From Micromonospora sp. Llam0 (lineage in GTDB: Bacteria; Actinomycetota; Actinomycetes; Mycobacteriales; Micromonosporaceae): a stretch of 64,000 nucleotides of DNA. The notes under the pieces are model-generated. The model saw only the letters and a list, made by a program, of their open reading frames with translations. It was not told the origin of the DNA and did not search any database. The translations under genes and the position numbers were made by a program. The stretch is taken from NCBI RefSeq assembly GCF_003751085.1, contig NZ_RJJY01000001.1, positions 1,860,001 through 1,924,000 of the forward strand, written 5' to 3'. Shown here piece after piece: positions 1 through 64,000 of the stretch (the first letter of the stretch is position 1; each line of letters opens with the position of its first letter).

Positions 1-700
1 AGACGTCGTCGGGCAGCCCTGGCACCCGGGGCAGCGGCGCAGTGCCAGGCTCGGCCCGGCAGTCCACCGCGACCACGTTGAGCGGGTCGACGTCGAGGCC
101 GCCCCAGTCCTGGGCGGTGGCCGTCCGCAGCTGTTCCCGGGCGCCGCCGAGTTGTTCCAGTACGGTCAGCGGGCTGGGTCCGTAGCCTCGGGCGGTGAGC
201 AGGCCGGCCACCTCACCCGGGGTGGTCATACCGGCGCTGAGCACCAGCAGCCGGCGCCCGGGGTGGACCAGCGGGTGCAGCAGCTGTACCGGGCGGCCGA
301 CGGCGCTGACCACGTCGACCTCCTCGACCGGCCAGCCGAGCCGGGCGCAGGCCAACGAGACCACCGACGGGTGGGGCACGGCCCGTACCCGGTCGGGGTC
401 GAGCAGCCGGACCAGGGTGCCGCCGATGCCGTAGTGCATCGGATCGCCACTGGCCAGCACCGCGAGGTGCTGCCCGCGGTGTTCGTCGAGCAGTCGGGGC
501 AGGTGGGCGAGCAGCGGGGTGGGCCAGGTGCCGGTCGTCGCCGGCCGTTCGGGCGGTGGGATCAGCTCGATCTGCCGGCGGCTGCCCAGCAGCGCGGTCG
601 CCGCGCGCAGCGCCGACCGGCCGGCGCCGGACAGCCCGTCCCATCCATCGGCGCCGATACCGACGACGGTGACCACAGCCGGTCCGGGTCTGGGGGGCAT
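1..700 (-). CDS. cobL: Precorrin-6Y C5,15-methyltransferase, N-terminal (CbiE) part; runs off the window
   Basis: The reverse strand is open from an ATG at 700 to the window edge, so the 3' end is missing. The visible ~233 residues look like the CbiE-type tetrapyrrole (corrin) methylase domain. They contain an early VVGIGADGW glycine-rich SAM-binding loop, then LASGDPMHYG (the GDP motif of the family) and HPSVVSLACARLGWP. Full CobL proteins (about 400 residues) add a CbiT methyltransferase/decarboxylase domain, which would lie outside. The enzyme acts in aerobic cobalamin synthesis, methylating precorrin-6B and decarboxylating it to precorrin-8. No other cob gene is visible, so any cobalamin operon must lie to the left. 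The family call is confident; fusion to CbiT is inferred. Confidence 0.87.
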   Translation of the reverse strand, partial: MPPRPGPAVVTVVGIGADGWDGLSGAGRSALRAATALLGSRRQIELIPPPERPATTGTWPTPLLAHLPRLLDEHRGQHLAVLASGDPMHYGIGGTLVRLLDPDRVRAVPHPSVVSLACARLGWPVEEVDVVSAVGRPVQLLHPLVHPGRRLLVLSAGMTTPGEVAGLLTARGYGPSPLTVLEQLGGAREQLRTATAQDWGGLDVDPLNVVAVDCRAEPGTAPLPRVPGLPDDV

Positions 701-776
701 CGTCCGACGGTAACGGTTCGCCGCGTCGCTCGACATGGCCACCCCGCCGGTGGTGATCCGTGTGACGTCGCCCGGA

Positions 777-1184
777 TCAGACGTTGCCGAGCCGGCGGGT
801 GACCGTGATGACCAGCACCACCCGGTCCGGGTTGGGGCGTGGTACCCGGTAGCGCAGGGCGTAGCGCTGCTCCGCGTCACGGACCGTCGGCGGATCGTCG
901 TGGAGCCGGGCCAGGCCTTCCAGCGTCGACCATCGCTTGCCGTCGACCTGGCAGACGGCCACCGGGGCCCCGGTCACGCCGGCGGCCCGGACGTGTGCGG
1001 CCTTGCGGGACCGGCCGGAGGTGATCACCCGGGCCACGCCGCTGTCTGGGTCGAAGGTTACTCCGACTGGAACCACGTGCGGGCTTGCGTCCGGACGCAG
1101 CGTGGTCAGCGTGCACAGGTGCCGTTCGCGCCAGAAGTCGCGCAGCGCGTCGCTGGTCTCCGGCGCGGCAGCAGATGTCGTCAC
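777..1184 (-). CDS. PPOX-class F420-dependent flavin/deazaflavin oxidoreductase
   Basis: A 135-residue single-domain split-barrel protein starting at GTG 1184. The core segment LCTLTTLRPDASPHVVPVGV and the later ITSGRSRKAAHVR are typical of the pyridoxamine-phosphate-oxidase-like F420-binding family common in actinomycetes; the SxRKxxH segment normally contacts the cofactor phosphate. Members reduce varied substrates with F420H2 in the cytoplasm, and the substrate here cannot be told. There is no Shine-Dalgarno sequence. On the reverse strand an AT-rich GAATAT/TATGAT stretch lies within ten bases of the GTG, so the transcript may be leaderless (inference). It lies 76 bases upstream of cobL on the same strand, and co-transcription is uncertain. 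Confidence 0.85.
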   Translation of the reverse strand: MTTSAAAPETSDALRDFWRERHLCTLTTLRPDASPHVVPVGVTFDPDSGVARVITSGRSRKAAHVRAAGVTGAPVAVCQVDGKRWSTLEGLARLHDDPPTVRDAEQRYALRYRVPRPNPDRVVLVITVTRRLGNV

Positions 1185-1768
1185 CCATCATATTCTGGCA
1201 CCGTGGCCGCCGGTCGGCGGTCCCGACGCGCCCGTGGCGGCGCTGGAAGGTCCCGCGCCGGTGCGGTCGGTGCCGGATCGGCTGCGTTGAGTCGCGGCTC
1301 AGCAACGGGCGCCGTACCCGCCGTTTGAACCAAGCAATTGCTAGTCCGCTACAGCGCGTCCAGTAATCCTTTTCGCAGGGTGCGCGAGTAGTGTGTGTCG
1401 GCGGGGCGGCGCGCCTTAACGTCGGTCTCCCGCAAGAGTCGGCTGCGTCGCCCCACCTTCGAGACCGGCCGTCGGCGGCGGCCCGGGTGGGTTCCCCGCC
1501 CCGGTCCTGTCGCCCCCGTGCCGTTGACCCGGTGCCGGTCGACCGGATGATCTGTCGACCGGGTTGAACCGTCCCCGTCGGACCGCCGTATGCATGGTCG
1601 AGACGCTGGCGGAAACCGCCGACGCCTCACCGAACATCCTCCGACAGTGTCTGGTGGCCCCACGCTCGGGGCGCCGCCGGACACGGGCCGCGCGGCCCAC
1701 CGGGACGCCGTCGATCGAGCGGCGCGGCTACCGGCAACTGTCCCCAGAAGGGTTGGGTTGTCAGTCCC
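1185..1768. other. 584-base intergenic stretch without a supported gene
   Basis: Several overlapping open frames cross this stretch on both strands (for example 1349-1804 reverse), but all read as Arg/Pro/Gly-rich shadow sequence with no domain. A 12-base palindrome (CCGGTCGACCGG, 1535-1546) is the only clear small structure, and part of it (GTCGACCGG) recurs just downstream at 1554-1562. The upstream regulatory region of the secreted repeat protein must lie here, but no promoter hexamers can be assigned with confidence. Confidence 0.5.
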
Positions 1769-2602
1769 ATGTACTCGCGTTCTCCCCGGCGGAGGGTCGA
1801 CCACCCGGTCGGTCCCTCGCCGTTGAACTCCCGGCGGTGGAAGGTGGCCGGCACGGTCGGCCTGGCGGCTGTGATCATGGGGGCCGGCCTCGGTCTCGCG
1901 GCGGCGGACACCTCTGCCGCCGACGATGCCGGGGTGATCGTCTGCCCGAGCGTGGTGGACCGGTTGCCGGCGGTGCCGGCGGCGGCGCGGGCCGAGGTGG
2001 ACCGGGATCTGCAGGCGTTGGAGACGCAGCTTGCCGAGGCCAACGCGCGGTTGGTCAGTAGCCAGGGTCAGGGTGGTCCGAACTTCGTGGACAACGCGAT
2101 TCTTGGTCCGTTGGTGAGTAAGCGGACGGCGGCGATCGAGCGGATCGCGATCTCGATCGGTCGGCAGGGGCAGCGTCCGGCTGGCCTTGAGCAGTTCGCC
2201 ACCTGTGAACTCGTCGCCGCCGGCCAGGCCGGCGGAAGCGGTGCCGACGACGTTGCGGCGACCACCCCGCCGGCCGCCCTGCCGGAGGTCCCGGCCGCCG
2301 ACGGGGCCGGGGTGATCGTCTGCCCGAGCGTGGTGGACCGGTTGCCGGCGGTGCCGGCGGCGGCGCGGGCCGAGGTGGACCGGGATCTGCAGGCGTTGGA
2401 GACGCAGCTTGCCGAGGCCAACGCGCGGTTGGTCAGTAGCCAGGGTCAGGGTGGTCCGAACTTCGTGGACAACGCGATTCTTGGTCCGTTGGTGAGTAAG
2501 CGGACGGCGGCGATCGAGCGGATCGCGATCTCGATCGGTCGGCAGGGGCAGCGTCCGGCTGGCCTTGAGCAGCTCGCCACCTGCGAGCTGCGGGAGGACT
2601 GA
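1769..2602 (+). CDS. Secreted protein with two near-identical ~90-residue repeats, unknown function
   Basis: A 277-residue protein with a signal peptide: basic n-region up to about residue 26, hydrophobic core VAGTVGLAAVIMGAGLGLAA, predicted cleavage near AAA-DT at ~47. The mature part is two copies of one module joined by an Ala/Pro/Gly-rich linker. Each module starts GVIVCPSVVDRLPAVP, has a charged helical stretch (EVDRDLQALETQLAEANARL), and ends in ATCEL. The two cysteines per module could form a disulfide. I do not recognise the fold. The copies are identical at DNA level over 267 bases, and within them codons such as GGT, CTT, TTG and AGT are unusually frequent compared with neighbouring genes. 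The ATG start is chosen because it is the only one giving a full signal peptide; its Shine-Dalgarno sequence is weak. Confidence 0.75.
   Translation: MYSRSPRRRVDHPVGPSPLNSRRWKVAGTVGLAAVIMGAGLGLAAADTSAADDAGVIVCPSVVDRLPAVPAAARAEVDRDLQALETQLAEANARLVSSQGQGGPNFVDNAILGPLVSKRTAAIERIAISIGRQGQRPAGLEQFATCELVAAGQAGGSGADDVAATTPPAALPEVPAADGAGVIVCPSVVDRLPAVPAAARAEVDRDLQALETQLAEANARLVSSQGQGGPNFVDNAILGPLVSKRTAAIERIAISIGRQGQRPAGLEQLATCELRED
1928..2572 (+). repeat. Perfect 267-bp direct repeat (1928-2194 and 2306-2572), period 378 bp
   Basis: The two copies match base for base by eye over 267 positions, including silent third positions, and diverge at once on either side (first difference after 2194/2572 is T versus C). 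They lie in frame inside the secreted protein gene. This points to recent duplication or ongoing gene conversion rather than an old domain repeat. Confidence 0.95.
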
Positions 2603-2620
2603 CCCCAGCCGACACAGACA

Positions 2621-2686
2621 GGTTCCCGCCGCTCACCCGGGAACCCGCCCCTCCGGCGCCGCCCTCCTCGCGGTCGCCGGAGGGGC
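2621..2686 (+). terminator. Two tandem hairpins after the secreted repeat protein
   Basis: The first hairpin pairs 2621-2628 with 2638-2645 (8 bp). The second pairs 2647-2658 with 2675-2686 (12 bp perfect, GCCCCTCCGGCG arm) and is followed by ATCTTAATTT. Position 18 bases after the stop codon fits intrinsic termination. The remainder of this gap (2687-3008) is a fairly AT-rich leader for the next operon with no assignable promoter. Confidence 0.7.
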
Positions 2687-3008
2687 ATCTTAATTTCGGC
2701 TTAGAATCTATTGTGACGATACCGTGACTTTGTGTGGCGTCGAGCGTGTTTCTGCACGTGGATTGAGTGGTAGGTAGCGGGATGATTCCGGCAGACCGGT
2801 GACCTCACAATCAAATCCCGGAGCCGTTCATCCGTCGACGCCTCAACTACGTAGATGCAGAGGGACGGCACTGGAGCGGGCGAATCGACCGGGAAGCGGT
2901 ACGGTTTCTCCGGCGCCAAGCCAAGGGCAGGGCACTCGCGGTGGACCGGGCGGATGAGCCCGGCCGGTGCGGGTGTGTGGATGGCACCGAGTGGAGATCG
3001 AGGAGCAG

Positions 3009-4550
3009 ATGGCGCGGACGAACCAGAACCAGCGACCCGCCGGCCCCAGGACCGAACTCTCCGGCGGGCGACAGCCGTCCCGCCTTTCGGTCCTGATTCT
3101 CTCGGCGTCGGTGCTGGCGGCCTTCTGGGCACTGGCGATGCTTACGTCGGCAGGCCGGGTCGCGTACGTCTACGCGTTCTTCTTCCTGGACTTCTTCGGT
3201 GGCGTCTTCGCCCTGGTGGCGCTCAGCATCACGGTGATGATCGGGCTGCTGGCGACCGACCGGATCGTGCTGCTGCCCCGGCACCGGGTGCTGCTGCAGT
3301 CGGCGCACCGCACCACCGGGATCATGGCGATCACCTTCCTGGTGCTGCACGTCATCACTCAGATCACCACCGGTGCGGTCTCCGCCGTCGGGGCGTTCAT
3401 CCCGTTCCTCGGCGGCGGTCAGGCGATCTACGTGGGCATGGGCACCCTCGCGGCGTACCTCATGTTCGCGATCATGTGGACCGGTCTGGCGCGGGCCCGG
3501 TGGGTCGGTGTGGGCCCGCCGTGGCTGTGGCGGGCGCTGCACAGCGGTGCCTACGTCGCCTGGCCGATCGGGATCATGCACGGACTCGGCACCGGCCGAC
3601 CCCCGGCGACCTGGGTGACGCTCAGCTACGTCATCTGCCTTGTGCTGGTGGTCATCGCCCTGCTGGTCCGGTTCGCCACCGGCGTGGGCAAGAAGAAGCC
3701 GTTCGTGTCGCAGGCCACCGGCACCTCGATGAAGCCGGTCGGCAAGATGGCCGACGACTCCCGGTCCGGGTCCGGATCGTCACGCCGTCGGGGCAATCGG
3801 GACGACGGAATCAGCCTGGAACCGGCGACCGCCCGCTTCGCGTCGTTTGGCGAGCGTGGCGCGGACATGATCGATTCGTGGGTGCCGGCGGGTGCCGGGC
3901 GCGGCACCTCCACCCGGTCCGCCGACCGGTACCGGGTACCCGAGGTGGGGCGACCCGCGCCGCGGTCGCGTCCGGCCGCGACCGAGGAGTCCCGGGAGTA
4001 CCGCCGGTCCGACTCCGGCCGCGGTCGCTACGCCGAGGAGGACGCCGGCACACGCCGACGCTACGCCGAGGAGCCCGACCAGCGGCGCTACGCCGAGCCG
4101 GACGGCGGACGGCGGCGCCAGGTCGACGACGACGGTGGTTACGCGCCCCGCGAGTCACGGCGTTCGGTCGCGGAGACCATCGGCTCCCGGGGCCGCTACG
4201 CCGACGACCGTCCGGTCTCCGGCACCGGTGCCCGGAGCCGGTTCGCCGACGACCGTCCGGTCTCCGGGGCCGGCCCGCGTGGCCGGTTCGACGACCGTCC
4301 GGTCTCCGCCGAACCGGCCCGCGGTCGGGCGTCGCGCTACCGGGCCGAGCCCGATCCGGCTCCGGTGGACCGTGAGATGGATGACTACCTGCCGGCCGAC
4401 GACACCCCGACGCTGGTCGATCTGGCCTCCCGGCGGGCCCAGCGGGCGGCTGCGGCAGAGTCCGCGGGCAGCCGGCGGTCCCGGCGACGTCGGGACGCGG
4501 AGGACTCCGACGACGAGTACTGGACGCAGCTTCGAGGAGAGGCGAATTGA
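3009..4550 (+). CDS. Ferric-reductase-like/cytochrome b-type membrane protein with long charged, repeat-rich tail
   Basis: A 513-residue protein. Residues ~30-220 hold about six hydrophobic helices with histidines placed for haem ligation (HRTTG..., VLHVIT, LHSGAYVAW, IMHGL), as in ferric-reductase-like transmembrane proteins. From ~230 it turns into a hydrophilic tail rich in Arg, Asp, Ser and Gly, with short repeats of RYAEE/RRYAE and of DDRPVSG; this part is probably cytoplasmic and disordered. The ATG at 3009 is preferred over an in-frame upstream ATG at 2967 because AGGAG lies just before it. The next gene overlaps the stop codon, so the pair is translationally coupled. Likely role: passing electrons between membrane haem and the NuoF-like partner. 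Donor and acceptor are unknown. Confidence 0.75.
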   Translation: MARTNQNQRPAGPRTELSGGRQPSRLSVLILSASVLAAFWALAMLTSAGRVAYVYAFFFLDFFGGVFALVALSITVMIGLLATDRIVLLPRHRVLLQSAHRTTGIMAITFLVLHVITQITTGAVSAVGAFIPFLGGGQAIYVGMGTLAAYLMFAIMWTGLARARWVGVGPPWLWRALHSGAYVAWPIGIMHGLGTGRPPATWVTLSYVICLVLVVIALLVRFATGVGKKKPFVSQATGTSMKPVGKMADDSRSGSGSSRRRGNRDDGISLEPATARFASFGERGADMIDSWVPAGAGRGTSTRSADRYRVPEVGRPAPRSRPAATEESREYRRSDSGRGRYAEEDAGTRRRYAEEPDQRRYAEPDGGRRRQVDDDGGYAPRESRRSVAETIGSRGRYADDRPVSGTGARSRFADDRPVSGAGPRGRFDDRPVSAEPARGRASRYRAEPDPAPVDREMDDYLPADDTPTLVDLASRRAQRAAAAESAGSRRSRRRRDAEDSDDEYWTQLRGEAN

Positions 4551-6025
4551 GCACGGCATCGGTCCCGCCGGTCGCCACCGTCGGCCCGCCCCGGTTGACC
4601 GCCGGGTTCGAGGAGTTCGGTCGGCTCGATCTGCGGGCGCACGAACAGGTGCACGGCGGGGTCGGACCACTGTCGGTCGACGACCTGATGCGGCTGGCTG
4701 AAGCGATCGACCTACGGGGACGGGGCGGTGCCGGCTTTCCGTTCCACCGCAAGGTCCAGGCGGTGGTCGAGTCAGCCGACAAGCAGGACAAACCGGTTAT
4801 CGTCGTGGTCAACGCCACCGAGGGGGAGCCGGCCAGCTGGAAGGACAAGGTGCTGCTCACCCGGGCCCCGCACCTGATCCTGGACGGCGCGGCGCTGGCG
4901 GCGTACGCGCTGGAGGCCGACGAGATCGTCATCGGTGTCGCGGACGACGGCGTCGGCGGCGCGTCACTGTCGGCGGCGCTGGCCGAACGCCGGATGCCGG
5001 TGCCAGCCAGCATCGTCACCGTCCCGCACCGGTTCATCTCCGGCGAGGGCGGGGCGTTGGTCCGGGGCATCAACGGTCTGCCGCACATCCCGCCCGGGGT
5101 CAAGGTCCGGGCCAGCGACTCTGGGGTGTCCGGTCTGCCGACGTTGCTGTCCAACGCGGAGACGTACTCCCAGCTCGCCATCGCCGCCCGGCTCGGCCCC
5201 TACGAGTACGGCGCGGTCGGCCTGGCCGACGAACCGGGGACGGTCCTGCTGACCATCGGCGGGTCCGCCGCCCGTCCGGCCGTGGTGGAGTGCCCCACCG
5301 GGACCCCGCTGCGGGACATCCTGGAACTGTGCGAGGCGCCGGTCGGCCCGGGGCTGCTGATCGGTGGGTTCCACGGCAAGTGGATCACCCCCGAGGCGGT
5401 GTCCGTGGTCGACGTGTCCCGGAAAGGTTTCACCAAGGTCGGTGGCACGATCGGCGCCGGCATCACCATCCCGCTCGGCGACAGCACCTGTCCGATGGGC
5501 GAGGTCGCCCGGGTGGTGCACTATCTCGCCGGTGAGTCGGCCGGGCAGTGCGGGCCCTGTCGGCTCGGACTTCCGGACCTGGCCCGCACCGTCGATTCCC
5601 TGGTCATCGGCAGCGCGGCGGTCGACATGGTCCGGGCGGCGGCGAGTGTGGTGAAGGGGCGGGGCGCCTGCAGCCACCCGGACGGCACGTCCCGGTTCGC
5701 CATCTCAGCGCTGGAGGTGTTCACCGAGGATCTGGCCGCGCACGCCCAGGGCGACGGCTGTGGTAAGCCGGTCAAGGGTGTCCTCCCGCTGCCGGCCGAC
5801 GCGCCGTCCGGTGGCACCAAGCGGCTGAGTGTGGACTGGACCCGGTGCGACGGGCACGGCCTGTGCGCACACGTGGTCCCGGAGTTCATCCGCCTCGACG
5901 CGAACGGCTATCCGGCCTTCCCGCCGTCCCCGGTGCCGGTGTGGTTGGAACCGGGTGCCCGCAAGGCGGTCAACATGTGTCCGGCGCTGGCCTTGCGGTT
6001 CGGCGAGGGCAAGGGCGGCCACTGA
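4547..6025 (+). CDS. NuoF-like NADH:FMN/4Fe-4S flavoprotein fused to a C-terminal ferredoxin
   Basis: A 492-residue protein starting at TTG 4547, whose bases overlap the previous stop (TTGA) after AGGAGAGG. The N-terminal half has the Complex I 51-kDa layout: LRGRGGAGFPFHRK for NADH/FMN binding, then an NATEGEPASWKDK segment in the position of the NuoF NxxExEPG motif, then an SLBB-like region. Next comes the iron-sulfur motif SAGQCGPCRLG with a further Cys in GRGACSHPDG. From ~420 a small ferredoxin follows (CDGHGLC, then NMCPALAL). CX5C plus one CP suggests a 3Fe-4S or unusual 4Fe-4S cluster. No other nuo gene is present, so this is not Complex I. It is probably the soluble NADH-linked partner of the membrane haem protein upstream. 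Confidence 0.82.
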   Translation: MSTASVPPVATVGPPRLTAGFEEFGRLDLRAHEQVHGGVGPLSVDDLMRLAEAIDLRGRGGAGFPFHRKVQAVVESADKQDKPVIVVVNATEGEPASWKDKVLLTRAPHLILDGAALAAYALEADEIVIGVADDGVGGASLSAALAERRMPVPASIVTVPHRFISGEGGALVRGINGLPHIPPGVKVRASDSGVSGLPTLLSNAETYSQLAIAARLGPYEYGAVGLADEPGTVLLTIGGSAARPAVVECPTGTPLRDILELCEAPVGPGLLIGGFHGKWITPEAVSVVDVSRKGFTKVGGTIGAGITIPLGDSTCPMGEVARVVHYLAGESAGQCGPCRLGLPDLARTVDSLVIGSAAVDMVRAAASVVKGRGACSHPDGTSRFAISALEVFTEDLAAHAQGDGCGKPVKGVLPLPADAPSGGTKRLSVDWTRCDGHGLCAHVVPEFIRLDANGYPAFPPSPVPVWLEPGARKAVNMCPALALRFGEGKGGH

Positions 6026-6100
6026 CCGCCGCCGGCGGTGCCGCATCGCCACCGGCGCAGCCGGTGGCTTCCCTTCCTGGCCGGCTGCTGAGACACTGCT

Positions 6101-6682
6101 GTGGTGTTGAAAGATGTCGATCCACCTCGGGCTCGGGCGTCGCGGCGACGCGTCGCGGCGTGGTGGCTGGTACCGGAGCTACTGGTGCTGATGCTGCTCG
6201 CGGGTGGCTTCCACTACTCGACCGCGGCGGCGGCGCCGGTGTTGACCGAGGCGCAACTGCGCGACGACGCCGCGCTGCGGATCGCGACCACCATTGAGCA
6301 GTCCACCGCGGACGAGCACGCCGCGCACGGTCACGAGGTCAACCCGGACGAACGGATGCTGTGCACCGCGGAAGTCTGGCGGCTGGACCCGGCCACCGTC
6401 CGATCCGACGAGGTGGGCACGGCCTACGGCTACTACCTGTGCGCGACAGGTACGCCGGGCACCCCGTACCTGCTGTCCCGGATGAACGCCGGCCCGATCG
6501 TGGCCCGGCTCACCGATCCGCCTGAGCTGACCGTCACCCGGCTCGACCAGGACTTCCGGACCCAGGTCGAGGCGATGATCCCGGCGGAGTTCGTCGAACA
6601 GGCGTTCAAGGGTTTCGCCGACCCGCAACGGGCGGACGGGCTGCGGCAGCGCTTCGAACGCCAGATCAGCGCGGCGGCGTAG
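6101..6682 (+). CDS. Membrane-anchored hypothetical protein
   Basis: A 193-residue protein beginning at GTG 6101, with no clear Shine-Dalgarno sequence. A basic start is followed by one hydrophobic segment (WWLVPELLVLMLLAGGFHYS, about residues 20-40). The rest, which should be extracytoplasmic, is soluble with two cysteines (MLCTAEVWRLD and YYLCATG) that could be disulfide bonded. I recognise no family. It follows the redox module by 75 bases and could be its last gene. It ends 17 bases from the convergent P-type ATPase gene. Confidence 0.6.
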   Translation: MVLKDVDPPRARASRRRVAAWWLVPELLVLMLLAGGFHYSTAAAAPVLTEAQLRDDAALRIATTIEQSTADEHAAHGHEVNPDERMLCTAEVWRLDPATVRSDEVGTAYGYYLCATGTPGTPYLLSRMNAGPIVARLTDPPELTVTRLDQDFRTQVEAMIPAEFVEQAFKGFADPQRADGLRQRFERQISAAA

Positions 6683-6699
6683 GTCGACGAATCCGGGTG

Positions 6700-9600
6700 T
6701 CAGGCCGGGACCGGGGCGTCGGTGCCGGTCGGCCGGAACCGACGTACCGGGCGGACGGCCCGGCGTACCCGGTGACCGGCACCCCGGTGGGCGACATTCG
6801 TCGTCAACCGGCCCAGTCGGGTCCGGCGGAGCCGTTCGATCCGTTCCAGCGGCAGCAGCCCGAGCCCGGCCGCGGCGACCGCCGAACCGCCGACGACCGA
6901 CCAGCCGACCGGTCCCAGCGGACGGCAGCCGAAGAACTGACTGACCACCGGCGTCTGCACCACCCCGAACAACGCCCCGAGTGACACCCCGGCCGCCGCC
7001 AGCACCGTCGGATCACCCTTCGCGGCGACCGCGGTCTGTGCCAGCTGGGATGCCACCAGCGAGGCGAGCGCCACGCTGCCGGCGCGGGCGGGGGTGCCGG
7101 TGAACCGGGCGGCCAGCCAACCGCCGGTGGTTGCCAGCGCGGTCGCCGCCGCCCGCCGAGCGACCTGCTGGTTGAGGCTGGCGCCGAGCGACGACTCCGG
7201 TCCCTCACGGGCGAGCTCGTCGGCGCTGATTCCCCGTGGTGGGCGGGACGCCACGGCGATCGCCGGCAGCAGGTCGGTCATCAGGTTGACGAACAGGATC
7301 TGCCGGGGGTTGAGCGCCTGCTGACCGGAGATGAGCGAGCTGCCGACCGAGAAGAGGATCTCTCCCAGGTTGCCGCCGAGCAGCAGGGCGAGGGCCTCAC
7401 GCACCGACACCCACATCGCCCGCCCTTCGGCCACGCCCTCGGCGATGCTCTCGATCCGGCCGTCGACCACGATCATGTCCGCCGCCTGGCGGGCGGCGCT
7501 GGTGCCGTGATCGCCGAGGGCGATTCCGACGTCGGCGAGTTGGATCGCCGGTGCGTCGTTGGCGCCGTCGCCGGTCACCGCGACGACCCGGCCGGCCTGG
7601 CGCAGCGCCCGGACCACGGCGACCTTGTGGGCCGGACTGACCCGGGCGAAGACCGCTGTCCGGGACACCAGCCCGGGCAGCTGATCCGGTCCGGCGGCGT
7701 CGATGTCCGCCCCGGTGACCACCGCGCTGCCGTCGAGCAGGCCGAGTTGCGAGCCGATCGACTCGGCGGTGCTCGGGTGGTCACCGGTCAGCATCACCAC
7801 GGTGATCCCGGCGCGGCGCAACCGCCGGACGGCGTCGGCGGCGGTGTCGCGTGGCGGGTCGGCCAGGCCGAGCAACCCGTGCAGCTCCAACCGGTCGATG
7901 CGGTCGTCGTCGAGGTCCCGGCGACCGGACGCGACCCGACCGGCGACGGCGAGTACCCGCAGCCCGCCGCGGGCCAGCCGGTCGATGGCCAGGTCGATCT
8001 CGCGGCGGCCGGCGTCGTCCAGCGGCACCACGCCGTCGGCGCGGCGCCAGGTCGCGCACCGCGGCAGCACGGTCTCCGGGGCGCCCTTGACGCTGATGAC
8101 GGCACCACCCGGGCAACCACCGAGTACCGCGTGGAAGCCCCGGCCCGGCTCGAACGGCAGTTCGGCGAGCGGCTCCCACCCGTCGGCGCCTTCCCGGATG
8201 CCCACCCCGGCCGAGTAGGCGCCGTCGACCACCGCCTGGTCGGTCGGGTGGGGCAGTTTCTGATCGCCGTCCGGGACGGGGGTGGCCCGCAGCGCCGCGG
8301 CCAGAACCTGTCGCAGATCGGAGCCCAGCTCGTCGACGGGCTCGGTTCGTCGGCCGTCGCAGACGCTCTGCAGCCGGATCGACCCCTGGGTGAGGGTGCC
8401 GGTCTTGTCGAAGCAGATCACGTCGACCCGGCCGAGCGCCTCCATCGCCCGGGGGTCCCGGATCAGCACGTTGTGCCGGGACAGCCGCCTGCTCGCGCTG
8501 AGCTGGGCGGCGGTGGCGACGAACGGCAGTCCCTCGGGGATCGCGGCGACGGCGAGGGCCACCGAGGACCCGACCGATTCGGCCAACCGGCCCCGCAGTA
8601 GCCCGCTGCCGAGGGTCGCCGCGGCGGCGGCGAGCGCGGTCGGTATCGATGCCGAGGTGATCTGCCGCAGCCGGGCCTGCACCCCACCGCGCGGGGATTC
8701 GTCCTGCACCTGGTCGACGGAGCTGCCTGCCTCGGTCGACCGGCCGGTCGCCACCACGACGGCGGTGGCCGTGCCGGCGGCCACGGTGCTGCCCGCGTAC
8801 ACCATGCTGGTGCGGTCGGCGACCGCGTCGGCTCCGGTGCCGTCGACGGTTTTCGCCACCGGGACCGATTCACCGGTGAGGCTCGACTCGTCCATCTCCA
8901 GGCCGTTGGCGGTGACCAGCCGGCAGTCGGCGGGCACCGAGTCGCCCGCTTCCAGGCAGATGAGGTCACCGGCCACCAGATCCTCCGCTGGGCGGACGTG
9001 CTGTTCGCCGTCGCGCTGCAGCCGTACCCGCAGGGCCCCGGCGCTGAGCAGCCGGCGCAGCGCTCGCCCGGCCGCCATCTCCTGGGCCCCGGCGAGCAGC
9101 GCGTTGGCCATGATCACCGACAGCACCATGACGGCGTCCACGGTCGATCCGGTCATCGCCGACACCCCGGCGCCAGCGGCCAACGGACCGGTCAGTGGCG
9201 TGTCCAGCTCGGCCGCGGTGGCCTGCCACAGGCCACGTCCCGGCCCGTCGTCGGGTTGGCCACCTGACTGTTCGGCCTGCCGTTGCCGGGCCTGTGCGTC
9301 GCTGAGTCCTTCGGCCGAGGAGTCGAGCCGGGTGAGCACCTCGTCGACCGGCATGGCGTGCCAGGGTGCCCGGCTGCGCGGCGCGGGTGTCGCCCGCCCG
9401 CGCAGCCCGTGGGCCGCCCGGTGCCCAATCGCCAGGTTGACCAGGCCAGCCACGTTGTCGATCAACAACGACCGCGAGCCGCCACGTGGGCTACCGTCGA
9501 GCACGCCGAGCGCGGCGGCGGCGACGGAGCCGAGCATGGCCCGCCGGGCGCTGTCGGTGCTCACCGAACGGGCCAGCGCCGTGGCCTCCAGCACCAGCCA

Positions 9601-11253
9601 GGCGGTCTCCAGTCCGGGCGCACAGATCAGGTGGGCACCCCACGGCGGGCGGCGGGCGGCGGCCCGGATCACCCCGATTCCGCAGTCCGCAGCGGCCAGG
9701 GCGACGTCGTTGCGGGCGGCGATCAGGGCGACCCCGTGGCCGGCCTGCTGCAGCGTCCGTACGGAGGCGGCCAGTTTCGATCCGCCGGCCACCGTCCCCG
9801 CCGCCTGGCAACGGCTGGCGAGCATGCTGCCGGTCGGACCGGTCGCCGGACTGCGGCCGGCCCGGCTGCGGCCCGCGATGAGCAGTTGGCCGACCCGGCG
9901 GGCTGCCGTGGTGAGCGCCTCCGCCAGCGGGTCCAGTTCGGCCTCGGCACGTACCAGGGCCATCGGCTCCCCGTGGTGGGTGAGCACCAGCAGGTCACCG
10001 CCGGGAGTCCCGGCCCGGTCGCCGTTCGCCGGGTCACCACGGCTGAGCCGGTCCAGCAGGTCGGCTGGCAATGCATGGGTGAGCCGGTGCGGGGCGGTCA
10101 ACGCCCAGCCGTCGGTGGCCTCGCCGCCGCCCGGCCTGCCGGTGGTCGGCTGGGGCTGGTCACGGCCGTCGCCCGGGCCGGTGGCGGGATCCAGCAGCCG
10201 GGCCGCGATCCGGCGGGCCTGCTCCTCGGTTCCCCTGACCGGAACCACCGCGGTGACCAGGGTACGGCCGGTGAGCAGCACCGAGGCGTCGACGATCACG
10301 GTGTCGACCCGGTCCAGCCGGCGCAGCGCGGCGGCTTCCCGCACCACCACGCCCCGCTGGGCGAGGATCCGGCCGAGCTCTCCGCAGTAGGCGTCGCGGC
10401 CGGTCCGGGCGCTGCGCGGGGAGGCGACTGCGGTGACCCGGGCGGCACGCTGCCGGCCGCCCGGCAGCATGGTGAGCATTCCGACGGTGACCAGGGTCAG
10501 CGTGCTCATCCGTTGGGCGTAGCGCTCGATTGGGCCGTCCGGCAGCTGCCGGGGGCGGGCCGGCGCCGGCAGCGCCGGTGCGCGACTGCTGTCCGGGTCG
10601 GGATGCAGTTCGCGCGCCCGGGCGGCCCACACCTTGTGGTAGGCGGAATCCTCGGCGATCAGCGAGACCCGCAGCACGGCGTCGGTGAGGCTGGTCAGCG
10701 GGCGCTGGGAGGCCGCCGCCACGGCGGTGCTGAACATCGCCTGGCCGAGGTCCGCGCCGACCGGGCCGAGCGTGCGGCGCAACCAGGAACGCAGCTGCGG
10801 GACGTGCTCGAAGGCGGCGGGCAGTGCGGCGAGCTCGTTGGGTAGTGCGGGCAGCCGGAGTACCTTGCCGACGGCTCCGACACCGGCGCCGATCAGATCA
10901 CCGGCCAGTGACACGGCGTTACCGAGGCCGGCGTCGACGTGCGTGGTGCCGGTCGCTTGCGGGGCGACGCGCCGCTCCGCGTCGGCGAGCGCGGCGACGA
11001 GCCGGGAGTTGCCGATCACCTCGGAGTCGAACCGGACCACCATCCGGCCCAGCGCGCCGTTCCAGGCCGCCCAGTGCACCCCGTCGACCTCGTGGAGGGC
11101 CTGTTCCAGCCGCTGCACGTCGGCGATCACCCGACCGTGGTCGTCCGTGCTGACCTCGAGATGGGCGTGGCCGTCGTAGGCCCAGGCGTGCCGGGCGTGG
11201 GCCATCCGGCGGTGCCGTACCGAGCTGATGGTGGCTGCCGGACGCTCCAGCAC
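6700..11253 (-). CDS. Very large P-type cation-transporting ATPase (CtpI-like)
   Basis: About 1517 residues, roughly 600 more than an ordinary P-type ATPase and close to mycobacterial CtpI. An N-terminal HMA-like fold (HLEVSTDDHG...VVRFDSE) is followed by a ~500-residue region of unclear role holding a second, degenerate ATPase-like segment. The catalytic half has every hallmark: SSLTGESVPV (actuator), AIPEGLPF in M4, DKTGTLTQG with the phosphorylated Asp at ~949, VVMLTGDH and GDGANDAPAI. M4 carries PEGLP, the P2 (Ca/Na/K-type) signature, rather than the CPC of heavy-metal pumps, so the ion is uncertain. GTG 11253 is preferred because GGGAGG lies nine bases upstream; an in-frame GTG at 11262 has no spacing. 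The gene is single, convergent with 6101-6682 and divergent from the subtilase gene. Confidence 0.87.
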   Translation of the reverse strand: MLERPAATISSVRHRRMAHARHAWAYDGHAHLEVSTDDHGRVIADVQRLEQALHEVDGVHWAAWNGALGRMVVRFDSEVIGNSRLVAALADAERRVAPQATGTTHVDAGLGNAVSLAGDLIGAGVGAVGKVLRLPALPNELAALPAAFEHVPQLRSWLRRTLGPVGADLGQAMFSTAVAAASQRPLTSLTDAVLRVSLIAEDSAYHKVWAARARELHPDPDSSRAPALPAPARPRQLPDGPIERYAQRMSTLTLVTVGMLTMLPGGRQRAARVTAVASPRSARTGRDAYCGELGRILAQRGVVVREAAALRRLDRVDTVIVDASVLLTGRTLVTAVVPVRGTEEQARRIAARLLDPATGPGDGRDQPQPTTGRPGGGEATDGWALTAPHRLTHALPADLLDRLSRGDPANGDRAGTPGGDLLVLTHHGEPMALVRAEAELDPLAEALTTAARRVGQLLIAGRSRAGRSPATGPTGSMLASRCQAAGTVAGGSKLAASVRTLQQAGHGVALIAARNDVALAAADCGIGVIRAAARRPPWGAHLICAPGLETAWLVLEATALARSVSTDSARRAMLGSVAAAALGVLDGSPRGGSRSLLIDNVAGLVNLAIGHRAAHGLRGRATPAPRSRAPWHAMPVDEVLTRLDSSAEGLSDAQARQRQAEQSGGQPDDGPGRGLWQATAAELDTPLTGPLAAGAGVSAMTGSTVDAVMVLSVIMANALLAGAQEMAAGRALRRLLSAGALRVRLQRDGEQHVRPAEDLVAGDLICLEAGDSVPADCRLVTANGLEMDESSLTGESVPVAKTVDGTGADAVADRTSMVYAGSTVAAGTATAVVVATGRSTEAGSSVDQVQDESPRGGVQARLRQITSASIPTALAAAAATLGSGLLRGRLAESVGSSVALAVAAIPEGLPFVATAAQLSASRRLSRHNVLIRDPRAMEALGRVDVICFDKTGTLTQGSIRLQSVCDGRRTEPVDELGSDLRQVLAAALRATPVPDGDQKLPHPTDQAVVDGAYSAGVGIREGADGWEPLAELPFEPGRGFHAVLGGCPGGAVISVKGAPETVLPRCATWRRADGVVPLDDAGRREIDLAIDRLARGGLRVLAVAGRVASGRRDLDDDRIDRLELHGLLGLADPPRDTAADAVRRLRRAGITVVMLTGDHPSTAESIGSQLGLLDGSAVVTGADIDAAGPDQLPGLVSRTAVFARVSPAHKVAVVRALRQAGRVVAVTGDGANDAPAIQLADVGIALGDHGTSAARQAADMIVVDGRIESIAEGVAEGRAMWVSVREALALLLGGNLGEILFSVGSSLISGQQALNPRQILFVNLMTDLLPAIAVASRPPRGISADELAREGPESSLGASLNQQVARRAAATALATTGGWLAARFTGTPARAGSVALASLVASQLAQTAVAAKGDPTVLAAAGVSLGALFGVVQTPVVSQFFGCRPLGPVGWSVVGGSAVAAAGLGLLPLERIERLRRTRLGRLTTNVAHRGAGHRVRRAVRPVRRFRPTGTDAPVPA

Positions 11254-11405
11254 GGGCGTCACCTCCCTGGCGTCGGTCCGCCCCGGGGGATGACGGTCAG
11301 TGGTGGCTCTCGTCTCCTCACGGTAGGCGCGGGCGGTGCGTAGCTGAGTGGGTTTCCGGTTTTCGGGTCCGGCGGCCGGTCCGGAAGTACGGCCGATTGG
11401 TCACT

Positions 11406-11433
11406 TTGAGTAGTTGTTTCGTCGCTCTATGCT
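11406..11433 (+). promoter_or_regulatory. Candidate promoter of the subtilase/hydrolase pair
   Basis: TTGAGT (11406-11411), a 16-base spacer and TATGCT (11428-11433) lie in the AT-richer part of the divergent gap, about 60 bases before the GTG start. Hexamer match only; no other support. Confidence 0.4.
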
Positions 11434-11492
11434 TGAGGTGGCCGCTGCGGTCGTCGATCAGCCGTTCGCGGCGCTGGTGGGAGGGGACCGCC

Positions 11493-13382
11493 GTGACGCA
11501 GCCGGATGACTGGGACAGCCGTACGCTGATCGCGCTCGCCGGCCGCCCCCGGGCCGCCCCCGGGCTCGTCACGGTGCTGCGCGAGGTGGCGTTCCGGTAC
11601 GGTGACCGGCTCGGCGACGCCGAGCGTGCCGACCGCGACGGCGAACCGCAGTGGCACCACCGGGTCCGGCAGGCGTTGGACCGGCTGCGCGCCGCCAATC
11701 TGGTCACCGGCGGCCGGACCTGGTCGTTGACCGACGCCGGTCGGGCGCGGGCTACGCTGCTGGCCGGCCAGGGGACGTCGTCCGTGCCGGCACCCGACGG
11801 GCCGGCCGCCACCGCCACCGCCGCCACCGCCGCCACCGCCGCCACCGCCGCCAACGACGCCAACGACGCCAACGACGCGCCCGGTCCGGACAGTCCAGCG
11901 CCGCTCGCCGCGCCCGGGGTGATCACCGATCCGTTGCGGGCGGTCACTGGGCGGCAGCGCCTCGGCTTCCCGCTCGGCCCGGACGAGCCGGTGCCGGTGC
12001 TGGCGGCGGTCAACCTGCACTTCGCCGGCGGACCGCAGCGCGCCACCGAGCAGTTGGCCGGACTCTGGTTCCGGGTCACCGCGGGTCGGCACCCCCGGCC
12101 ACTGGCCGGCGAGTACGTCGTCGGGGAACTCAGCGTCAACCAGATGAAGCGGCTGGTAGCGGCGGACACCGTCGTCGGCGATCCGGATCAGCGCAGCGTG
12201 CACCGGATCTGGCCGGACTTCCCAGTCCGGCCGCAGATCGACGTCTCGGCGGCCACCATCAAGGCAGACGCGGCCCGGCGGACCTTCAACGCCACCGGCG
12301 AACGGATCGTCTGGGCGGTGGTCGACTCGGGTATCGACGCGCGGCACCCGCACTTCGCCAGCTACGCGACGCTCAGCGCACCCGAGGTCCGCGACCTGCA
12401 CCGCAGCTTCCCGCCCGGGGCACGACCCCGGGCGCGCGACGCGTTGACCGACGACAGCGGCCACGGTACCCACGTCGCGGGGATCATCGCCGGTGGTGTG
12501 GACGACTGGGCATGCCGGCATCCGCAGCGGACGGTACGGGTGATCGAGCACCGCTACGACATCGACGATCCGGCCGTGCCGGTCCCGGTGTCCCGCCCAG
12601 TGGTCGATCCGGCCTCGATGGTCGGTGTCGCGCCACTGACCAGGTTGGTCAGCCTGAAGGTGCTGCACGGTGGGGGTAACCTCACCGAACGGGTGTCCCG
12701 GGTGATCGCCGCGCTGGCCTACGTACGCGAGGTCAACGCGCGTAGCGACCGGGTGATGCGCATCCACGGGGTCAATCTCAGCGTCGGGTACGAGTTCGAT
12801 CCGGAGTGGTTCGCATGCGGCCAGTCCCCGCTCTGCCGCGAGGTGGACAAACTGGTCCGGTCCGGAGTGGTCGTGGTGACCGCCGCCGGGAACTCCGGGT
12901 ACGGCGCGGTCGGCGCGCCGTTCGGCGTACCGTCGCGGTTCGCGCTGGGCGCGACGATCAACGATCCGGGTAACGCCGAACGCGCGATCACGGTCGGGTC
13001 GACGCACCGCGACATGCCGCACACCTACGGGGTGTCCTACTTCTCCTCGAAGGGGCCGACCGGCGACGGCCGCCGCAAGCCGGACCTGGTCGCTCCCGGC
13101 GAACGGATCGTTTCCTGCGCGGCGGGTGCCCGGCTGGCCACGACCCAGGCCGGCGGGCCGGACCCGCGCACGGCGGTCTACCTGGAGGAGTCCGGTACGA
13201 GCGTGGCGGCACCACATGTTTCCGGCGCGGTCGCAGCCTTCCTGTCCGTGCGTCGGGAGTTCATCGGCCAGCCGGATCGGATCAAGCAGATCCTGCTCGA
13301 CACCGCCGTGCCGCTCGGCCGCGACCGGCACTTCCAGGGCCACGGGCTGGTGGACCTGATGCGGGCACTGCAGTCGGTGTGA
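11493..13382 (+). CDS. Intracellular subtilisin-family (S8) peptidase with N-terminal winged-helix-like domain
   Basis: A 629-residue protein from GTG 11493 (GGGAGGGG upstream). It has no signal peptide, so it should act in the cytoplasm. Residues ~1-90 resemble a winged helix of the Mrr-N kind (RVRQALDRLRAANLV...WSLTDAGRARA). A low-complexity Ala-Thr then Ala-Asn-Asp linker follows, then a ~100-residue domain I cannot place, then the peptidase. The catalytic triad is intact: Asp278 (VVDSGID), His324 (GHGTHVAG) and Ser570 (SGTSVAAP), with the oxyanion Asn in TAAGNSG. The next gene, an alpha/beta hydrolase, overlaps the stop region, so the two probably act together. Substrate unknown; regulated intracellular proteolysis or a conflict system is inference. 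Confidence 0.82.
   Translation: MTQPDDWDSRTLIALAGRPRAAPGLVTVLREVAFRYGDRLGDAERADRDGEPQWHHRVRQALDRLRAANLVTGGRTWSLTDAGRARATLLAGQGTSSVPAPDGPAATATAATAATAATAANDANDANDAPGPDSPAPLAAPGVITDPLRAVTGRQRLGFPLGPDEPVPVLAAVNLHFAGGPQRATEQLAGLWFRVTAGRHPRPLAGEYVVGELSVNQMKRLVAADTVVGDPDQRSVHRIWPDFPVRPQIDVSAATIKADAARRTFNATGERIVWAVVDSGIDARHPHFASYATLSAPEVRDLHRSFPPGARPRARDALTDDSGHGTHVAGIIAGGVDDWACRHPQRTVRVIEHRYDIDDPAVPVPVSRPVVDPASMVGVAPLTRLVSLKVLHGGGNLTERVSRVIAALAYVREVNARSDRVMRIHGVNLSVGYEFDPEWFACGQSPLCREVDKLVRSGVVVVTAAGNSGYGAVGAPFGVPSRFALGATINDPGNAERAITVGSTHRDMPHTYGVSYFSSKGPTGDGRRKPDLVAPGERIVSCAAGARLATTQAGGPDPRTAVYLEESGTSVAAPHVSGAVAAFLSVRREFIGQPDRIKQILLDTAVPLGRDRHFQGHGLVDLMRALQSV
11805..11879 (+). repeat. Trinucleotide-phased low-complexity tract encoding an Ala/Thr then Ala-Asn-Asp linker
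   Basis: About 75 bases of GCC/ACC triplets followed by three AACGACGCC units. The tract joins the winged-helix and central domains of the subtilase. Such arrays expand and contract by slippage, so linker length should vary between strains. Confidence 0.85.
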
Positions 13383-13408
13383 CCACCGGTGGCGGCGGAA
13401 GGGGCCCG

Positions 13409-14893
13409 ATGACGGATCGACGGATCGGCGGTCTTCCGTGGTGGGAGCTGCGCTTCGACGCCGGAGGCGATCCGGACCCGGTGTCGGTGACCGGGCTGCT
13501 GTCCGGTGCCCGTGCCCGTGGCGTCACCGATCTGGTGGTGCTCGCGCACGGCTGGAACAACGATCGGGATGTCGCTGACGCGCTCTACGCCGCCTTCTTC
13601 AACCTGCTCGCCGAGCAGGCCCGGCGGGCGGGACCGTGGGCGGAGAGTCTGGGGCTGGTCGGCGTGCACTGGCCGGCACGCCGGTGGCCCGACGAGCCGG
13701 CGCCGGACTTCGAGCCGGTCGGCTCGACATGGCCCGGTCCCGGTCCGGCCAGGCTCGCCGGTGCCCGTGCCGGGGTAGGCCCGGTCGGCCGGCGTCGCGG
13801 CCCGGATCGTCCCCGATCGGCGGGTCTGGACGACGAGACGCTGAACGTGCTGCGGGCCACCTTCCCCGTTGGCGCGCCGGCCTTGGACCGGATGGCGCAC
13901 CTGCTGCGCACCTCGCCCACCCGGGCCCGGGTGCGGGCCTTCGCCAACGAGCTCCGCCAGTTCGCGACGGTGACCGCCGACGGTTTCGGCGACGACGGCG
14001 ATGCGGTACCGACCGGCCCGGACCTGGCGGGGGCCGGGAGATCTGCGGACGGTCCGGCTCCGGCTGGGCCCGCGCCGGCGCTGCCCGCGATGCTCGACGT
14101 GGACCCAGTCAAGTTGTACGCCCGCTTCCTCGACGAGCTGCGGCGCTGCCACACCCCACTGGACGCGGCGGCGGTCGGCGGCGCGGCAGGCCTGGTGGAC
14201 CCGCTGCGCGGAATCTGGCACGGGGCCAAGGAAGCGCTGCGGCAACTGACCTACTGGCAGATGAAGGGCCGGGTCGGCCGGGTCGGCCGGGTGGGCCTGG
14301 GGCCGGTGCTGACCCGGCTTGCCACGGTGGCGCCGGCCGTGCGGATCCACCTGGTCGGGCACAGCTTCGGGGCCCGGCTGGTCAGCTTCGCCGCCGACGC
14401 GGCGCAGCCGGCGGTCGGCGGCACGGTTCGCCCGGTGCGGTCGTTGACCCTGCTGCAAGGGGCGTTCTCCCGGTTCGCCTTCGCCCCGACGCTGCCGTTC
14501 GATCCGGTCCGGTCCGGTGCTCTGGCCGGGCTGCCGGCCCGGATCGCCGGGCCGGTCTCGGTCTGCTTCTCGACCAACGATTCGGCCCTGGGCGTGTTCT
14601 ACCCGCTCGCCTCGCTGGCCGCCGGGGACGACGCCGCGGCGACCCCGGCGCTCGCCGAGCGGTGGGGGGCACTCGGCTTCCACGGTGCCGCCGGTGTCGG
14701 TGCCCGGTCGTTGCCACTGGCGGCGGTGGGCCATGGCGGCAACCGACTGGAGCACCGGCGGGTCCACAACGTGGACGCCACCGCCGTAGTGCGCCGCGGT
14801 GGGCCACCGGCCGGAGCGCACAGTGACATCGTCCATCCGGAACTCACCTGGCTGGTCCTGGTGGCCGGCGGGCTGGTTCCGTCGTCGGGCTGA
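13409..14893 (+). CDS. Alpha/beta hydrolase coupled to the subtilase gene
   Basis: About 494 residues from ATG 13409, with GGAAGGGG seven bases upstream. An alternative GTG at 13379 overlaps the subtilase stop by GTGA. The N-terminal LAHGWNND supplies the oxyanion-hole HGW, and HLVGHSFGARLVSFAADAA is the nucleophile elbow (Ser319). A late His within AAVGHGGNRLEHRRVHN could complete the triad. The long insert between elbow and N-terminus (~130-290) is Pro/Gly-rich and is probably a lid. No signal peptide or membrane segment. Esterase, lipase or amidase activity cannot be distinguished. Tight linkage suggests one functional unit with the protease. Confidence 0.77.
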   Translation: MTDRRIGGLPWWELRFDAGGDPDPVSVTGLLSGARARGVTDLVVLAHGWNNDRDVADALYAAFFNLLAEQARRAGPWAESLGLVGVHWPARRWPDEPAPDFEPVGSTWPGPGPARLAGARAGVGPVGRRRGPDRPRSAGLDDETLNVLRATFPVGAPALDRMAHLLRTSPTRARVRAFANELRQFATVTADGFGDDGDAVPTGPDLAGAGRSADGPAPAGPAPALPAMLDVDPVKLYARFLDELRRCHTPLDAAAVGGAAGLVDPLRGIWHGAKEALRQLTYWQMKGRVGRVGRVGLGPVLTRLATVAPAVRIHLVGHSFGARLVSFAADAAQPAVGGTVRPVRSLTLLQGAFSRFAFAPTLPFDPVRSGALAGLPARIAGPVSVCFSTNDSALGVFYPLASLAAGDDAAATPALAERWGALGFHGAAGVGARSLPLAAVGHGGNRLEHRRVHNVDATAVVRRGGPPAGAHSDIVHPELTWLVLVAGGLVPSSG

Positions 14894-15112
14894 ATGGGTG
14901 TCACGTACGTGGTCCGTCGCCGACAACGCTCGGTTATCGGCGGGTGACCCTGCTTCTGTATAGTCGCCCAGCTAAATGGGTGTCTGTCAGCTGTGTGACT
15001 GACTCTGGGTAGTTATCCGGACGCACTTCGGTGCTGACTTTGTCCCGTGTGTGTTACATGCTGTGGGGGCATCGCATCGATTCAGATGCACTCACCGACG
15101 AAAGGCCACCGC

Positions 15113-16183
15113 ATGTCCTCACCACACCTGCGCCGGTCCGGGGTCGTCGTGCTCGCGGCGCTGCTCGCCACGGTGGCGCTGATCGCACCGCGACCAGCCG
15201 CCGCAGCACCACACAGTGGCCGCGGGGCGGTCACCACCGCCGAGGCACCGGTGTTCGACGGACGGCACAGCGGCACCGCCGCCGATCCGCAGCGGGTCCG
15301 GGACTACTGGACCCCGCAGCGGATGCGCGACGCACGGCCCGCCGACGAACTGCTCCGCGACCTGTCGCCGCCGGCGCGTCGGGGCACCGCGCCGCAACCC
15401 GGGCGGCAACCGGCCGGCACCGTCGCTCCGGCAGCCCCGCACCGGCCGATTCCGGCGGCACCGGCTGCTGCGGGCGAGTCCACCGGCGACAGCGCGGCAT
15501 CCGGCGGCGCGCCGGCCGTCAATGCCTCGGCCAGCGTCGGCAAGGTCTTCTTCCGCAACCCGGTGAACGGCTACGACTACGTGTGCTCCGCGGCGACGGT
15601 CAACAGCGTCTCCCGGCTGCTGGTGATGACCGCCGGGCACTGCGTACACGGCGGCAGCGGCGGCACCTGGATGCAGAACTGGACCTTCGTCCCGCGCTAC
15701 AACTACGGGGCCCGGCCGTACGGCACCTGGTCGGCGAAGTACCTGACCACCTTCACCGCCTGGGCGAACAACAGCAACCTGGACCGGGACGTCGGCTTCG
15801 TAACCGTCCGGCCCAACGCCGCCGGCCAACGGATCGTCAGCGTCGTCGGCGGCAACGGCCTGTCCTGGAACTACAACTACCAGCAGTACGTCACGATCCT
15901 GGCCTACCCGGCGGCGGCGCCGTACGACGGTGGCTGGCAGCAGTACTGCCGGGGCACCACCAGCCGGCCCGGTTTCTGGCCGTTCCTGGAGAACCGCATC
16001 CAGTTGCGGTGCGGCTTCACCGGCGGGTCCAGCGGCGCGCCGTGGCTGCGCAACTACGACGGCAGCCTCGGTTACGTCAACGGCGTGATGAGTACGCTGA
16101 ACCCGAGCACCGGGTGGAACAAGAGCCCGTACTTCGACACCGCCGTCTACAACGCCTACGCGTCGGTCGCCGACCGGGTCTGA
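15113..16183 (+). CDS. Secreted trypsin/V8-like serine protease (S1 family)
   Basis: A 356-residue protein starting at ATG 15113 (GAAAGG upstream). A signal peptide (VVVLAALLATVALIAP, cleavage near AAA-AP) is followed by a ~110-residue Pro/Ala-rich pro-region and the catalytic domain from ~140. Triad: His176 in MTAGHCVHGG, Asp226 in NLDRDVGFV, Ser307 in GGSSGAPW. Paired cysteines flank His176 and the RCGF segment near the active site. It acts outside the cell and probably needs removal of the pro-region. Its own promoter region lies in 14894-15112, where TATAGT at 14959 could be a -10. It is a separate unit from the intracellular protease/hydrolase pair. Confidence 0.85.
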   Translation: MSSPHLRRSGVVVLAALLATVALIAPRPAAAAPHSGRGAVTTAEAPVFDGRHSGTAADPQRVRDYWTPQRMRDARPADELLRDLSPPARRGTAPQPGRQPAGTVAPAAPHRPIPAAPAAAGESTGDSAASGGAPAVNASASVGKVFFRNPVNGYDYVCSAATVNSVSRLLVMTAGHCVHGGSGGTWMQNWTFVPRYNYGARPYGTWSAKYLTTFTAWANNSNLDRDVGFVTVRPNAAGQRIVSVVGGNGLSWNYNYQQYVTILAYPAAAPYDGGWQQYCRGTTSRPGFWPFLENRIQLRCGFTGGSSGAPWLRNYDGSLGYVNGVMSTLNPSTGWNKSPYFDTAVYNAYASVADRV

Positions 16184-16250
16184 CCCGGCCGCCGACGGCG
16201 TCGCCCGGCGGTCCGTTCGACGCGGCGGCCCTCCCGGTTCGACGCGGCCC

Positions 16251-16287
16251 TCCCGGCCGGAACGGGCACCGCCTGTTCCGGCCGGGA
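16251..16287. terminator. Bidirectional hairpin between convergent genes
   Basis: A perfect 13-bp stem (16251-16263 with 16275-16287; arm TCCCGGCCGGAAC) with an 11-base loop, placed between the stops of the secreted protease and the BON-methyltransferase gene. It could serve both strands. There is no U-tract. Confidence 0.65.
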
Positions 16288-16308
16288 TCGACCGTGCCCC
16301 GTCGGCGA

Positions 16309-17022
16309 CTAGTCGAAGAACCGGGCGAGGTGACCGGGTGACGGGTCGGGATCGTTCGCACGGGCGGCGACCAGATCGGCGAAGACCGTGGCCCCGTCGC
16401 AGGAGGCGTGCTGGGGATACCAGCGTCCGGCAGTCCCCGGCTGCTGGCAGATGCCCTTGATCGTCTGCAGGTCGAAGAACCGCAGATGGGTCGGATCCGC
16501 GACCGCGTTGACATGCCGCCACCACGGCGAGAGCACATGCAGCACACCGCCAGGGCGCAACACCCGGTGGCACTCGTCGATCAGGCGCAGGTAGTCGGTC
16601 AGGTGCTCCAGCACGTGCACCGCGAAGATCTGATCCGCCGCGTCGTCGCGCACCGGCAGGCCGTCGCGCAGATCAGCGACGACCGCCACCGCCTTGCCCG
16701 GTCGCTGGTCCAGGCCGATGTTGCCGGGGTACTGCGGGCCGTCGCCGCAGCCGATGTCCAGGATCACCGGCTCGGCGCCGGCGATCCGGACGCGGTCCCA
16801 GACCCCGTGCACCCCCGCCAACCGTCCGATCGCCTCGCGGACCCGACGCAGCTCCGCCTCGTCGGCGACGTCGCCGGTCAGATGCGCGACGCCGCCGTCG
16901 AACCGGACCTCGACGTCGAGGTCGCGCAGTCGGGGATCGGCGGCCAGCAGATCGACGGCAGCGGCGGTCAGATAGCCGTCGTGCAACCGGTGCCGGGTGC
17001 TGGAGAACTCCGCGTAGAACAC
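16309..17022 (-). CDS. BON domain fused to class I SAM-dependent methyltransferase
   Basis: A 237-residue protein from GTG 17022. Residues ~15-75 form one BON-type alpha/beta unit (TAAAVDLLAADPRL...GGVAHLTGDVADEAELRRV). Residues ~85-200 are a small class I methyltransferase: motif I ILDIGCGDGPQYPG, then IFAVHVLEHLTDY and HRVLRPGGVLHVLSPWW, a methyltransferase-11-like layout. BON units usually bind membranes or phospholipids or act in stress proteins, and fusing one to a methyltransferase is unusual. The substrate is unknown. It follows the DUF2795 gene by 70 bases and is probably co-transcribed. The frame stays open upstream of the GTG, so the true start could be slightly earlier. Confidence 0.8.
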   Translation of the reverse strand: MFYAEFSSTRHRLHDGYLTAAAVDLLAADPRLRDLDVEVRFDGGVAHLTGDVADEAELRRVREAIGRLAGVHGVWDRVRIAGAEPVILDIGCGDGPQYPGNIGLDQRPGKAVAVVADLRDGLPVRDDAADQIFAVHVLEHLTDYLRLIDECHRVLRPGGVLHVLSPWWRHVNAVADPTHLRFFDLQTIKGICQQPGTAGRWYPQHASCDGATVFADLVAARANDPDPSPGHLARFFD

Positions 17023-17092
17023 CCGACGCCGGTACCCGGCCTCGACCGGACGAAACGCGGTACATCCGCACCGCCCGTCGTACGTCGCAGGT

Positions 17093-17281
17093 TCAACCGG
17101 GTCGGCCGATCTCGGCCAGCAACTGCTCGGCGTTGACGAACCGCTCGGCGGGCAGCGCCCGTAACGCCTGCAGCAACGCGGTGTCCGCGCCGAGTTCCTG
17201 TGCCCGCCGGACCAGGTCCTCGCGGGAGAGCGGGAAGTCCAGGCCGTCGACGTAGTCAGGGAGCCGTGGTGCGTCGGTCAT
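17093..17281 (-). CDS. DUF2795 domain protein
   Basis: A 62-residue protein from ATG 17281. Nearly its whole length matches the small DUF2795 family (YVDGLDFPLSREDLVRRAQ, ending FVNAEQLLAEIG). Function is unknown; genes of this family are often found among actinobacterial general-stress genes. A GGGTAC hexamer sits on the same strand at 17297-17292, but no GTTT-type -35 is correctly placed. It is divergent from the DnaK paralogue and upstream of the BON-methyltransferase gene. Confidence 0.75.
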   Translation of the reverse strand: MTDAPRLPDYVDGLDFPLSREDLVRRAQELGADTALLQALRALPAERFVNAEQLLAEIGRPG

Positions 17282-17477
17282 GGCGGCAGCGGTACCCGGC
17301 CCCGGGCCGGTCCACGCCTGCCCGGCGGGCATCAGGTGACCGAAGCCCGGTCGCGCGGCCAGCCGTCACCGGGCCCAACTCACTCCACCCGGGTGACGCG
17401 GTGTCATCCGGGCGGCTGCCACGATCACTAACAGCTCAACCGGCCCGCGCCGGACGCCGGTACGAGGGGGGACGGTC

Positions 17478-19241
17478 ATGCCGCGCGCAGTGGGAATCGA
17501 CCTGGGCACCACCAACTCGGTCATCGCCGCGGTCTCGGGGGGCCGGCCCACGGTCGTACCGAACGCGACCGGGTCGCGGACCACTCCGTCCGTGGTGGCG
17601 TTCACCGAGGCCGGCGCCCTGCTGGTCGGTGATGCCGCCTGCCGGCAGGCGGTGCTCAACCCGCAGGGCACCGTCCACTCCGCCAAACGTTTCGCCGGAC
17701 GGCGTTACGACGAGGTCGGCCGGGAAGCCGCCGAGGTGGTGTTCGACGTGGTCGGTGACGGCGGTCTGGCCCGGTTCGACGTCAAGGGCCGCCGGTACGC
17801 TCCGGAGGAGATCAGCGCGCTGGTGCTGCGCAGCCTCGTCGACGAGGCGGCCAGGACCCTCGGTGAACGGATCGATCGGGCGGTGGTCACCGTACCAGCG
17901 CATTTCGACGATGCCCAGCGCACCGCGACCCGCGAGGCCGGCCGACTCGCCGGCCTGGAAATCCTGCGGCTGATCAACGAACCGACGGCTGCCGCGCTGG
18001 CCTACGGGCTGCACCTGCGCCAGCGGCAGACCATCCTGGTGGTCGATCTCGGCGGCGGGACCTTCGACGTCAGCGTGCTGACCGCCGGTGACGGCACGGT
18101 CGAGGTCCGCGCCGCCGCCGGCGACAGCCACCTGGGCGGTGACGACTTCGACCACCGTCTGGTGGAACATCTGGTCGCCGAGTTCCACCGGGACCACGGC
18201 ATCGACCTGGCGGCGGACCCGCAGACCCGGCGGCGGGTGGTCGAGGCGGCCCGGCGGGCCAAGGAGGAACTGTCTGCGGTCACCGAGGCGGAGGTCAACC
18301 TGCCGTTCGTCGCGTCCGACGCCGCGGGTCCCAAACACCTGCGGACCCTGATCGACCGGCCGTCCTTCGACGAACTCACCGGTGATCTGGTGGAACGCTG
18401 TCGCAATCCGGTGGAGCAGGCGATGCGGGACGCGCGGGTCGCCCCAGCGGACCTCGACCAGGTGCTGATGGTCGGTGGCGCGACCCGGATCCCGGCGGTG
18501 CGCGACCTGCTGCGCCGGCTGGCCGACGGTCAGGAGCCGCAGTTGCTGATCAACGCCGACGAGGTGGTGGCGCTCGGCGCCGCGGTGCAGGCCGGGCTGC
18601 TCATCGGTACGGGCGGACCCGCCCGGTTGCGTGACGTCACCCCGCTCGCCCTCGGACTGCAGGCACACGATGGGACGATGGCGACGATCATCGAGCGCAA
18701 CACCGCCATCCCGGTCCGGCGGACCCAGGTCTTCTCCACCGCCGAGGACGGCCAGACCAGCGTCGACGTCGTCGTCCGGCAGGGCCAGCGCCGACGGGCG
18801 GCGGACAACCGGGTGCTCGGGCGGTTCCGGTTGTCCGGAATCCGGCCCGCGCCGCGTGGGGTGCCCCGGATCGAGGTCACCATCGACACGGACGCCGACG
18901 GAATGGTGACGATCTCGGCGCGCGACGCCGACGGCGGTAGCCGTCAGTCGATCGTGGTGACCGAGATCGTCGAGCCACGGTCGCCGGCGGGCGACGCCGG
19001 GCCGGTGGCCGCCGCCACCGACCCCGCCGGGGATCTGGAGTCACTGATCGAGCTGGTCGAGCGGGAGCTGACCGGACCGGCCACCGGCGTACCCGCCCAC
19101 GAGCGCACCCGGGCCCGGATGCTTCTCGACGACGCCGGGGGCGCGTTGCGCGAGCACGCTCCGGTGGAGCGGCTGCGGACGCTCGCTGCGGAACTGCGAC
19201 AGGTCGCCGCCGTGTTCGTTCCGGCGATTCCCGGTGCCTAA
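17478..19241 (+). CDS. Hsp70 family protein (DnaK paralogue)
   Basis: A 587-residue protein from ATG 17478 with a G-rich Shine-Dalgarno tract. The actin-like ATPase domain is complete: GIDLGTTNSV (phosphate 1), NEPTAAALAYG, VVDLGGGTFDVSVL (phosphate 2) and LMVGGATRIPAV. The substrate-binding beta domain follows (DVTPLALGLQ, RNTAIPVRRTQVFSTAEDGQ), then a short helical lid. There is no grpE, dnaJ or hspR nearby and no HAIR-type repeat upstream, so this is an accessory Hsp70 rather than the housekeeping dnaK operon. An imperfect inverted repeat (17388-17396 with 17404-17412) in the divergent gap could be an operator. Confidence 0.9.
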   Translation: MPRAVGIDLGTTNSVIAAVSGGRPTVVPNATGSRTTPSVVAFTEAGALLVGDAACRQAVLNPQGTVHSAKRFAGRRYDEVGREAAEVVFDVVGDGGLARFDVKGRRYAPEEISALVLRSLVDEAARTLGERIDRAVVTVPAHFDDAQRTATREAGRLAGLEILRLINEPTAAALAYGLHLRQRQTILVVDLGGGTFDVSVLTAGDGTVEVRAAAGDSHLGGDDFDHRLVEHLVAEFHRDHGIDLAADPQTRRRVVEAARRAKEELSAVTEAEVNLPFVASDAAGPKHLRTLIDRPSFDELTGDLVERCRNPVEQAMRDARVAPADLDQVLMVGGATRIPAVRDLLRRLADGQEPQLLINADEVVALGAAVQAGLLIGTGGPARLRDVTPLALGLQAHDGTMATIIERNTAIPVRRTQVFSTAEDGQTSVDVVVRQGQRRRAADNRVLGRFRLSGIRPAPRGVPRIEVTIDTDADGMVTISARDADGGSRQSIVVTEIVEPRSPAGDAGPVAAATDPAGDLESLIELVERELTGPATGVPAHERTRARMLLDDAGGALREHAPVERLRTLAAELRQVAAVFVPAIPGA

Positions 19242-19254
19242 CTAGCGCGTTCAG

Positions 19255-20538
19255 TCAGTCCCCGGGCCGCGGCGGATCCGCTGCGGCCGAGTCGATCATC
19301 GTCCGTTGCCGGCGGTTCGCCGCAGCACTGCCGAACTGCCGGATGCCGGCGGCGCGGGCCGCCCGTCCGCGCGGTCCGGTGCCGCGGCTGCTTCCCGGGT
19401 CCGGCCCGCCGGCACCGGGTCGTCCCAACCGGGCCGTGCCCGCCCGGCCGGTCGACGGGCCGGCGGTGGCGTGCCGGGCCGGCGGCAGCGCTTCCTCTTC
19501 GACCGGAGCGGCCAGCTCGCTGCGGGCCCTGGGCAGCCAGTCGGGATGATGCCGGCGGAGGAACGTGAAGAGACCCTCGCGTAGCTCGCACCGCAGGTCC
19601 CACGAGCTGGGCGCATCGGCGGCCGAGGCGAGCAGCCGTACGCAGATGGTCGTCTCGGTCGCGTCGACCACCTGCATCACCCACTCCCGGCGGTCCCACA
19701 GGGCGGAGGCGTCGACGATGCGGTGCGCCTCGGCCCGCAGCACGTCGATGTCGGCGGTGAAGTCCAGGTGCAGGATCACGCTGCCCAGCACCTGCGCCTC
19801 GTTGCGGGTCCAGTTCTGGAACGGGGTGGTGGTGAAGTAGGACGTCGGCAGGATCAGCCGGCGCTGGTCCCAGACCCGTACCACGACATAGGTGAGCCGG
19901 ATCTCCTCGACCCGCCCCCACTCCTCGTCGACCACCACGACGTCGTCGAGGCGCAGTTCGTCGCTGAAGGCGAGCTGCAGTCCGGCGAACACGTGGCCGA
20001 GCACCGACTGAGCGGCCAGGCCGGCCACCACCCCAGCCACGCCGGCCGAGGCGAGCAGAGACGCGCCCAACGCCCGGAGCTGGGAGAACGTCATCAGCGT
20101 CGCGGCCAGCGCGACGATACTAATGATCACCGCGGTGAGCCGGCGGAGCAGACCGATCTGGGTACGGGCGCGTCGCCGCCGTCGGTTGTCCGCCATGTCC
20201 ACCGGCAGCCGGCGGAACGCGGTGTCCTCGAAGACGAACAGGATCCGGATCACCAGCCAGGCGCTGGCGTAGATCAGCGCGAGCAGCAGGATGTGCAGCG
20301 CTTCGTCACGGACCTCGCCGGTGATCCCGCTGAACGGCACCGCAAGCAGCAATCCGGTGACCAGCAGCGTGGCGCTCCATGGCCGGTGGCACTCCCGGTG
20401 CAGTGTGTTGAGGAACGGTGCGACCCGGCCGCGCGCCGCGTGCCGGACCACCCTGCCGGAGAGCCAGGCCAGGGCCAGCGAGCCACCGACCGCGACGACC
20501 ACCGTCGCCACCGCCCGACCCAACTGCTCGTCCCACAC
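19255..20538 (-). CDS. MscS-family mechanosensitive channel
   Basis: A 427-residue membrane protein. GTG 20538 is chosen because the longer frame to 20694 would overlap the upstream BON gene and a GGAGG lies ten bases before this GTG. Four or five helices precede the pore region (ASLLASAGVAGVVAGLAAQS, then LGHVFAGLQLAFSDELRLDD), the Ala/Gly-packed TM3 and the beta domain entry of MscS. The cytoplasmic domain runs to ~330, and the last ~90 residues are a Pro/Arg/Gly-rich tail of unknown role. It should release osmolytes on hypo-osmotic shock. It lies 28 bases after the BON gene, so the two are probably one transcript. Confidence 0.87.
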   Translation of the reverse strand: MWDEQLGRAVATVVVAVGGSLALAWLSGRVVRHAARGRVAPFLNTLHRECHRPWSATLLVTGLLLAVPFSGITGEVRDEALHILLLALIYASAWLVIRILFVFEDTAFRRLPVDMADNRRRRRARTQIGLLRRLTAVIISIVALAATLMTFSQLRALGASLLASAGVAGVVAGLAAQSVLGHVFAGLQLAFSDELRLDDVVVVDEEWGRVEEIRLTYVVVRVWDQRRLILPTSYFTTTPFQNWTRNEAQVLGSVILHLDFTADIDVLRAEAHRIVDASALWDRREWVMQVVDATETTICVRLLASAADAPSSWDLRCELREGLFTFLRRHHPDWLPRARSELAAPVEEEALPPARHATAGPSTGRAGTARLGRPGAGGPDPGSSRGTGPRGRAARAAGIRQFGSAAANRRQRTMIDSAAADPPRPGD

Positions 20539-20566
20539 GGCCCGGTGACCTCCGCCCGCCGCCCGG

Positions 20567-21247
20567 TCAGCTACCGGGTTCCACGGTGATCCGGTTCTCC
20601 ACCGCGGTGACTCCCGGCGCCGACCAGGCGATCCGCTCCGCCTCCTCACGCTCCAGCCAGGAGCGGACCACCCCCTTGACGATGACCCGGCCACCGTCGG
20701 TGTCGACGGTGACCTGCCGGGCGTCGGTGGCGGCGCTGCGCACCAGCGCGTCCTCGATGCTGCGTCGAAGCTCCGGTGCCGAAGGGTTGATCCGGGGGCG
20801 GACGGCGATCAGATTGGTCACCCCGCGTACCCCGGAGAGCCGGCGTACCGCCCGCTCCGCCGCTCGGCGCTGGAACTCCCATTCGACCTCGCCCTTGAGC
20901 GTGACCCACCCGTGGGCGACGGTCACCTCGAGCCGTTCGATCGGAACGAACGCGTCCCACTCCAGCGCCCGGGTGGCGGCGCCAGCGACATCGGCGTCGG
21001 TGCGCTCCGCTGAGCTGGGCAGCCGTACCTCGATGTCGTTCGCGACCGCGGTCACCCCGCGTACCCGGTGGGTGGTGCGCTCCGCCGCCCACTTCTTGCC
21101 GTAGTTGTCGACCCAGCCCAGCAGCGTCACCACGCCCTCCAGCACGGTCACGCCGATCTCGTTGGGCTGGACCCGGGCGTCCCATTTGAGTTCTTCGAGG
21201 ACGTCACGCTGGATCTCCTCGTCCGTACGCACCGTCGCGGCGGTCAA
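20567..21247 (-). CDS. Protein made of three BON domains
   Basis: A 226-residue protein with three successive ~70-residue BON units, at ~8-75, ~82-150 and ~155-224. Each shows the family pattern of an alpha helix, a GxVxLxGxV strand ([33 protein letters not shown]) and a terminal GVxxVxNxI strand. There is no signal peptide, so it should be cytoplasmic, whereas OsmY-type BON proteins are periplasmic. It is encoded just before mscS and 42 bases after the LAL regulator gene on the same strand. A role in envelope or osmotic stress is likely but inferred. Confidence 0.88.
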
Positions 21248-21289
21248 TTTTCCTCCAACGAATGTCGTCGTGCCGGCCTGCCGGTGGAC

Positions 21290-24025
21290 TCAGAGCAGAC
21301 GCAGTTCACGCGCCCGGCGTACGGCCTCCCGGCGGCGGGGGGCACCGAGCTTCTGGTAGATGTTGCGGACGTGGGTCTTGACCGTGTTCACCGACAGGAA
21401 CAGCTCGGCGGCGATCTCCCCGTTCGACAGCGTCCCCTGCAGGTACCGCAGTACGGTCAGTTCCCGGTCGGTGAGCGGTTCGGCCAGCGCTGGGGCCGGA
21501 CGGTGTCGGTCGGCGTGCCGCCGACCGACACCGTCGACGAGATCGTTGACAAGGTTCCGGTGCCGGGTCGGTGAGTCGAGGTGCTCGACAAGCAGGTCCC
21601 GCGCTGGGGAGCCGGCGTGGTTGAACACCAGCCGGTGACCGTCCGGGGCGGCCAGGTCGAGCACCTGTTCGAGCAGCTCGCGGGCTTGACGTTGGTCGCC
21701 CATCCGGTGGGTGGCGACGGCCGCGACCAGCCCGGCGTTCAACCGTTCCAGCAGGGTCACTGGCTGGCGTTCCGGCTGGATCGCCGGTGGGTCCGCCGGT
21801 GATCCACCATTCGGTGCCGACCACTGGGGGAGCGCCGCCAGAGCATCGGCCGGTCCGTCGGCGAGCAGATGCAGCCGGGCCAGTGCGATCGCCACCCCCG
21901 GTGCGCGGTCGTCGTGGATTTGGTCCAGCAGCAGTTCCCGGGCCCCGTCGAGGTCGCCGCAAGCCATTCGGGCCTCGGCGAGGGCCAGCTGGCGCAGTCG
22001 GCTGTGCGGACCGTCGGGCGGGTCCCGGTCCACCGGTGCAGTGGTGAGCAGATCGGCGACTGCGGCGAAGTCCCCCTCAGCCTGTCGAAGCGCGGCCCGG
22101 ACCACCGGGAGCAGCCCGGTGACCGTCCCCGGTGTCCCGGGCACGACCAGCGCTGCGGCCAGATCCAGCTGCCGGGTCGCGTCGGGCAGTTCGTCGCGGT
22201 ACAGGGCGACCAGGGCGAGCGCGAGATGAGCGGCGGCGGCGTGGCTGGCACACCGACGTCCCGGGCAGGCCGCAGTGACCAGGGTCTGCTGGGCGGCGCG
22301 GTAGGCGGCCGCCAGCTCACCCCGCCGGGCGTGCAGCAGCGCCAGTTGACCGGCGGCGTACCGGGTCGGGCAGCCGTACCCGTTGGTTGCCGGGGCGGTG
22401 ATCAGACCGGTCAGCGCCGCCTCGGCGTCGGTCAGGTCGCCGCGACCGAACTGGACGGTTCCGAGCATCGCCGTCGCCACCGCGCGTGCCCGTTCGCCCA
22501 GGGTCTCCACGCCCTCGGCCGGCGCACCTGCGGTCGTCGTGGCCAGCCCGGTGGTGGCGAGCAACTCGTCGGCGTAGCTCAGCGTCTCGTCGTACCGGCT
22601 CCCGTCGATCGCGGCCACGAGCCGGTTGGCGATGCTGGTCGGTTCCTGGCCGCGGATGTCCGGCAGCGGCCCGGCCGCCGGCCGGCCAGCGGTCTCCAAC
22701 CGGTCGACGGCGGCAGCCAGCGCCAGGCCCGGATGACCGGCGTCCAGGCCGGTGGGCAACGGGGTGTGCCGGGCGTCCTGGTGACCGCAGAGCAGCAGTT
22801 CGGGCCAGTGCTCGTCGACCAGTTGGCCGGCACCGGCCAGGTCTCCGCAGGCCAGCCCGTGCCGGACCGCCGCCAGCGGCCGGCCGTGTGCGCGATGCCA
22901 CCGGTACGCCCGCTCGTGCAGCCGCGGGATCTCGTCAGCGAACCGGCTGCTCAACTCGGCGTACAGCACGTCGCTGAGCATCCGGTGACAGCGGTACCAG
23001 GTCGGGTCGCCGCCCACCGCGAAGATGAAACCGGCGGCGTCGCGGGCGGCCGCAGCCAGCTGCTCCTCGCCGTCGTCGCGCCCGGTCAGCTCGTCGGCCA
23101 GGGGACCGCAGACCCGGTCCAGCACCGAGGTGCGGACGAGCGTCTGACGCGTCAGCGCAGCCTGCCCGGCGAGCACCTCGGCGGACAGGTAATCGGCGGC
23201 CGGGTCGGGATCGGCACCGACGTACTCCCGTACCGTCGTGGGTCTTTCGCCGGCCCGCAGCGCCAGACCGGCCAACCGGACCCCGGCCGGCCACCCCTCG
23301 GCCCGGTGGTGCAGTTCGCGGATCTGGTCGGTGACCGGGCCGAGGCCCTGCGCGTCGACCAGACGGGCACTCTCGGTCAAGGTCAGCGCGAGCTCGGCGG
23401 CCCGGATCTCGGTGAGCTCACCGGTCAACCGGTACCGGTGCAGTGCGAGTGCCGGTTCGGTGCGGCCGGCCGCCACCAGACGCAGTCGCCCACGGCAGTG
23501 CCGCAGCAGGAACTCGATTCCCCGGACCACCTCGGGATCGGTGACGGTGTGCGCGTCGTCCAGCACCAGCAGGACCGGCTCCGGCTGGGCGGCGATCACC
23601 GACGCGAACCGGGGCAGGAAGAGTTCGCGATCGGCACGGCCGGGAGCGGGCGGCGCGGGCCGGTCCGGGTGCCGGCGGGCCGTCTCGGCGGCGAGCGCCG
23701 CGTGTAGGTACGACCAGAACCGGTCACCGCGGTCGGTGGACTCGAGAGTCAGCCAGATCGCACTGCCCCTGGCCTGTCGGCCGACGAACCAGCCGGCCAG
23801 CAGCGCGGTCTTGCCCCAGCCGGCCGGTGCGACCAGCAGCGTCAACGGGCCACGCGTACCGACCTCCAACCGGGCGGTCAGCCGCGGCCGGTCGAGCAGG
23901 CCGGCCGGTGGATCCGGCGGGGCGGTCTTCGATCCGAGCAGCGGCACCGGATCAAGGTTCGTCGGGGCGGTCGGCCGGAGCGCGCGATGGTGTCCCGCCA
24001 CGGTTTCCTGTCCGGCTGTGCGCAT
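21290..24025 (-). CDS. Large ATP-binding LuxR-family (LAL/MalT-type) transcriptional regulator
   Basis: About 911 residues from ATG 24025 (GGGAG six bases upstream; an in-frame ATG at 24145 has poorer support). The N-terminal STAND NTPase has Walker A APAGWGKTAL and Walker B LLVLDDAHTV. A long helical repeat (TPR-like) middle section follows, then a C-terminal LuxR helix-turn-helix with LTDRELTVLRYLQ, NGEIAAELFLSVNTVKTHV and IYQKLGAPRR. Such MalT-like proteins bind DNA after sensing a ligand through the TPR part. It is divergent from the GT4 gene and upstream of the BON-mscS pair on its own strand, so either could be a target. The ligand is unknown. Confidence 0.88.
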   Translation of the reverse strand: MRTAGQETVAGHHRALRPTAPTNLDPVPLLGSKTAPPDPPAGLLDRPRLTARLEVGTRGPLTLLVAPAGWGKTALLAGWFVGRQARGSAIWLTLESTDRGDRFWSYLHAALAAETARRHPDRPAPPAPGRADRELFLPRFASVIAAQPEPVLLVLDDAHTVTDPEVVRGIEFLLRHCRGRLRLVAAGRTEPALALHRYRLTGELTEIRAAELALTLTESARLVDAQGLGPVTDQIRELHHRAEGWPAGVRLAGLALRAGERPTTVREYVGADPDPAADYLSAEVLAGQAALTRQTLVRTSVLDRVCGPLADELTGRDDGEEQLAAAARDAAGFIFAVGGDPTWYRCHRMLSDVLYAELSSRFADEIPRLHERAYRWHRAHGRPLAAVRHGLACGDLAGAGQLVDEHWPELLLCGHQDARHTPLPTGLDAGHPGLALAAAVDRLETAGRPAAGPLPDIRGQEPTSIANRLVAAIDGSRYDETLSYADELLATTGLATTTAGAPAEGVETLGERARAVATAMLGTVQFGRGDLTDAEAALTGLITAPATNGYGCPTRYAAGQLALLHARRGELAAAYRAAQQTLVTAACPGRRCASHAAAAHLALALVALYRDELPDATRQLDLAAALVVPGTPGTVTGLLPVVRAALRQAEGDFAAVADLLTTAPVDRDPPDGPHSRLRQLALAEARMACGDLDGARELLLDQIHDDRAPGVAIALARLHLLADGPADALAALPQWSAPNGGSPADPPAIQPERQPVTLLERLNAGLVAAVATHRMGDQRQARELLEQVLDLAAPDGHRLVFNHAGSPARDLLVEHLDSPTRHRNLVNDLVDGVGRRHADRHRPAPALAEPLTDRELTVLRYLQGTLSNGEIAAELFLSVNTVKTHVRNIYQKLGAPRRREAVRRARELRLL

Positions 24026-24186
24026 CCGCCACTCCCGTCGCCGTGCCGGCGGTGCTGCCTGCGCGCCTGCCGGTCCTGAGTGTGTGTCGCGGGTGGCGTT
24101 CCCCGACCTGTCCGGTTCTAACGCGCCACCGTCGCAGCGGACCATTCCGGTTGAGTTACCTTGGCCCGTCCGGCGTTGACATATCA

Positions 24187-24211
24187 GTTTTTATCCCTCC
24201 CTACCGGGTAC
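24187..24211 (+). promoter_or_regulatory. SigB/SigF-type promoter, GTTT-N15-GGGTAC
   Basis: GTTT at 24187-24190, a 15-base spacer and GGGTAC at 24206-24211, 47 bases before the GT4 start. This equals the consensus described for SigB/SigF-family sigma factors of actinobacteria. The -10 lies inside a perfect 14-base palindrome (24203-24216, ACCGGGTACCCGGT) that could also be an operator. TTGACA at 24176 has no matching -10 at normal spacing. Confidence 0.65.
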
Positions 24212-24258
24212 CCGGTGAACATCCGGCCGTAGTGTCGGCTCAGCGCAGGGGGTGCGCC

Positions 24259-25407
24259 GTGAACGACGTTCCGTCCACGCACACCGAGCAGCACAAGCCG
24301 CTGCGGATTGCCATGATCGTGCCGCCCTACTACGAGCTACCTCCGCCCGGTTACGGCGGCGTCGAGCAGGTCTGCGCCGCACTGGTCGACGCGTTGGTCG
24401 CCCGGGGCAACGAAGTGACGCTGTTCGGAGCCGGCAGCCGGACCGGGACCGCCGCGAACTTCGTCAGTACCGTCCGCGAGTTGCAGTCCGACCGGCTCGG
24501 TCACTCCCTGCCGGAACTCGTCCATCTGGCCCGGGTGGACCGGCTCATCGAGGACGACACCTTCGACGTCGTGCACGACCACACCACCGTCGGTCCGCTC
24601 GCCGCCACCCGTCGGCGGGTGCCGACGGTGGTCACCGTGCACAATTCGCCGGACGGCGAGCTGGGTGAGTATCTGCGCGGTATCGACCGAGCCGTCGCGT
24701 TGGTGGCGATCTCCTACGCGCAGCGTCGTGTCGGTGGCGGCCTGCCGTGGGCGGCGACCGTGCACAACGGGCTGGCCGCCGACGTTCGGCCCAAGCCGGT
24801 GCCGGCCGACGGCCCGGTGCTGTGGCTCGGGCGCTTCGCTGCGGACAAGGGCCCGGACCTGGCGATCGAGGCCTGCCGGACGGCCGGCGTGCCGCTCGTT
24901 CTTGCCGGCAAGGCGACCGAGCCGTCCGAGCGGCGCTATCTCGAGGACGTCGTCCAGCCGATCCTCGGCCCCGACGTCGAGCTGCTGGTCAACCCCGACC
25001 GACAGCGGTGCTGGCAACTGCTCTCCGAAGCCCGGTGCCTGCTCATGCCGATCCGCTGGGAGGAACCGTTCGGGATGGTGATGCTGGAGGCGATGGCCTG
25101 CGGCACCCCGGTCGTCGCCCTCAACCGGGGTGCGGTGCCGGAGGTGGTGCGTCACGGCGAGACGGGGATGGTCTGCACCGACCCGGCCGAGCTGCCGGAG
25201 GCCATCGAGCGGGCCGGAAAACTGGACCCGCGGGTGTGCGCGGAGCACGTACGGCTGTCGTTCTCGCCGGATCTGATGGCGTCCCGGTACGAGCGGATCT
25301 ACCACCGGTGGAAGTACGCGATGTCGCTCGCGGCGCCGACCGACGGCGAACCGGAGCCGGTGCAGCGACCGGAGCACGACCTGTTGCCGCTGGTGGTCGA
25401 CGGCTGA
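24259..25407 (+). CDS. Family 4 (GT-B) glycosyltransferase
   Basis: A 382-residue protein from GTG 24259 (AGGGGG upstream). The N-terminal Rossmann half begins RIAMIVPPYYELPPPGYGGVEQ, where the GGVE loop binds the acceptor side. The C-terminal half has VLWLGRFAADKGPD and EEPFGMVMLEAMACGTPVVA, the EX7E nucleotide-sugar motif. No membrane helix, so it is cytoplasmic or peripheral. Donor and acceptor cannot be read; actinobacterial relatives act on glycolipids, mannosides or storage glucans. Its promoter looks SigB-type, so it is probably a stress- or stationary-phase gene. A strong hairpin ends it. Confidence 0.87.
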   Translation: MNDVPSTHTEQHKPLRIAMIVPPYYELPPPGYGGVEQVCAALVDALVARGNEVTLFGAGSRTGTAANFVSTVRELQSDRLGHSLPELVHLARVDRLIEDDTFDVVHDHTTVGPLAATRRRVPTVVTVHNSPDGELGEYLRGIDRAVALVAISYAQRRVGGGLPWAATVHNGLAADVRPKPVPADGPVLWLGRFAADKGPDLAIEACRTAGVPLVLAGKATEPSERRYLEDVVQPILGPDVELLVNPDRQRCWQLLSEARCLLMPIRWEEPFGMVMLEAMACGTPVVALNRGAVPEVVRHGETGMVCTDPAELPEAIERAGKLDPRVCAEHVRLSFSPDLMASRYERIYHRWKYAMSLAAPTDGEPEPVQRPEHDLLPLVVDG

Positions 25408-25411
25408 ATCC

Positions 25412-25446
25412 GGTTGGTGCGGGCGGCCGGGCCGCCCGCACCAACC
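25412..25446 (+). terminator. Perfect 17-bp inverted repeat terminator after GT4
   Basis: 25412-25428 pairs with 25430-25446 (arm GGTTGGTGCGGGCGGCC), starting four bases after the stop codon. The innermost pairs must open to form a loop. There is no U-tract, as is common in high-GC actinobacteria. Confidence 0.75.
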
Positions 25447-25506
25447 CGAAGGCGGGCGGTCCACGGCATGCGACTGCACAACTGCTCGGGTGGCGGTTCG
25501 TGACCA

Positions 25507-25522
25507 GCCGCGTAGGGTGGTG
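25507..25522 (+). promoter_or_regulatory. TAGGGT -10-like element in a 16-mer shared with 34559-34574
   Basis: GCCGCGTAGGGTGGTG lies 68 bases before the phosphatase start and recurs exactly before the small membrane protein gene. TAGGGT resembles housekeeping -10 hexamers of high-GC actinomycetes. No convincing -35 is seen. Confidence 0.4.
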
Positions 25523-25589
25523 CTTGAGCAGCGGTCCCGGTGCGCTGTCCGGGACCGGTCAACCGGGACAAGGGAGTGGGGCCTGGCTG

Positions 25590-27371
25590 GTGAGCACCGC
25601 CGACGTCACGGACTGGGAACCGGGCGACGGGCGGGTCTGCACACCCGAGTCGACGGCGACGGCGGCTTACGGAGCTGTCCCGCCCGGTGCTGCGGCTGAT
25701 CCCCGACTCCGGCATGGGGAGCCGACCATACCGTCCGCCGCAGCCCTGAGCGGACCTCCCGGGCAGGCCACCGTCGACAACTTCCGCGAAGGGCTGCTGA
25801 TCTGTGACGGTGCCGGGGTGGTTCGGCAGTTGGACGCCACCGCCCGACGGCTGCTGCCGGAGCTGGTCCTCGGGCAGGTGGTCGCCGCCAGCGGCATCGT
25901 GGGGCTGGACCCGGCCACCTGGGACAGTTCCTCCGCTGCGGAGCTGACCCACCACGGACACCGGCTGCGGTTGCGCCGGGTTCCCTTGGCGCACGACCGG
26001 ATCGCCTGGTATGTCGACGACGCGACCGAGCCCACCGCGCGCGCTGACGCCCTGCTCGCCGAGCGGGCCCGCTGGATGTTCCTGGCCAACGCCAGCCAGC
26101 AACTCGGCAACCCACTGCACGAGGACCGGGCAGCCCGGGCCGCCGTGCGGCTCGCGGTGCCGACGCTGGGACAGTCCGCGGTGCTGGTGGTCGCACCCCG
26201 CCGTGGTCGCGCCCACTGGTGGCGGGCCGTCGATCCGGGTACCGGTGGGAAACCACCGGTCGACGGCGGCGCGATCGCGGTGACGGAGCTGCCACCGGCG
26301 TTCACCGAGGCGTTGCGTGGCGTCGAGGCGACCTCCCTGGACTGGCTTGCCGATCAACTCGTCGACCTGGGTTGGCTGTCCCCGCCGCAGGGCCGGGATT
26401 CCGCCGTGCGGGTCGCCGCCCTGCCGGGCAGCACGCATCCGACCGGCGTGCTGCTGGTCGCCCGACCCGGTCCGGTCGGATTCGACGACGCCGATCTGCA
26501 TCTGTTGCGGGGGTTCGCCGCCCGCGCCGGCTCCGCGCTCGACGCTGCGGTCCTCTACCGTGACCAGTCGGAGATCGCGGAGACCCTGCAGGCCAGCCTG
26601 TTGCCGGCGGTGCCCCGACCGGTGCCGGGTGTGCAGTGGGGCACCGCGTACCGGCCGGCCCCGTCGTCGCTGCGTATCGGTGGCGACTTCTACGGCGCAT
26701 TCGACCTGCCCGAGCGCGAGGTGCTGTTCTTTCTCGGTGACGTCTCGGGTAAGGGCGTCGAAGCGGCGGTGTTCACCGGCCAGGTACGCCAGGCGCTGCA
26801 GGCGCTGCGTAACGTCGAGACCGATCCGAGACGACTACTCCGCCTGCTCAACGAGTCAGTCCTGGAGACGACCCAGGCCCAGGGGCAGGGCCGGTTCGCG
26901 ACAATTGTGCTCGGGTCGGCCCGTCCGGCCCGCGACGGTGGTCTGACGCTCACCCTGGCCGGCGGTGGTCACCTACCGCCGTTGGTGCTGCGGGGCGACG
27001 CTACGGTGCAGACGGTGCCGCTCAGCGGCATGCTGATCGGCGTGGTCCCGCAGCCGCGGATCGGTCAGTTGACCGTCGACCTCGCGCCCGGTGAGACGTG
27101 CCTGCTCTACAGCGACGGGGTCACCGAGGCCCGTGGCGGGCGGTACGGCACCGAGCAGTACGGTCTCGACCGGCTCACGCAGGCGTTGCAGGGGTGTCAT
27201 CAGCTGCCGGCGCCGGCACTCGCCGAACGGGTGGAGCAGTTGGCGGGGGACTGGCTGGCCGGCCGCGAGCACGACGACATCGCCGTGCTCGCGGTTCGCG
27301 CTGATCCGCCCGGCCACTTGCTGCGGTACCGGCGTCTGCCTGCCAGGTCCGACCCAGGACCGGACAGCTGA
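25590..27371 (+). CDS. PP2C/SpoIIE-family serine phosphatase with PAS- and GAF-like sensor regions
   Basis: About 593 residues. The start is uncertain: GTG 25590 has AGGGAG 13 bases upstream. After a ~50-residue disordered start comes a PAS-like region (NFREGLLICDGAGVVRQLDA), then a GAF-like region (~170-315) ending in DADLHLLRGFAARAGSAL. The SpoIIE phosphatase starts at ALQASLLPAVPRPVPG (written ETLQASLLP in the protein) and has the metal-binding motifs GGDFYGAFDLP, GDVSGKGVEAA and REHDDIAVLAVR. It should dephosphorylate an anti-sigma-factor antagonist, linking a signal to sigma-factor release. The broken B12-protein gene follows at once. A functional link to the window's sigma-STAS protein is tempting, but that STAS lacks the serine. 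Confidence 0.85.
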   Translation: MSTADVTDWEPGDGRVCTPESTATAAYGAVPPGAAADPRLRHGEPTIPSAAALSGPPGQATVDNFREGLLICDGAGVVRQLDATARRLLPELVLGQVVAASGIVGLDPATWDSSSAAELTHHGHRLRLRRVPLAHDRIAWYVDDATEPTARADALLAERARWMFLANASQQLGNPLHEDRAARAAVRLAVPTLGQSAVLVVAPRRGRAHWWRAVDPGTGGKPPVDGGAIAVTELPPAFTEALRGVEATSLDWLADQLVDLGWLSPPQGRDSAVRVAALPGSTHPTGVLLVARPGPVGFDDADLHLLRGFAARAGSALDAAVLYRDQSEIAETLQASLLPAVPRPVPGVQWGTAYRPAPSSLRIGGDFYGAFDLPEREVLFFLGDVSGKGVEAAVFTGQVRQALQALRNVETDPRRLLRLLNESVLETTQAQGQGRFATIVLGSARPARDGGLTLTLAGGGHLPPLVLRGDATVQTVPLSGMLIGVVPQPRIGQLTVDLAPGETCLLYSDGVTEARGGRYGTEQYGLDRLTQALQGCHQLPAPALAERVEQLAGDWLAGREHDDIAVLAVRADPPGHLLRYRRLPARSDPGPDS

Positions 27372-27376
27372 CGGTA

Positions 27377-28278
27377 GTGGTCGCACCGTCAGCTGTCGAG
27401 GTAGGTGGCGCGTACCCGGCCCTGCTGAACTTCCTTGCGGCCGCAGACGAGGTCGCCGCGCTGGCGTTGGCCGAGGAGTTGCTGGCGGCCGGGGTTCCGG
27501 CCGAGTCGGTACTGCTGGATCTGATCGCGCCGGCCCAGGTCCAGGTCGGCCGATGGTGGCAGCGCAACGAGTGGTCGGTGGCCCAGGAGCACGCGGCGAC
27601 GCATGTCAGTGAGTTGATGGTCGCCGCGGTCACTACCTGGGCCGCGCCCCGGCCACACCGGGGCAGGGTGATCGTGGCCTGCCTGGACGGGGAGTGGCAC
27701 GCGCTGCCGATGCGTCTGCCGCAGGCACATCACACCATTCAGGCCTGCCAGCGGGCCGACGTGCCGGTCCTGGTCGGCGGCCGGGGCTTCGGACCCGACG
27801 GCCGGTGGGCCCGGGCGATGGGGGTGGGGTGGGCTCCGGACGCCCGGGCCGCGCGGCGGACCTGCTCGCCGAGTCCGGCGGTGACCTGGCCCGCACGGTC
27901 GGGGCGACCAGCCGGCTCGGCGGCGAGGAGTACGCCGGGCTGTTGAGCAGGCGTGCCGAGATCATCGACGTCGCGCTGGACGATCTGCGGCACCGGGAAC
28001 CGTCGACGGCCGGCTACACCACCGGGCAGTGGGACGCAACGGTCGTCGATCTCGGTCACCTGGTGGACTTCCTTTCCGCTGCGGTCTACGTGGACGACTC
28101 CACGTTGTTCGTCGAGGCCGTCGACTGGACGACGGAGGTACTCGGGTCCCGCGGTGTCCCGGTGGCCGGCATGCGACGTACTCTGCGTGTATTTGCAAGC
28201 ACATTGCGTGACTTTCCTCGGGTCTATCAATTTCTGCTCGACGGCCAGCGAGCCCTTGACCTCTGTGATCCGAGCTGA
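27377..28278 (+). pseudogene. Broken cobalamin-binding (CarH-like) sensor gene: internal deletion plus frameshift
   Basis: The frame from GTG 27377 encodes a helical cap domain with the W-x9-EH signature of adenosylcobalamin photoreceptors (WQRNEWSVAQEH), then enters a B12-binding domain (CLDGEWHALPMRLP). From there it jumps straight to QAHHTIQACQRADVPVLVGG. Compared with the usual domain, about 40 residues of the Rossmann core are missing, apparently between two similar RLP-coding sites. Near 27855-27860 the reading frame shifts: the first frame ends at 27946, while ADLLAESGGDLA and a C-terminal helical region continue in another frame to 28278. The protein can hardly bind B12. Intact relatives often sit beside SpoIIE phosphatases, as here. 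Confidence 0.72.
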
Positions 28279-28499
28279 TTTCACTGTCGAGGTCGACGGA
28301 TTCGGCAGCTGGTACTTGATCGATCTGTCCCTTGTGCGGCACTAGTCGCGAACGTGTTCACCGACTGTTCCCAAAAACGGGCGCAAAGTAATTAACGCAA
28401 TAATAATCGCGTACTGGCGCAAAAGACATTTAGCTATACCAAGCACAACTTATCTTCCCTATCCTTCGGGTGTATCCGAGGGATTGAGGAGGTGGCGAC

Positions 28500-28523
28500 A
28501 TGCGTGACAACGATTGGCTGTGA
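28500..28523 (+). CDS. Possible 7-codon leader ORF upstream of the GGDEF-EAL gene
   Basis: ATG 28500 opens a 7-residue frame (MRDNDWL) ending at TGA 28523, with an excellent GAGGAGG Shine-Dalgarno sequence (28486-28492) seven bases before it. The main gene starts 53 bases later with a weaker site. Upstream, 28345-28485 is unusually AT-rich for this genome and probably holds the promoter. Too short to prove; a translational leader is one reading. Confidence 0.3.
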   Translation: MRDNDWL

Positions 28524-28576
28524 CCCCGGACCTGTTCCATGGACGGTGAGTTATGAGACGCTAACGCGAGGCTCAT

Positions 28577-31111
28577 GTGGATGAAGCTGTCCAGACAGGA
28601 AGTGAGGCGACGACGACGGTGCGTGACGACGGGGTGGATCGGCGGCTGACGCCGCTCGTCGGGCTCATCGTCTGCTGTGGCCTGGTGGCGATGGCGTGGG
28701 CGGTGTCCGGGATCGGCGCACCGCCCAGCCTCCCCGCCCTCTACTACCCCCTGGTGCTCACCAGCCTCGTCGCCGTGGCGAGCGGCTGCACCGTACCGAT
28801 CCGGATCCGAACCCCGCAGGGCATCTCGCCGACCAGCGCCGCGGTGCTGGTGTCGGTCGCGGTGCTGCCGGCGCACTGGGTCGTCGTGTGCACGGCCGTA
28901 GGCGTAGCCGTCGGGCGTTCCGTCGCCCGGTCCACGCCGGTCAAGGTGGCTTTTGCCACGGCCAAGGAATCGATCGGCGCGCTGGCCGCTGCGGCGGCCG
29001 CGACGTGGGCCGGTCTCGTGCCGGTGCTGGGCGGCACCAGCCACCTGACCCGGTCCTGGACAGTCACCGTCATCTCGCTCTGCGTCGCGGCGCTGGCCTA
29101 CGCGGCGGTTGACGAGACGCTGCCGGTGCCGGTGGTCGCGCTGGCGGACCGGACATCCTGGCAGCGGGTGGTGCGCCGGGGCGCTCGGATGCGGGCCGGT
29201 GTGAAGGTCGCCACGTTGCTGCTCGCCCTGGTCACGGTGGTCGTGGTCGCGGTTGACGCACGCCTGCTGGTGGCTACCCCGTTGGCGGTCCTGCTGCTGC
29301 ACTCCAGCTTTCGCCGGCGGCTGCATCTGGCCGAGGAACGGTCGGCCTGGCGGCAGCTGGCCGAGACCACCGACGCCCTCAACAACGTGGACCTCGACGC
29401 GGTACTGCGTACCGCGTCGTCTGGAGCCGCGCGGCTCTTCTCGGCCCGAATCGTCGAGATCGAGTTCCAGCACGGCCCGCAGCGACGCCTGGTGCGGGGC
29501 GATGAGCACGGCCTACGGTACGACGGTCCGGTGGATCATGCCGTGCCCGGCGTCGGCGGTGACCTGGTCACGGTGCCGCTCGGCGCCACCGGCGGCGCCG
29601 AGCAGGCCGCCGGTGCGCTGCGGCTCGCCCTCGCCGGCGCGGGTCTGTCCGACCGCGAGCGCTACACGTTGCGTACCTTCGGCGCGGCGCTGACCACCGC
29701 GATCCGCAACGCCATCGCCTACGCGCAGGTGATCGACCTCGCGGCCCGGCACGAGCACGACGCCACCCATGATCCGCTGACCGGCCTGGCGAACCGTCGG
29801 CACCTGCGGGAACGACTCACCGCCGCGTTGGCCGACCGGCGCAGCCTGCCTCGCACCGCCCTGGTGCTCATCGACCTCGATCACTTCAAAGAGGTCAACG
29901 ACACGCTCGGGCACTCCGCCGGTGACCAGGTTCTGGTGGAGGTCGGCCGACGGCTGGACCTGGCCGCCGCCGGTGACCTCGTCGCCCGACTGGGCGGCGA
30001 CGAGTTCGCCATTCTGCTCACCGGACACGCGGCGCCGGCCCGCGCCGAGCACCAGGCGGCACGGATCCTGCAGGTGCTGCGTGACCCGATGGACCTCGAC
30101 GGGATCCGGATCAGCCTGCGGGCCAGTGCCGGACTGGCCACGGCGAACGGCAACGCCAGCACCGAGGAGCTGCTGCGGCGGGCGGACGTGGCGATGTACC
30201 AGGCCAAGGAGAGCGGCCGCGGGCTGACCAGGTACGACCGTAGCCGGGACACCGCCGACCCGGACCGGCTTGCCCTGCGCGGTGAGCTTCCCGCCGCGCT
30301 GGCCGGTCACCACTACGCGGTCGGCTTCGACCCGATCGTCGATCTCGGCAGCGGATCGGCGGTCGCCGCCGAAGCGGTGGTGCGATGGGGCAACACCGAC
30401 CTCGGTGACCAGCCGGCAGCCGGAATGCTCGCGCTGGTCGAGCGCTCCGGCTGGCTCGCCGAGTTCACCCGGGGGATATTCGACCGGACGCTCGCCGCCA
30501 CCCGGCTGCTGCGGGACGCCGGCTTCGTGCTTCCCGTGTCCATCGGCATCTCCGCGCGGAGCCTGCTGGATCCCGCGTTCCCTGCCGACGTGCGGCACCG
30601 GCTGGACGTGCACCGGGTGCCGGCCGACCAGCTGATCGTCGAACTCACCGAGACGACCGGGATCAGCTGCCCGGACATGGCGCTGAGCGCCCTGCACCAG
30701 TTGCACGACGACGGGGTGCGGATCGCGTTCGCCGGATTCGGCACGTCCGACGCGCCGCTGTCCGCGCTGCTGCGCATTCCGGTGCACCTGGTGAAGGTCG
30801 ACCATCGGCTGCTCGCCGTACCGGAGAACTCGCCGGCGGCGTTGCGGTCACTGGTCGGCCTGGGCCGCGACCTCGCGAACACTGTGGTCGCCAACGGCGT
30901 CTCCACCCCCGGTCAGCGACGGACGCTGTGGGAGCTGGGCTGCGCCGCCGGTCAGGGCAGTCTGTTCGGTCCGGCCGCCGCCAACGTCGACGAGCTGGTC
31001 GCGATGCTGCGCCGCGGCCGCGACGGGGTCGTCGGGGCGCTCGCCCCGAGCCTGCATCCGGGGGCGAACATCGTCCGGATGCCGCGGCTGCGTCGGGCCG
31101 GATCAGGGTGA
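28577..31111 (+). CDS. Membrane GGDEF protein with degenerate EAL domain
   Basis: An 844-residue protein from GTG 28577. Residues ~25-250 contain about seven hydrophobic segments (a MASE-like sensor), then a short GAF-like region to ~385. The GGDEF domain (~400-560) is intact: HDPLTGLANRRHL, DLDHFKEVNDTLGH and LGGDEFAIL (about residue 473), so diguanylate cyclase activity is expected. The EAL domain (~570-820) is degraded. EALLR reads EAVVRW, the DDFGTG loop reads AGFGTS with the metal-binding aspartates gone, and VAEGVE reads VANGVS. VELTET is kept. It is probably a c-di-GMP synthase whose EAL part is a binding or regulatory module. It follows the broken sensor gene by ~300 bases. Confidence 0.85.
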   Translation: MDEAVQTGSEATTTVRDDGVDRRLTPLVGLIVCCGLVAMAWAVSGIGAPPSLPALYYPLVLTSLVAVASGCTVPIRIRTPQGISPTSAAVLVSVAVLPAHWVVVCTAVGVAVGRSVARSTPVKVAFATAKESIGALAAAAAATWAGLVPVLGGTSHLTRSWTVTVISLCVAALAYAAVDETLPVPVVALADRTSWQRVVRRGARMRAGVKVATLLLALVTVVVVAVDARLLVATPLAVLLLHSSFRRRLHLAEERSAWRQLAETTDALNNVDLDAVLRTASSGAARLFSARIVEIEFQHGPQRRLVRGDEHGLRYDGPVDHAVPGVGGDLVTVPLGATGGAEQAAGALRLALAGAGLSDRERYTLRTFGAALTTAIRNAIAYAQVIDLAARHEHDATHDPLTGLANRRHLRERLTAALADRRSLPRTALVLIDLDHFKEVNDTLGHSAGDQVLVEVGRRLDLAAAGDLVARLGGDEFAILLTGHAAPARAEHQAARILQVLRDPMDLDGIRISLRASAGLATANGNASTEELLRRADVAMYQAKESGRGLTRYDRSRDTADPDRLALRGELPAALAGHHYAVGFDPIVDLGSGSAVAAEAVVRWGNTDLGDQPAAGMLALVERSGWLAEFTRGIFDRTLAATRLLRDAGFVLPVSIGISARSLLDPAFPADVRHRLDVHRVPADQLIVELTETTGISCPDMALSALHQLHDDGVRIAFAGFGTSDAPLSALLRIPVHLVKVDHRLLAVPENSPAALRSLVGLGRDLANTVVANGVSTPGQRRTLWELGCAAGQGSLFGPAAANVDELVAMLRRGRDGVVGALAPSLHPGANIVRMPRLRRAGSG

Positions 31112-31128
31112 CCGTGAGCCGGACCGGG

Positions 31129-31620
31129 TCAACGTGGCGGCGTCCGGACCGGGGCACCGTCGCTACCGACCGGATGGCGGTGCTCCGCCGTGGTGCGGTC
31201 GTCGTCCGCTCTGGCGGCGACGACGTCCACGGTGTGCCGCGCACTGTCCTGTCCGGAGAACGGCCAGAGCAGGTCGGCCCGTCGGGCCAGCGCAGAAAGC
31301 TGCTCGACGGTCAGCCCGCAGGAGGCGACGCTGGCCCGCACGTCGGCGCGGTACCGGCCGTCGGGGTCGCGTCGTAGCCGGGTCTCGGCGTGCACCTCGA
31401 CGGTGTGCGACTCGTCGGTGATCTCGGAGGCCGCCTCGACCGCCGCGTGGTGCAGGCAGGACGCGAACGCCGCGGCCAGCAACTGCTCCGGGGTGAGACC
31501 GCCGCCGTGCGGTGCCAACGGGGATGCGAGCCGGCTGGAGAACTCGCCGTCGTCGGTACGGACCCGACCCGCTTCGGCGGTTGCCGAAGCCTGGTGGATC
31601 CAGGGTTCCGAAGCACCCAT
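31129..31620 (-). CDS. OsmC/Ohr-like protein lacking the second catalytic cysteine
   Basis: A 163-residue protein from ATG 31620 (GGAGG seven bases upstream). The fold signature is clear: GLTPEQLLAAAFASCLHHAAVEAA carries the first conserved Cys, then TVEVHAETRLRRD and a C-terminal helix. The second Cys of peroxidatic family members (the CPYS motif) is replaced: the position reads RADLLWPFSGQ. A Cys in VASCGLTVEQL is elsewhere in the fold. Standard dithiol hydroperoxide reduction may therefore be lost or altered. It is preceded by a SigB-type promoter, so stress induction is likely. It is convergent with the GGDEF-EAL gene and divergent from the helicase gene. Confidence 0.82.
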   Translation of the reverse strand: MGASEPWIHQASATAEAGRVRTDDGEFSSRLASPLAPHGGGLTPEQLLAAAFASCLHHAAVEAASEITDESHTVEVHAETRLRRDPDGRYRADVRASVASCGLTVEQLSALARRADLLWPFSGQDSARHTVDVVAARADDDRTTAEHRHPVGSDGAPVRTPPR

Positions 31621-31652
31621 CACGCCTCCTCCGCGTCCTGCCCGGCGGCTGC

Positions 31653-31677
31653 GTACCCGTGGGCGACACGGCGAAAC
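31653..31677 (-). promoter_or_regulatory. SigB/SigF-type promoter, GTTT-N15-GGGTAC
   Basis: On the reverse strand GTTT spans 31677-31674 and GGGTAC spans 31658-31653, separated by exactly 15 bases, with the OsmC-like start 32 bases downstream. A second exact match to the SigB/SigF consensus in this window. Confidence 0.65.
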
Positions 31678-31791
31678 GCGGGCGGTGACCTGGCGGATCG
31701 GTCGGCGGCACCGAGATCGGGCCGGCACCGAGATCGAGGGGTCGGTGGCGAGGTGAGGCCAGGCAGGGGGTGGCGGCCACCAGCGGCTATC

Positions 31792-31862
31792 GTTGACGTT
31801 TCGTCAACTGAGGTGTTTTCGTCAACGGATCACCACAAGAAGAAAGACGCCTTTGCGGCGTC
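31792..31862 (+). promoter_or_regulatory. Inverted repeat GTTGACG-TTT-CGTCAAC, an extra half-site, and a leader hairpin upstream of the HelD-like gene
   Basis: GTTGACG (31792-31798) and CGTCAAC (31802-31808) form a perfect 7-bp inverted repeat with a 3-base spacer, and CGTCAAC occurs again at 31820-31826. TTGACG could be a -35, so the repeat would overlap a promoter. Just before the start codon GACGCC/GGCGTC (31846-31851 with 31857-31862) forms a small hairpin. Together they look like an operator and a structured leader. It does not resemble the known rifamycin-associated element. Confidence 0.5.
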
Positions 31863-31868
31863 CATCTA

Positions 31869-34322
31869 ATGACAGCTAACAACAAGGGGGCACAGTTGTC
31901 AAGTGCGGTGCAGGCACCCGGGCGTGACAACATCAACGGTGTGGACCAGACCGTCACCGACACCGACCGGCCCGAGGAACTGGACCGGGCCGCCGACCTT
32001 GCTGCGGAGCAGCAGTACGTCACCATGCTGCACGAGCAACTGGACGCCCTACGGGAGATGGCGCAGCAGCGGCTCGCGGCCGCGCTGCGGCAGACCGGCG
32101 GCACGCCGCAGGCGCGCTCCGAACGCGAGGCCACGGTGGCGCTGCACACCGAGCGGATCGCCCAGTACAGCGCGGTGGAGAACGGACTGTGTTTCGGTCG
32201 GCTCGATCTGACCGACGAGGGACACCGCTACATCGGCCGGATCGGACTCTTCGACGAACAGGGCGACTACGAGCCGTTGCTGATCGACTGGCGTGCCCCG
32301 GCCGCCCGACCCTTCTACCTGGCGACCGCGGCGGCGCCGGACGGCGTCCGCCGCCGACGGCACATCCGCAGCCGGCTGCGGACCGTCACCGCGATCGACG
32401 ACGAGCTGCTCGATCTGGAACTCGCCCGGGACCACCCGACCAGCACGCTGACCGGTGAGGCGGCACTGTTCGCCGCGATCACCGCCGGTCGGACCGGGCG
32501 GATGAAGGACATCGTCCAGACCATCCAGGCCGAACAGGATGAGATCATCCGGGCACCGGTGGACGGGGCGCTGGTGGTCCAGGGAGGCCCGGGTACCGGC
32601 AAGACCGCCGTCGCGCTGCACCGCGCCGCGTACCTGCTCTACACCCACCGCCGAGAGCTGTCCAGCCGGGGTGTGCTGGTGGTCGGGCCGAACGCGACCT
32701 TCCTGCGGTACATCGCTCAGGTGCTGCCGTCGTTGGCCGAGACCGGGGTGCTGTTGCGTACCCCCGGAGAGCTTTATCCCGGGGTGCGGGCGACCCGGGT
32801 CGAACCGGACCGGGTCGCGGAGATCAAGGGCCGGGCGGCGATGGCCGAGGTGGTGGCGGCCGCGATCCGGGACCGGCAGGAGGTGCCGGACGAGCCGGTA
32901 CTGGTCGACGTGGACGGCCACCAGTTGCGGATCACCGCGCAGATCTGCGCCGACGCGCGCGAACGTACTCGCCGGTCGGGACGGCTGCACAACCTGGCCC
33001 GCGCATTGTTCGACACCGAGGTCGTGCACGCGTTGGCCGACCAGATCGCCGGCGAGATCGGCATCGACCCGTACGCGGACGATCCACTCGGTGGCGACGA
33101 CGCTCCCGGTGAACCGCAGGTGCTCGCCGAGGCCGACCTCGCGGAGATCCGACGGGAGCTGCGCGCCGATCCGGCGCTGCGGTCGGTCCTGGACCGGTTC
33201 TGGCCGGTGCTGACTCCGCAGCGACTGCTCACCGAGCTCTTCGCCTCGCCCGAGCGGCTCGCGGCCGCCGCCCCCGACCTGGGTCCCGCCGAACGCGACG
33301 CGCTCCGCCGCGCGCCCGGCGGTGGCTGGTCGCCGGCGGACGTACCGCTGCTCGACGAGGCGGCCGAGCTGCTCGGTGTCGACGACAGCGCGCAGCAGGC
33401 GCTCGCCGAGGTTCAGCGCCGCCAGCGGCTCGAGTACGCCGAGGGAGCGTTGGACGTGCTGCGCGGGTCGGAGTCCATCGATGTGGAGGACGAGGCGGAG
33501 CCGGAGATTCTCGGCGCGACCGACCTGCTCGACGCCGAGGCGCTGGCAACCCGGCAGGTGGCCGGTGACCATCGGACGGCTGCCGAACGGGCGGCGGCGG
33601 ACCGTACCTGGACCTTCGGTCACATCGTCGTCGACGAGGCCCAGGAACTGTCCGCGATGGCGTGGCGCCTGCTGATGCGCCGCTGCCCGAACCGGTCGAT
33701 GACGATCGTCGGGGACGTGGCCCAGACCGGGGCGCTGGCCGGCGCGGCCTCCTGGGCGCAACTGCTGAGGCCGTACGTGGCGGACCGCTGGAGGCTGGCC
33801 GAGCTGACGGTGAGCTACCGCACTCCGGCCGAGATCCTGGCGGTGGCTGGTCGGGTGCTCGGCGCCATCGATCCCGCCGCCTCGGTGCCCCGGGCGGTCC
33901 GCGAGTCGGGCGTGCCGGTTCGGTGGGAGCGGGTGTCCCGGGCCGGCCAGCTCGTCGACCGGCTGGTCGAGCTGATCCGGGCGGAACTGCCCGTGGTCGG
34001 CGACGGCCGGCTCGGGGTGATCGTGCCGGCTGGCCGGCACGACGGGTTGGTGGAGCCGGTACGGTCGGCGGTCGACCTGGTTGCGTCCGGTGAGCAGCCC
34101 GATCTCGAGTCGCCCGTGGTGGTGCTGACCGTCGCGCAGGTCAAGGGGTTGGAGTTCGACTCGGTCGTGGTGGTGGACCCCGCCGCGATCCTCGCTGACT
34201 CGCCACGGGGCCGCAACGATCTGTACGTGGCGCTGACCCGGACCACTTCGCGGCTGGCGGTGCTGTACCCCGGGGACCTCCCGTCGATTCTCGGCTCGGC
34301 CGGCTCCGGCGACGCTGGCTAG
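31869..34322 (+). CDS. HelD-like superfamily 1 helicase/ATPase (RNA-polymerase recycling type)
   Basis: An 817-residue protein. An N-terminal coiled coil (~30-85) and a conserved domain (GRIGLFDEQGDYEPLLIDWR, ARPFYLAT) precede the split helicase core. Walker A is GGPGTGKTAVALHR (~239), Walker B VVDEAQELSAMAWRLL, then VGDVAQTG, and late motifs KGLEFDSVVVVDP and NDLYVALTRTTSRL. This is the HelD arrangement rather than UvrD/Rep. HelD proteins pull RNA polymerase off DNA, and some actinobacterial members confer rifamycin tolerance. Start choice is open: ATG 31869 has no Shine-Dalgarno sequence, whereas an in-frame TTG at 31896 sits five bases after AAGGGGG. It is probably monocistronic, with an operator-like repeat upstream and a strong hairpin downstream. 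Confidence 0.83.
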   Translation: MTANNKGAQLSSAVQAPGRDNINGVDQTVTDTDRPEELDRAADLAAEQQYVTMLHEQLDALREMAQQRLAAALRQTGGTPQARSEREATVALHTERIAQYSAVENGLCFGRLDLTDEGHRYIGRIGLFDEQGDYEPLLIDWRAPAARPFYLATAAAPDGVRRRRHIRSRLRTVTAIDDELLDLELARDHPTSTLTGEAALFAAITAGRTGRMKDIVQTIQAEQDEIIRAPVDGALVVQGGPGTGKTAVALHRAAYLLYTHRRELSSRGVLVVGPNATFLRYIAQVLPSLAETGVLLRTPGELYPGVRATRVEPDRVAEIKGRAAMAEVVAAAIRDRQEVPDEPVLVDVDGHQLRITAQICADARERTRRSGRLHNLARALFDTEVVHALADQIAGEIGIDPYADDPLGGDDAPGEPQVLAEADLAEIRRELRADPALRSVLDRFWPVLTPQRLLTELFASPERLAAAAPDLGPAERDALRRAPGGGWSPADVPLLDEAAELLGVDDSAQQALAEVQRRQRLEYAEGALDVLRGSESIDVEDEAEPEILGATDLLDAEALATRQVAGDHRTAAERAAADRTWTFGHIVVDEAQELSAMAWRLLMRRCPNRSMTIVGDVAQTGALAGAASWAQLLRPYVADRWRLAELTVSYRTPAEILAVAGRVLGAIDPAASVPRAVRESGVPVRWERVSRAGQLVDRLVELIRAELPVVGDGRLGVIVPAGRHDGLVEPVRSAVDLVASGEQPDLESPVVVLTVAQVKGLEFDSVVVVDPAAILADSPRGRNDLYVALTRTTSRLAVLYPGDLPSILGSAGSGDAG

Positions 34323-34413
34323 CCGGCCGGCTGAGGTGGCGGTCCGGCTCCGTCCGGCGGAGCGGGGAGCCTTCGTGCCGTTGCCGAACCGTTATCTGAC
34401 CCGGTCGGTGGAT

Positions 34414-34444
34414 CCGGCTCGTCCACCAGTCGTGGACGAGCCGG
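34414..34444 (+). terminator. Perfect 13-bp stem, 5-base loop after the HelD-like gene
   Basis: 34414-34426 pairs with 34432-34444 (arm CCGGCTCGTCCAC, loop CAGTC). It lies 92 bases after the stop codon. The tight loop and perfect stem suggest a transcription terminator without U-tract. Confidence 0.65.
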
Positions 34445-34558
34445 GCGCGCCGCTGGCAACAAAGACGACAAATGCCGGCAAAACCGTGCAAGCTCGTGTC
34501 CGTTTCCGATCGCCGGGAGACGGCGGTGCCGGTGGGGCTGGCGGTGCCCACAGGGTCG

Positions 34559-34574
34559 GCCGCGTAGGGTGGTG
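34559..34574 (+). promoter_or_regulatory. TAGGGT -10-like element, second copy of the shared 16-mer
   Basis: Identical to 25507-25522 over 16 bases, ending 116 bases before the small membrane protein start. A likely promoter of the three-gene operon that follows. Confidence 0.4.
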
Positions 34575-34689
34575 TACGGCAGCTGTCCGTAAGATGGCGT
34601 GCCGGACAACCCTCGGTGGCGTCGGCCCTCCCCGGGCCGCAGTTGACGGACGTACCGCACGAACTCGACACAGTTGGGAGGTGGCCGGC

Positions 34690-34839
34690 GTGGAGAACCT
34701 GGCCTACCTGGATGCCGGATCTGGCAGCCTGATCGTCCAAGCGGTGGTGGCTGGCGCCGCCGGCATGGTCGTCGCGACCAAGCTCTACTGGCGCCGGCTG
34801 GTCAGCCGGTTCCGTAAGCAGCCCACGAAGAAGGACTGA
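34690..34839 (+). CDS. Small single-pass membrane protein (49 residues)
   Basis: GTG 34690 has GGGAGG about eight bases upstream and opens a 49-residue frame. There is a short soluble start (ENLAYLDAGSGS), one hydrophobic helix (LIVQAVVAGAAGMVVATKLY) and a basic end (RRLVSRFRKQPTKKD). By the positive-inside rule the C-terminus should be cytoplasmic. No family is certain. The methyltransferase gene begins 15 bases later and the sulfatase-like gene overlaps that one, so the three form an operon and this protein may be a membrane partner of the other two. Confidence 0.65.
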   Translation: MENLAYLDAGSGSLIVQAVVAGAAGMVVATKLYWRRLVSRFRKQPTKKD

Positions 34840-34853
34840 GCGGCCCGGCACCG

Positions 34854-36296
34854 ATGATTTCCGAATCGACCACCTCGACCCCCCGGAACGAGCCCGGCTC
34901 GTTTCGGGACCCGGACAACCAGGTCTTCTACGCCGACGGCGCGGTGCTGCGCGGCTTGGGACCCCAGGCCGCGAGCGACTGGGCGGCGGTCCGGGACAGC
35001 GCCTTCCTGACGCCGCTGATGGCCGCCGGTAAGGTCGTCGCCACCGAGACCGTCGAGCAGGGGGACCTGCCCGCGGCGGTCGCCGACCGGTGGACGACGG
35101 TGCTGCGACACGAGCGGGTGCCGTTCGTGTCCTACCCCTACGAGTGGTCCTTCGCTCAACTGCGCGACGCCGCCCGCCTGCACCTGGAGGTGCTGGACGC
35201 GGCGCTCGCGGACGGGGTCACCATGACCGACGGTTCGGCCTACAACCTGCAGTGGCGCGGGGTCGACCCGGTCTTCATCGACGTGGGCTCGTTCCAGCCG
35301 GCCGCTGCCGGTGAACCATGGGCCGGCTACCGGCAGTTCTGCCAGACCATGCTCTACCCGTTGATGCTGCAGGCGCATCTGGGCCTGGACTTCCAGCCGT
35401 TGCTGCGGGCGCGTATCGACGGCATCGAGTCGGGTCAGATGCGGCGGCTGTTCCGCGGCGCCCGGCGGTGGCGGGCCGGTGTGTTCAAGCACATCCACCT
35501 GCACGACGCGATGCAGACCCGGCACGCCTCGGCCAGTACCGGATCGGTGCGGGCGGAAATCCGCGACGCCGGCTTCTCCACCGAACTCGTCCGGGCCACG
35601 GTCCGGGCCGTCGCCAAGCTGGTGGACCGCCTGGACTGGGCTCCGCCGGGCAGCCACTGGGTCGACTACCAGCAGACCTGTACGTACTCCGACGCCGACC
35701 GGACGGCGAAGACCGCCTTCGTCGACGTCGAACTCGCCGCACACCCCCCGGGGACAGTGTTCGACCTCGGTGCCAACGACGGCACGTACTCCCGGATCGC
35801 CGCCGCCCACGCCGAGCAGGTGGTGGCCGTGGAGAGCGACCCGGCGGTCGTCGACCACCTGTACCGGCGGCTGCGCGCCGACGGTCAGCGGCGGATCCTG
35901 CCGATCCTGATGGACCTCGCCGACCCGTCGCCCGGCGGTGGCTGGGCCGGTGACGAGCGTACGTCGTTCACTGCCCGGGCCCGAGCGGACACGGTGCTGG
36001 CCCTGGCGGTCATCCACCACCTGGCGATCGGGCGTAACGTGCCGCTGCCAAGGGTCCTGGACTGGCTGACCGGCCTGCTGCCGGCCGGCGGCGGCACCGG
36101 CCAGATGATCATCGAGTTCGTCCACCCGGACGACCCGATGGCCCGGCAACTGCTCGCCAACAAGCCCGCCGGGCTCTTCCCCGACTACCACCGGGCGGAG
36201 TTCGAGCGGCTGCTCGCCGAACGGTACGAGATCACCCGGCGGGAGGAACTCCCGTCCGGCACCCGGACGTTGTACGCCGGGGTCCCGCGTGGCTGA
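34854..36296 (+). CDS. Class I SAM-dependent methyltransferase with large N-terminal domain
   Basis: A 480-residue protein from ATG 34854. Residues ~1-290 form a domain I cannot assign, with conserved-looking motifs such as FRDPDNQVFYADGAVLRGL, YPYEWSFAQLRDAA and FIDVGSFQP; it may bind the acceptor. The methyltransferase follows from ~295: motif I VFDLGANDGTYSRIAA, VVAVESDP (ribose-binding acidic residue), then LALAVIHHLAIGRNVP. No signal or membrane helix, so it is cytoplasmic. Its stop overlaps the start of the sulfatase-like gene by eight bases. A role in modifying a surface polymer or lipid-linked glycan is inferred from the operon. Confidence 0.8.
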   Translation: MISESTTSTPRNEPGSFRDPDNQVFYADGAVLRGLGPQAASDWAAVRDSAFLTPLMAAGKVVATETVEQGDLPAAVADRWTTVLRHERVPFVSYPYEWSFAQLRDAARLHLEVLDAALADGVTMTDGSAYNLQWRGVDPVFIDVGSFQPAAAGEPWAGYRQFCQTMLYPLMLQAHLGLDFQPLLRARIDGIESGQMRRLFRGARRWRAGVFKHIHLHDAMQTRHASASTGSVRAEIRDAGFSTELVRATVRAVAKLVDRLDWAPPGSHWVDYQQTCTYSDADRTAKTAFVDVELAAHPPGTVFDLGANDGTYSRIAAAHAEQVVAVESDPAVVDHLYRRLRADGQRRILPILMDLADPSPGGGWAGDERTSFTARARADTVLALAVIHHLAIGRNVPLPRVLDWLTGLLPAGGGTGQMIIEFVHPDDPMARQLLANKPAGLFPDYHRAEFERLLAERYEITRREELPSGTRTLYAGVPRG

Positions 36297-38373
36297 CGCG
36301 GAACCCGGTACCGCTGCGGCGGTACCGGCCCCGCGTACACCCCGGGCGACGGAGCTGCGTCGGCTGCTGGAGATCGTCGCACTGTGCGGCCTGGTCGTCG
36401 CGCAGCCGTTGCTGGACGTCGTCGGGCGCAGCCCGGACTTCTTTCTCTTCCACGGCGCCGGGACGACCGAGATCCTGCTGCTGGTGGCGTTCTACGTGGT
36501 CGTACCGCCCCTGGTCTGCTGGCTGCCCGGCGCGTTGACCGGACTGGCCGGTCCGCGGGTCCGCCGCGCCGCTCACCTGGTGACGGTCGGGCTGCTGCTG
36601 GTCGCCCTGGCGGTCCAGGTCGGCAAGCATCTGCTGCCGATCCGAGGCCTGCCGCTGCTGGCCGCCGCGCTGCTGGCCGGCGCCGCCGTGACCTGGGCCT
36701 ACCAGCGCTGGGGTGGGCTGGGACAGCTGCTGCGGCTGGCCGCCATCGGACCAGCGGTCTTCGTGGTGCTGTTCGTGTTCACCTCGCCGGCCTCGGCGGT
36801 GGTGCTCGGCAGCGAGCGGACCAGCGCCGGGCCCGGCACGGCCACCGGCGACGGCGAACACCCACCGGTGGTGGTGCTGATCCTCGACGAGCTGCCGCTG
36901 TTGTCGCTGCTCGGCCCGGACGGGCGGATCGACGCCGAACGCTACCCGCACTTCGCCGAGCTGGCCGCGGGTTCGACCTGGTACCGCAACGCCACCGCGG
37001 TCAGCGGCTGGACCCCGTACGCGCTGCCGGCGATGCTGTCCGGTCGGTACCCCGAACGCGAGGTGGCACCCCACTACTCCCAGCACCCGGACAACCTGTT
37101 CAGCGCGCTCGGCGGCACCTACCAGATACGGGCGCAGGAGAGCATCACCGAGCTCTGCGCGCCGAGTCGCTGCGAGGCGGAACCCACCACGGCGGCGCTG
37201 CCGGTGCTGTTCCGGGAGACCGCCGCCCTGCTCGGCCAGATCCTGTCGCCGGTGGAGAGCCACGACGACCCGACGGCGAGTTTCCGCGAGCCGACCCGTC
37301 GCGACGCCGGGCTCGCCGACGCGGCCCCGGCCGGCGTCGACGCCCCGACCGACCCCAGGTTCCGGTTCGACGCCCTCGACGACAACCAGCCAGCTCGGTT
37401 CACCACGTTCCTCGACGGACTGGCGACCCCGGACCAGGGGCCAACCCTGCACTTCCTTCACCTGCTGATGCCGCACGCGCCATGGAGCTACCTGCCGTCC
37501 GGTGTGCGCTACGAGGCTCCCGAGGACTTTCCGAACGAAGGTGCCGGCTGGGTGGAGCTGGCCCGTCAGCGGCACCTGGCCCAGCTCGGCTACACCGACG
37601 GTCTGATCGGGCAGACCCTGGCGGCGCTGCGATCGAGTGGCCGCTACGATGACGCGCTGCTCGTCGTCACCGCCGACCACGGGGTGAGCTTCACTCTGGG
37701 GGAGCAGGGGCGGGGCATGGGTGCGGTGCGGGCCGCGCCGGCCGAGGTGCTGTGGGTGCCGACCTTCGTCAAGGAGCCGGGCCAGCAGACCGGTCGGGTC
37801 GACGACCGCAACTGGGAGCACGTCGACCTGCTGCCGACCATCGCGGCGCACGCGGGCATCGACCTGCCGTTCGAGGTCGACGGCCGATGTGGCAGCTGCC
37901 CGCCCCGGGAACGGGCGGACAAGCAGTTCCGGGACGTTCCGGGTGAGCCGGTGACGGTGCCGGGCCCGGCGACGTTCACCGCCCTGACCACCGGCCAGGC
38001 CGGCCCGCCGTTACCCGCGCCGCTGGTGCCGGAGCTGGTCGGTCGCCCGGTCGCCGAGCTGTCGGTCACCGATGACGGTGTCCGCGCCACCGTCAGCAAC
38101 GCCGACAGCTACACCGATGTCGACCCGGCAAGCGGCAGTCTGCCCGCGCTGGCGTACGGCGAACTGCCCGACCAGGTGACGACCGGCGCTCCGCTCGCGG
38201 TGGCGGTGAACGGGCGGATCGCCACCGTGGTGCCGGCGCTGGCCCCGGACGCCGAGGGGCGGCGGTTCGCCGCACTGATCACCGACGAGTCGCTGTGGCG
38301 GGCCGGTGACAACCGGGTGGAGATCTTCGAGGTGGTCGGTGACGGTACCGAGCTGCTGCGGCGCACCGACTGA
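36289..38373 (+). CDS. Membrane sulfatase/alkaline-phosphatase-superfamily protein
   Basis: A 694-residue protein from GTG 36289, overlapping the methyltransferase stop. Four or five hydrophobic helices (~20-185) anchor it. An extracytoplasmic sulfatase-fold domain then starts at VVVLILDELPLLSLLG, with the metal-binding DE at the usual N-terminal place, and continues to LLVVTADHGVSFT, the family's metal-binding DHG. The nucleophile region is SGWTPYALPAMLSG, with a threonine as in LTA-synthase/phosphoglycerol-transferase relatives and no CXPXR motif, so a formylglycine sulfatase is unlikely. It resembles enzymes that transfer phosphoalcohol groups onto surface polymers. The C-terminal ~150 residues are a separate beta-rich region. 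Confidence 0.78.
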   Translation: MADAEPGTAAAVPAPRTPRATELRRLLEIVALCGLVVAQPLLDVVGRSPDFFLFHGAGTTEILLLVAFYVVVPPLVCWLPGALTGLAGPRVRRAAHLVTVGLLLVALAVQVGKHLLPIRGLPLLAAALLAGAAVTWAYQRWGGLGQLLRLAAIGPAVFVVLFVFTSPASAVVLGSERTSAGPGTATGDGEHPPVVVLILDELPLLSLLGPDGRIDAERYPHFAELAAGSTWYRNATAVSGWTPYALPAMLSGRYPEREVAPHYSQHPDNLFSALGGTYQIRAQESITELCAPSRCEAEPTTAALPVLFRETAALLGQILSPVESHDDPTASFREPTRRDAGLADAAPAGVDAPTDPRFRFDALDDNQPARFTTFLDGLATPDQGPTLHFLHLLMPHAPWSYLPSGVRYEAPEDFPNEGAGWVELARQRHLAQLGYTDGLIGQTLAALRSSGRYDDALLVVTADHGVSFTLGEQGRGMGAVRAAPAEVLWVPTFVKEPGQQTGRVDDRNWEHVDLLPTIAAHAGIDLPFEVDGRCGSCPPRERADKQFRDVPGEPVTVPGPATFTALTTGQAGPPLPAPLVPELVGRPVAELSVTDDGVRATVSNADSYTDVDPASGSLPALAYGELPDQVTTGAPLAVAVNGRIATVVPALAPDAEGRRFAALITDESLWRAGDNRVEIFEVVGDGTELLRRTD

Positions 38374-38535
38374 CTGGTACTTTCATCCGTTTTTGGGGTG
38401 TTTCGTGGTGCCTGGCCACCGGATCGGGTGACGCATCCCTCACCCTCACCTGCTCGCTGCGGCAGCGCACCACCGCAGGATTACGGTAAGAAATGAGGCA
38501 CTCGACGAAGATCTGCCGGCGAAGTGAGGGACCAT

Positions 38536-39819
<1,284 letters not shown>

Positions 39820-39823
39820 ACCT

Positions 39824-39865
39824 CGTCGGCGGGGTCGCCTGCGACCGCAGGCGACCCCGCCGACG
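39824..39865. terminator. Perfect 18-bp stem between convergent gltA and glgB
   Basis: 39824-39841 pairs with 39848-39865 (arm CGTCGGCGGGGTCGCCTG) around a 6-base loop. It sits four bases after the gltA stop and twelve before the glgB stop, so it can end both transcripts. The most stable hairpin seen in the window. Confidence 0.85.
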
Positions 39866-39877
39866 GCGTCGGACGGG

Positions 39878-41821
39878 TCAGTCGGCGCGCTGGCCGGCCG
39901 CGTCGGCCGCTGGTCGGCCACCACCGTCGTCGGTCCGCGCCACCGGGTCCGGACGCAGCCAGACCGCGGCGAACGGCCCGACCTGCAGTACGGCGGACAC
40001 CGGCTGACCGTGCAGCGGGGCACCGTCCGCTGCGACGGCCCCGAGGTTGCCGACGTTCGACCCGCCGTACCACTCGGCATCGGTGTTGATCGTCTCCTGC
40101 CAACGACCGGGCTGCGGCAGTCCGATCCGGTACCCGTGCCGGGGCACCCCGGAAAAGTTGACCACGCAGGCCAGGACGCTACCGTCGCGGGCATGCCGGA
40201 GGAACGAAACGACGTTGGCCTCCCGATCGGTGTGGTTGATCCACCCGAACCCGTCCGGCGTCACGTCCAGCTCCCACAACGCCGGGCACTGCCGGTAGAC
40301 CGCGTTCAGGTGCCGGAGCAGGTTGCGTACCCCGCCGACCGCCGGGTCGGCGGCCAGTGACCAGTCGAGCCCGCGCTGTTCGCTCCACTCCTGCTCGTCG
40401 GCGAGTTCACTGCCCATGAAGAGCAGTTGCTTGCCGGGGAACGCCCACATGTAGGCCAGCAGCCCACGCAGTCCGGCCAGCCGCTGCCACCGGTCGCCGG
40501 GCAGCTTGGCGGTCAGCGAGCCCTTGCCGTGCACCACCTCGTCGTGGCTGATCGGCAGCAGGAACTGCTCGGTGTGCGCGTACGCCGCCGGCCAGGTCAT
40601 CTCGTCGTGGTGGTGGCTGCGGTGTACCGGATCGCGGGCCAGGTAGCTCAGCGTGTCGTGCATCCAGCCCATGTTCCACTTGAGCCCGAAGCCGAGCCCG
40701 CCCCAGTCGGTGGGTCTGGTGACCCCCGGCCAGGCGGTGGACTCCTCGGCGATCATCACGACGCCCGGATTGAGCCGGTACGCGGTCGCGTTGAGCTCCT
40801 TGAGCAACTCGATCGCCTCGGTGTAGGCGTTGCCGCCGGATTCGTTGGGCAGCCACTGACCCGGCCCCCGCGAGTAGTCCAGGTACAGCATCGAGGCGAC
40901 CGCGTCGACCCGTAGCCCGTCGACGTGGAACTCCTCCAGCCAGTACAGGGCGTTGGCGACGAGGAAGTTGCGTACCTCACGCCGGCCGTAGTCGAAGATC
41001 AGGCTGCCCCAGTCGGGGTGCTCGCCGCGGCGTGGATCCGGATGTTCGTACAGCGCGGTGCCGTCGAACCTGGCCAGCGCCCAGGCATCGCGGGGGAAGT
41101 GCGCCGGCACCCAGTCCAGCAGGACCCCGATCCCCGCGCCGTGCAGCCGGTCGACCAGATGCCGGAAGTCGTCCGGGGTGCCGAACCGGGAGGTCGGCGC
41201 GTAGTAGCCGGTCACCTGGTACCCCCAGGAGCCGCCGAACGGATGCTCCATCACCGGCATGAACTCCACATGCGTGAAGCCCAGGTCCGACACGTAGGAG
41301 ACCAGTTGATCGGCCAGTTCCCGGTAGCTGAGCCCGGGCCGCCACGAGCCGAGGTGCACCTCGTAGACGGACATCGGCCGGGCGTGGTGGTCACCGCGCC
41401 GGTTACGCAACCAGTCCGCGTCCTGCCAGACGTACCCGGACTGGTACACCACCGAGGCCGTCCGGGGCGGCACCTCGGTGGCCTGCGCCATCGGGTCGGC
41501 CCGGTCCGCCCAGGAGCCGTCGGCCCCCTGGACGCGGTACTTGTACCGCTGCCCGGCGACGACGCCCGGCACGAAACCGGCCCACACGCCACCGGAGCCG
41601 AGCCGGTTCAGTTCCTGGCCTTCGTACGGGCCCCAGCCGGGGCCGTCGCCGATCACCCGGACCCGTCGGGCGTTCGGCGCCCACACCGCGAACCGGCACC
41701 CGCCGGGCTGCGGGTGGGCGCCGAGCATCCGCCACAGCTGTTCGTGGCGTCCTTCGGCGAACAGGTGAAGGTCGATGTCGCCGATCGTCTCGGTCAGGGC
41801 AGCCTCCCGGGTAGCGGTCAT
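39878..41821 (-). CDS. glgB: 1,4-alpha-glucan branching enzyme
   Basis: A 647-residue protein from ATG 41821 with GGGGAG upstream. The ATG overlaps the stop of the preceding glycosyltransferase gene (ATGA), so translation is coupled. The longer open frame to 43246 is antisense-like shadow and is excluded. One CBM48 domain ([17 protein letters not shown]) is followed by a GH13 barrel with HFPRDAWAL, the nucleophile Asp306 in [17 protein letters not shown], the acid Glu359 in [11 protein letters not shown], and the late [12 protein letters not shown]. It lacks the extra N-terminal module of ~730-residue enzymes. It makes alpha-1,6 branches in glycogen. Confidence 0.93.
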
Positions 41822-43227
41822 CTGCTCCCCGCGCCGGCGAGGAGGTTTCCGTCCGGGATGACGATAGTGGCCTTTCCATGCGCCATTCGGGCGGCCGCCC
41901 GTTCGGTGGCGAACGCCGAGGACTGGACGACCGCCGCGGAGTAGACGGCGGCGGTGCGGTGCGCGATCGCCGCCCAGCCGTACTGGTCGTGGACCATCCG
42001 GCGGGCCTGCCGGGCCACCTGCCGGGCCAGCGCCGTGTCGGCCAGCAGGGTACCGACCGCGTCGGCCAGTCCGTCCGGGTCCTTGGGCTGGAAGGTCATT
42101 CCGGTGACCCCGTTCTCGACGATCTCGGCGAGTCCGCCGGTGGCCGACACGGCCAGCGGCGCGCCCGCCGCGGCGCCCTCCAACGCCACCATGCCGAACG
42201 GCTCGTAGACGCTGGGCACCGCGAAGCAGTCCGACGCCGCCATCAACGCCGGCAGGTCGGTGCCGCCGAGGAAGCCGGGCAGCGTGACCGCGTCGCGTAG
42301 CCCGAGCCGGTCGATGCCGGCCTCCAGCTCGGCCCGGTACGGCCCGTCGCCGGCGATCACCAGCCGCAGGTTGGGGTGCTGGCGGCGTAGCCGGGGCAGC
42401 GCGGCGATCAGGTGCTGTACGCCCTTCTCGTAGACCAGTCGGCCGACGAACGACACCAGCGGTCCGTCGCCGGCGAACCGTGCCCGAGCGGCGGTTACGG
42501 CGTCCGTCGGCACCTGCCAGCGGCGGGCGTCCACCCCGTTGGCCACCACATCGACCCGGTCCGGGCGCACCCCGAACAGGCTCAGCACCTCGTCGCGCAT
42601 GTAGCCGGAGCAGGCGATCACCCGGCCGGACTCGTGGCCGAGCCAGTGTTCGATGGAGTGGATGGACTTGTTCATCTCGTCGGGGAGCCAGCCCTGGTGG
42701 CGGCCGGCCTCGGTGGCGTGGATGGTGGCGACGAGGGGGATGTCGAGGTGTTCCTTGAGGGTGACGGCGGTGTGGGTGACGAGCCAGTCGTGGGCGTGGA
42801 TGACGTCGTATTCGGCGGTCTGGGTGGCGCGCAGGGCGGCGCGGGTGAGGGTGTGGTTGAAGGCCATGGTCCAGGCGAGGAGGCTGGGGGTGGCGAGGGG
42901 GAACAGGGGTGGGTCCTCGGCGGCGCGGATGATGCGGACGCCGTCGGCGTATTCCTCGAGGGGGGCGCCGGGGGCGTGGCGGGTGACGACGGTGACCTCG
43001 TGGCCGGCGTTGGCCAGGGCGACGGAGAGGGCGTGCACGTGTCGGCCCAGTCCGCCCACCAGCACCGGCGGGTACTCCCAGGACAGCATCAGGATCCGGC
43101 GGCGTCCGTCGGCGGCGTCGCCGACGGCCGGCAGCGGGGGGTGCGGTCGGGACGTCGGGACCGGACGGCACAGGCCGTCCTGAGTGACCAGTGCGTTGGT
43201 GAACTGGTCGCCGACCCGCAGGGGCAT
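41818..43227 (-). CDS. GT4 glycosyltransferase, GlgA/GlgM-like, coupled to glgB
   Basis: About 469 residues. ATG 43227 is preferred because GGAGAAG lies six bases before it; an ATG five codons upstream (43242) has no Shine-Dalgarno sequence. The N-terminal half has [19 protein letters not shown] (the GGLG loop) and VIHAHDWL. The C-terminal half has [14 protein letters not shown] and [20 protein letters not shown] (EX7E). It should add glucose to a glucan or to glucose-1-phosphate for glycogen/maltosyl-phosphate synthesis, which fits the coupled glgB. The stretch 42640-43060 shows a clear codon-usage shift (CTC, CCC and CGC instead of CTG, CCG and CGG), suggesting a recombined segment. Exact donor and product are inferred. 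Confidence 0.85.
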
Positions 43228-43539
43228 CGCGATCTTCTCCATTCATTTGAACAGGTGCGGGTGCGCCGGCGCCGGTGACGGCAGGACAGGCGGTGAGAGG
43301 GTGCTGCGGCGGTGATGTGGTGCTGCGCGACGAGGTCGAGCGGTGGCCGATGGCCGTGGCCCGGGTGAGAAGAGGCGGCCGACGGCCGGTGGCGGGCGGG
43401 CTGCCACGCTGCGGTGCGTGGTGCCGCCGTACTCAAGGAAACGACATCTGGACCGGATCCGCATCCCGTACGTGCCGGAGGTGACCGAAGACACTCGACC
43501 CCGGGTCACCGGTGCCCCTGACGGCCGCGCGGCCGGCGG
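43228..43539. other. 312-base intergenic region between two reverse-strand genes
   Basis: No supported gene. It must hold the promoter of the GlgA-like/glgB operon. TTGAGT on the reverse strand (43438-43433) is the only -35-like hexamer noticed, and no matching -10 is evident. The end near 43515-43541 contains an imperfect GC-rich hairpin (CTGAC...GTCAG) at the end of the transporter gene that may terminate it. Confidence 0.45.
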
Positions 43540-44481
43540 TCAGCGGCGGCAGAGCGCCAGCGGACGCGGCCGGTCGGGGACCGCGTCCACCGGGTCCGTT
43601 GTCGGGTCGGCGGTGTCGGTCACCGCCGCCGGCGGTGCCAGCAGCAGGATCCCGACACCGGCGGTGCCACAGGCGCACACCAGCAGCACCATCGCGAGCG
43701 GTCCGTCGGCGAAGCGTTCCCCGAACAGGGCCACCCCGATCACCGCCGACGCGACCGGGTTGGCCAGGGTGACCGTGGCCAGCGGCGCGCCGAGGCCGCC
43801 GCCGCGGTAGGCGAGCTGTGACAGCAGCACCCCGGCGATGGCCATCGCGGCGACGGCCGGCACGGTCGGGCCGATCAGGGCGGCCGCCGAATGCTCGGCG
43901 TACTCGCGGGTCACCGCGTGGGTCAGCGCGGATGCGACGGCGAACGCGACGCCGGCGCCGGTGGCGTACAGCAGGCTCCGGGGCACCGGGCGACGCAGCG
44001 CCGCGGTGCCGGCGATCATGGCGGTGAGCACGACGGCGCTGGCCACGATCAGGACGGTGCCGTCCGCTGCGGTCATCCCGTCGCCGCTGCCCGGCACCGT
44101 CAGGGTGAGCAGCAGGAGCAGACCGAGCACGGTTGCCGCGGCACCGACCCACTGCCGGGCGGCGACCCGCCGGGCGGTGAACGCGGCGCCGATCGGCAGG
44201 GCCAGCACGAGCGTCAGGACGCCGAGCGGCTGTACCACTGACAGTGGGCCGTATGCGAGCGCCGCCACGTGCAGCAGCGCGCCGGCGGCGTTCAGCGCCA
44301 CCGACAGCCACCAGCGCCGGGCCCGTAGCAGCGCCCGGACGATCGCCCGCCAGGGGGTCTGGGCCCCGAGCCGGACGGCGAGCCGTTCCTGGACCACGGC
44401 GCCGAGGGCGTACGCGCCGGCCGAGGCGACAGCGAAGGCCACGGAGATCAGTAAGTCGGTCACGACCGGGCCCGTCGGCAC
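43540..44481 (-). CDS. DMT-superfamily (EamA/NIPA-like) integral membrane transporter
   Basis: A 313-residue protein with about nine or ten hydrophobic helices spread over residues 8-290 and a short polar tail. Motifs such as GAVVQERLAVRLG in the first loop, GPLSVVQPLGVLTLVLALPIG, and the second-half repeat ending LANPVASAVIGVALFGERF match DMT-family exporters with internal duplication. NIPA-like magnesium or EamA-like metabolite transport are both possible. The start is uncertain (GTG 44481, or GTG 44463 giving a shorter N-terminus). The gene stands alone, with 160-310 bases on each side. Confidence 0.78.
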   Translation of the reverse strand: MPTGPVVTDLLISVAFAVASAGAYALGAVVQERLAVRLGAQTPWRAIVRALLRARRWWLSVALNAAGALLHVAALAYGPLSVVQPLGVLTLVLALPIGAAFTARRVAARQWVGAAATVLGLLLLLTLTVPGSGDGMTAADGTVLIVASAVVLTAMIAGTAALRRPVPRSLLYATGAGVAFAVASALTHAVTREYAEHSAAALIGPTVPAVAAMAIAGVLLSQLAYRGGGLGAPLATVTLANPVASAVIGVALFGERFADGPLAMVLLVCACGTAGVGILLLAPPAAVTDTADPTTDPVDAVPDRPRPLALCRR

Positions 44482-44642
44482 CCTTGGCGCGTCATCGTCC
44501 CATGATCCCTCACCCGACGCCGGTCACCCTCACCCGTCGGGGGGCAGTTGTCTCCGTCTCACGAACTACCTCGCCGGCGGGGTTCCTCCGTCAGACGGAG
44601 GACGGAACCGGAGTGGAGCTCCGGGTGGTGGCCCTGGGGGGA

Positions 44643-45191
44643 TCAGGCCAGAACGACGACCAGACCGGCGAGTGCGACCAGGAAGAGGAGCCCGAGGACC
44701 GCCTGGAACAGCAGCGCCGGACCGAGGTGCGACCAGACGGTCGGGGTCCGTGGGGTGAGGAACTGGCCGGTGGTGAGATTGACGATCCGTTCCACCCGGG
44801 GCGGCAGTTCGGGGTCCTTCTGCCGGCGTACCGTCACCTGCACGTGGTCGGCCGGGTCGAGGGCACTCTGCGGCACATGTCCGTGGATCTCCATCTCGCA
44901 CAGCACCCCGGCGGTGTCCCGGATGTGCAGGGGAGTCACCAGGAACTCGGGCCCGTTGCGCAGCTCCTTCCACTTGCGGCGGGCGGCGGTGGAGCCGCTT
45001 CCGGCCAGGCGGACCGAGGCGAGCGCCGCCCCGAGCGCTCGGATCACCCCGGCCGCCGCGAGGACCCCGATCAGGACGGGCTGACCGACTTTGATCGGCC
45101 GGGAGTATCCGCCGACCAGACGGACCACGTGTCCGGTGATGATCGGCCCGGGCCGGTGGACGGCTCGCTCGGGGAAGAGTTCGGGATCCAT
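44643..45191 (-). CDS. Two-helix membrane protein, unknown function
   Basis: A 182-residue protein from ATG 45191. One hydrophobic helix lies at ~35-62 (VLIGVLAAAGVIRALGAALA) and a second at the extreme C-terminus (LLFQAVLGLLFLVALAGLVV). The ~90 residues between them are soluble, with a beta-like pattern (FLVTPLHIRDTAGVLCEMEI, VQVTVRRQKDPELPPRVERI), and probably cytoplasmic. I do not recognise a family. It is divergent from the baeRF-like gene across a 156-base AT-richer gap. Confidence 0.6.
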   Translation of the reverse strand: MDPELFPERAVHRPGPIITGHVVRLVGGYSRPIKVGQPVLIGVLAAAGVIRALGAALASVRLAGSGSTAARRKWKELRNGPEFLVTPLHIRDTAGVLCEMEIHGHVPQSALDPADHVQVTVRRQKDPELPPRVERIVNLTTGQFLTPRTPTVWSHLGPALLFQAVLGLLFLVALAGLVVVLA

Positions 45192-45347
45192 CCATCACCA
45201 CCCAATGTTTGTCTTTGTTCACTCATTGTATCGAGGTGGTGGAGTGAATGCCGTGAATGAATGGGGTTCACCGGGGAGGTGATGGTTGATTTGAGGTGAT
45301 TAGTCGAGCTGTCCGGGTATCCCGGCGGAGAGAGGAGGGGGTACGTC

Positions 45348-46454
45348 ATGGATCTGTCCTTCCTGCGGCCGCTCTACGCCCGGCCCGGCCCGTGGGCGTC
45401 GGTTTACCTGGACGCCTCACACGACACCGAGGACGCGGTGGACGCGCTCGAACTGCGCTGGCGGGCGCTGCGTGATCAGCTGGACCAGCAGGGCGCCGAT
45501 CCGGCGACGGTCGCGGCGCTCGGCGCGGCGGTGACCCGGCATGTGCCCCGCACCGGCGAGTACGGCCTTGCGCTCAGCGCCGCCAGCGGCGACGTGGTGC
45601 TGCACAACTACCTGCCGGCACCACCCCCGCGTGACCTCGCCACGGTCGGCCCGCTGCCGCACGCGATGCCGCTGGTCGCCCAGCGGGGCGAGGAGATCAG
45701 CTGGCTGCGGGTACTGGTCAGTCGCACCGGGGCCGAGATCGACGCGGTCAGCGCCGGCGGGTTGCCCCGGCAGGCCGGCGTCGATGGTCCGGCCGCCCAC
45801 CCGATCCGCAAGGTCAAACCGGGGGCCTGGTCCCAGGCCCGGTTCCAGCGGGCGGCCGAGGTGTCGTGGCGGCGCAACGCCGGTGCCAGCGCCGCGGCGA
45901 CGGCGGCGCTGGCCGACCAGATCGGGGCCGAGGTGCTGGTGGTCGCCGGCGACCCGGACGCACGCCAGCTTCTGGTCGGCCAACTGCCGAGGCGCTGGCA
46001 GTCGCGTACGGTGCAGACCGATGCCGGGTCGCGGGCGGTGGGTGCCGATCCCGAGCCGTTGACCGAGGCCACCATCCAGGCCATCGCCGCGGTAGCCGCC
46101 GAGCACACCGACCGGGCACTGGACCGCTACGGCGCGCAACAGGGTCGGGGCGATGGTCTGTCCGCCGTGGTCGACGCGCTGCAGCGGGCTCAGGTCGACA
46201 CGCTGCTGCTGGTCGACGACCCCTCCTCGACCCAGCGGGTCTGGATCGGTCCGGAGCCGACCCAGATCGCCCTGGATCCGGCCGACCTGGCCGTCATGGC
46301 GGTGGACGAGCCCTGCGAGGTCCGCGCCGACGCGGCGCTGCTGCGTGCGTTGGCGGCCACCGACGCCGATCTGGTGCTGGTCGGGCCCGGTGACGCGGAT
46401 CTGGTCGGCGGGGTCGGCGCCGTGCTGCGGTATTCCGATCCGGTCATCAGTTGA
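45348..46454 (+). CDS. Rv2629/baeRF-family protein (archaeo-eukaryotic release-factor-like)
   Basis: A 368-residue protein from ATG 45348 (GAGGAGGGGG upstream). The layout fits actinobacterial Rv2629-like proteins: an N-terminal domain starting with a conserved PGPWASVYLDASHDTEDA, a central GAWSQARFQRAAEVSWRRNA and a C-terminal eL30-like domain (VDTLLLVDDPSSTQRVWIG). Relatives belong to the bacterial eRF1-like (baeRF) group, related to Vms1-type peptidyl-tRNA hydrolases, and are often dormancy or stress associated. A perfect GGGTAT (45315-45320) precedes it, but the -35 region (GTGA) is only half matched, so SigB control is possible. The biochemical role is unproven. Confidence 0.8.
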   Translation: MDLSFLRPLYARPGPWASVYLDASHDTEDAVDALELRWRALRDQLDQQGADPATVAALGAAVTRHVPRTGEYGLALSAASGDVVLHNYLPAPPPRDLATVGPLPHAMPLVAQRGEEISWLRVLVSRTGAEIDAVSAGGLPRQAGVDGPAAHPIRKVKPGAWSQARFQRAAEVSWRRNAGASAAATAALADQIGAEVLVVAGDPDARQLLVGQLPRRWQSRTVQTDAGSRAVGADPEPLTEATIQAIAAVAAEHTDRALDRYGAQQGRGDGLSAVVDALQRAQVDTLLLVDDPSSTQRVWIGPEPTQIALDPADLAVMAVDEPCEVRADAALLRALAATDADLVLVGPGDADLVGGVGAVLRYSDPVIS

Positions 46455-46641
46455 GCGCACTGCCGGTGCGTCGGATGCCGTCGTCGGCGTGGAAATTTCA
46501 TGGCATTCGGATCGGGTGGCGTCGTCACTGCCAGTAGGGTCCGGCTTAGTGAGGGCGTCCGTCCGGTGCTGGACCGGACACGCGACCCGATCAATGTGCC
46601 GGAATGCGGAGCTCAGGGCCGGATCACCGGGGAGGGGCGAA

Positions 46642-47790
46642 ATGTCCGGACAAAAGCGTACAGTAACTCGTTCGGAACACGCGCTGGAGGACCTCGACGG
46701 AGCAGCTCTGTCCTACGCGGCCCGATTCGCCGACCAGGCTGAGAGCCGGCGCCGGGATCTGCGGGCGGAGCTCGTCCAACTGGCCCTGCCGTTCGCCGGT
46801 CGGCTGGCCCGGCGCTACCGGGGTCGCGGCGAGCCGCTGGAGGATCTCGAGCAGGTCGCCCGGCTCGGGCTGGTCAAGGCGGTGGACCGCTACGACCCGG
46901 ACCGCGGCTCGTTCACCGCCTACGCGGCGGTGACCATCACCGGAGAGATCAAACGCCACTTCCGGGACCGGACCTGGGGCGTGCACGTGCCCCGCCGGCT
47001 GCAGGATCTCACCATCGAGGTGAGCCAGGCGACCGCAGTGCTGACCAGCGAGCTGTCCCGGTCGCCGACCGTCGCCGAACTCGCCGCGCGGTTGGACACC
47101 TCCGAAGAGGACATCCTCGCGGCCCTGGAATCCGCCGCCGGCTACACACCCGCGTCGCTCAACGGGCCGGTCGGCGACGACGGACCCGCCGAGCTGGGCG
47201 ACATGTTCGGCGCGCTCGACGCCGACCTGGAGTCCGTCGACGACCGGCTGACGGTCAGCGGCCTGCTCTACCGGCTGCCGGCCCGGGAACGCCGGATCCT
47301 CGCCATGCGCTTCTACGGCAACTACACCCAGTCGGATATCGCCGCCGAGTTCGGCATCTCCCAGATGCATGTCTCCCGGCTGCTGTCCCGGACCCTGACC
47401 TGGCTGCGCCAGGCGATGCTGACCGACGCCCCGCCCCGGTGGGAGTCCGGGATCGCCCAGCCGGAGCCGACCGACGCCGCGCTGACCGTCTCCGTACGTC
47501 GCGTCGACGGCCGGACCGAGATCGGCCTGACCGGCGAACTCGACCGGGAGGCCGCCGAACGGGTCCGCGCCGGACTGGTCGACGCGGTCCGGGCCGCCGG
47601 CACCGACGCCGAGGTCCTGGTCGACCTGGACGGCGTCGGCTTCGTCGACGCCGCCGGCATCGCCGCGTTGCTGGCCAGTCACGAGGCCGCCCGCCGGGCG
47701 GCGGTACGGCTACGGTTCGTCCGGCCGCAGCCCTACGTGCGACGCAGCCTGACCGTGGCCGGCCTGGCACCGCTGTTCGCCGTGGCCTGA
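46642..47790 (+). CDS. SigB/SigF/SigG-family sigma factor fused to a C-terminal STAS domain
   Basis: A 382-residue protein from ATG 46642 (GGGGAGGGG upstream). Region 2 is complete (ALPFAGRLARRYRGRGEPLE, DLEQVARLGLVKAVDRYDPD, FTAYAAVTITGEIKRHFRD), region 3 follows (VPRRLQDLTIEVSQATAVL) and region 4 ends RFYGNYTQSDIAAEFGISQM. From ~280 a STAS domain follows (RTEIGLTGELDREAAERVR, VLVDLDGVGFVDAAGIAALL). STAS proteins bind RsbW/SpoIIAB-type anti-sigma kinases. Here the phosphorylated serine position (337) is Ala, so D-S-S/T reads D-A-A and kinase control would fail. TAGGGT at 46535-46540 may be its promoter. No anti-sigma gene is adjacent. Confidence 0.9.
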   Translation: MSGQKRTVTRSEHALEDLDGAALSYAARFADQAESRRRDLRAELVQLALPFAGRLARRYRGRGEPLEDLEQVARLGLVKAVDRYDPDRGSFTAYAAVTITGEIKRHFRDRTWGVHVPRRLQDLTIEVSQATAVLTSELSRSPTVAELAARLDTSEEDILAALESAAGYTPASLNGPVGDDGPAELGDMFGALDADLESVDDRLTVSGLLYRLPARERRILAMRFYGNYTQSDIAAEFGISQMHVSRLLSRTLTWLRQAMLTDAPPRWESGIAQPEPTDAALTVSVRRVDGRTEIGLTGELDREAAERVRAGLVDAVRAAGTDAEVLVDLDGVGFVDAAGIAALLASHEAARRAAVRLRFVRPQPYVRRSLTVAGLAPLFAVA

Positions 47791-47864
47791 GCCGTCCCGC
47801 CCGCTACCTCGATCGGGGGAACCGGTGCCGGCTGGCGGGCGACGGCGTCACCGGCGCCGATAGC

Positions 47865-48050
47865 GTGCCGACCGTGAAGCAACGTGGAAACCGCCTGGTC
47901 GCGGCAATCGTCGCAGGCGCGGGTACGTTCGCCTTCGGCATCTCCGGAGCCGGGGACGACACGTCGAACTCCGGTGCCATCGCACTGGTCGGGTTGGTGG
48001 TCGGTCTGATCGTCTTCCACGCCACCAAGCCGAGTGCGGGAAGCAAATAG
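47865..48050 (+). CDS. Small hydrophobic membrane protein
   Basis: A 61-residue frame from GTG 47865 (or GTG 47874). A basic start (VKQRGNRL) is followed by two hydrophobic stretches (VAAIVAGAGTFAFGI and AIALVGLVVGLIVFHA) separated by a polar GAGDDTSNSG turn, suggesting a hairpin of two membrane helices. There is no recognisable family and only a weak ribosome-binding site. It follows the sigma-STAS gene by 74 bases and is convergent with gpgS. The amino-acid pattern, not the start signal, is the support. Confidence 0.5.
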   Translation: MPTVKQRGNRLVAAIVAGAGTFAFGISGAGDDTSNSGAIALVGLVVGLIVFHATKPSAGSK

Positions 48051-48079
48051 CCCGGTCGACGGTACGGCTGGTCGCGGTG

Positions 48080-49096
48080 TCAGCCGGCGGCTGCGGTCGC
48101 CAGCGCCTGCCGGTGCTGGCCCAACGGAGGCCGCTCCTGGACGGACACGTCGCTGACGACGATCTCGCGTTCCAGGTTGCTCAGTGCCTCGGCCTCGCCG
48201 CGCCGGAACTGGGTGAGCAGGCCGCCGGGCGGACGCTGCGAGATCACCCAACCCTTGCGGTAGAGCCGCGACCAGGCGGTCAACAGGATCTGGGCGGACA
48301 TCCGCCCCAACGCCTCGGTGCTCTGGTGCCGGTGCCGCCGCTCGCCGAGATCGACCTGGGCCAGGGAGTCCAGCCCGCAGACGTCGAGCAGGTCGATCAG
48401 CATCGCCGTCTCCACCCCGTAGCCGGAGACGAACGGGATCTGTTCCAGCACGTCGCGTCGGCCGGCGTACTCGCCGGCCAACGGCTGGACGAACCCCGAC
48501 AGGTCCGGCCAGAAGAGGTTGAACAGCGGTCGAGCCATGATCTCCGTGACCCGGCCACCGGCATCCGCCTCGACGTCACTCGAGCGCACCAGCGGCCGGT
48601 GGTAGAAGCCCTTGACAAAGCTGACCGACTCGTCGGTGAGCAGCGGGCCGAGCAGCCCGGTCACGAAGGCCGGCTGGAACTCCCGCAGGTCGGCGTCGAC
48701 GAAGGCGATCAGATCCCCGTCGGTGGCGGCCAGCCCGGCCCAGAGCGCGTCCCCCTTGCCCTCCAGTCGCGGCAGGCCCCGGGTCATCTCGTCCTGGCCG
48801 ACGACCCGGGCGCCGGCGGCCGCGGCCACGGCCGCCGTGCTGTCGTCGGACCGGGAGTCGACCACCACCACGTCGTCGACCAGCGGCACCCGGTCCACCA
48901 GGTGCCCGACGATCGACTCGACGATGGCGCCGACGGTGGCCTCCTCGTTGCGGGCCGGCAGTACGACGCTCATCCGCCGGCCGGTCCTGGCCTTGGCCAT
49001 GGCCAGTTCCCAGGGCGTCCACTGGCCCGCCGACCCGGTCCGACGGGCAGTCCAGTCCGCAACCGTGGGAGCGACGGCCGTTCGCGCGTACCCCAT
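48080..49096 (-). CDS. gpgS: Glucosyl-3-phosphoglycerate synthase (GT family 81 type)
   Basis: A 338-residue protein from ATG 49096 (GGGGGTGG upstream; an in-frame start at 49117 is weaker). It has the GT-A fold of actinobacterial GpgS: MSVVLPARNEEATVG, VVVVDSRSDDSTA, the metal-binding DxD in LIAFVDADLREF, the substrate loop GKGDALWAGL, and IPFVSGYGVETAMLIDLL. It transfers glucose from a nucleotide sugar to 3-phosphoglycerate. In mycobacteria this starts methylglucose lipopolysaccharide synthesis; elsewhere the product is the compatible solute glucosylglycerate. No gpgP or later genes are adjacent. Divergent from secA2. Confidence 0.88.
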   Translation of the reverse strand: MGYARTAVAPTVADWTARRTGSAGQWTPWELAMAKARTGRRMSVVLPARNEEATVGAIVESIVGHLVDRVPLVDDVVVVDSRSDDSTAAVAAAAGARVVGQDEMTRGLPRLEGKGDALWAGLAATDGDLIAFVDADLREFQPAFVTGLLGPLLTDESVSFVKGFYHRPLVRSSDVEADAGGRVTEIMARPLFNLFWPDLSGFVQPLAGEYAGRRDVLEQIPFVSGYGVETAMLIDLLDVCGLDSLAQVDLGERRHRHQSTEALGRMSAQILLTAWSRLYRKGWVISQRPPGGLLTQFRRGEAEALSNLEREIVVSDVSVQERPPLGQHRQALATAAAG

Positions 49097-49247
49097 GATC
49101 CACCCCCGTGACGACACTCGATCAGCTGCTGGCTACCCCGACCGGCGGGCGGTATGCGTCGTCCGATCGGGGTTCGTCCGCCCCGGCTGAGCGTGCTGGG
49201 GCGGGTGGGGCACCGCGAGCCGGACGCGTCGCGTAGCGTTGACGGTC

Positions 49248-51545
49248 ATGGGTGTGTCGCAGCGTCTGAAGAGTCGGTTCCGGCGTTTCCTCCAGCGGCC
49301 GGGCAGCACGGTCGACCTCGCTCCGTTGGCGAAACTGCTTCCCGACATCGTCGGCCGGGAGGACGACCTGCGGGCCCTCGACGACGCCGAGTTGACCGCC
49401 GAGGCCGGCCGGGCCAACGAGTTCGTCGACCTCTGTGCGGTCGGCCGGGAGGCCGCCCGGCGGGCGATCGGCGAGCGGCCGTTCGACGAGCAACTGCTCG
49501 GCGCGATGTCCCTGCTGGCCGGCAAGGTCGCGGAGATGGCCACCGGTGAGGGCAAGACCCTGACCGCCACGATCGCCGCCTACGGGCACGTGCGGCGGGG
49601 CAACGGCCCGGTGCACGTGCTGACGGTCAACGACTACCTCGCCCGCCGCGACGCCGAGTGGATGACGCCGGTCTACCAATTGCTCGGGCTGACCGTCGGC
49701 TGGGTCACCGAGAGCAGCAGCCCCGAGCAGCGGCGGACCGCGTACCAGCGGGACGTCACCTACGTGTCGGTGAGCGAGGCCGGCTTCGACTTCCTGCGTG
49801 ACCAGCTGGTCACCGACATCGCCGACCGGGTCCAGCCACCGCTGTCCACGGCGATCGTCGACGAGGCCGACTCGATCCTCATCGACGAGGCCCGGGTGCC
49901 GATGGTGCTGGCCGGCGCGGTCGTCGGTGAGCAGGACCCGGTGCACACCGCCGCCGCGCTGGTACGCGGGCTACGCGCCGGCCGGGACTACGAGGTCGCC
50001 GACGACGGCCGCAGCGTCGCGTTCACCTCCGCCGGGCTGGCCGCGGTCGAAGCCAAGCTGGACGGCGTCGACCTGTACGCCGACGACAACGTCGGGCAGC
50101 TGTCCGCGATCCACGTCGCCCTGCACGCCCACGCGTTGCTGCACCGCGATGTCGACTACATCGTCCGCGACGGCGCCGTGGAGCTGGTGGACGAGATGCG
50201 CGGCCGGGTGGCGCAGCGCCGCCGATGGCCGGACGGGCTGCAGGCGGCGGTCGAGGCCAAGGAGGGCCTGAACGCCACGGCCGAGGGCGAGGTGCTCGGC
50301 ACCATCACCGTGCAGGCGTTCGTCGCGGCGTACCGCACCCTGTGCGGGATGACCGCGACGGCGGTCCTCGTCGGCGATCAGCTCCGCGAGTTCTTCAAGC
50401 TGGAGGTGGCGGTGATCCCGCCGCACACCCCGTGCGTACGGACCGACGAGCCGGACCGGATCTACGCCACCCGCGCGGAGAAGGACGAGGCGCTGGTCGC
50501 CGAGATCAGCTCGGCCCACGCCACCGGGCGTCCGGTGCTGATCGGCACCCTCGACGTCAAGGAGTCGGAGAGCCTGGCGGCGTCGCTGGGCGAGGCCGGC
50601 GTGCCCTGCGTGGTACTCAACGCCAAGAACGACGACGAGGAAGCCGCGATCATCGGCGAAGCCGGCGCGCTGGGGGCGGTGACGGTCTCCACCCAGATGG
50701 CCGGGCGCGGCGTGGACATCCGTCTCGGCGGCAGCGACCAGGCCGACCGGGACCAGGTCGCCGAGCTGGGCGGGCTGTACGTGATCGGCAGCGGCCGGCA
50801 CGACAGCCGGCGGGTGGACAACCAGCTGCGCGGCCGGGCCGGCCGCCAGGGCGACCCGGGTGGCTCGGTGTTCTTCGTCAGCCTGGAGGACGACCTGGTC
50901 GTCCGGCACGCCCCGGACGCGATCCCACCCTCGCCCCGGATGACGCCCGACGGCATCGTGCAGGACGAGCAGGTGGACTTCGCCATCGAACACGCCCAGC
51001 GGATCGCCGAGGGCGTCGACTACGAGATCCACCGCAACACCTGGCGCTACAGCGTGGTGATCGAACAGCAGCGCAAGGCGCTCGCTGAGCGGCGTGAGCG
51101 GTTGCTGACCACCGAGGTCGCCGCGCTGATGCTGATGGACCGGTTCCCACAGCGGTGCGCCGAGATGGACGAGGACCTGCTGTCGCGGGCCGCCCGTTCG
51201 ATCGCCCTCTACCACCTGGACCGGCTCTGGACCGACCACCTCGCCGAACTGTCCGAGGTGCGCGAGGGTGTGCATCTGCGGGCACTCGGCCGTCTCGATC
51301 CACTCGACGAGTTCCACCGGGCGGCCGTGCCCGCGTTCAACCAGCTGGTTCCGGAGATCGAGGCCCGCACCGTCGCGACCTTCGAACAGACCGAGTTCGA
51401 CGAGGACTGGCAGCCCGACGAGGCCCAACTGGTACGGCCCAGTGCGACCTGGACGTACCTGGTGCACGACAACCCGTTCGGCTCCGAACTGGACCGGCTG
51501 ATCTCGTCCGTTGGCCGCCGGCTCAGTGGCAGCGGCCGCCGCTGA
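49248..51545 (+). CDS. secA2: Accessory preprotein translocase ATPase SecA2
   Basis: A 765-residue protein from ATG 49248. It has a SecA-type DEAD motor: MATGEGKTLTATIAAYGH (Walker A), VLTVNDYLARRDAEWM, IVDEADSILIDEAR (Walker B), STQMAGRGVDIRLGG and QLRGRAGRQGDPGGSVFFVS. It is about 150 residues shorter than housekeeping SecA1 and lacks the zinc-binding C-terminal tail, as expected for SecA2. It powers export of a subset of proteins through SecYEG. No SecY2 or substrate gene is evident; the GAF-ANTAR gene follows by 22 bases and may be co-transcribed. Confidence 0.92.
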   Translation: MGVSQRLKSRFRRFLQRPGSTVDLAPLAKLLPDIVGREDDLRALDDAELTAEAGRANEFVDLCAVGREAARRAIGERPFDEQLLGAMSLLAGKVAEMATGEGKTLTATIAAYGHVRRGNGPVHVLTVNDYLARRDAEWMTPVYQLLGLTVGWVTESSSPEQRRTAYQRDVTYVSVSEAGFDFLRDQLVTDIADRVQPPLSTAIVDEADSILIDEARVPMVLAGAVVGEQDPVHTAAALVRGLRAGRDYEVADDGRSVAFTSAGLAAVEAKLDGVDLYADDNVGQLSAIHVALHAHALLHRDVDYIVRDGAVELVDEMRGRVAQRRRWPDGLQAAVEAKEGLNATAEGEVLGTITVQAFVAAYRTLCGMTATAVLVGDQLREFFKLEVAVIPPHTPCVRTDEPDRIYATRAEKDEALVAEISSAHATGRPVLIGTLDVKESESLAASLGEAGVPCVVLNAKNDDEEAAIIGEAGALGAVTVSTQMAGRGVDIRLGGSDQADRDQVAELGGLYVIGSGRHDSRRVDNQLRGRAGRQGDPGGSVFFVSLEDDLVVRHAPDAIPPSPRMTPDGIVQDEQVDFAIEHAQRIAEGVDYEIHRNTWRYSVVIEQQRKALAERRERLLTTEVAALMLMDRFPQRCAEMDEDLLSRAARSIALYHLDRLWTDHLAELSEVREGVHLRALGRLDPLDEFHRAAVPAFNQLVPEIEARTVATFEQTEFDEDWQPDEAQLVRPSATWTYLVHDNPFGSELDRLISSVGRRLSGSGRR

Positions 51546-51567
51546 GCGCGGTCAGGGTGCGATCACA

Positions 51568-52308
51568 TTGACACTGGTCGACCCGGCGGACAGCAGGCTG
51601 GCCGTCCTGGAGACCGCCGCCCTGCTGCGGGAGTTGACCGCCGGAATGATCCGGTGCACCGATTTCGACCAGGCGGTGGAGCATCTCGCCCGCACTACCC
51701 GATCCGCACTGCCCGGGGTGACGTACGCGAGCGTCTGTTTTCTCCGGGCCGGGCGGCCTGCCTCGGTGGCGGCGTCCGATCCACTGGTCAAGGATCTGGA
51801 TGAGCTTCAGTACGCCTCCGACGGGCCGGCGATGACCGCGATCCGGGACCGTGAGATCGTGCTGGCCGCTCCAGGGGCCGACTCGCCGCGCTGGCCGCAG
51901 TGGAGCCGGGCGGCGGTCGACCGGGGGATCCGTTCCGTGCTCTGCGTGCCGGTGGACGTTGACGACGAGGCGATCGGTGCGATCAACCTGTACGCGGACC
52001 GGGACGGAGCGCTCGGCGCCGGCGAGCAGTTAACCGCCCTGCTCCTCGCCGAACACGCCGGACTGCTCCTCGCGGCGGTCCGGGACCGGCGTCGCGGCGC
52101 GGCGGCGGGCGGGGCCGACGGCGATCGGCCGGAGTACGGCGACGTGATCGGCCCGGCGATCGGCATCGTGATGACCCAGCGGCGGTGCCCGGCCGGGGAG
52201 GCGCTCGCGGTGCTGCGCGAGGCGGCCGAGGCGACCGCGATGCCGCTGCCGCAGGTCGCCGAGCGGTTGGTGGCGTCGGTGCTGCGAGCCGACAGCCAGC
52301 AGCGGTGA
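51568..52308 (+). CDS. GAF-ANTAR antitermination regulator
   Basis: About 246 residues. TTG 51568 is chosen after CAGGGTG; the longer frame starting inside secA2 is not favoured. Residues ~10-160 are a GAF sensor (RLAVLETAALLRELTAGMIR, LCVPVDVDDEAIGAINLY). The last ~60 residues form the three-helix ANTAR RNA-binding domain (IGPAIGIVMTQRRCPAGEAL, LREAAEATAMPLPQVAERLV). Such proteins bind paired hairpins in leader RNA to prevent termination. The signal and target transcripts are unknown. It lies 22 bases after secA2. Confidence 0.88.
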   Translation: MTLVDPADSRLAVLETAALLRELTAGMIRCTDFDQAVEHLARTTRSALPGVTYASVCFLRAGRPASVAASDPLVKDLDELQYASDGPAMTAIRDREIVLAAPGADSPRWPQWSRAAVDRGIRSVLCVPVDVDDEAIGAINLYADRDGALGAGEQLTALLLAEHAGLLLAAVRDRRRGAAAGGADGDRPEYGDVIGPAIGIVMTQRRCPAGEALAVLREAAEATAMPLPQVAERLVASVLRADSQQR

Positions 52309-52318
52309 TGGCCGGTGG

Positions 52319-52344
52319 GTTCGTGGCGGGAGATACTCGGGTAG
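52319..52344 (+). promoter_or_regulatory. SigB/SigF-like promoter, GTTC-N16-GGGTAG
   Basis: GTTC (52319-52322), a 16-base spacer and GGGTAG (52339-52344), 45 bases before the DUF2231 start. One mismatch in each box against GTTT/GGGTAC. Confidence 0.45.
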
Positions 52345-52389
52345 ACAGGCGGTGCGACCGGTGTGACCAGTGGGAAGGGCGTGAGGGCG

Positions 52390-52872
52390 ATGCAGGCGCG
52401 ACTCCGCGTGCCCGGCCAGCCGATCCAGCCGATGCTGGTGACCCTGCCGTTCGGACTCTTCGTCTGTGCGGCCCTGTTCGACATCTCGGTGGTGGCCGGG
52501 GCACCCGACCTGTTCGGTGAGGTCGGCTACTGGACGTTGGTCGCCGGGCTGGCCGCGATGGCGCTGACCGTGGCGGTGGGTCTGGTCGATCTCTGGGATG
52601 AGCCGGCCGGCCCGGTCCGCTCCTCGCTGGTCCGGTTCAACCTGATCAGTACGGCGATGGGCGGGCTTTTCCTGCTCGCCGGCCTGATCCGTACCTCCGG
52701 TCCGACGTCGTTGGCCGGCGTCCCGTTGCTGATCGTGGAGCTGGTCGGTCTCGGCGTGGGGGTAGCGGGGCTGCGCCACGGTACGGCTCTGTTGCGCCAC
52801 GTCGGGGAGGTGGCGGCCGTCGACGAGCGCGGCCGCCGGTCGGACGGGTTGGACGCGCTGGCCCGCCGCTAG
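52390..52872 (+). CDS. DUF2231-type integral membrane protein
   Basis: A 160-residue protein; ATG 52390 has GAAGGG upstream at good spacing and is preferred over GTG 52363. It has four hydrophobic helices (MLVTLPFGLFVCAALFDISV, YWTLVAGLAAMALTVAVGLVD, FNLISTAMGGLFLLAGLI, LIVELVGLGVGVAGLRHG) and a polar tail. The HP/QP-xx-VTLPxG start and the D in the first helix are typical of DUF2231 proteins, some of which are proposed to bind haem or metals. No function is established. A SigB-like promoter lies just upstream. Confidence 0.78.
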   Translation: MQARLRVPGQPIQPMLVTLPFGLFVCAALFDISVVAGAPDLFGEVGYWTLVAGLAAMALTVAVGLVDLWDEPAGPVRSSLVRFNLISTAMGGLFLLAGLIRTSGPTSLAGVPLLIVELVGLGVGVAGLRHGTALLRHVGEVAAVDERGRRSDGLDALARR

Positions 52873-52931
52873 CTCGCTGCACCGCTGCCGGTCCCGCGCC
52901 ACCCGGTCGCGCGGGACAGGTGGGTGTCGAC

Positions 52932-53639
52932 TCAGCTGTCCAGCAGGTCCCGCATCCGGTTGATCTCGACGGCCTGCTCGGCCGCGATCGAGGTGGCGAG
53001 TTCCTCGATGGTCACGTCGCTGCCGCCGGTGAGCACCCGGTCGGACATTTCAACGGCGCCTTGGTGGTGGTCGGACATCATCGCCACGAAGAGCCGGTCG
53101 AACTCGGCTCCCCGGGCGGCCGCCAGCTGCCGGACGGCCTGCTCGGTCTGCATCCCGGGCATCGTGTCGTGGTCGTGTTCACCGGCCGGCAACCGCCGGT
53201 CCTGCAGCCACTGCCGGAGTACGGCGATCTCGGCGGCCTGCCCTGCCCGGATGCGGTCGGCGAACGCCCGTACCCCTGGGTCGGCACTGCGGTCGGCGGC
53301 GAGTGCTGCCATCTGCACGGCCTGGGTGTGGTGCGGGATCATCATCTGGACGTACCAGGTGTCCAGCGCGTTGTACTGCGGGGGATCGATGGTCACGTCC
53401 GTGCCGGGGCGCAGCTCGGCCGGCTCGCCGGGCCGGCCGGGCAGGATCACCGGCGGTGCGTTGGCGGTCCCGTCGGCGCCGGTGGACGTTCCCGCCGACT
53501 CGGTCGCTGCGTCGCCGGTGGCGGTCGTGGCCGAGGTCGTCCCGGCGGTCCGCAGCAGGACCACCGCGACGACGACCACGGCCGGGATCAGGGCGAGTGC
53601 CAGTAGCCGCCGGTGCCGGCCGAGTGACAGTCGGGACAT
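52932..53639 (-). CDS. DUF305 family secreted or membrane-anchored metal-binding-type protein
   Basis: A 235-residue protein from ATG 53639 (GGGAGG upstream; a longer frame to 53852 crosses the divergent gene and is rejected). An N-terminal hydrophobic segment (LLALALIPAVVVVAVVLLRT) acts as signal or anchor, and a Thr/Ala/Gly-rich linker follows. The ferritin-like helical domain carries two copies of the family motif, MMIPHHTQAVQMA and MMSDHHQGAVEMS, whose Met/His pairs suggest copper or other metal binding. It should act outside the membrane. It is divergent from the LVIVD-type gene, with a CRP-like site between them that may control both. Confidence 0.88.
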   Translation of the reverse strand: MSRLSLGRHRRLLALALIPAVVVVAVVLLRTAGTTSATTATGDAATESAGTSTGADGTANAPPVILPGRPGEPAELRPGTDVTIDPPQYNALDTWYVQMMIPHHTQAVQMAALAADRSADPGVRAFADRIRAGQAAEIAVLRQWLQDRRLPAGEHDHDTMPGMQTEQAVRQLAAARGAEFDRLFVAMMSDHHQGAVEMSDRVLTGGSDVTIEELATSIAAEQAVEINRMRDLLDS

Positions 53640-53688
53640 CGGGCCTCCCGAGGTGGACGGTCGCGATGGTATCCGGCTAACTCCATGT

Positions 53689-53714
53689 ATCGATGTGATT
53701 ACTGTCACATCGAT
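53689..53714. promoter_or_regulatory. CRP/GlxR-type operator, TGTGA-N6-TCACA, within a 10-bp-arm palindrome
   Basis: ATCGATGTGA (53689-53698) and TCACATCGAT (53705-53714) are exact inverted repeats around TTACTG. The core TGTGA-N6-TCACA (53694-53709) equals the consensus of CRP-family regulators, including actinobacterial Crp/GlxR. It lies between two divergent starts, 50 bases from DUF305 and 59 from the LVIVD-type gene. Confidence 0.75.
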
Positions 53715-53772
53715 GTCGGGAACTCGGCGGTATCGTCGAAGAATCATCAATCCCTTTCGAAGGGTGCCGCAC

Positions 53773-55278
53773 ATGATCAGACGTTCCCCACGAGGGCCGC
53801 GGCAGCTCCGGACCGTGGCAGTGGCGGCGATCGCCGTCCTGTTCGGCAGCACCGCGGTGGCGACACCGAGTCATGCAGGGACCCCGTTCGACGTGGACTG
53901 CGCCGACGCCACCGACGCGCTGGCGGTCGAGCTGTGCCTGGCCCAGGCGTCGGCGGCGGGCACCGACGACCCCGGACTCGGCGTCGACGAGATCGACAGC
54001 AGTCGGAACCTGCGTCAGATCGCCAGCCTGCCCAAGCCCGCGCCGTTCGACACCGAGTCCTCGTTGAACTCGGACCTCGCCTTCCAGGGCAGGTACGCCT
54101 TCGTCGGCAACTACAACGGCTTCGTGATCTACGACATCGCCAACCCACGGCGGCCACGGCTGGTGTCGCAGGTGGTCTGCCCGGGCGGGCAGAACGACGT
54201 GTCGGTCCACGGTGACCTGCTGTTCCTGTCGACCGACTCGTCGCGCAGTGACGACTCCTGCGCCAGCACCTCCCAGTCCGCGTCGGTGAAGGAGTCCTGG
54301 GAGGGCATCAAGATCTTCGATATCCGGGACAAGAAGAACCCCCGGTACGTCAAGTCCGTCGAGACGAACTGCGGCTCACACACCCACACCCTGGTGCCGG
54401 CGAAGAGCCGCGCGTTCGTGTACCTCTACGTGTCGTCGTACAGTCCGTCGACGAATTTCCCGGACTGCCAGCCGCCGCACGACCTGATCTCAATCGTCAA
54501 GGTGCCGTTGAAGAAGCCGACCGCCGCAGCCGTGGTGGCCACTCCGGCGATCTTCCCGGACGGCGGCAACCCGGGCGGCAACGGCAGCTCCACCACCAGC
54601 GGCTGCCACGACATCACCGCGTACCCGCAGAAGGACCTCGCGGCGGGCGCCTGCATGGGCGACGGCGTGCTGCTGGACATCTCCGACCGGGAAGCGCCCC
54701 GGGTCGTCCACCAGGTCCGGGACACCACCAACTTCGCCTTCTGGCACTCGGCGACGTTCAACAACTCGGGCACCAAGGTGGTCTTCACCGACGAACTCGG
54801 CGGCGGTGGGGCGGCGACCTGCAACCCGACCATCGGCCCCGAGCGGGGGGCGAACGCGATCTACGACATCACCGGTACGGGTGACGCGCGGACGCTGGTC
54901 TTCCGCAGCTACTTCAAGATCCCCCGGACCAACGGGTCGACCGAGAACTGCGTGGCACACAACGGCTCGCTGATCCCGGTGCTGGGCCGCGACATCATGG
55001 TCCAGGCCTGGTACCAGGGCGGCATCTCGGTCTGGGACTTCACCAACTCGGCGAGGCCGCAGGAGATCGCCTACTGGGAGCGGGGGCCGGTCTCGGACAC
55101 CCGGATGGTCACCGGCGGACCGTGGTCGACGTACTACTACAACGGCTACATCTACTCCAGTGACATCCAGAAGGGCCTGGATGTGCTGGATCTCAAGGAC
55201 TGGCGGACGGCGAGCGCCAAGCTGGTCCGGTTCCCGGAGCTGAACGTGCAGACCCAGCCCTGGTACCTCAGCTGGTGA
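53773..55278 (+). CDS. Secreted LVIVD-repeat-like beta-propeller protein
   Basis: A 501-residue protein from ATG 53773 (GAAGGG upstream). The signal peptide (TVAVAAIAVLFGSTAVATPS) cleaves near SHA-GT. The mature chain repeats the motif of LVIVD proteins: GRYAFVGNYNGFVIYDIANP, then GIKIFDIRDKKNPRYVKSVE, GVLLDISDREAPRVVHQVRD, GISVWDFTNSARPQEIAYWE and GLDVLDLKDW, consistent with propeller blades. About eight cysteines suggest disulfides outside the cell. No enzymatic motif is seen; it may be a binding protein. It ends in a strong hairpin. Confidence 0.83.
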   Translation: MIRRSPRGPRQLRTVAVAAIAVLFGSTAVATPSHAGTPFDVDCADATDALAVELCLAQASAAGTDDPGLGVDEIDSSRNLRQIASLPKPAPFDTESSLNSDLAFQGRYAFVGNYNGFVIYDIANPRRPRLVSQVVCPGGQNDVSVHGDLLFLSTDSSRSDDSCASTSQSASVKESWEGIKIFDIRDKKNPRYVKSVETNCGSHTHTLVPAKSRAFVYLYVSSYSPSTNFPDCQPPHDLISIVKVPLKKPTAAAVVATPAIFPDGGNPGGNGSSTTSGCHDITAYPQKDLAAGACMGDGVLLDISDREAPRVVHQVRDTTNFAFWHSATFNNSGTKVVFTDELGGGGAATCNPTIGPERGANAIYDITGTGDARTLVFRSYFKIPRTNGSTENCVAHNGSLIPVLGRDIMVQAWYQGGISVWDFTNSARPQEIAYWERGPVSDTRMVTGGPWSTYYYNGYIYSSDIQKGLDVLDLKDWRTASAKLVRFPELNVQTQPWYLSW

Positions 55279-55304
55279 CGCCGCACCGGTGACACCGAGG
55301 CACC

Positions 55305-55340
55305 CGGTGGGTGGTCGGACCGTGGTCCGACCACCCACCG
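55305..55340 (+). terminator. Near-perfect 17-bp inverted repeat after the LVIVD-type gene
   Basis: 55305-55321 pairs with 55324-55340 (inner arm GGTGGGTGGTCGGACC). With only two unpaired central bases the inner pairs must open into a loop. It lies 27 bases after the stop and is a probable terminator. Confidence 0.75.
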
Positions 55341-55498
55341 CGCCCGACCGATCCTGAATGGTTGGCCGGATGTTCATCCAAGAGTCGCCGGACGTTCGGC
55401 TTCGGCGCGTTGCGCTCGGTGGCGGTGCCGCCGGCAGGACTGGAGTGGTTGGACACAACGGCGGTCCCGTCGTCGAGGTTGACGCGTCGGAGGTGGCG

Positions 55499-56467
55499 GT
55501 GACGGGACAAGCTGTGGTGTTCGGTGCTGGCGGTGACGGCTGGGCCGGCTGGCAGTTGGGGATGCTCGTCGGACTCGACCGGGCGGGTGCCGGACTGCGT
55601 ACCCCGGACCTGGTGGTGGGGACGTCGACCGGTGCCCTGGTGGCGGCGCTGGTCTATGGCGACGCTGGCCCTGCCGCAGCCGTGCGGACCGTACGGCGGG
55701 TCGGGACCTGGCCGGTGACGGCCCGGCAGAGCGACTACGAACTGGTTGACGAGACCCGCCGGAGCCTGCGCGCCGGCGGTGCCACGTCGTCGCAGGCCGG
55801 AGTGCAGCTCGGTCGGTTGGCGCTCGCCGCCGACCCGTCGGACGCCGCCGTCTCGGCCATGGCGGACCTGCTGCGGGACCACCGCTGGCCCAGCGCGCCC
55901 CGGCTGCTGGTCACCGCGGTCGACGCGGACAGCGGTCAGTTGGTCGCGTGGGACTCGACGGCCGGCATAGCCCTGCCACGCGCGGTGGCGGCCAGCTGCG
56001 CGCTGCCGGGGGTGACCGGGCCGGTGGCGGTGGACGGCCGCCGGTACGTCAGCGGCGCGGTCCGTTCGACGAGCAACCCGGACCTGGCGGCCGGCGCGGC
56101 GACGGTGATGGTTCTGGCCGATGGCGGGCCGGCGGAGGTCGAGGCGGCGGCCTGGTGGGACCGTCCCGCCGCCGGTTGTCCCGCCACGCTCGTCTTCCTG
56201 ACGCCGGACGCGACAGCGCGAGCCGCGTTCACCGGCGACCCGGATGATCCTGTCGTGTTCGCGGCGGCGCTCGCCGCCGGTGAGCGCCAGTCGTCCGGGT
56301 ACGCCAGCCAGGTTCGCGCCCGCTGGGGGACGTCAACCGAGCACGGCGGCGATCAGCAGCAGGGTGACGGCGGTGGCGACCGTGGAGAGCACCACCGAGT
56401 CGCGGGCGAGGCGTTGACCGCGCTGGTACCGGGTGGCGAAGATGAAGACGTTCTGCGCCGTCGGTAG
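55499..56467 (+). CDS. Patatin-like phospholipase family protein with altered catalytic dyad
   Basis: About 322 residues. GTG 55499 is chosen because GGAGG sits seven bases upstream and the protein then starts, as in relatives, right before the glycine-rich loop (AVVFGAGGDGWAGWQLGML). The nucleophile elbow is intact: VVGTSTGALVAAL with Ser43. The usual aspartate of the DG(G/A) motif is replaced: DGRRYVSGAVRSTSNPDLAA has Ser185 where family members have Asp. The Ser-Asp dyad is therefore broken. The normal family end is near 56330; the last ~45 residues read through the antisense of the convergent transporter gene and look like low-complexity shadow sequence, suggesting a lost stop codon. Confidence 0.77.
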   Translation: MTGQAVVFGAGGDGWAGWQLGMLVGLDRAGAGLRTPDLVVGTSTGALVAALVYGDAGPAAAVRTVRRVGTWPVTARQSDYELVDETRRSLRAGGATSSQAGVQLGRLALAADPSDAAVSAMADLLRDHRWPSAPRLLVTAVDADSGQLVAWDSTAGIALPRAVAASCALPGVTGPVAVDGRRYVSGAVRSTSNPDLAAGAATVMVLADGGPAEVEAAAWWDRPAAGCPATLVFLTPDATARAAFTGDPDDPVVFAAALAAGERQSSGYASQVRARWGTSTEHGGDQQQGDGGGDRGEHHRVAGEALTALVPGGEDEDVLRRR

Positions 56468-57256
56468 CGCGGCGGTGACCACCGCGGCGAGCAACGCGGT
56501 GCCGCTGAGGCCGAGACCGTGTCGGGCGATCAGATAGGCCACCGCCGGCTGGCCGAGCACCTTGAGGGCGACAGCCGTGTAGCGTTCCCGGGCCTGCGGG
56601 TCGGCCGCCAGCGGCCGGCTTCCGGGCAGGGACATTCCGAGGGCGAGCAGAGCCAGCGGTACGGCGGCCGCACCGAGCAGCTCGAAGGGCCGCAGCAGTT
56701 CGGCGGGGGGCTGCCACTGGCTGACCGCCAGCGCCAGGCCCGCGGCCGAGGCGATCATGATCGGGTTGCGGGCCGGCAGGGACAGCAGCCGACGGACGGA
56801 CGGGCGGCGGTCGCCGGCGGTGAGGTCCAGGACGGCGAAGGCCACCGGTGCCGCGACGAGTACCTGGAACAGCAGCACCGGCGCGACGACCGAGACGTCG
56901 TCGAGCACGTACGCCGCTACCGGGATGCCGAGGTTGGCTGCGTTCACATAGGACGCGCCGAGCGCGCCGATGGTGACGTCGCCGGCCGGCCGGTGCCACA
57001 GCCAACCGGCGAGTGCCAGGTAGCCGGCCGCCACCACCACGGTGCTCGCCAGGTAGGCGAGGAAGGCGGGGGTGAACACCTCGGTCGGGGACGTGTCGGC
57101 CAGGGTGGTGAACAACAGCGCCGGTGTCGCGACGAAGAAGGCCAGCCGGGCCAGGACGGCGGTGCCGTCCGGGCCGAGCAGCTCGAAACGGCCGATCAGG
57201 TACCCGATCAGGGTGACCGACCAGATCGCGGCGAACCCGGCGACGATGGCGCGCAT
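56333..57256 (-). CDS. AEC-family (auxin efflux carrier-like) transporter
   Basis: A 307-residue protein from ATG 57256. It has ten hydrophobic helices in two halves (FAAIWSVTLIGYLIGRFELL, LAFFVATPALLFTTLADT, ..., NPIMIASAAGLALAVS, ..., LLIAAVLG). The first-half motif FFVATPALLFTTLA and mid-protein GASYVNAANLGIPVAAYVL match AEC carriers, which export or import organic anions such as malate. The substrate cannot be read. Its 3' end overlaps the convergent patatin-like gene by 135 bases. Confidence 0.87.
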   Translation of the reverse strand: MRAIVAGFAAIWSVTLIGYLIGRFELLGPDGTAVLARLAFFVATPALLFTTLADTSPTEVFTPAFLAYLASTVVVAAGYLALAGWLWHRPAGDVTIGALGASYVNAANLGIPVAAYVLDDVSVVAPVLLFQVLVAAPVAFAVLDLTAGDRRPSVRRLLSLPARNPIMIASAAGLALAVSQWQPPAELLRPFELLGAAAVPLALLALGMSLPGSRPLAADPQARERYTAVALKVLGQPAVAYLIARHGLGLSGTALLAAVVTAALPTAQNVFIFATRYQRGQRLARDSVVLSTVATAVTLLLIAAVLG

Positions 57257-57534
57257 GTGATCATCCTGCCGGTTCGCCAATAGCACCGAGGTCGGGTATC
57301 CAGAGCGAGCAATCGATTACGGTGCGCTTGTCAATCATCACATTTCTGCAACGCAGTCCGGTATTGACCCGGGAGCGTGTGAACGGCAGCATCGGTTCGT
57401 GCGCAGCCGCCGGCACACCGGGTTGTCCCCTGTGTCCGGTGCTGGCTGCCGCGTCCCACCCGGCTGCCGTTGCGTACGGACACCAGCCGGCGGCCGGGGA
57501 TGCACGCTCCCGGCCGGAACTGTCTAGGAGGACC

Positions 57535-58212
57535 ATGTCGGTCAGCCCTGCCTCGCCGCGCGCCGGCTGGTCCGGTTTGCCACCGTCTGGTGCGGCCCGT
57601 CCGCCCGCCGCTCCCCGGCGGGGGACCGGCCCGGCGATGGCGACCGTGACCGTCACCGTGTCGATTCCGCTCACCGCTGGCGAGGAAGCGCTCTCGTCGT
57701 CCGCCCGCCGGTTGTTGGAGGCCGCCCGGGAGCTGGTGGAACGAGGTGAGGCGACGGTGGAGATGCCGGCGGTCGACGCGGCCCGCGCGCAGCCCGGCGC
57801 GGTTCTCGACCAGATCGTCGCCGGCCGTGACGGGCTGGCTCCGACGGCGGCGGCCGGCGGGGCGTTCACCGACCCCGCTACCCGGTCGCGGCGGACCGCC
57901 ACGGTCGCCGTGCCGGCACTGCACGTCATGGTCGCTTCGCGGACCGTTCTGTTGGATGGCGAGCCGCTGCTGTTGACCCGACTCGAGTTCGACCTGCTGC
58001 TGCACCTGGTGGAGAACCCTCGCCGGGTCTTCACCCGGCTGCAGCTGCTCGCCGCGGTGTGGGGCTACGAGCACACCGGAGTGCGTACCGTGGACGTGCA
58101 CATCCGCCGGCTCCGCGGCAAGGTGGGCAACTCGCCCCTGATCACCACCGTGTACGGCGTCGGCTACCGACTCGCCGACGACGTCCGGATCACCATCGAC
58201 ACCACCGGCTGA
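57535..58212 (+). CDS. Orphan OmpR/PhoB-type winged-helix regulator without receiver domain
   Basis: A 225-residue protein from ATG 57535 with AGGAGGA upstream. Residues 1-120 are Pro/Ala-rich, then a short helical stretch (SARRLLEAARELVERGEATV); there is no response-regulator receiver and no phosphoacceptor aspartate motif. The C-terminal ~95 residues are a complete winged helix (TRLEFDLLLHLVENPRRVFT, LLAAVWGYEHTGVRTVDVHI, PLITTVYGVGYRLA). No histidine kinase gene is near. A GGGTAT at 57294 has a GTTC 18 bases upstream, slightly long for a SigB promoter. Confidence 0.83.
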   Translation: MSVSPASPRAGWSGLPPSGAARPPAAPRRGTGPAMATVTVTVSIPLTAGEEALSSSARRLLEAARELVERGEATVEMPAVDAARAQPGAVLDQIVAGRDGLAPTAAAGGAFTDPATRSRRTATVAVPALHVMVASRTVLLDGEPLLLTRLEFDLLLHLVENPRRVFTRLQLLAAVWGYEHTGVRTVDVHIRRLRGKVGNSPLITTVYGVGYRLADDVRITIDTTG

Positions 58213-58270
58213 CCACCCCGCCGGCATCGGCGAGGCCCGAGGGAGCGTGGCCGGCCAGGGGGTCGGCCGG

Positions 58271-58296
58271 GTTTGCCTGCCGTCGGCGACGGGTAA
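58271..58296 (+). promoter_or_regulatory. SigB/SigF-like promoter, GTTT-N16-GGGTAA
   Basis: GTTT (58271-58274), a 16-base spacer and GGGTAA (58291-58296), 82 bases before the TraR/DksA-type gene. One mismatch in the -10 box. Confidence 0.5.
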
Positions 58297-58378
58297 GTGG
58301 CGGATCTTCGCGGCGACCCGGCACCGGAGTCCGAGCCGGTCGTGGCTCGCCGTACTCGATCTGAAGGGGGACGGGCGC

Positions 58379-58807
58379 ATGCTGACGCATGACGTGAACC
58401 GGCGACCGGGTCTCGGTGCACCGGGAACCATCGGCGTACCGGGAACCATCGACAGTGATCGGATCCACGCCGCGCTGACCAGCCGGTACCAGGAGCTGAC
58501 GGCTGAGTACGAGCAGGCGATGACGCAGAGCCAGGTGCTGCGGCTGGTCGAAGGGGGCGACACCGCCGGCGACGACCAGGCCGACAGCGGTACGAAGACC
58601 GCCGAGCGGGACGCGGCCCAGTCTTTGATCCGTACCATCCTGGAGCGTCGCACCCAGTTCGAGCATGCCCTGGCCCGTCTCGCCGCCGGCGACTACGGGC
58701 GTTGCGAGGGCTGCGCCGCGGCCATTCCGGTGGAGCGGCTGGAGATCTATCCCTCGGCCACCACCTGCGTCACCTGCAAGCAGTCTCGTGAACGGCGGGC
58801 GGCCTGA
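58379..58807 (+). CDS. TraR/DksA-family zinc-finger protein
   Basis: A 142-residue protein from ATG 58379 (GAAGGGGG upstream). A helical coiled-coil segment (~28-100, ALTSRYQELTAEYEQAMTQS to LERRTQFEHALARLAAGDYG) leads into a C4 zinc finger (RCEGCAAAIP...TCVTCK), the DksA/TraR layout. Such proteins enter the secondary channel of RNA polymerase or bind elsewhere, and small actinobacterial versions are stress associated. The acidic coiled-coil tip DxxDA of true DksA is not evident. The DUF2267 gene follows by 68 bases and may share its SigB-like promoter. Confidence 0.85.
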   Translation: MLTHDVNRRPGLGAPGTIGVPGTIDSDRIHAALTSRYQELTAEYEQAMTQSQVLRLVEGGDTAGDDQADSGTKTAERDAAQSLIRTILERRTQFEHALARLAAGDYGRCEGCAAAIPVERLEIYPSATTCVTCKQSRERRAA

Positions 58808-58875
58808 CCGCCGCCGCCCGGATCACGAGCGCCCCCCCGGATCACCGGCACCACGAACCGACGAGGGAGCACGAA

Positions 58876-59307
58876 ATGACGACTGCCCAGTTGACTGCCA
58901 TTGACGCCACGGTTGACAAGACCAACCGGTTGCTCAGCGAGATCGAACACGAACTCGGCTGGCCGGCCCAGCGCCGCCAGCAGTCCTACTCGGCGCTCGC
59001 CGCCGTGCTGCACACATTGCGCGACCGGCTACCACTGGCCGAGGTGGTGCAGCTCGCGGCGCAACTGCCGCTGCTGGTCCGCGGGCTGTACTACGAGGGA
59101 TGGGACGCCACCTCGGCGCCGGCGAAGCTGGACCGTGCCGAGTTCGTCGCCCGGGTGCGACGGGACTTCCCGTTCGACGTCGAGGGCGGCGCCGAACAGG
59201 TGATCCGGACGGTAAGCCGGGTGCTGCGACGGCACGTCAGCTCCGGCGAGTGGGACGACGTGCTGGCCACCGTACCGGTCGAACTGCGCGATCTGTTGGG
59301 CGACTGA
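58876..59307 (+). CDS. DUF2267 domain protein
   Basis: A 143-residue protein from ATG 58876 (GAGGGAG upstream). Residues ~10-135 match DUF2267: an opening helix LLSEIEHELGWPAQRRQQSY, the conserved LAAVLHTLRDRLPLAEVVQL, AQLPLLVRGLYYEGW and a second homologous half with FPFDVEGGAEQVIRTV. Each half resembles half of a negatively charged helical unit. Function is unknown, but the family is frequent in stress and dormancy gene sets. It is downstream of the TraR/DksA-type gene and convergent with the GH3 gene. Confidence 0.85.
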   Translation: MTTAQLTAIDATVDKTNRLLSEIEHELGWPAQRRQQSYSALAAVLHTLRDRLPLAEVVQLAAQLPLLVRGLYYEGWDATSAPAKLDRAEFVARVRRDFPFDVEGGAEQVIRTVSRVLRRHVSSGEWDDVLATVPVELRDLLGD

Positions 59308-59344
59308 CGCCGCTGCCCGCGCCGCTGCGGGCTGCGGCCCGCCG

Positions 59345-61756
59345 TCACCGTACGGTCACCTCGGTGGCCAGCCGGCGTCGGTGGTCGACCTGTCGCTGGG
59401 CGCCGACCAGCCGGACCGCGACCCGGTGACGGACGTCGGTGCTCGACGCGGCCAGCCGCAGCTCCAGGTCGCCGGGCTCGACGACCCGCCGCCCGTCCCG
59501 CCCGGTGAAACACGACAGGTCGGCGGAGAAGTCGAACTCGACCCAGCGCGCCTGGCCAGCCTGCAACGGCACCCGGGCGTACCCGACCAGCCGGATCACC
59601 GGTCGGGTGACCTGCGCCACCGGATCGTGCAGGTACAGCTGGACGATCTCACTGCCCGCCCGGTCACCGGTGTTGCGTACCCGCAGCCGGATCCGCAGCG
59701 TCCCGTCGGTGCCGATCTGCGCCGGGGCCGCACCCCAGCCGTGCTCGACCCCGTCGACCAGCGGCGTCGACCACTCGAACGAGGTGTACGACAGGCCGTG
59801 GCCGAACGGGTACAGCGGACCGGGATCCACGTTGCTCACCTCGGTCCGGTGCCCGAGCAGCGGGCTGAGGTAGCTGGTCGGCTGGCCGCCGGCCAGCCGG
59901 GGAACCCCGATCGGCAACCTGCCGGACGGGCAGATCCGGCCGCTGAGCACACCGGCGACCGCGCCGCCTCCCTCGGCGCCGGGGAAGAACACCTGCACCA
60001 CCCCGGCCAGCCGGTCGGCGTACCGGCCGAGCGCGTACGGGCGTCCGGTCAGCAGTACCAGCACCACCGGAGTGCCGGTGGCGACCAACGCCTCGATCAA
60101 CTCACCCTGCCGTCCGGGCAGTTCCAGGTCGGTGGCGTCGCAGCCCTCGCCGGAGGTCCCGGCGCCGAACAGCCCGGCCCGGTCCCCGACCACCGCGACA
60201 CAGACGTCGGCCCGCGCCGCGGCGTCTGCGGCCACCACGATGCCCGGGGTGTCCTGCCCGTCCACCGGGCCGGTGGCGACGTGTTCGATGGCCGCCGCAG
60301 GCAGTTCGGCCCGCAGCGCGGCCAGGACGGTCTCCATCGGAGGCTGGTCCCCGATGCCGGCCGGGACGGTACCGACGTGGCTGGGGAACGTGTAGCAGCC
60401 CAACAACCCGGCGACCGAGTCGGCCAGCGGTCCGACCACCGCGATGCGGCCCCGCTCGGGCAGCGGGAGGACGGCGTCGTTGGCCAGCAGCACCACCGAT
60501 TCCTCGGCCAGCCGCCGGGCCAGGTCCCGGTTCGCCGGCGGGTCCAGGTCGATCCCAGGCCCAGCAGACCGCCCGCCCGCCTCGCTCGTGCGGTCCACGC
60601 CGGCCAGCGCCGGTGGCACCGGATCCCAGTCCGGGTCGAGCAACCCCAGCTCACACTTCTGCCGCAGGACGCGGGTGACGGCCCGGTCGACCACCGACTC
60701 CGGTACGGCGCCCTTCCGGACCGCCTCGACGAGCGGGGCACCGTAGCACCGTACCGCCGGCAGTTCGACGTCGACCCCGGCGCTGAGCGCCAGGGCGGCG
60801 GCGGTACTGGGACCGTCGGCCACCCGGTGCAGCAGTTCCAGGAACGAGACACCGAAGTAGTCCGCGACCACGGTGCCGGTGAACCCCCAGCGGCCCCGGA
60901 GCAGATCGGTGAGCAGACCGCCGTCCGCCGCCGCCGGGACGCCGTCCACCTCCGCGTACGAGTGCATCACCGACCGGGCGCCGCCGTCGCGGACGGCCAT
61001 CTCGAACGGTGGGAGCAGGACGTCGGCGAACTCCCGCGGGCCGACCGACACCGGCCCGAAGTTGCGCCCCGCCCGGGAGGCCGAGTAACCGGCGAAGTGC
61101 TTGAGGGTGGCCACCACCCCGGCCGATTCCAGCCCGCGTACGTATGCGGTGCCGATCGTGGCGACCAGGTACGGATCCTCGCCGATGGTCTCCTCGGTGC
61201 GACCCCAGCGGGGGTCCCTGGCCACGTCGAGCACCGGGGCCAGTCCCTGGTGCACCCCGACCGACCGCATGTCCTGCCCGATCCGTCCGGCCATCTGCGC
61301 CACCAGGTCGGGGTCGAAGCTGGCACCCCAGGCCAGTGGGGTCGGGTACACGGTGGCGCCCCAGGTCATGAACCCGGTCAGGCACTCCTCGTGGATCAGC
61401 GCGGGAATACCGAACCGGTTGCCGGAGACGATCTCGGCCTGCAGTCGGAGTAGCGCGCGGGCGCCGTCGGCCGGAGTCACCGCTGCGGTGCCGAACGGTC
61501 GGGTCAACTGCCCCAGGCCGGTATGCAGCAGGTCGGCCCAGTCGACCGACTCGTCGACCAGGTCATGCTGCAGCGGGGCCATGTCGTCGATCGAGGCGTT
61601 GGCGCCTCGCCAGTAGCTGTACAGCTGTGCGATCTTCTCCGTCAGCGACATCCGACTGAGCAGGTCGAACACCCGTTCCTCCACCGGTAGGGTGGGTTCG
61701 CGCCACGGCGCTGACCGGTTGGGGGCCTCGTCCAGGGCATGGTCCTTGCCGCTCAC
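59345..61756 (-). CDS. GH3 beta-glycosidase (beta-glucosidase/xylosidase type)
   Basis: An 803-residue protein. GTG 61756 is chosen because AGGAGG sits six bases upstream; the longer frame to 62062 is not supported. The TIM-barrel half has IPALIHEECLTGFMTWGATV, VGVHQGLAPVLDVARDPRWG, ATLKHFAGY and the nucleophile Asp in GTVVADYFGVSFL. The alpha/beta sandwich follows (ESVVLLANDAVLPLPERGRI, GEGCDATDLELPGRQ) and a fibronectin-III-like end (RLRVRNTGDRAGSEIVQLYL). There is no signal peptide, so it should cleave imported oligosaccharides in the cytoplasm. It is divergent from a LacI repressor gene with operator-like palindromes between them. Confidence 0.92.
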   Translation of the reverse strand: MSGKDHALDEAPNRSAPWREPTLPVEERVFDLLSRMSLTEKIAQLYSYWRGANASIDDMAPLQHDLVDESVDWADLLHTGLGQLTRPFGTAAVTPADGARALLRLQAEIVSGNRFGIPALIHEECLTGFMTWGATVYPTPLAWGASFDPDLVAQMAGRIGQDMRSVGVHQGLAPVLDVARDPRWGRTEETIGEDPYLVATIGTAYVRGLESAGVVATLKHFAGYSASRAGRNFGPVSVGPREFADVLLPPFEMAVRDGGARSVMHSYAEVDGVPAAADGGLLTDLLRGRWGFTGTVVADYFGVSFLELLHRVADGPSTAAALALSAGVDVELPAVRCYGAPLVEAVRKGAVPESVVDRAVTRVLRQKCELGLLDPDWDPVPPALAGVDRTSEAGGRSAGPGIDLDPPANRDLARRLAEESVVLLANDAVLPLPERGRIAVVGPLADSVAGLLGCYTFPSHVGTVPAGIGDQPPMETVLAALRAELPAAAIEHVATGPVDGQDTPGIVVAADAAARADVCVAVVGDRAGLFGAGTSGEGCDATDLELPGRQGELIEALVATGTPVVLVLLTGRPYALGRYADRLAGVVQVFFPGAEGGGAVAGVLSGRICPSGRLPIGVPRLAGGQPTSYLSPLLGHRTEVSNVDPGPLYPFGHGLSYTSFEWSTPLVDGVEHGWGAAPAQIGTDGTLRIRLRVRNTGDRAGSEIVQLYLHDPVAQVTRPVIRLVGYARVPLQAGQARWVEFDFSADLSCFTGRDGRRVVEPGDLELRLAASSTDVRHRVAVRLVGAQRQVDHRRRLATEVTVR

Positions 61757-61829
61757 CGGCAGCCTCCTGTCGATCGTCTCCGCGCCAGTCTGATCCCGGC
61801 GTCGCCGGACCGTCGCGCCTGTTTTCCGA

Positions 61830-61847
61830 CATGTTTCCGGAAACTTG
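61830..61847. promoter_or_regulatory. Candidate LacI-family operator (GTTTCCGGAAAC core)
   Basis: An 18-base near-palindrome, CATGTTTCCGGAAACTTG, with a perfect 12-base core and the central CG step typical of LacI-family operators. It lies about 75 bases upstream of the GH3 start on the divergent side. Confidence 0.6.
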
Positions 61848-61960
61848 CGGCCCCGTCGAGATCCGGCGGCCCACAGTTTGCTGGCAGTGTCCGGGTATGC
61901 TCCCGCATCGTGGGGTCCGGAAGTGCCCCACCCGGCTGTCGATTGGGCCACCGCCGCCGG

Positions 61961-61974
61961 ATGTTCCGGAAAGT
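61961..61974. promoter_or_regulatory. Second, shorter operator-like palindrome (TTCCGGAA core)
   Basis: The TTCCGGAA core of the first site is repeated at 61964-61971 inside ATGTTCCGGAAAGT. The two sites lie about 129 bases apart centre to centre, which would allow looping by a tetrameric repressor. Confidence 0.45.
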
Positions 61975-62149
61975 TCCAGTCGGCGGCGTGGCCGACCCGG
62001 TCGCCGGCATCGGCGACACACCGCCGGCCGGGTCGATGCCAAGCGTTTTCCAACTGCGGCAAGATAGGGCCCGGACTCGGCGTACGGAGCCGGACCGGCT
62101 GGCGGAAGGTTCGGCCGTACGCTGAAGCCTCGACGAAGGAGCTGCTGCC

Positions 62150-63172
62150 GTGACGGTCGATGAAGGACGCAGGATCACGATCACCGCGATCGCCCAGGAA
62201 GCCGGTGTCTCCGTGCCGACCGTGTCACGGGTGCTCAACGGCCGCAACGACGTCGCCCCGCAGACCCGTGAACGGGTCGAGGAGCTGCTGCGCCGGCACG
62301 GCTACCGACGGCGGGCGACCCGGTCCCGCGCCGGTGCCAGCCTGATCGACCTGGTCTTCAACGACCTGGACAGCCCGTGGGCCGTGGAGATAATCCGCGG
62401 CGTGGAGGATGTCGCGCACGCGGCCGGGGTCGGTACCGTCGTCTCCGCCATTCACCGCCGGTCCGCGTCGACCCGGCAGTGGCTGCAGAACCTGCGTACC
62501 CGGGCCACCGACGGTGTCATCCTGGTCACCAGTGAACTCGCTCCGCCGTTGCACACCGAACTGCGACGGCTCAACGTACCGATGGTGCTGGTCGACCCGG
62601 CCGGCGTCCCGAGCCTGGACATCCCCACCATCGGGGCTACCAACTGGGCCGGCGGACTGCGGGCGACGGAACACCTCATCTCCCTGGGACACCGCAGGAT
62701 CGGCTTCATCGCCGGTCCGCCCCGGCTGCTGTGCAGCCGGGCCCGGCTCGACGGGTACCGGGCCGCGCTGGAGGCGGCCGAGATCCCGCTGCGCCCCGAG
62801 TACGTCGTCCCCGGCGACTTCTACCATGAGTCCGGCTTCGCTGGCGCGGCCGCGTTGCTCGACCTCGACGAACCACCGAGTGCGATCTTCGCGTCCAGCG
62901 ACCAGATGGCCCTCGGCGCCTACGAAGCCCTGCGGCAACGCGGTCTGCGGGTCCCGGACGACGTCAGCGTGGTCGGCTTCGACGACCTGCCCGAGGTGCA
63001 GTGGTCGTCACCGCCGCTGACCACGGTGCGCCAGCCGCTGGCCGAGATGGGGCTGCTGGCGGCGCGGACGGTGCTGCGTCTGGCGCAGGGGGAACCGCTG
63101 GAGACGCCGCGGGTGGAGCTCGCCACGGAGCTGGTCGTGCGGGACAGCTGCGCGCCGTACCAGGAGCTGTGA
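62150..63172 (+). CDS. LacI-family transcriptional repressor
   Basis: A 340-residue protein from GTG 62150 (AAGGAG eight bases upstream). The helix-turn-helix and hinge are classic: TITAIAQEAGVSVPTVSRVL followed by NGRNDVAPQTRERVEELLRR. The periplasmic-binding-like sensor domain then runs from LIDLVFNDLDSPWAVEIIRG to the end, with SLGHRRIGFIAGP, AIFASSDQMALGAYEALRQR and DVSVVGFDDLPEVQWSSPPL. It probably represses the divergent GH3 gene and itself, with an oligosaccharide or its product as inducer. The specific sugar is unknown. Confidence 0.92.
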   Translation: MTVDEGRRITITAIAQEAGVSVPTVSRVLNGRNDVAPQTRERVEELLRRHGYRRRATRSRAGASLIDLVFNDLDSPWAVEIIRGVEDVAHAAGVGTVVSAIHRRSASTRQWLQNLRTRATDGVILVTSELAPPLHTELRRLNVPMVLVDPAGVPSLDIPTIGATNWAGGLRATEHLISLGHRRIGFIAGPPRLLCSRARLDGYRAALEAAEIPLRPEYVVPGDFYHESGFAGAAALLDLDEPPSAIFASSDQMALGAYEALRQRGLRVPDDVSVVGFDDLPEVQWSSPPLTTVRQPLAEMGLLAARTVLRLAQGEPLETPRVELATELVVRDSCAPYQEL

Positions 63173-63199
63173 TCCTCAGCCGGTCCCGGTTCACGCGAG

Positions 63200-63224
63200 G
63201 TTAGTGACGATCCGCCCCGGGTAC
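63200..63224 (+). promoter_or_regulatory. SigB/SigF-type promoter, GTTA-N15-GGGTAC
   Basis: GTTA (63200-63203), a 15-base spacer and GGGTAC (63219-63224), 65 bases before the repeat-peptide start. A single -35 mismatch against GTTT. Confidence 0.55.
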
Positions 63225-63289
63225 CACCCGCAGGCAGGACCGTGCCGGCGCGAAACCGGCGCGCGTCGACCGACCCGCAGGGGGCAGCC

Positions 63290-63568
63290 ATGACACTTGA
63301 CGACGACGACATCCGCAGCACCGGGCCCGCAGCGGGTCACGGCCCCGCTGACGGTGGGGCGAATCCGGCTGGGCGTGACGGTGGCGCCGACGGTGGTGCC
63401 GGTCCGAAGGCGCAGGAGGGCCCGGCTGACGGTGGGGCGAATCCGGCTGGGCGTGACGGTGGCGCCGACGGTGGTGCCGGTCCGAAGGCGCAGGAGGGCC
63501 CGGCTGACGGTGGGGCGAATCCGGCTGGGCGTGACGGTGGCGCCGACGGTGGGGCGAGCCGGCGTTGA
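63290..63568 (+). CDS. Short repetitive Asp/Gly/Ala-rich peptide, possible substrate or precursor of the adjoining cupin oxygenase
   Basis: A 92-residue frame from ATG 63290 with CAGGGGG six bases upstream. An acidic leader-like start (MTLDDDDIRSTGPAAGH) precedes nearly three copies of a 26-residue unit reading GPADGGANPAGRDGG then ADGGAGPKAQE; the last copy is truncated and ends ASRR. There is no signal peptide, hydrophobic segment or cysteine. Its stop overlaps the start of the cupin gene (TTGA), which supports this frame over the other open frames through the repeat. I know no family by sequence alone. Leader plus repeated core next to a modifying enzyme suggests a RiPP-like precursor or a hydroxylation substrate (inference). 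Confidence 0.6.
   Translation: MTLDDDDIRSTGPAAGHGPADGGANPAGRDGGADGGAGPKAQEGPADGGANPAGRDGGADGGAGPKAQEGPADGGANPAGRDGGADGGASRR
63341..63565 (+). repeat. Tandem repeat, 78-bp unit, 2.9 copies
   Basis: Units start at 63341, 63419 and 63497. Copies 1 and 2 differ at one base (GGCCCCG versus GGCCCGG); copy 3 matches until the sequence turns into GGGGCGAGCC near its end. As 78 is a multiple of three, every reading frame stays open through the array, creating long shadow frames on both strands. Confidence 0.95.
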
Positions 63569-64000
63569 CCCAGCTGCCCACCGCGTCACGCGGTGCCGGC
63601 ACCGGCGGACCCGGACTCACCGACCGGACGCAGATCGCCACGTCACCAGGCCCGCCGGGCGGTGCGGACGCGTCCCGCCGCCCGGCGGCGCTGACCCGGT
63701 GCGTTGCCGTGGATCCGGCGAGCTTCGCGGATGTCTACTGGGGGCGTGAACCGCTGCTGTCCCGCGCCGTCGATCTGGGCGGCCCCGCCGGATTCACCGA
63801 TCTGCTCGACCGCCCCGCAGCCGACCAACTGCTGAGCCAGCACGGCCTGCGTACCCCGTTCGTCCGGGTGGCCCGGGACGGCGAGGTGCTCGCGGAGCCG
63901 ACCTACACCGCCGGCGCCGGCGCCGGCGCCGAAATCGACGACCAGGTGCTCGACGAGCGGGTGTTGGGCCTGTACGCGGACGGCGCCACCCTTGTCCTGC
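63565..64000 (+). CDS. JmjC/cupin domain oxygenase (ROXA-like), 5' part; runs off the window
   Basis: A frame from TTG 63565 stays open to the window edge (145 codons visible). About 45 disordered residues are followed by the start of a Cupin_4/JmjC-type domain: FADVYWGREPLLSRAVDLGG, FTDLLDRPAADQLLSQHGLR, TPFVRVARDGEV and VLDERVLGLYADGATLVL. In 2-oxoglutarate-dependent ribosomal-oxygenase relatives, this last strand comes shortly before the iron-binding HxD motif, which would lie beyond the window. It should hydroxylate a peptide or protein side chain. The TTGA overlap with the repeat-peptide stop makes that peptide the obvious candidate substrate. Iron ligands could not be checked. Confidence 0.72.
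   Translation, partial: MTQLPTASRGAGTGGPGLTDRTQIATSPGPPGGADASRRPAALTRCVAVDPASFADVYWGREPLLSRAVDLGGPAGFTDLLDRPAADQLLSQHGLRTPFVRVARDGEVLAEPTYTAGAGAGAEIDDQVLDERVLGLYADGATLVL

Follow-up and report, generated by a model that had tools for sequence, protein, structure and literature searches.

A repeat peptide gene coupled to a JmjC_2 oxygenase gene in Micromonospora sp. Llam0: a candidate RiPP-like pair

Layout of the locus

The window (the whole stretch of 64,000 nucleotides of Micromonospora sp. Llam0 analysed here) carries near its right end, on the forward strand, a gene of 92 codons (63290–63568; ATG at 63290, TGA at 63566–63568), recognized as an open reading frame with homologues and under purifying selection, and specifying an Asp-rich repeat peptide of 92 amino acids which we propose as the substrate or precursor for the enzyme encoded next to it. 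The product begins MTLDDDDIRSTGPAAGHGPADGGANPAGRDGGADGGAGPKAQEGPADGG, and its acidic, leader-like head, MTLDDDDIRSTG (63290–63325), is of a kind found near the N-terminus of most relatives. It contains three 20-residue units, delimited with Tandem Repeats Finder and by comparison of congeners (unit 1, GPADGGANPAGRDGGADGGA, 63341–63400; unit 2, 63419–63478; unit 3, 63497–63556), and two linkers, GPKAQE in translation, which precede the second unit (63401–63418) and the third (63479–63496), all on the same strand. As DNA the array (63341–63552) has a period of 78 nt, 2.7 copies and 99% matches. An earlier note on this DNA had described a gene with an acidic start and three 26-residue units; the gene and its head stand, and the repeat count has to be amended, the third 26-mer being incomplete.

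The TGA of the peptide gene overlaps, as TTGA, a TTG (63565–63567) in the frame of a JmjC_2 (PF08007) oxygenase or cupin gene on the same strand, the 5' part of which (63565–64000) lies in the window; counted from this TTG the gene encodes 443 amino acids and ends at genome position 1924896. The window ends within it, and the codons for H187, D189, H255 and K202 lie beyond. TTG is a plausible start codon. One database gene call (P0115) starts 9 nt after it, and a TTG or GTG in the cupin frame overlaps the peptide TGA in seven of seven genomes of the genus.

A promoter-like element, GGTTA-N15-GGGTA (63199–63223, forward strand), starts 91 nt before the peptide start codon. The pattern (GTTT/GGTT/GTTA/GTGT)N12–17GGGTA, placed at most 200 nt upstream, was found for 88 of 176 peptide ORFs (chosen automatically at 110 of the 137 loci and 66 of the 80 named loci described below, some strains being in both sets), as against a mean of 1.1 and a maximum of 4 in 30 mononucleotide shuffles; its GGGTA is commonest 60–69 nt before the peptide start. 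Such GGTTA/GGGTA boxes we take to be the SigB/SigF/SigH-type promoter of actinobacteria, which is linked to stress. The pair is probably expressed under a SigB/SigF-type stress sigma factor. The SigB-type promoter of the earlier note is thus, as a motif, recurrent among the relatives, its sigma type being putative.

Directly upstream of the pair (59345–63172) a glycoside hydrolase family 3 gene is divergent from a gene for a LacI-type regulator; the latter is kept upstream within the genus and is not among the widely shared neighbourhood clusters. The gene 3' of the cupin is large, lies on the opposite strand and belongs to the FtsK/SpoIIIE family. In the neighbourhoods (about 9 kb) of 36 relatives there is no widely conserved third gene, no cluster besides cupin and peptide occurring in more than 14, and no conserved dedicated protease or exporter. 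A graspetide cluster would contain an ATP-grasp ligase; a Pfam scan of six flanking ORFs of this genome matched none. We rejected a larger RiPP cluster downstream: the expectation that more maturation or export genes would follow past the window is unsupported for lack of a conserved third gene, and since no protease or exporter is conserved a secreted RiPP product is doubtful.

The ORF at 63290–63568 is a real gene. The peptide and cupin pair is present in all seven genomes of the genus, which named homologues of 67–71% identity suggest is probably Solwaraspora, and among three congeners the peptide frame differs per pair by 18–22 synonymous and 2 non-synonymous changes (pN/pS 0.03–0.04). An alternative conserved frame through the array was rejected, as both other frames diverge among these close species, with 19–24 non-synonymous and 0–2 synonymous differences. 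Inside each of three genomes (window 63341–63556 and the loci L004 and L005) the repeat copies are near-identical in DNA, and silent sites differ between the species. Copies which are alike within a genome and silently different between genomes look homogenised under constraint at the protein level; the array is apparently subject to concerted evolution under strong protein constraint.

Pairing of the peptide and oxygenase genes

Among genomes of the family, 85 of 150 gave a cupin match at E ≤ 1e-20; within the class 87 of 394 did so at E ≤ 1e-30, and within the phylum 27 of 296 at E ≤ 1e-40. We examined 137 loci, made up of 70 of the 97 family match rows and 67 further class rows (70 of 88 fetched, a few genomes being in both); these are L003–L141 without L074, which is from the same genome as L039, and L073, which is peptide-positive. 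The match rows left unfetched include broken cupin pieces of genome G062, where three overlapping cupin matches follow one another (C1:8303304–8304594) and the gene may be frameshifted.

A locus was scored as peptide-positive when an open sense frame at most 800 nt upstream of the cupin held at least four D[GA][GADST] motifs within 50 residues, a criterion which was chosen after seeing the data and replaced one based on Asp content that had passed over obvious cases and accepted 36 of the 1054 control windows. With cupins of at least 60% identity 44 of 44 loci are positive, followed by 34 of 35 (50–60%), 25 of 25 (45–50%) and 12 of 12 (40–45%). A DG/DA-type Asp-repeat ORF hence lies directly upstream of 115 of the 116 cupins with at least 40% identity, a count to be read as conservation and not as a p-value because related genomes are not independent samples. 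The same criterion was positive in 0 of 137 antisense windows and in 5 of 1054 control windows taken elsewhere in these loci on either strand; when five motifs are demanded the figures are 111 of 116 cupins versus 1 of 1054 control windows.

At lower identity the link loosens, with 4 of 7 loci positive at 36–40% and 5 of 14 below 36%. Cupin homologues without a repeat gene, which the earlier note had named as evidence against its proposal, do therefore occur and are almost only distant ones: 1 of 116 at 40% or more, 3 of 7 at 36–40% and 9 of 14 below. Upstream of the cupin of L060 (55% identity) no peptide was detected. At L052 the peptide frame is partial, L019 and L171 are truncated where their contigs end, and the match at L072, which meets the lower threshold, may be due to chance. 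The cupin tree contains a clade of 118 rows (support 92), of which 117 are labelled with peptide, L060 being the exception; these labels are a looser count, in which the distant rows L070, L072 and L140 are called positive on weak grounds and L134 is labelled "none" despite a DAD repeat.

Among the 80 named loci, which include Micromonospora, Salinispora, Actinoplanes, Phytohabitans, Asanoa, Modestobacter and Blastococcus, 79 are peptide-positive, and the sole miss has just 139 nt of sequence upstream. Outside the class 18 cupin matches fell in 17 genomes, and an Asp-rich repetitive peptide is present at all ten loci inspected (L233 and L235–L243). The reverse search, made with a relative's peptide, matched 23 of 101 genomes of the order and found the cupin adjacent in 23 of 23; 16 of these were already cupin matches at adjacent coordinates, and the other seven also have a cupin beside the peptide. 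This search overlooked two known carriers, G396 and G537 (with peptides in L083 and L077), so that peptides without a cupin could be overlooked too. The link between short repetitive genes and this cupin family, which it had been suggested to look for, is accordingly found in both directions and is wider than had been noted.

The peptide itself has gone largely without a name. A search of 5.8 billion proteins with the window peptide gave 113 matches (7985 candidates scored), all but two unnamed or called "hypothetical protein", and a second search with a relative gave a like picture among the 120 matches listed. The homologues P0016 and P0111 (Leifsonia poae, Actinoplanes philippinensis) are named "BatC protein," for which our literature search found no reason. 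Neither the window peptide nor five varied relatives matched a Pfam family; with NCBIfam the window peptide had no match and the five relatives one, by chance (E 2.7). In genome G108 pieces of the peptide lie on two contigs (C9:110–283 and C35:18561–18692), one of them at the contig end, and the repeat array seems to break the assembly. Carriage by phages was considered and rejected, 35 pattern matches in viral contigs including no relative by tblastn. Plasmid matches are distant, the 15 listed among 48 records having 34.6% identity. We hold it to be nearly certain that the two genes form a functional pair.

The oxygenase, the repeats and the acidic head

The oxygenase scores 101 bits against PF08007 [JmjC_2], for which the curated cut-off is 22. 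H187, D189 and H255, which we take to be the Fe ligands, and K202, presumably the 2OG lysine, were placed by alignment to NO66, and all four occur in every one of the 127 aligned cupins with identities of 35% or more; the HxD...H ligands of the JmjC/cupin_4 enzyme that the earlier note expected to the right of the window are intact. By sequence and by structure its nearest relatives are NO66, then MINA53, then YcfD and YxbC. For the database copy (440 aa) AlphaFold2 gave a model with a mean pLDDT of 88.4 and low confidence at residues 3–34, the VIA alignment of which to NO66 covers model residues 34–440; the C-terminal strand-helix domain of the model aligns to that of NO66, giving the ROX architecture with a winged-helix-like domain. 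The conserved ligands and lysine, together with the sequence and structure match to the NO66 group, make it very probable that this is an active Fe(II)/2OG enzyme.

In the commonest repeat type we counted residues in the intervals between EG[PTVL] anchors, which are themselves free of Asp. Asp stands at position 5 in 158 of 163 such intervals (79 loci), and D[GA][GA][AG]D occurs in all 163. Fifty-four of the intervals (24 loci) are exactly 21 residues long and read EGPADGGA(T/N)PG(Q/G)(H/Q/R)DGGADG(S/G/A)A; Asp occupies positions 5, 14 and 18 in every one, with H, Q and R at position 13 in proportions of 0.67, 0.20 and 0.11. A table of 329 units was left out of the Asp claim, since its value of 1.00 at positions 5, 14 and 18 is uninformative, the pattern itself demanding Asp there; the claim held in the count with Asp-free anchors. 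TDGD-type repeats are found at seven loci of family f29, whose cupins fall into two clades that differ in repeat type. In other classes of the phylum (cupin identity 34–41%) the repeats are of the TDGDGTDG, DADASDAD, DTDTTD and DGTDQGV...GPRD types. Common to all types is Asp, and the residue after it is mostly Gly, Ala, Ser or Thr. Gly and Ala are also conserved, plus Glu in the EGPADGG type, so conservation alone does not single out Asp. The Asn and Arg that the earlier note lists in the repeats are not conserved positions; Asp is, along with Gly and Ala.

Some peptides are greatly expanded (L028, L083, L105, L112 and L175), with long DGGA-like or DRGVERGAD-like runs beside ordinary cupins. 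At L124 and L126 (family f36) the upstream peptide is acidic and non-repeat, with a shared GPTxEPGA tail, and is possibly a degenerate or alternative partner.

Near the start of most peptides the head takes the form L-x-D-D-D-[I/M]-x-T. The motif [DNSTE][DENQS][DENS][ILMVF]x(1,2)[TS] occurs in the first 26 amino acids of 120 of the 176 peptides, some of whose automatically picked starts are wrong (36 heads are listed), as against a mean of 4.0 and a maximum of 9 after shuffling. At the loci of other classes an acidic head is visible in nine of ten, none being seen at L241. Heads are absent from L122 and from a clade of 17 loci (families f29, f36, f21 and f44, with L124 and L126 among them), and in the enzymes of these 18 headless loci about five to eight residues are missing ahead of the final helix in the C-terminal domain. 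Counted by regular expression, enzymes with a full C-terminus go with a head in 98 cases and without in 11, and those with a short C-terminus with a head in 2 and without in 16. By eye, six of the 11 misses do have a head (L024, L028, L036, L057, L068 and L088) and L084 has a partial one; at L019, L052, L060 and L070 the head could not be judged. The two matches with a short C-terminus (L104 and L111) are due to chance, both being headless by eye, and L117, also with a short C-terminus, has an NDDDTM stretch resembling a head. That the head and the C-terminal segment have been lost jointly, in one or two events, suggests that the C-terminal domain may bind the peptide head, much as an RRE would bind a RiPP leader. 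As the head is absent in one clade it cannot be the sole recognition signal. As for a possible RiPP-like leader and core, the head is kept while the repeats change in several lineages, but it is absent in the clade with the short C-terminus.

Proposed reaction and related systems

As in RiPPs, an encoded candidate precursor adjoins a putative modifying enzyme. The first gene would specify a small Asp/Gly/Ala repeat protein with an acidic head, probably unstructured, and the second an Fe(II)/2-oxoglutarate JmjC oxygenase of the NO66/ROX type with a winged-helix-like C-terminal domain. The enzyme most likely binds the peptide, aided in most lineages perhaps by the L-x-D-D-D-[I/M] head, and would move along the repeats and hydroxylate the conserved Asp, probably at the beta carbon, to give a multiply hydroxylated acidic peptide. 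Binding or buffering of metal ions could be a role for such a polyhydroxy-aspartyl peptide. We consider it very likely that the peptide is the substrate of the oxygenase; beta-hydroxylation of Asp is on balance the reaction we favour. The reading as a whole, a RiPP-like two-gene pair in which the oxygenase hydroxylates Asp residues of the repeat peptide, strikes us as likely, with substrate, site and reaction all deduced from the genes.

The gene and the selection on it, its pairing with the oxygenase gene, the conservation of active-site residues, the fold as predicted and the promoter motif are direct results; a peptide that acted as a partner or regulator of the enzyme would, however, give the same picture of selection, pairing and promoter. 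Against an Asp-repeat substrate, the entry titles of the solved relatives name His or Arg hydroxylases that act on ribosomal proteins, not on Asp-Gly repeats, and the cupin of L060 without a detectable peptide and the acidic non-repeat peptides of L124 and L126 likewise speak against the substrate reading.

Should the oxygenase act on the peptide, the outcome might also be a 2OG-driven crosslink or macrocycle, oxidation of the variable His/Gln/Arg, of Pro or of Gly, or hydroxylation followed by a further loss, all of which we regard as improbable. Macrocyclisation in RiPPs by 2OG oxygenases has reportedly been described by Xia et al. in 2025 (in JACS) and could overlap with the present system. 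The variable position 13 adjoins an Asp that is invariant in 54 of 54 units, and a Lys of a repeat graspetide is hydroxylated by a 2OG oxygenase according to PMC13097080. However, Asp is the sole reactive residue common to every repeat type seen, and the conserved 21-residue units have no aromatic, Lys or Cys position.

It is distinctly improbable that the cupin is a ribosomal-protein oxygenase and the small acidic protein its co-expressed inhibitor, pseudosubstrate, chaperone or metal donor. The closest solved relatives are indeed NO66, MINA53 and YcfD. Of the homologues at E ≤ 1e-30 (5669 among 7996 scored) 120 are listed, and those that bear a name mostly go as "cupin," "JmjC domain-containing," "ribosomal protein L16 Arg81 hydroxylase" or "NO66" (in full "lysine-specific demethylase/histidyl-hydroxylase NO66"), several bearing one of the last two names, yet such names are probably automatic, and close relatives of these proteins adjoin a repeat peptide. 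Nor does an inhibitor need a set of near-identical repeats with a motif that changes by enzyme clade. That the array is instead a non-coding or regulatory leader (an attenuator, or a tandem repeat expanded by slippage) and open by chance, as the 78-nt tandem repeat in the DNA, with its near-identical copies inside any one genome, might suggest, we dismiss as already contradicted by the low pN/pS, with the peptide sequence retained while synonymous sites change, and by related peptides that span Micromonosporaceae to other classes.

With NO66, MINA53 and YcfD/RoxA (PF08007) our candidate hydroxylase shares the predicted fold over nearly the full length, including the C-terminal domain, as well as HxD...H and the 2OG lysine; unlike these, which by their entry titles modify ribosomal proteins, it has a repeat peptide gene coupled directly upstream. 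FIH, the asparaginyl/aspartyl hydroxylase of ankyrin repeats, is likewise a JmjC enzyme that acts on a recurring short motif, although its fold match to the oxygenase is weaker (rank 41) and its substrates are folded repeat domains of other proteins, whereas the present peptide is dedicated and probably unstructured.

Two papers describe RiPP systems that are alike in clustering a small precursor with a 2OG oxygenase: that of biphenomycin, with the 2OG/JmjC hydroxylase BipG (PMC12707348), and that of corallotide, a large peptide with five repeated modified motifs and a 2OG oxygenase in its cluster (PMC13097080). Those clusters hold in addition rSAM plus MNIO or a graspetide synthetase, whereas here the oxygenase is alone. 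JmjC proteins of the same Pfam family, PF08007, with RRE-like domains are the subject of a 2025 paper (PMC12710340), in the accessible part of which bacterial homologues are said to occur in RiPP-like contexts; the general idea of peptide modification by bacterial JmjC_2 proteins is thus already in print. The same part of that paper gives no precursors beside the fish and algal proteins and names no repeat peptide or actinobacterial pair. Within the open-licence literature we found no description of the peptide, its repeats or the phylum-wide pairing, and the repeat strings occurred in one paper only, by chance.

More tentatively, the pair might stand for a phylum-wide single-enzyme class of stress-controlled poly-(beta-hydroxy)aspartyl repeat peptides, each made by a ROX-type JmjC oxygenase from a dedicated repetitive substrate whose motif diversifies with the enzyme, and serving as intracellular metal-binding or oxygen/2OG-reporting polymers; this is a possibility on which we would not insist.

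The joint loss of the head and the C-terminal segment offers a direct test case for peptide recognition by such enzymes. If the neighbouring peptide is the substrate, some of the names "ribosomal protein L16 Arg81 hydroxylase" and "NO66" mislead, a large orphan oxygenase family of thousands of proteins acquires a substrate that can be tested, and the many near-identical sites of the peptide would make it a handy model of repeated JmjC hydroxylation.
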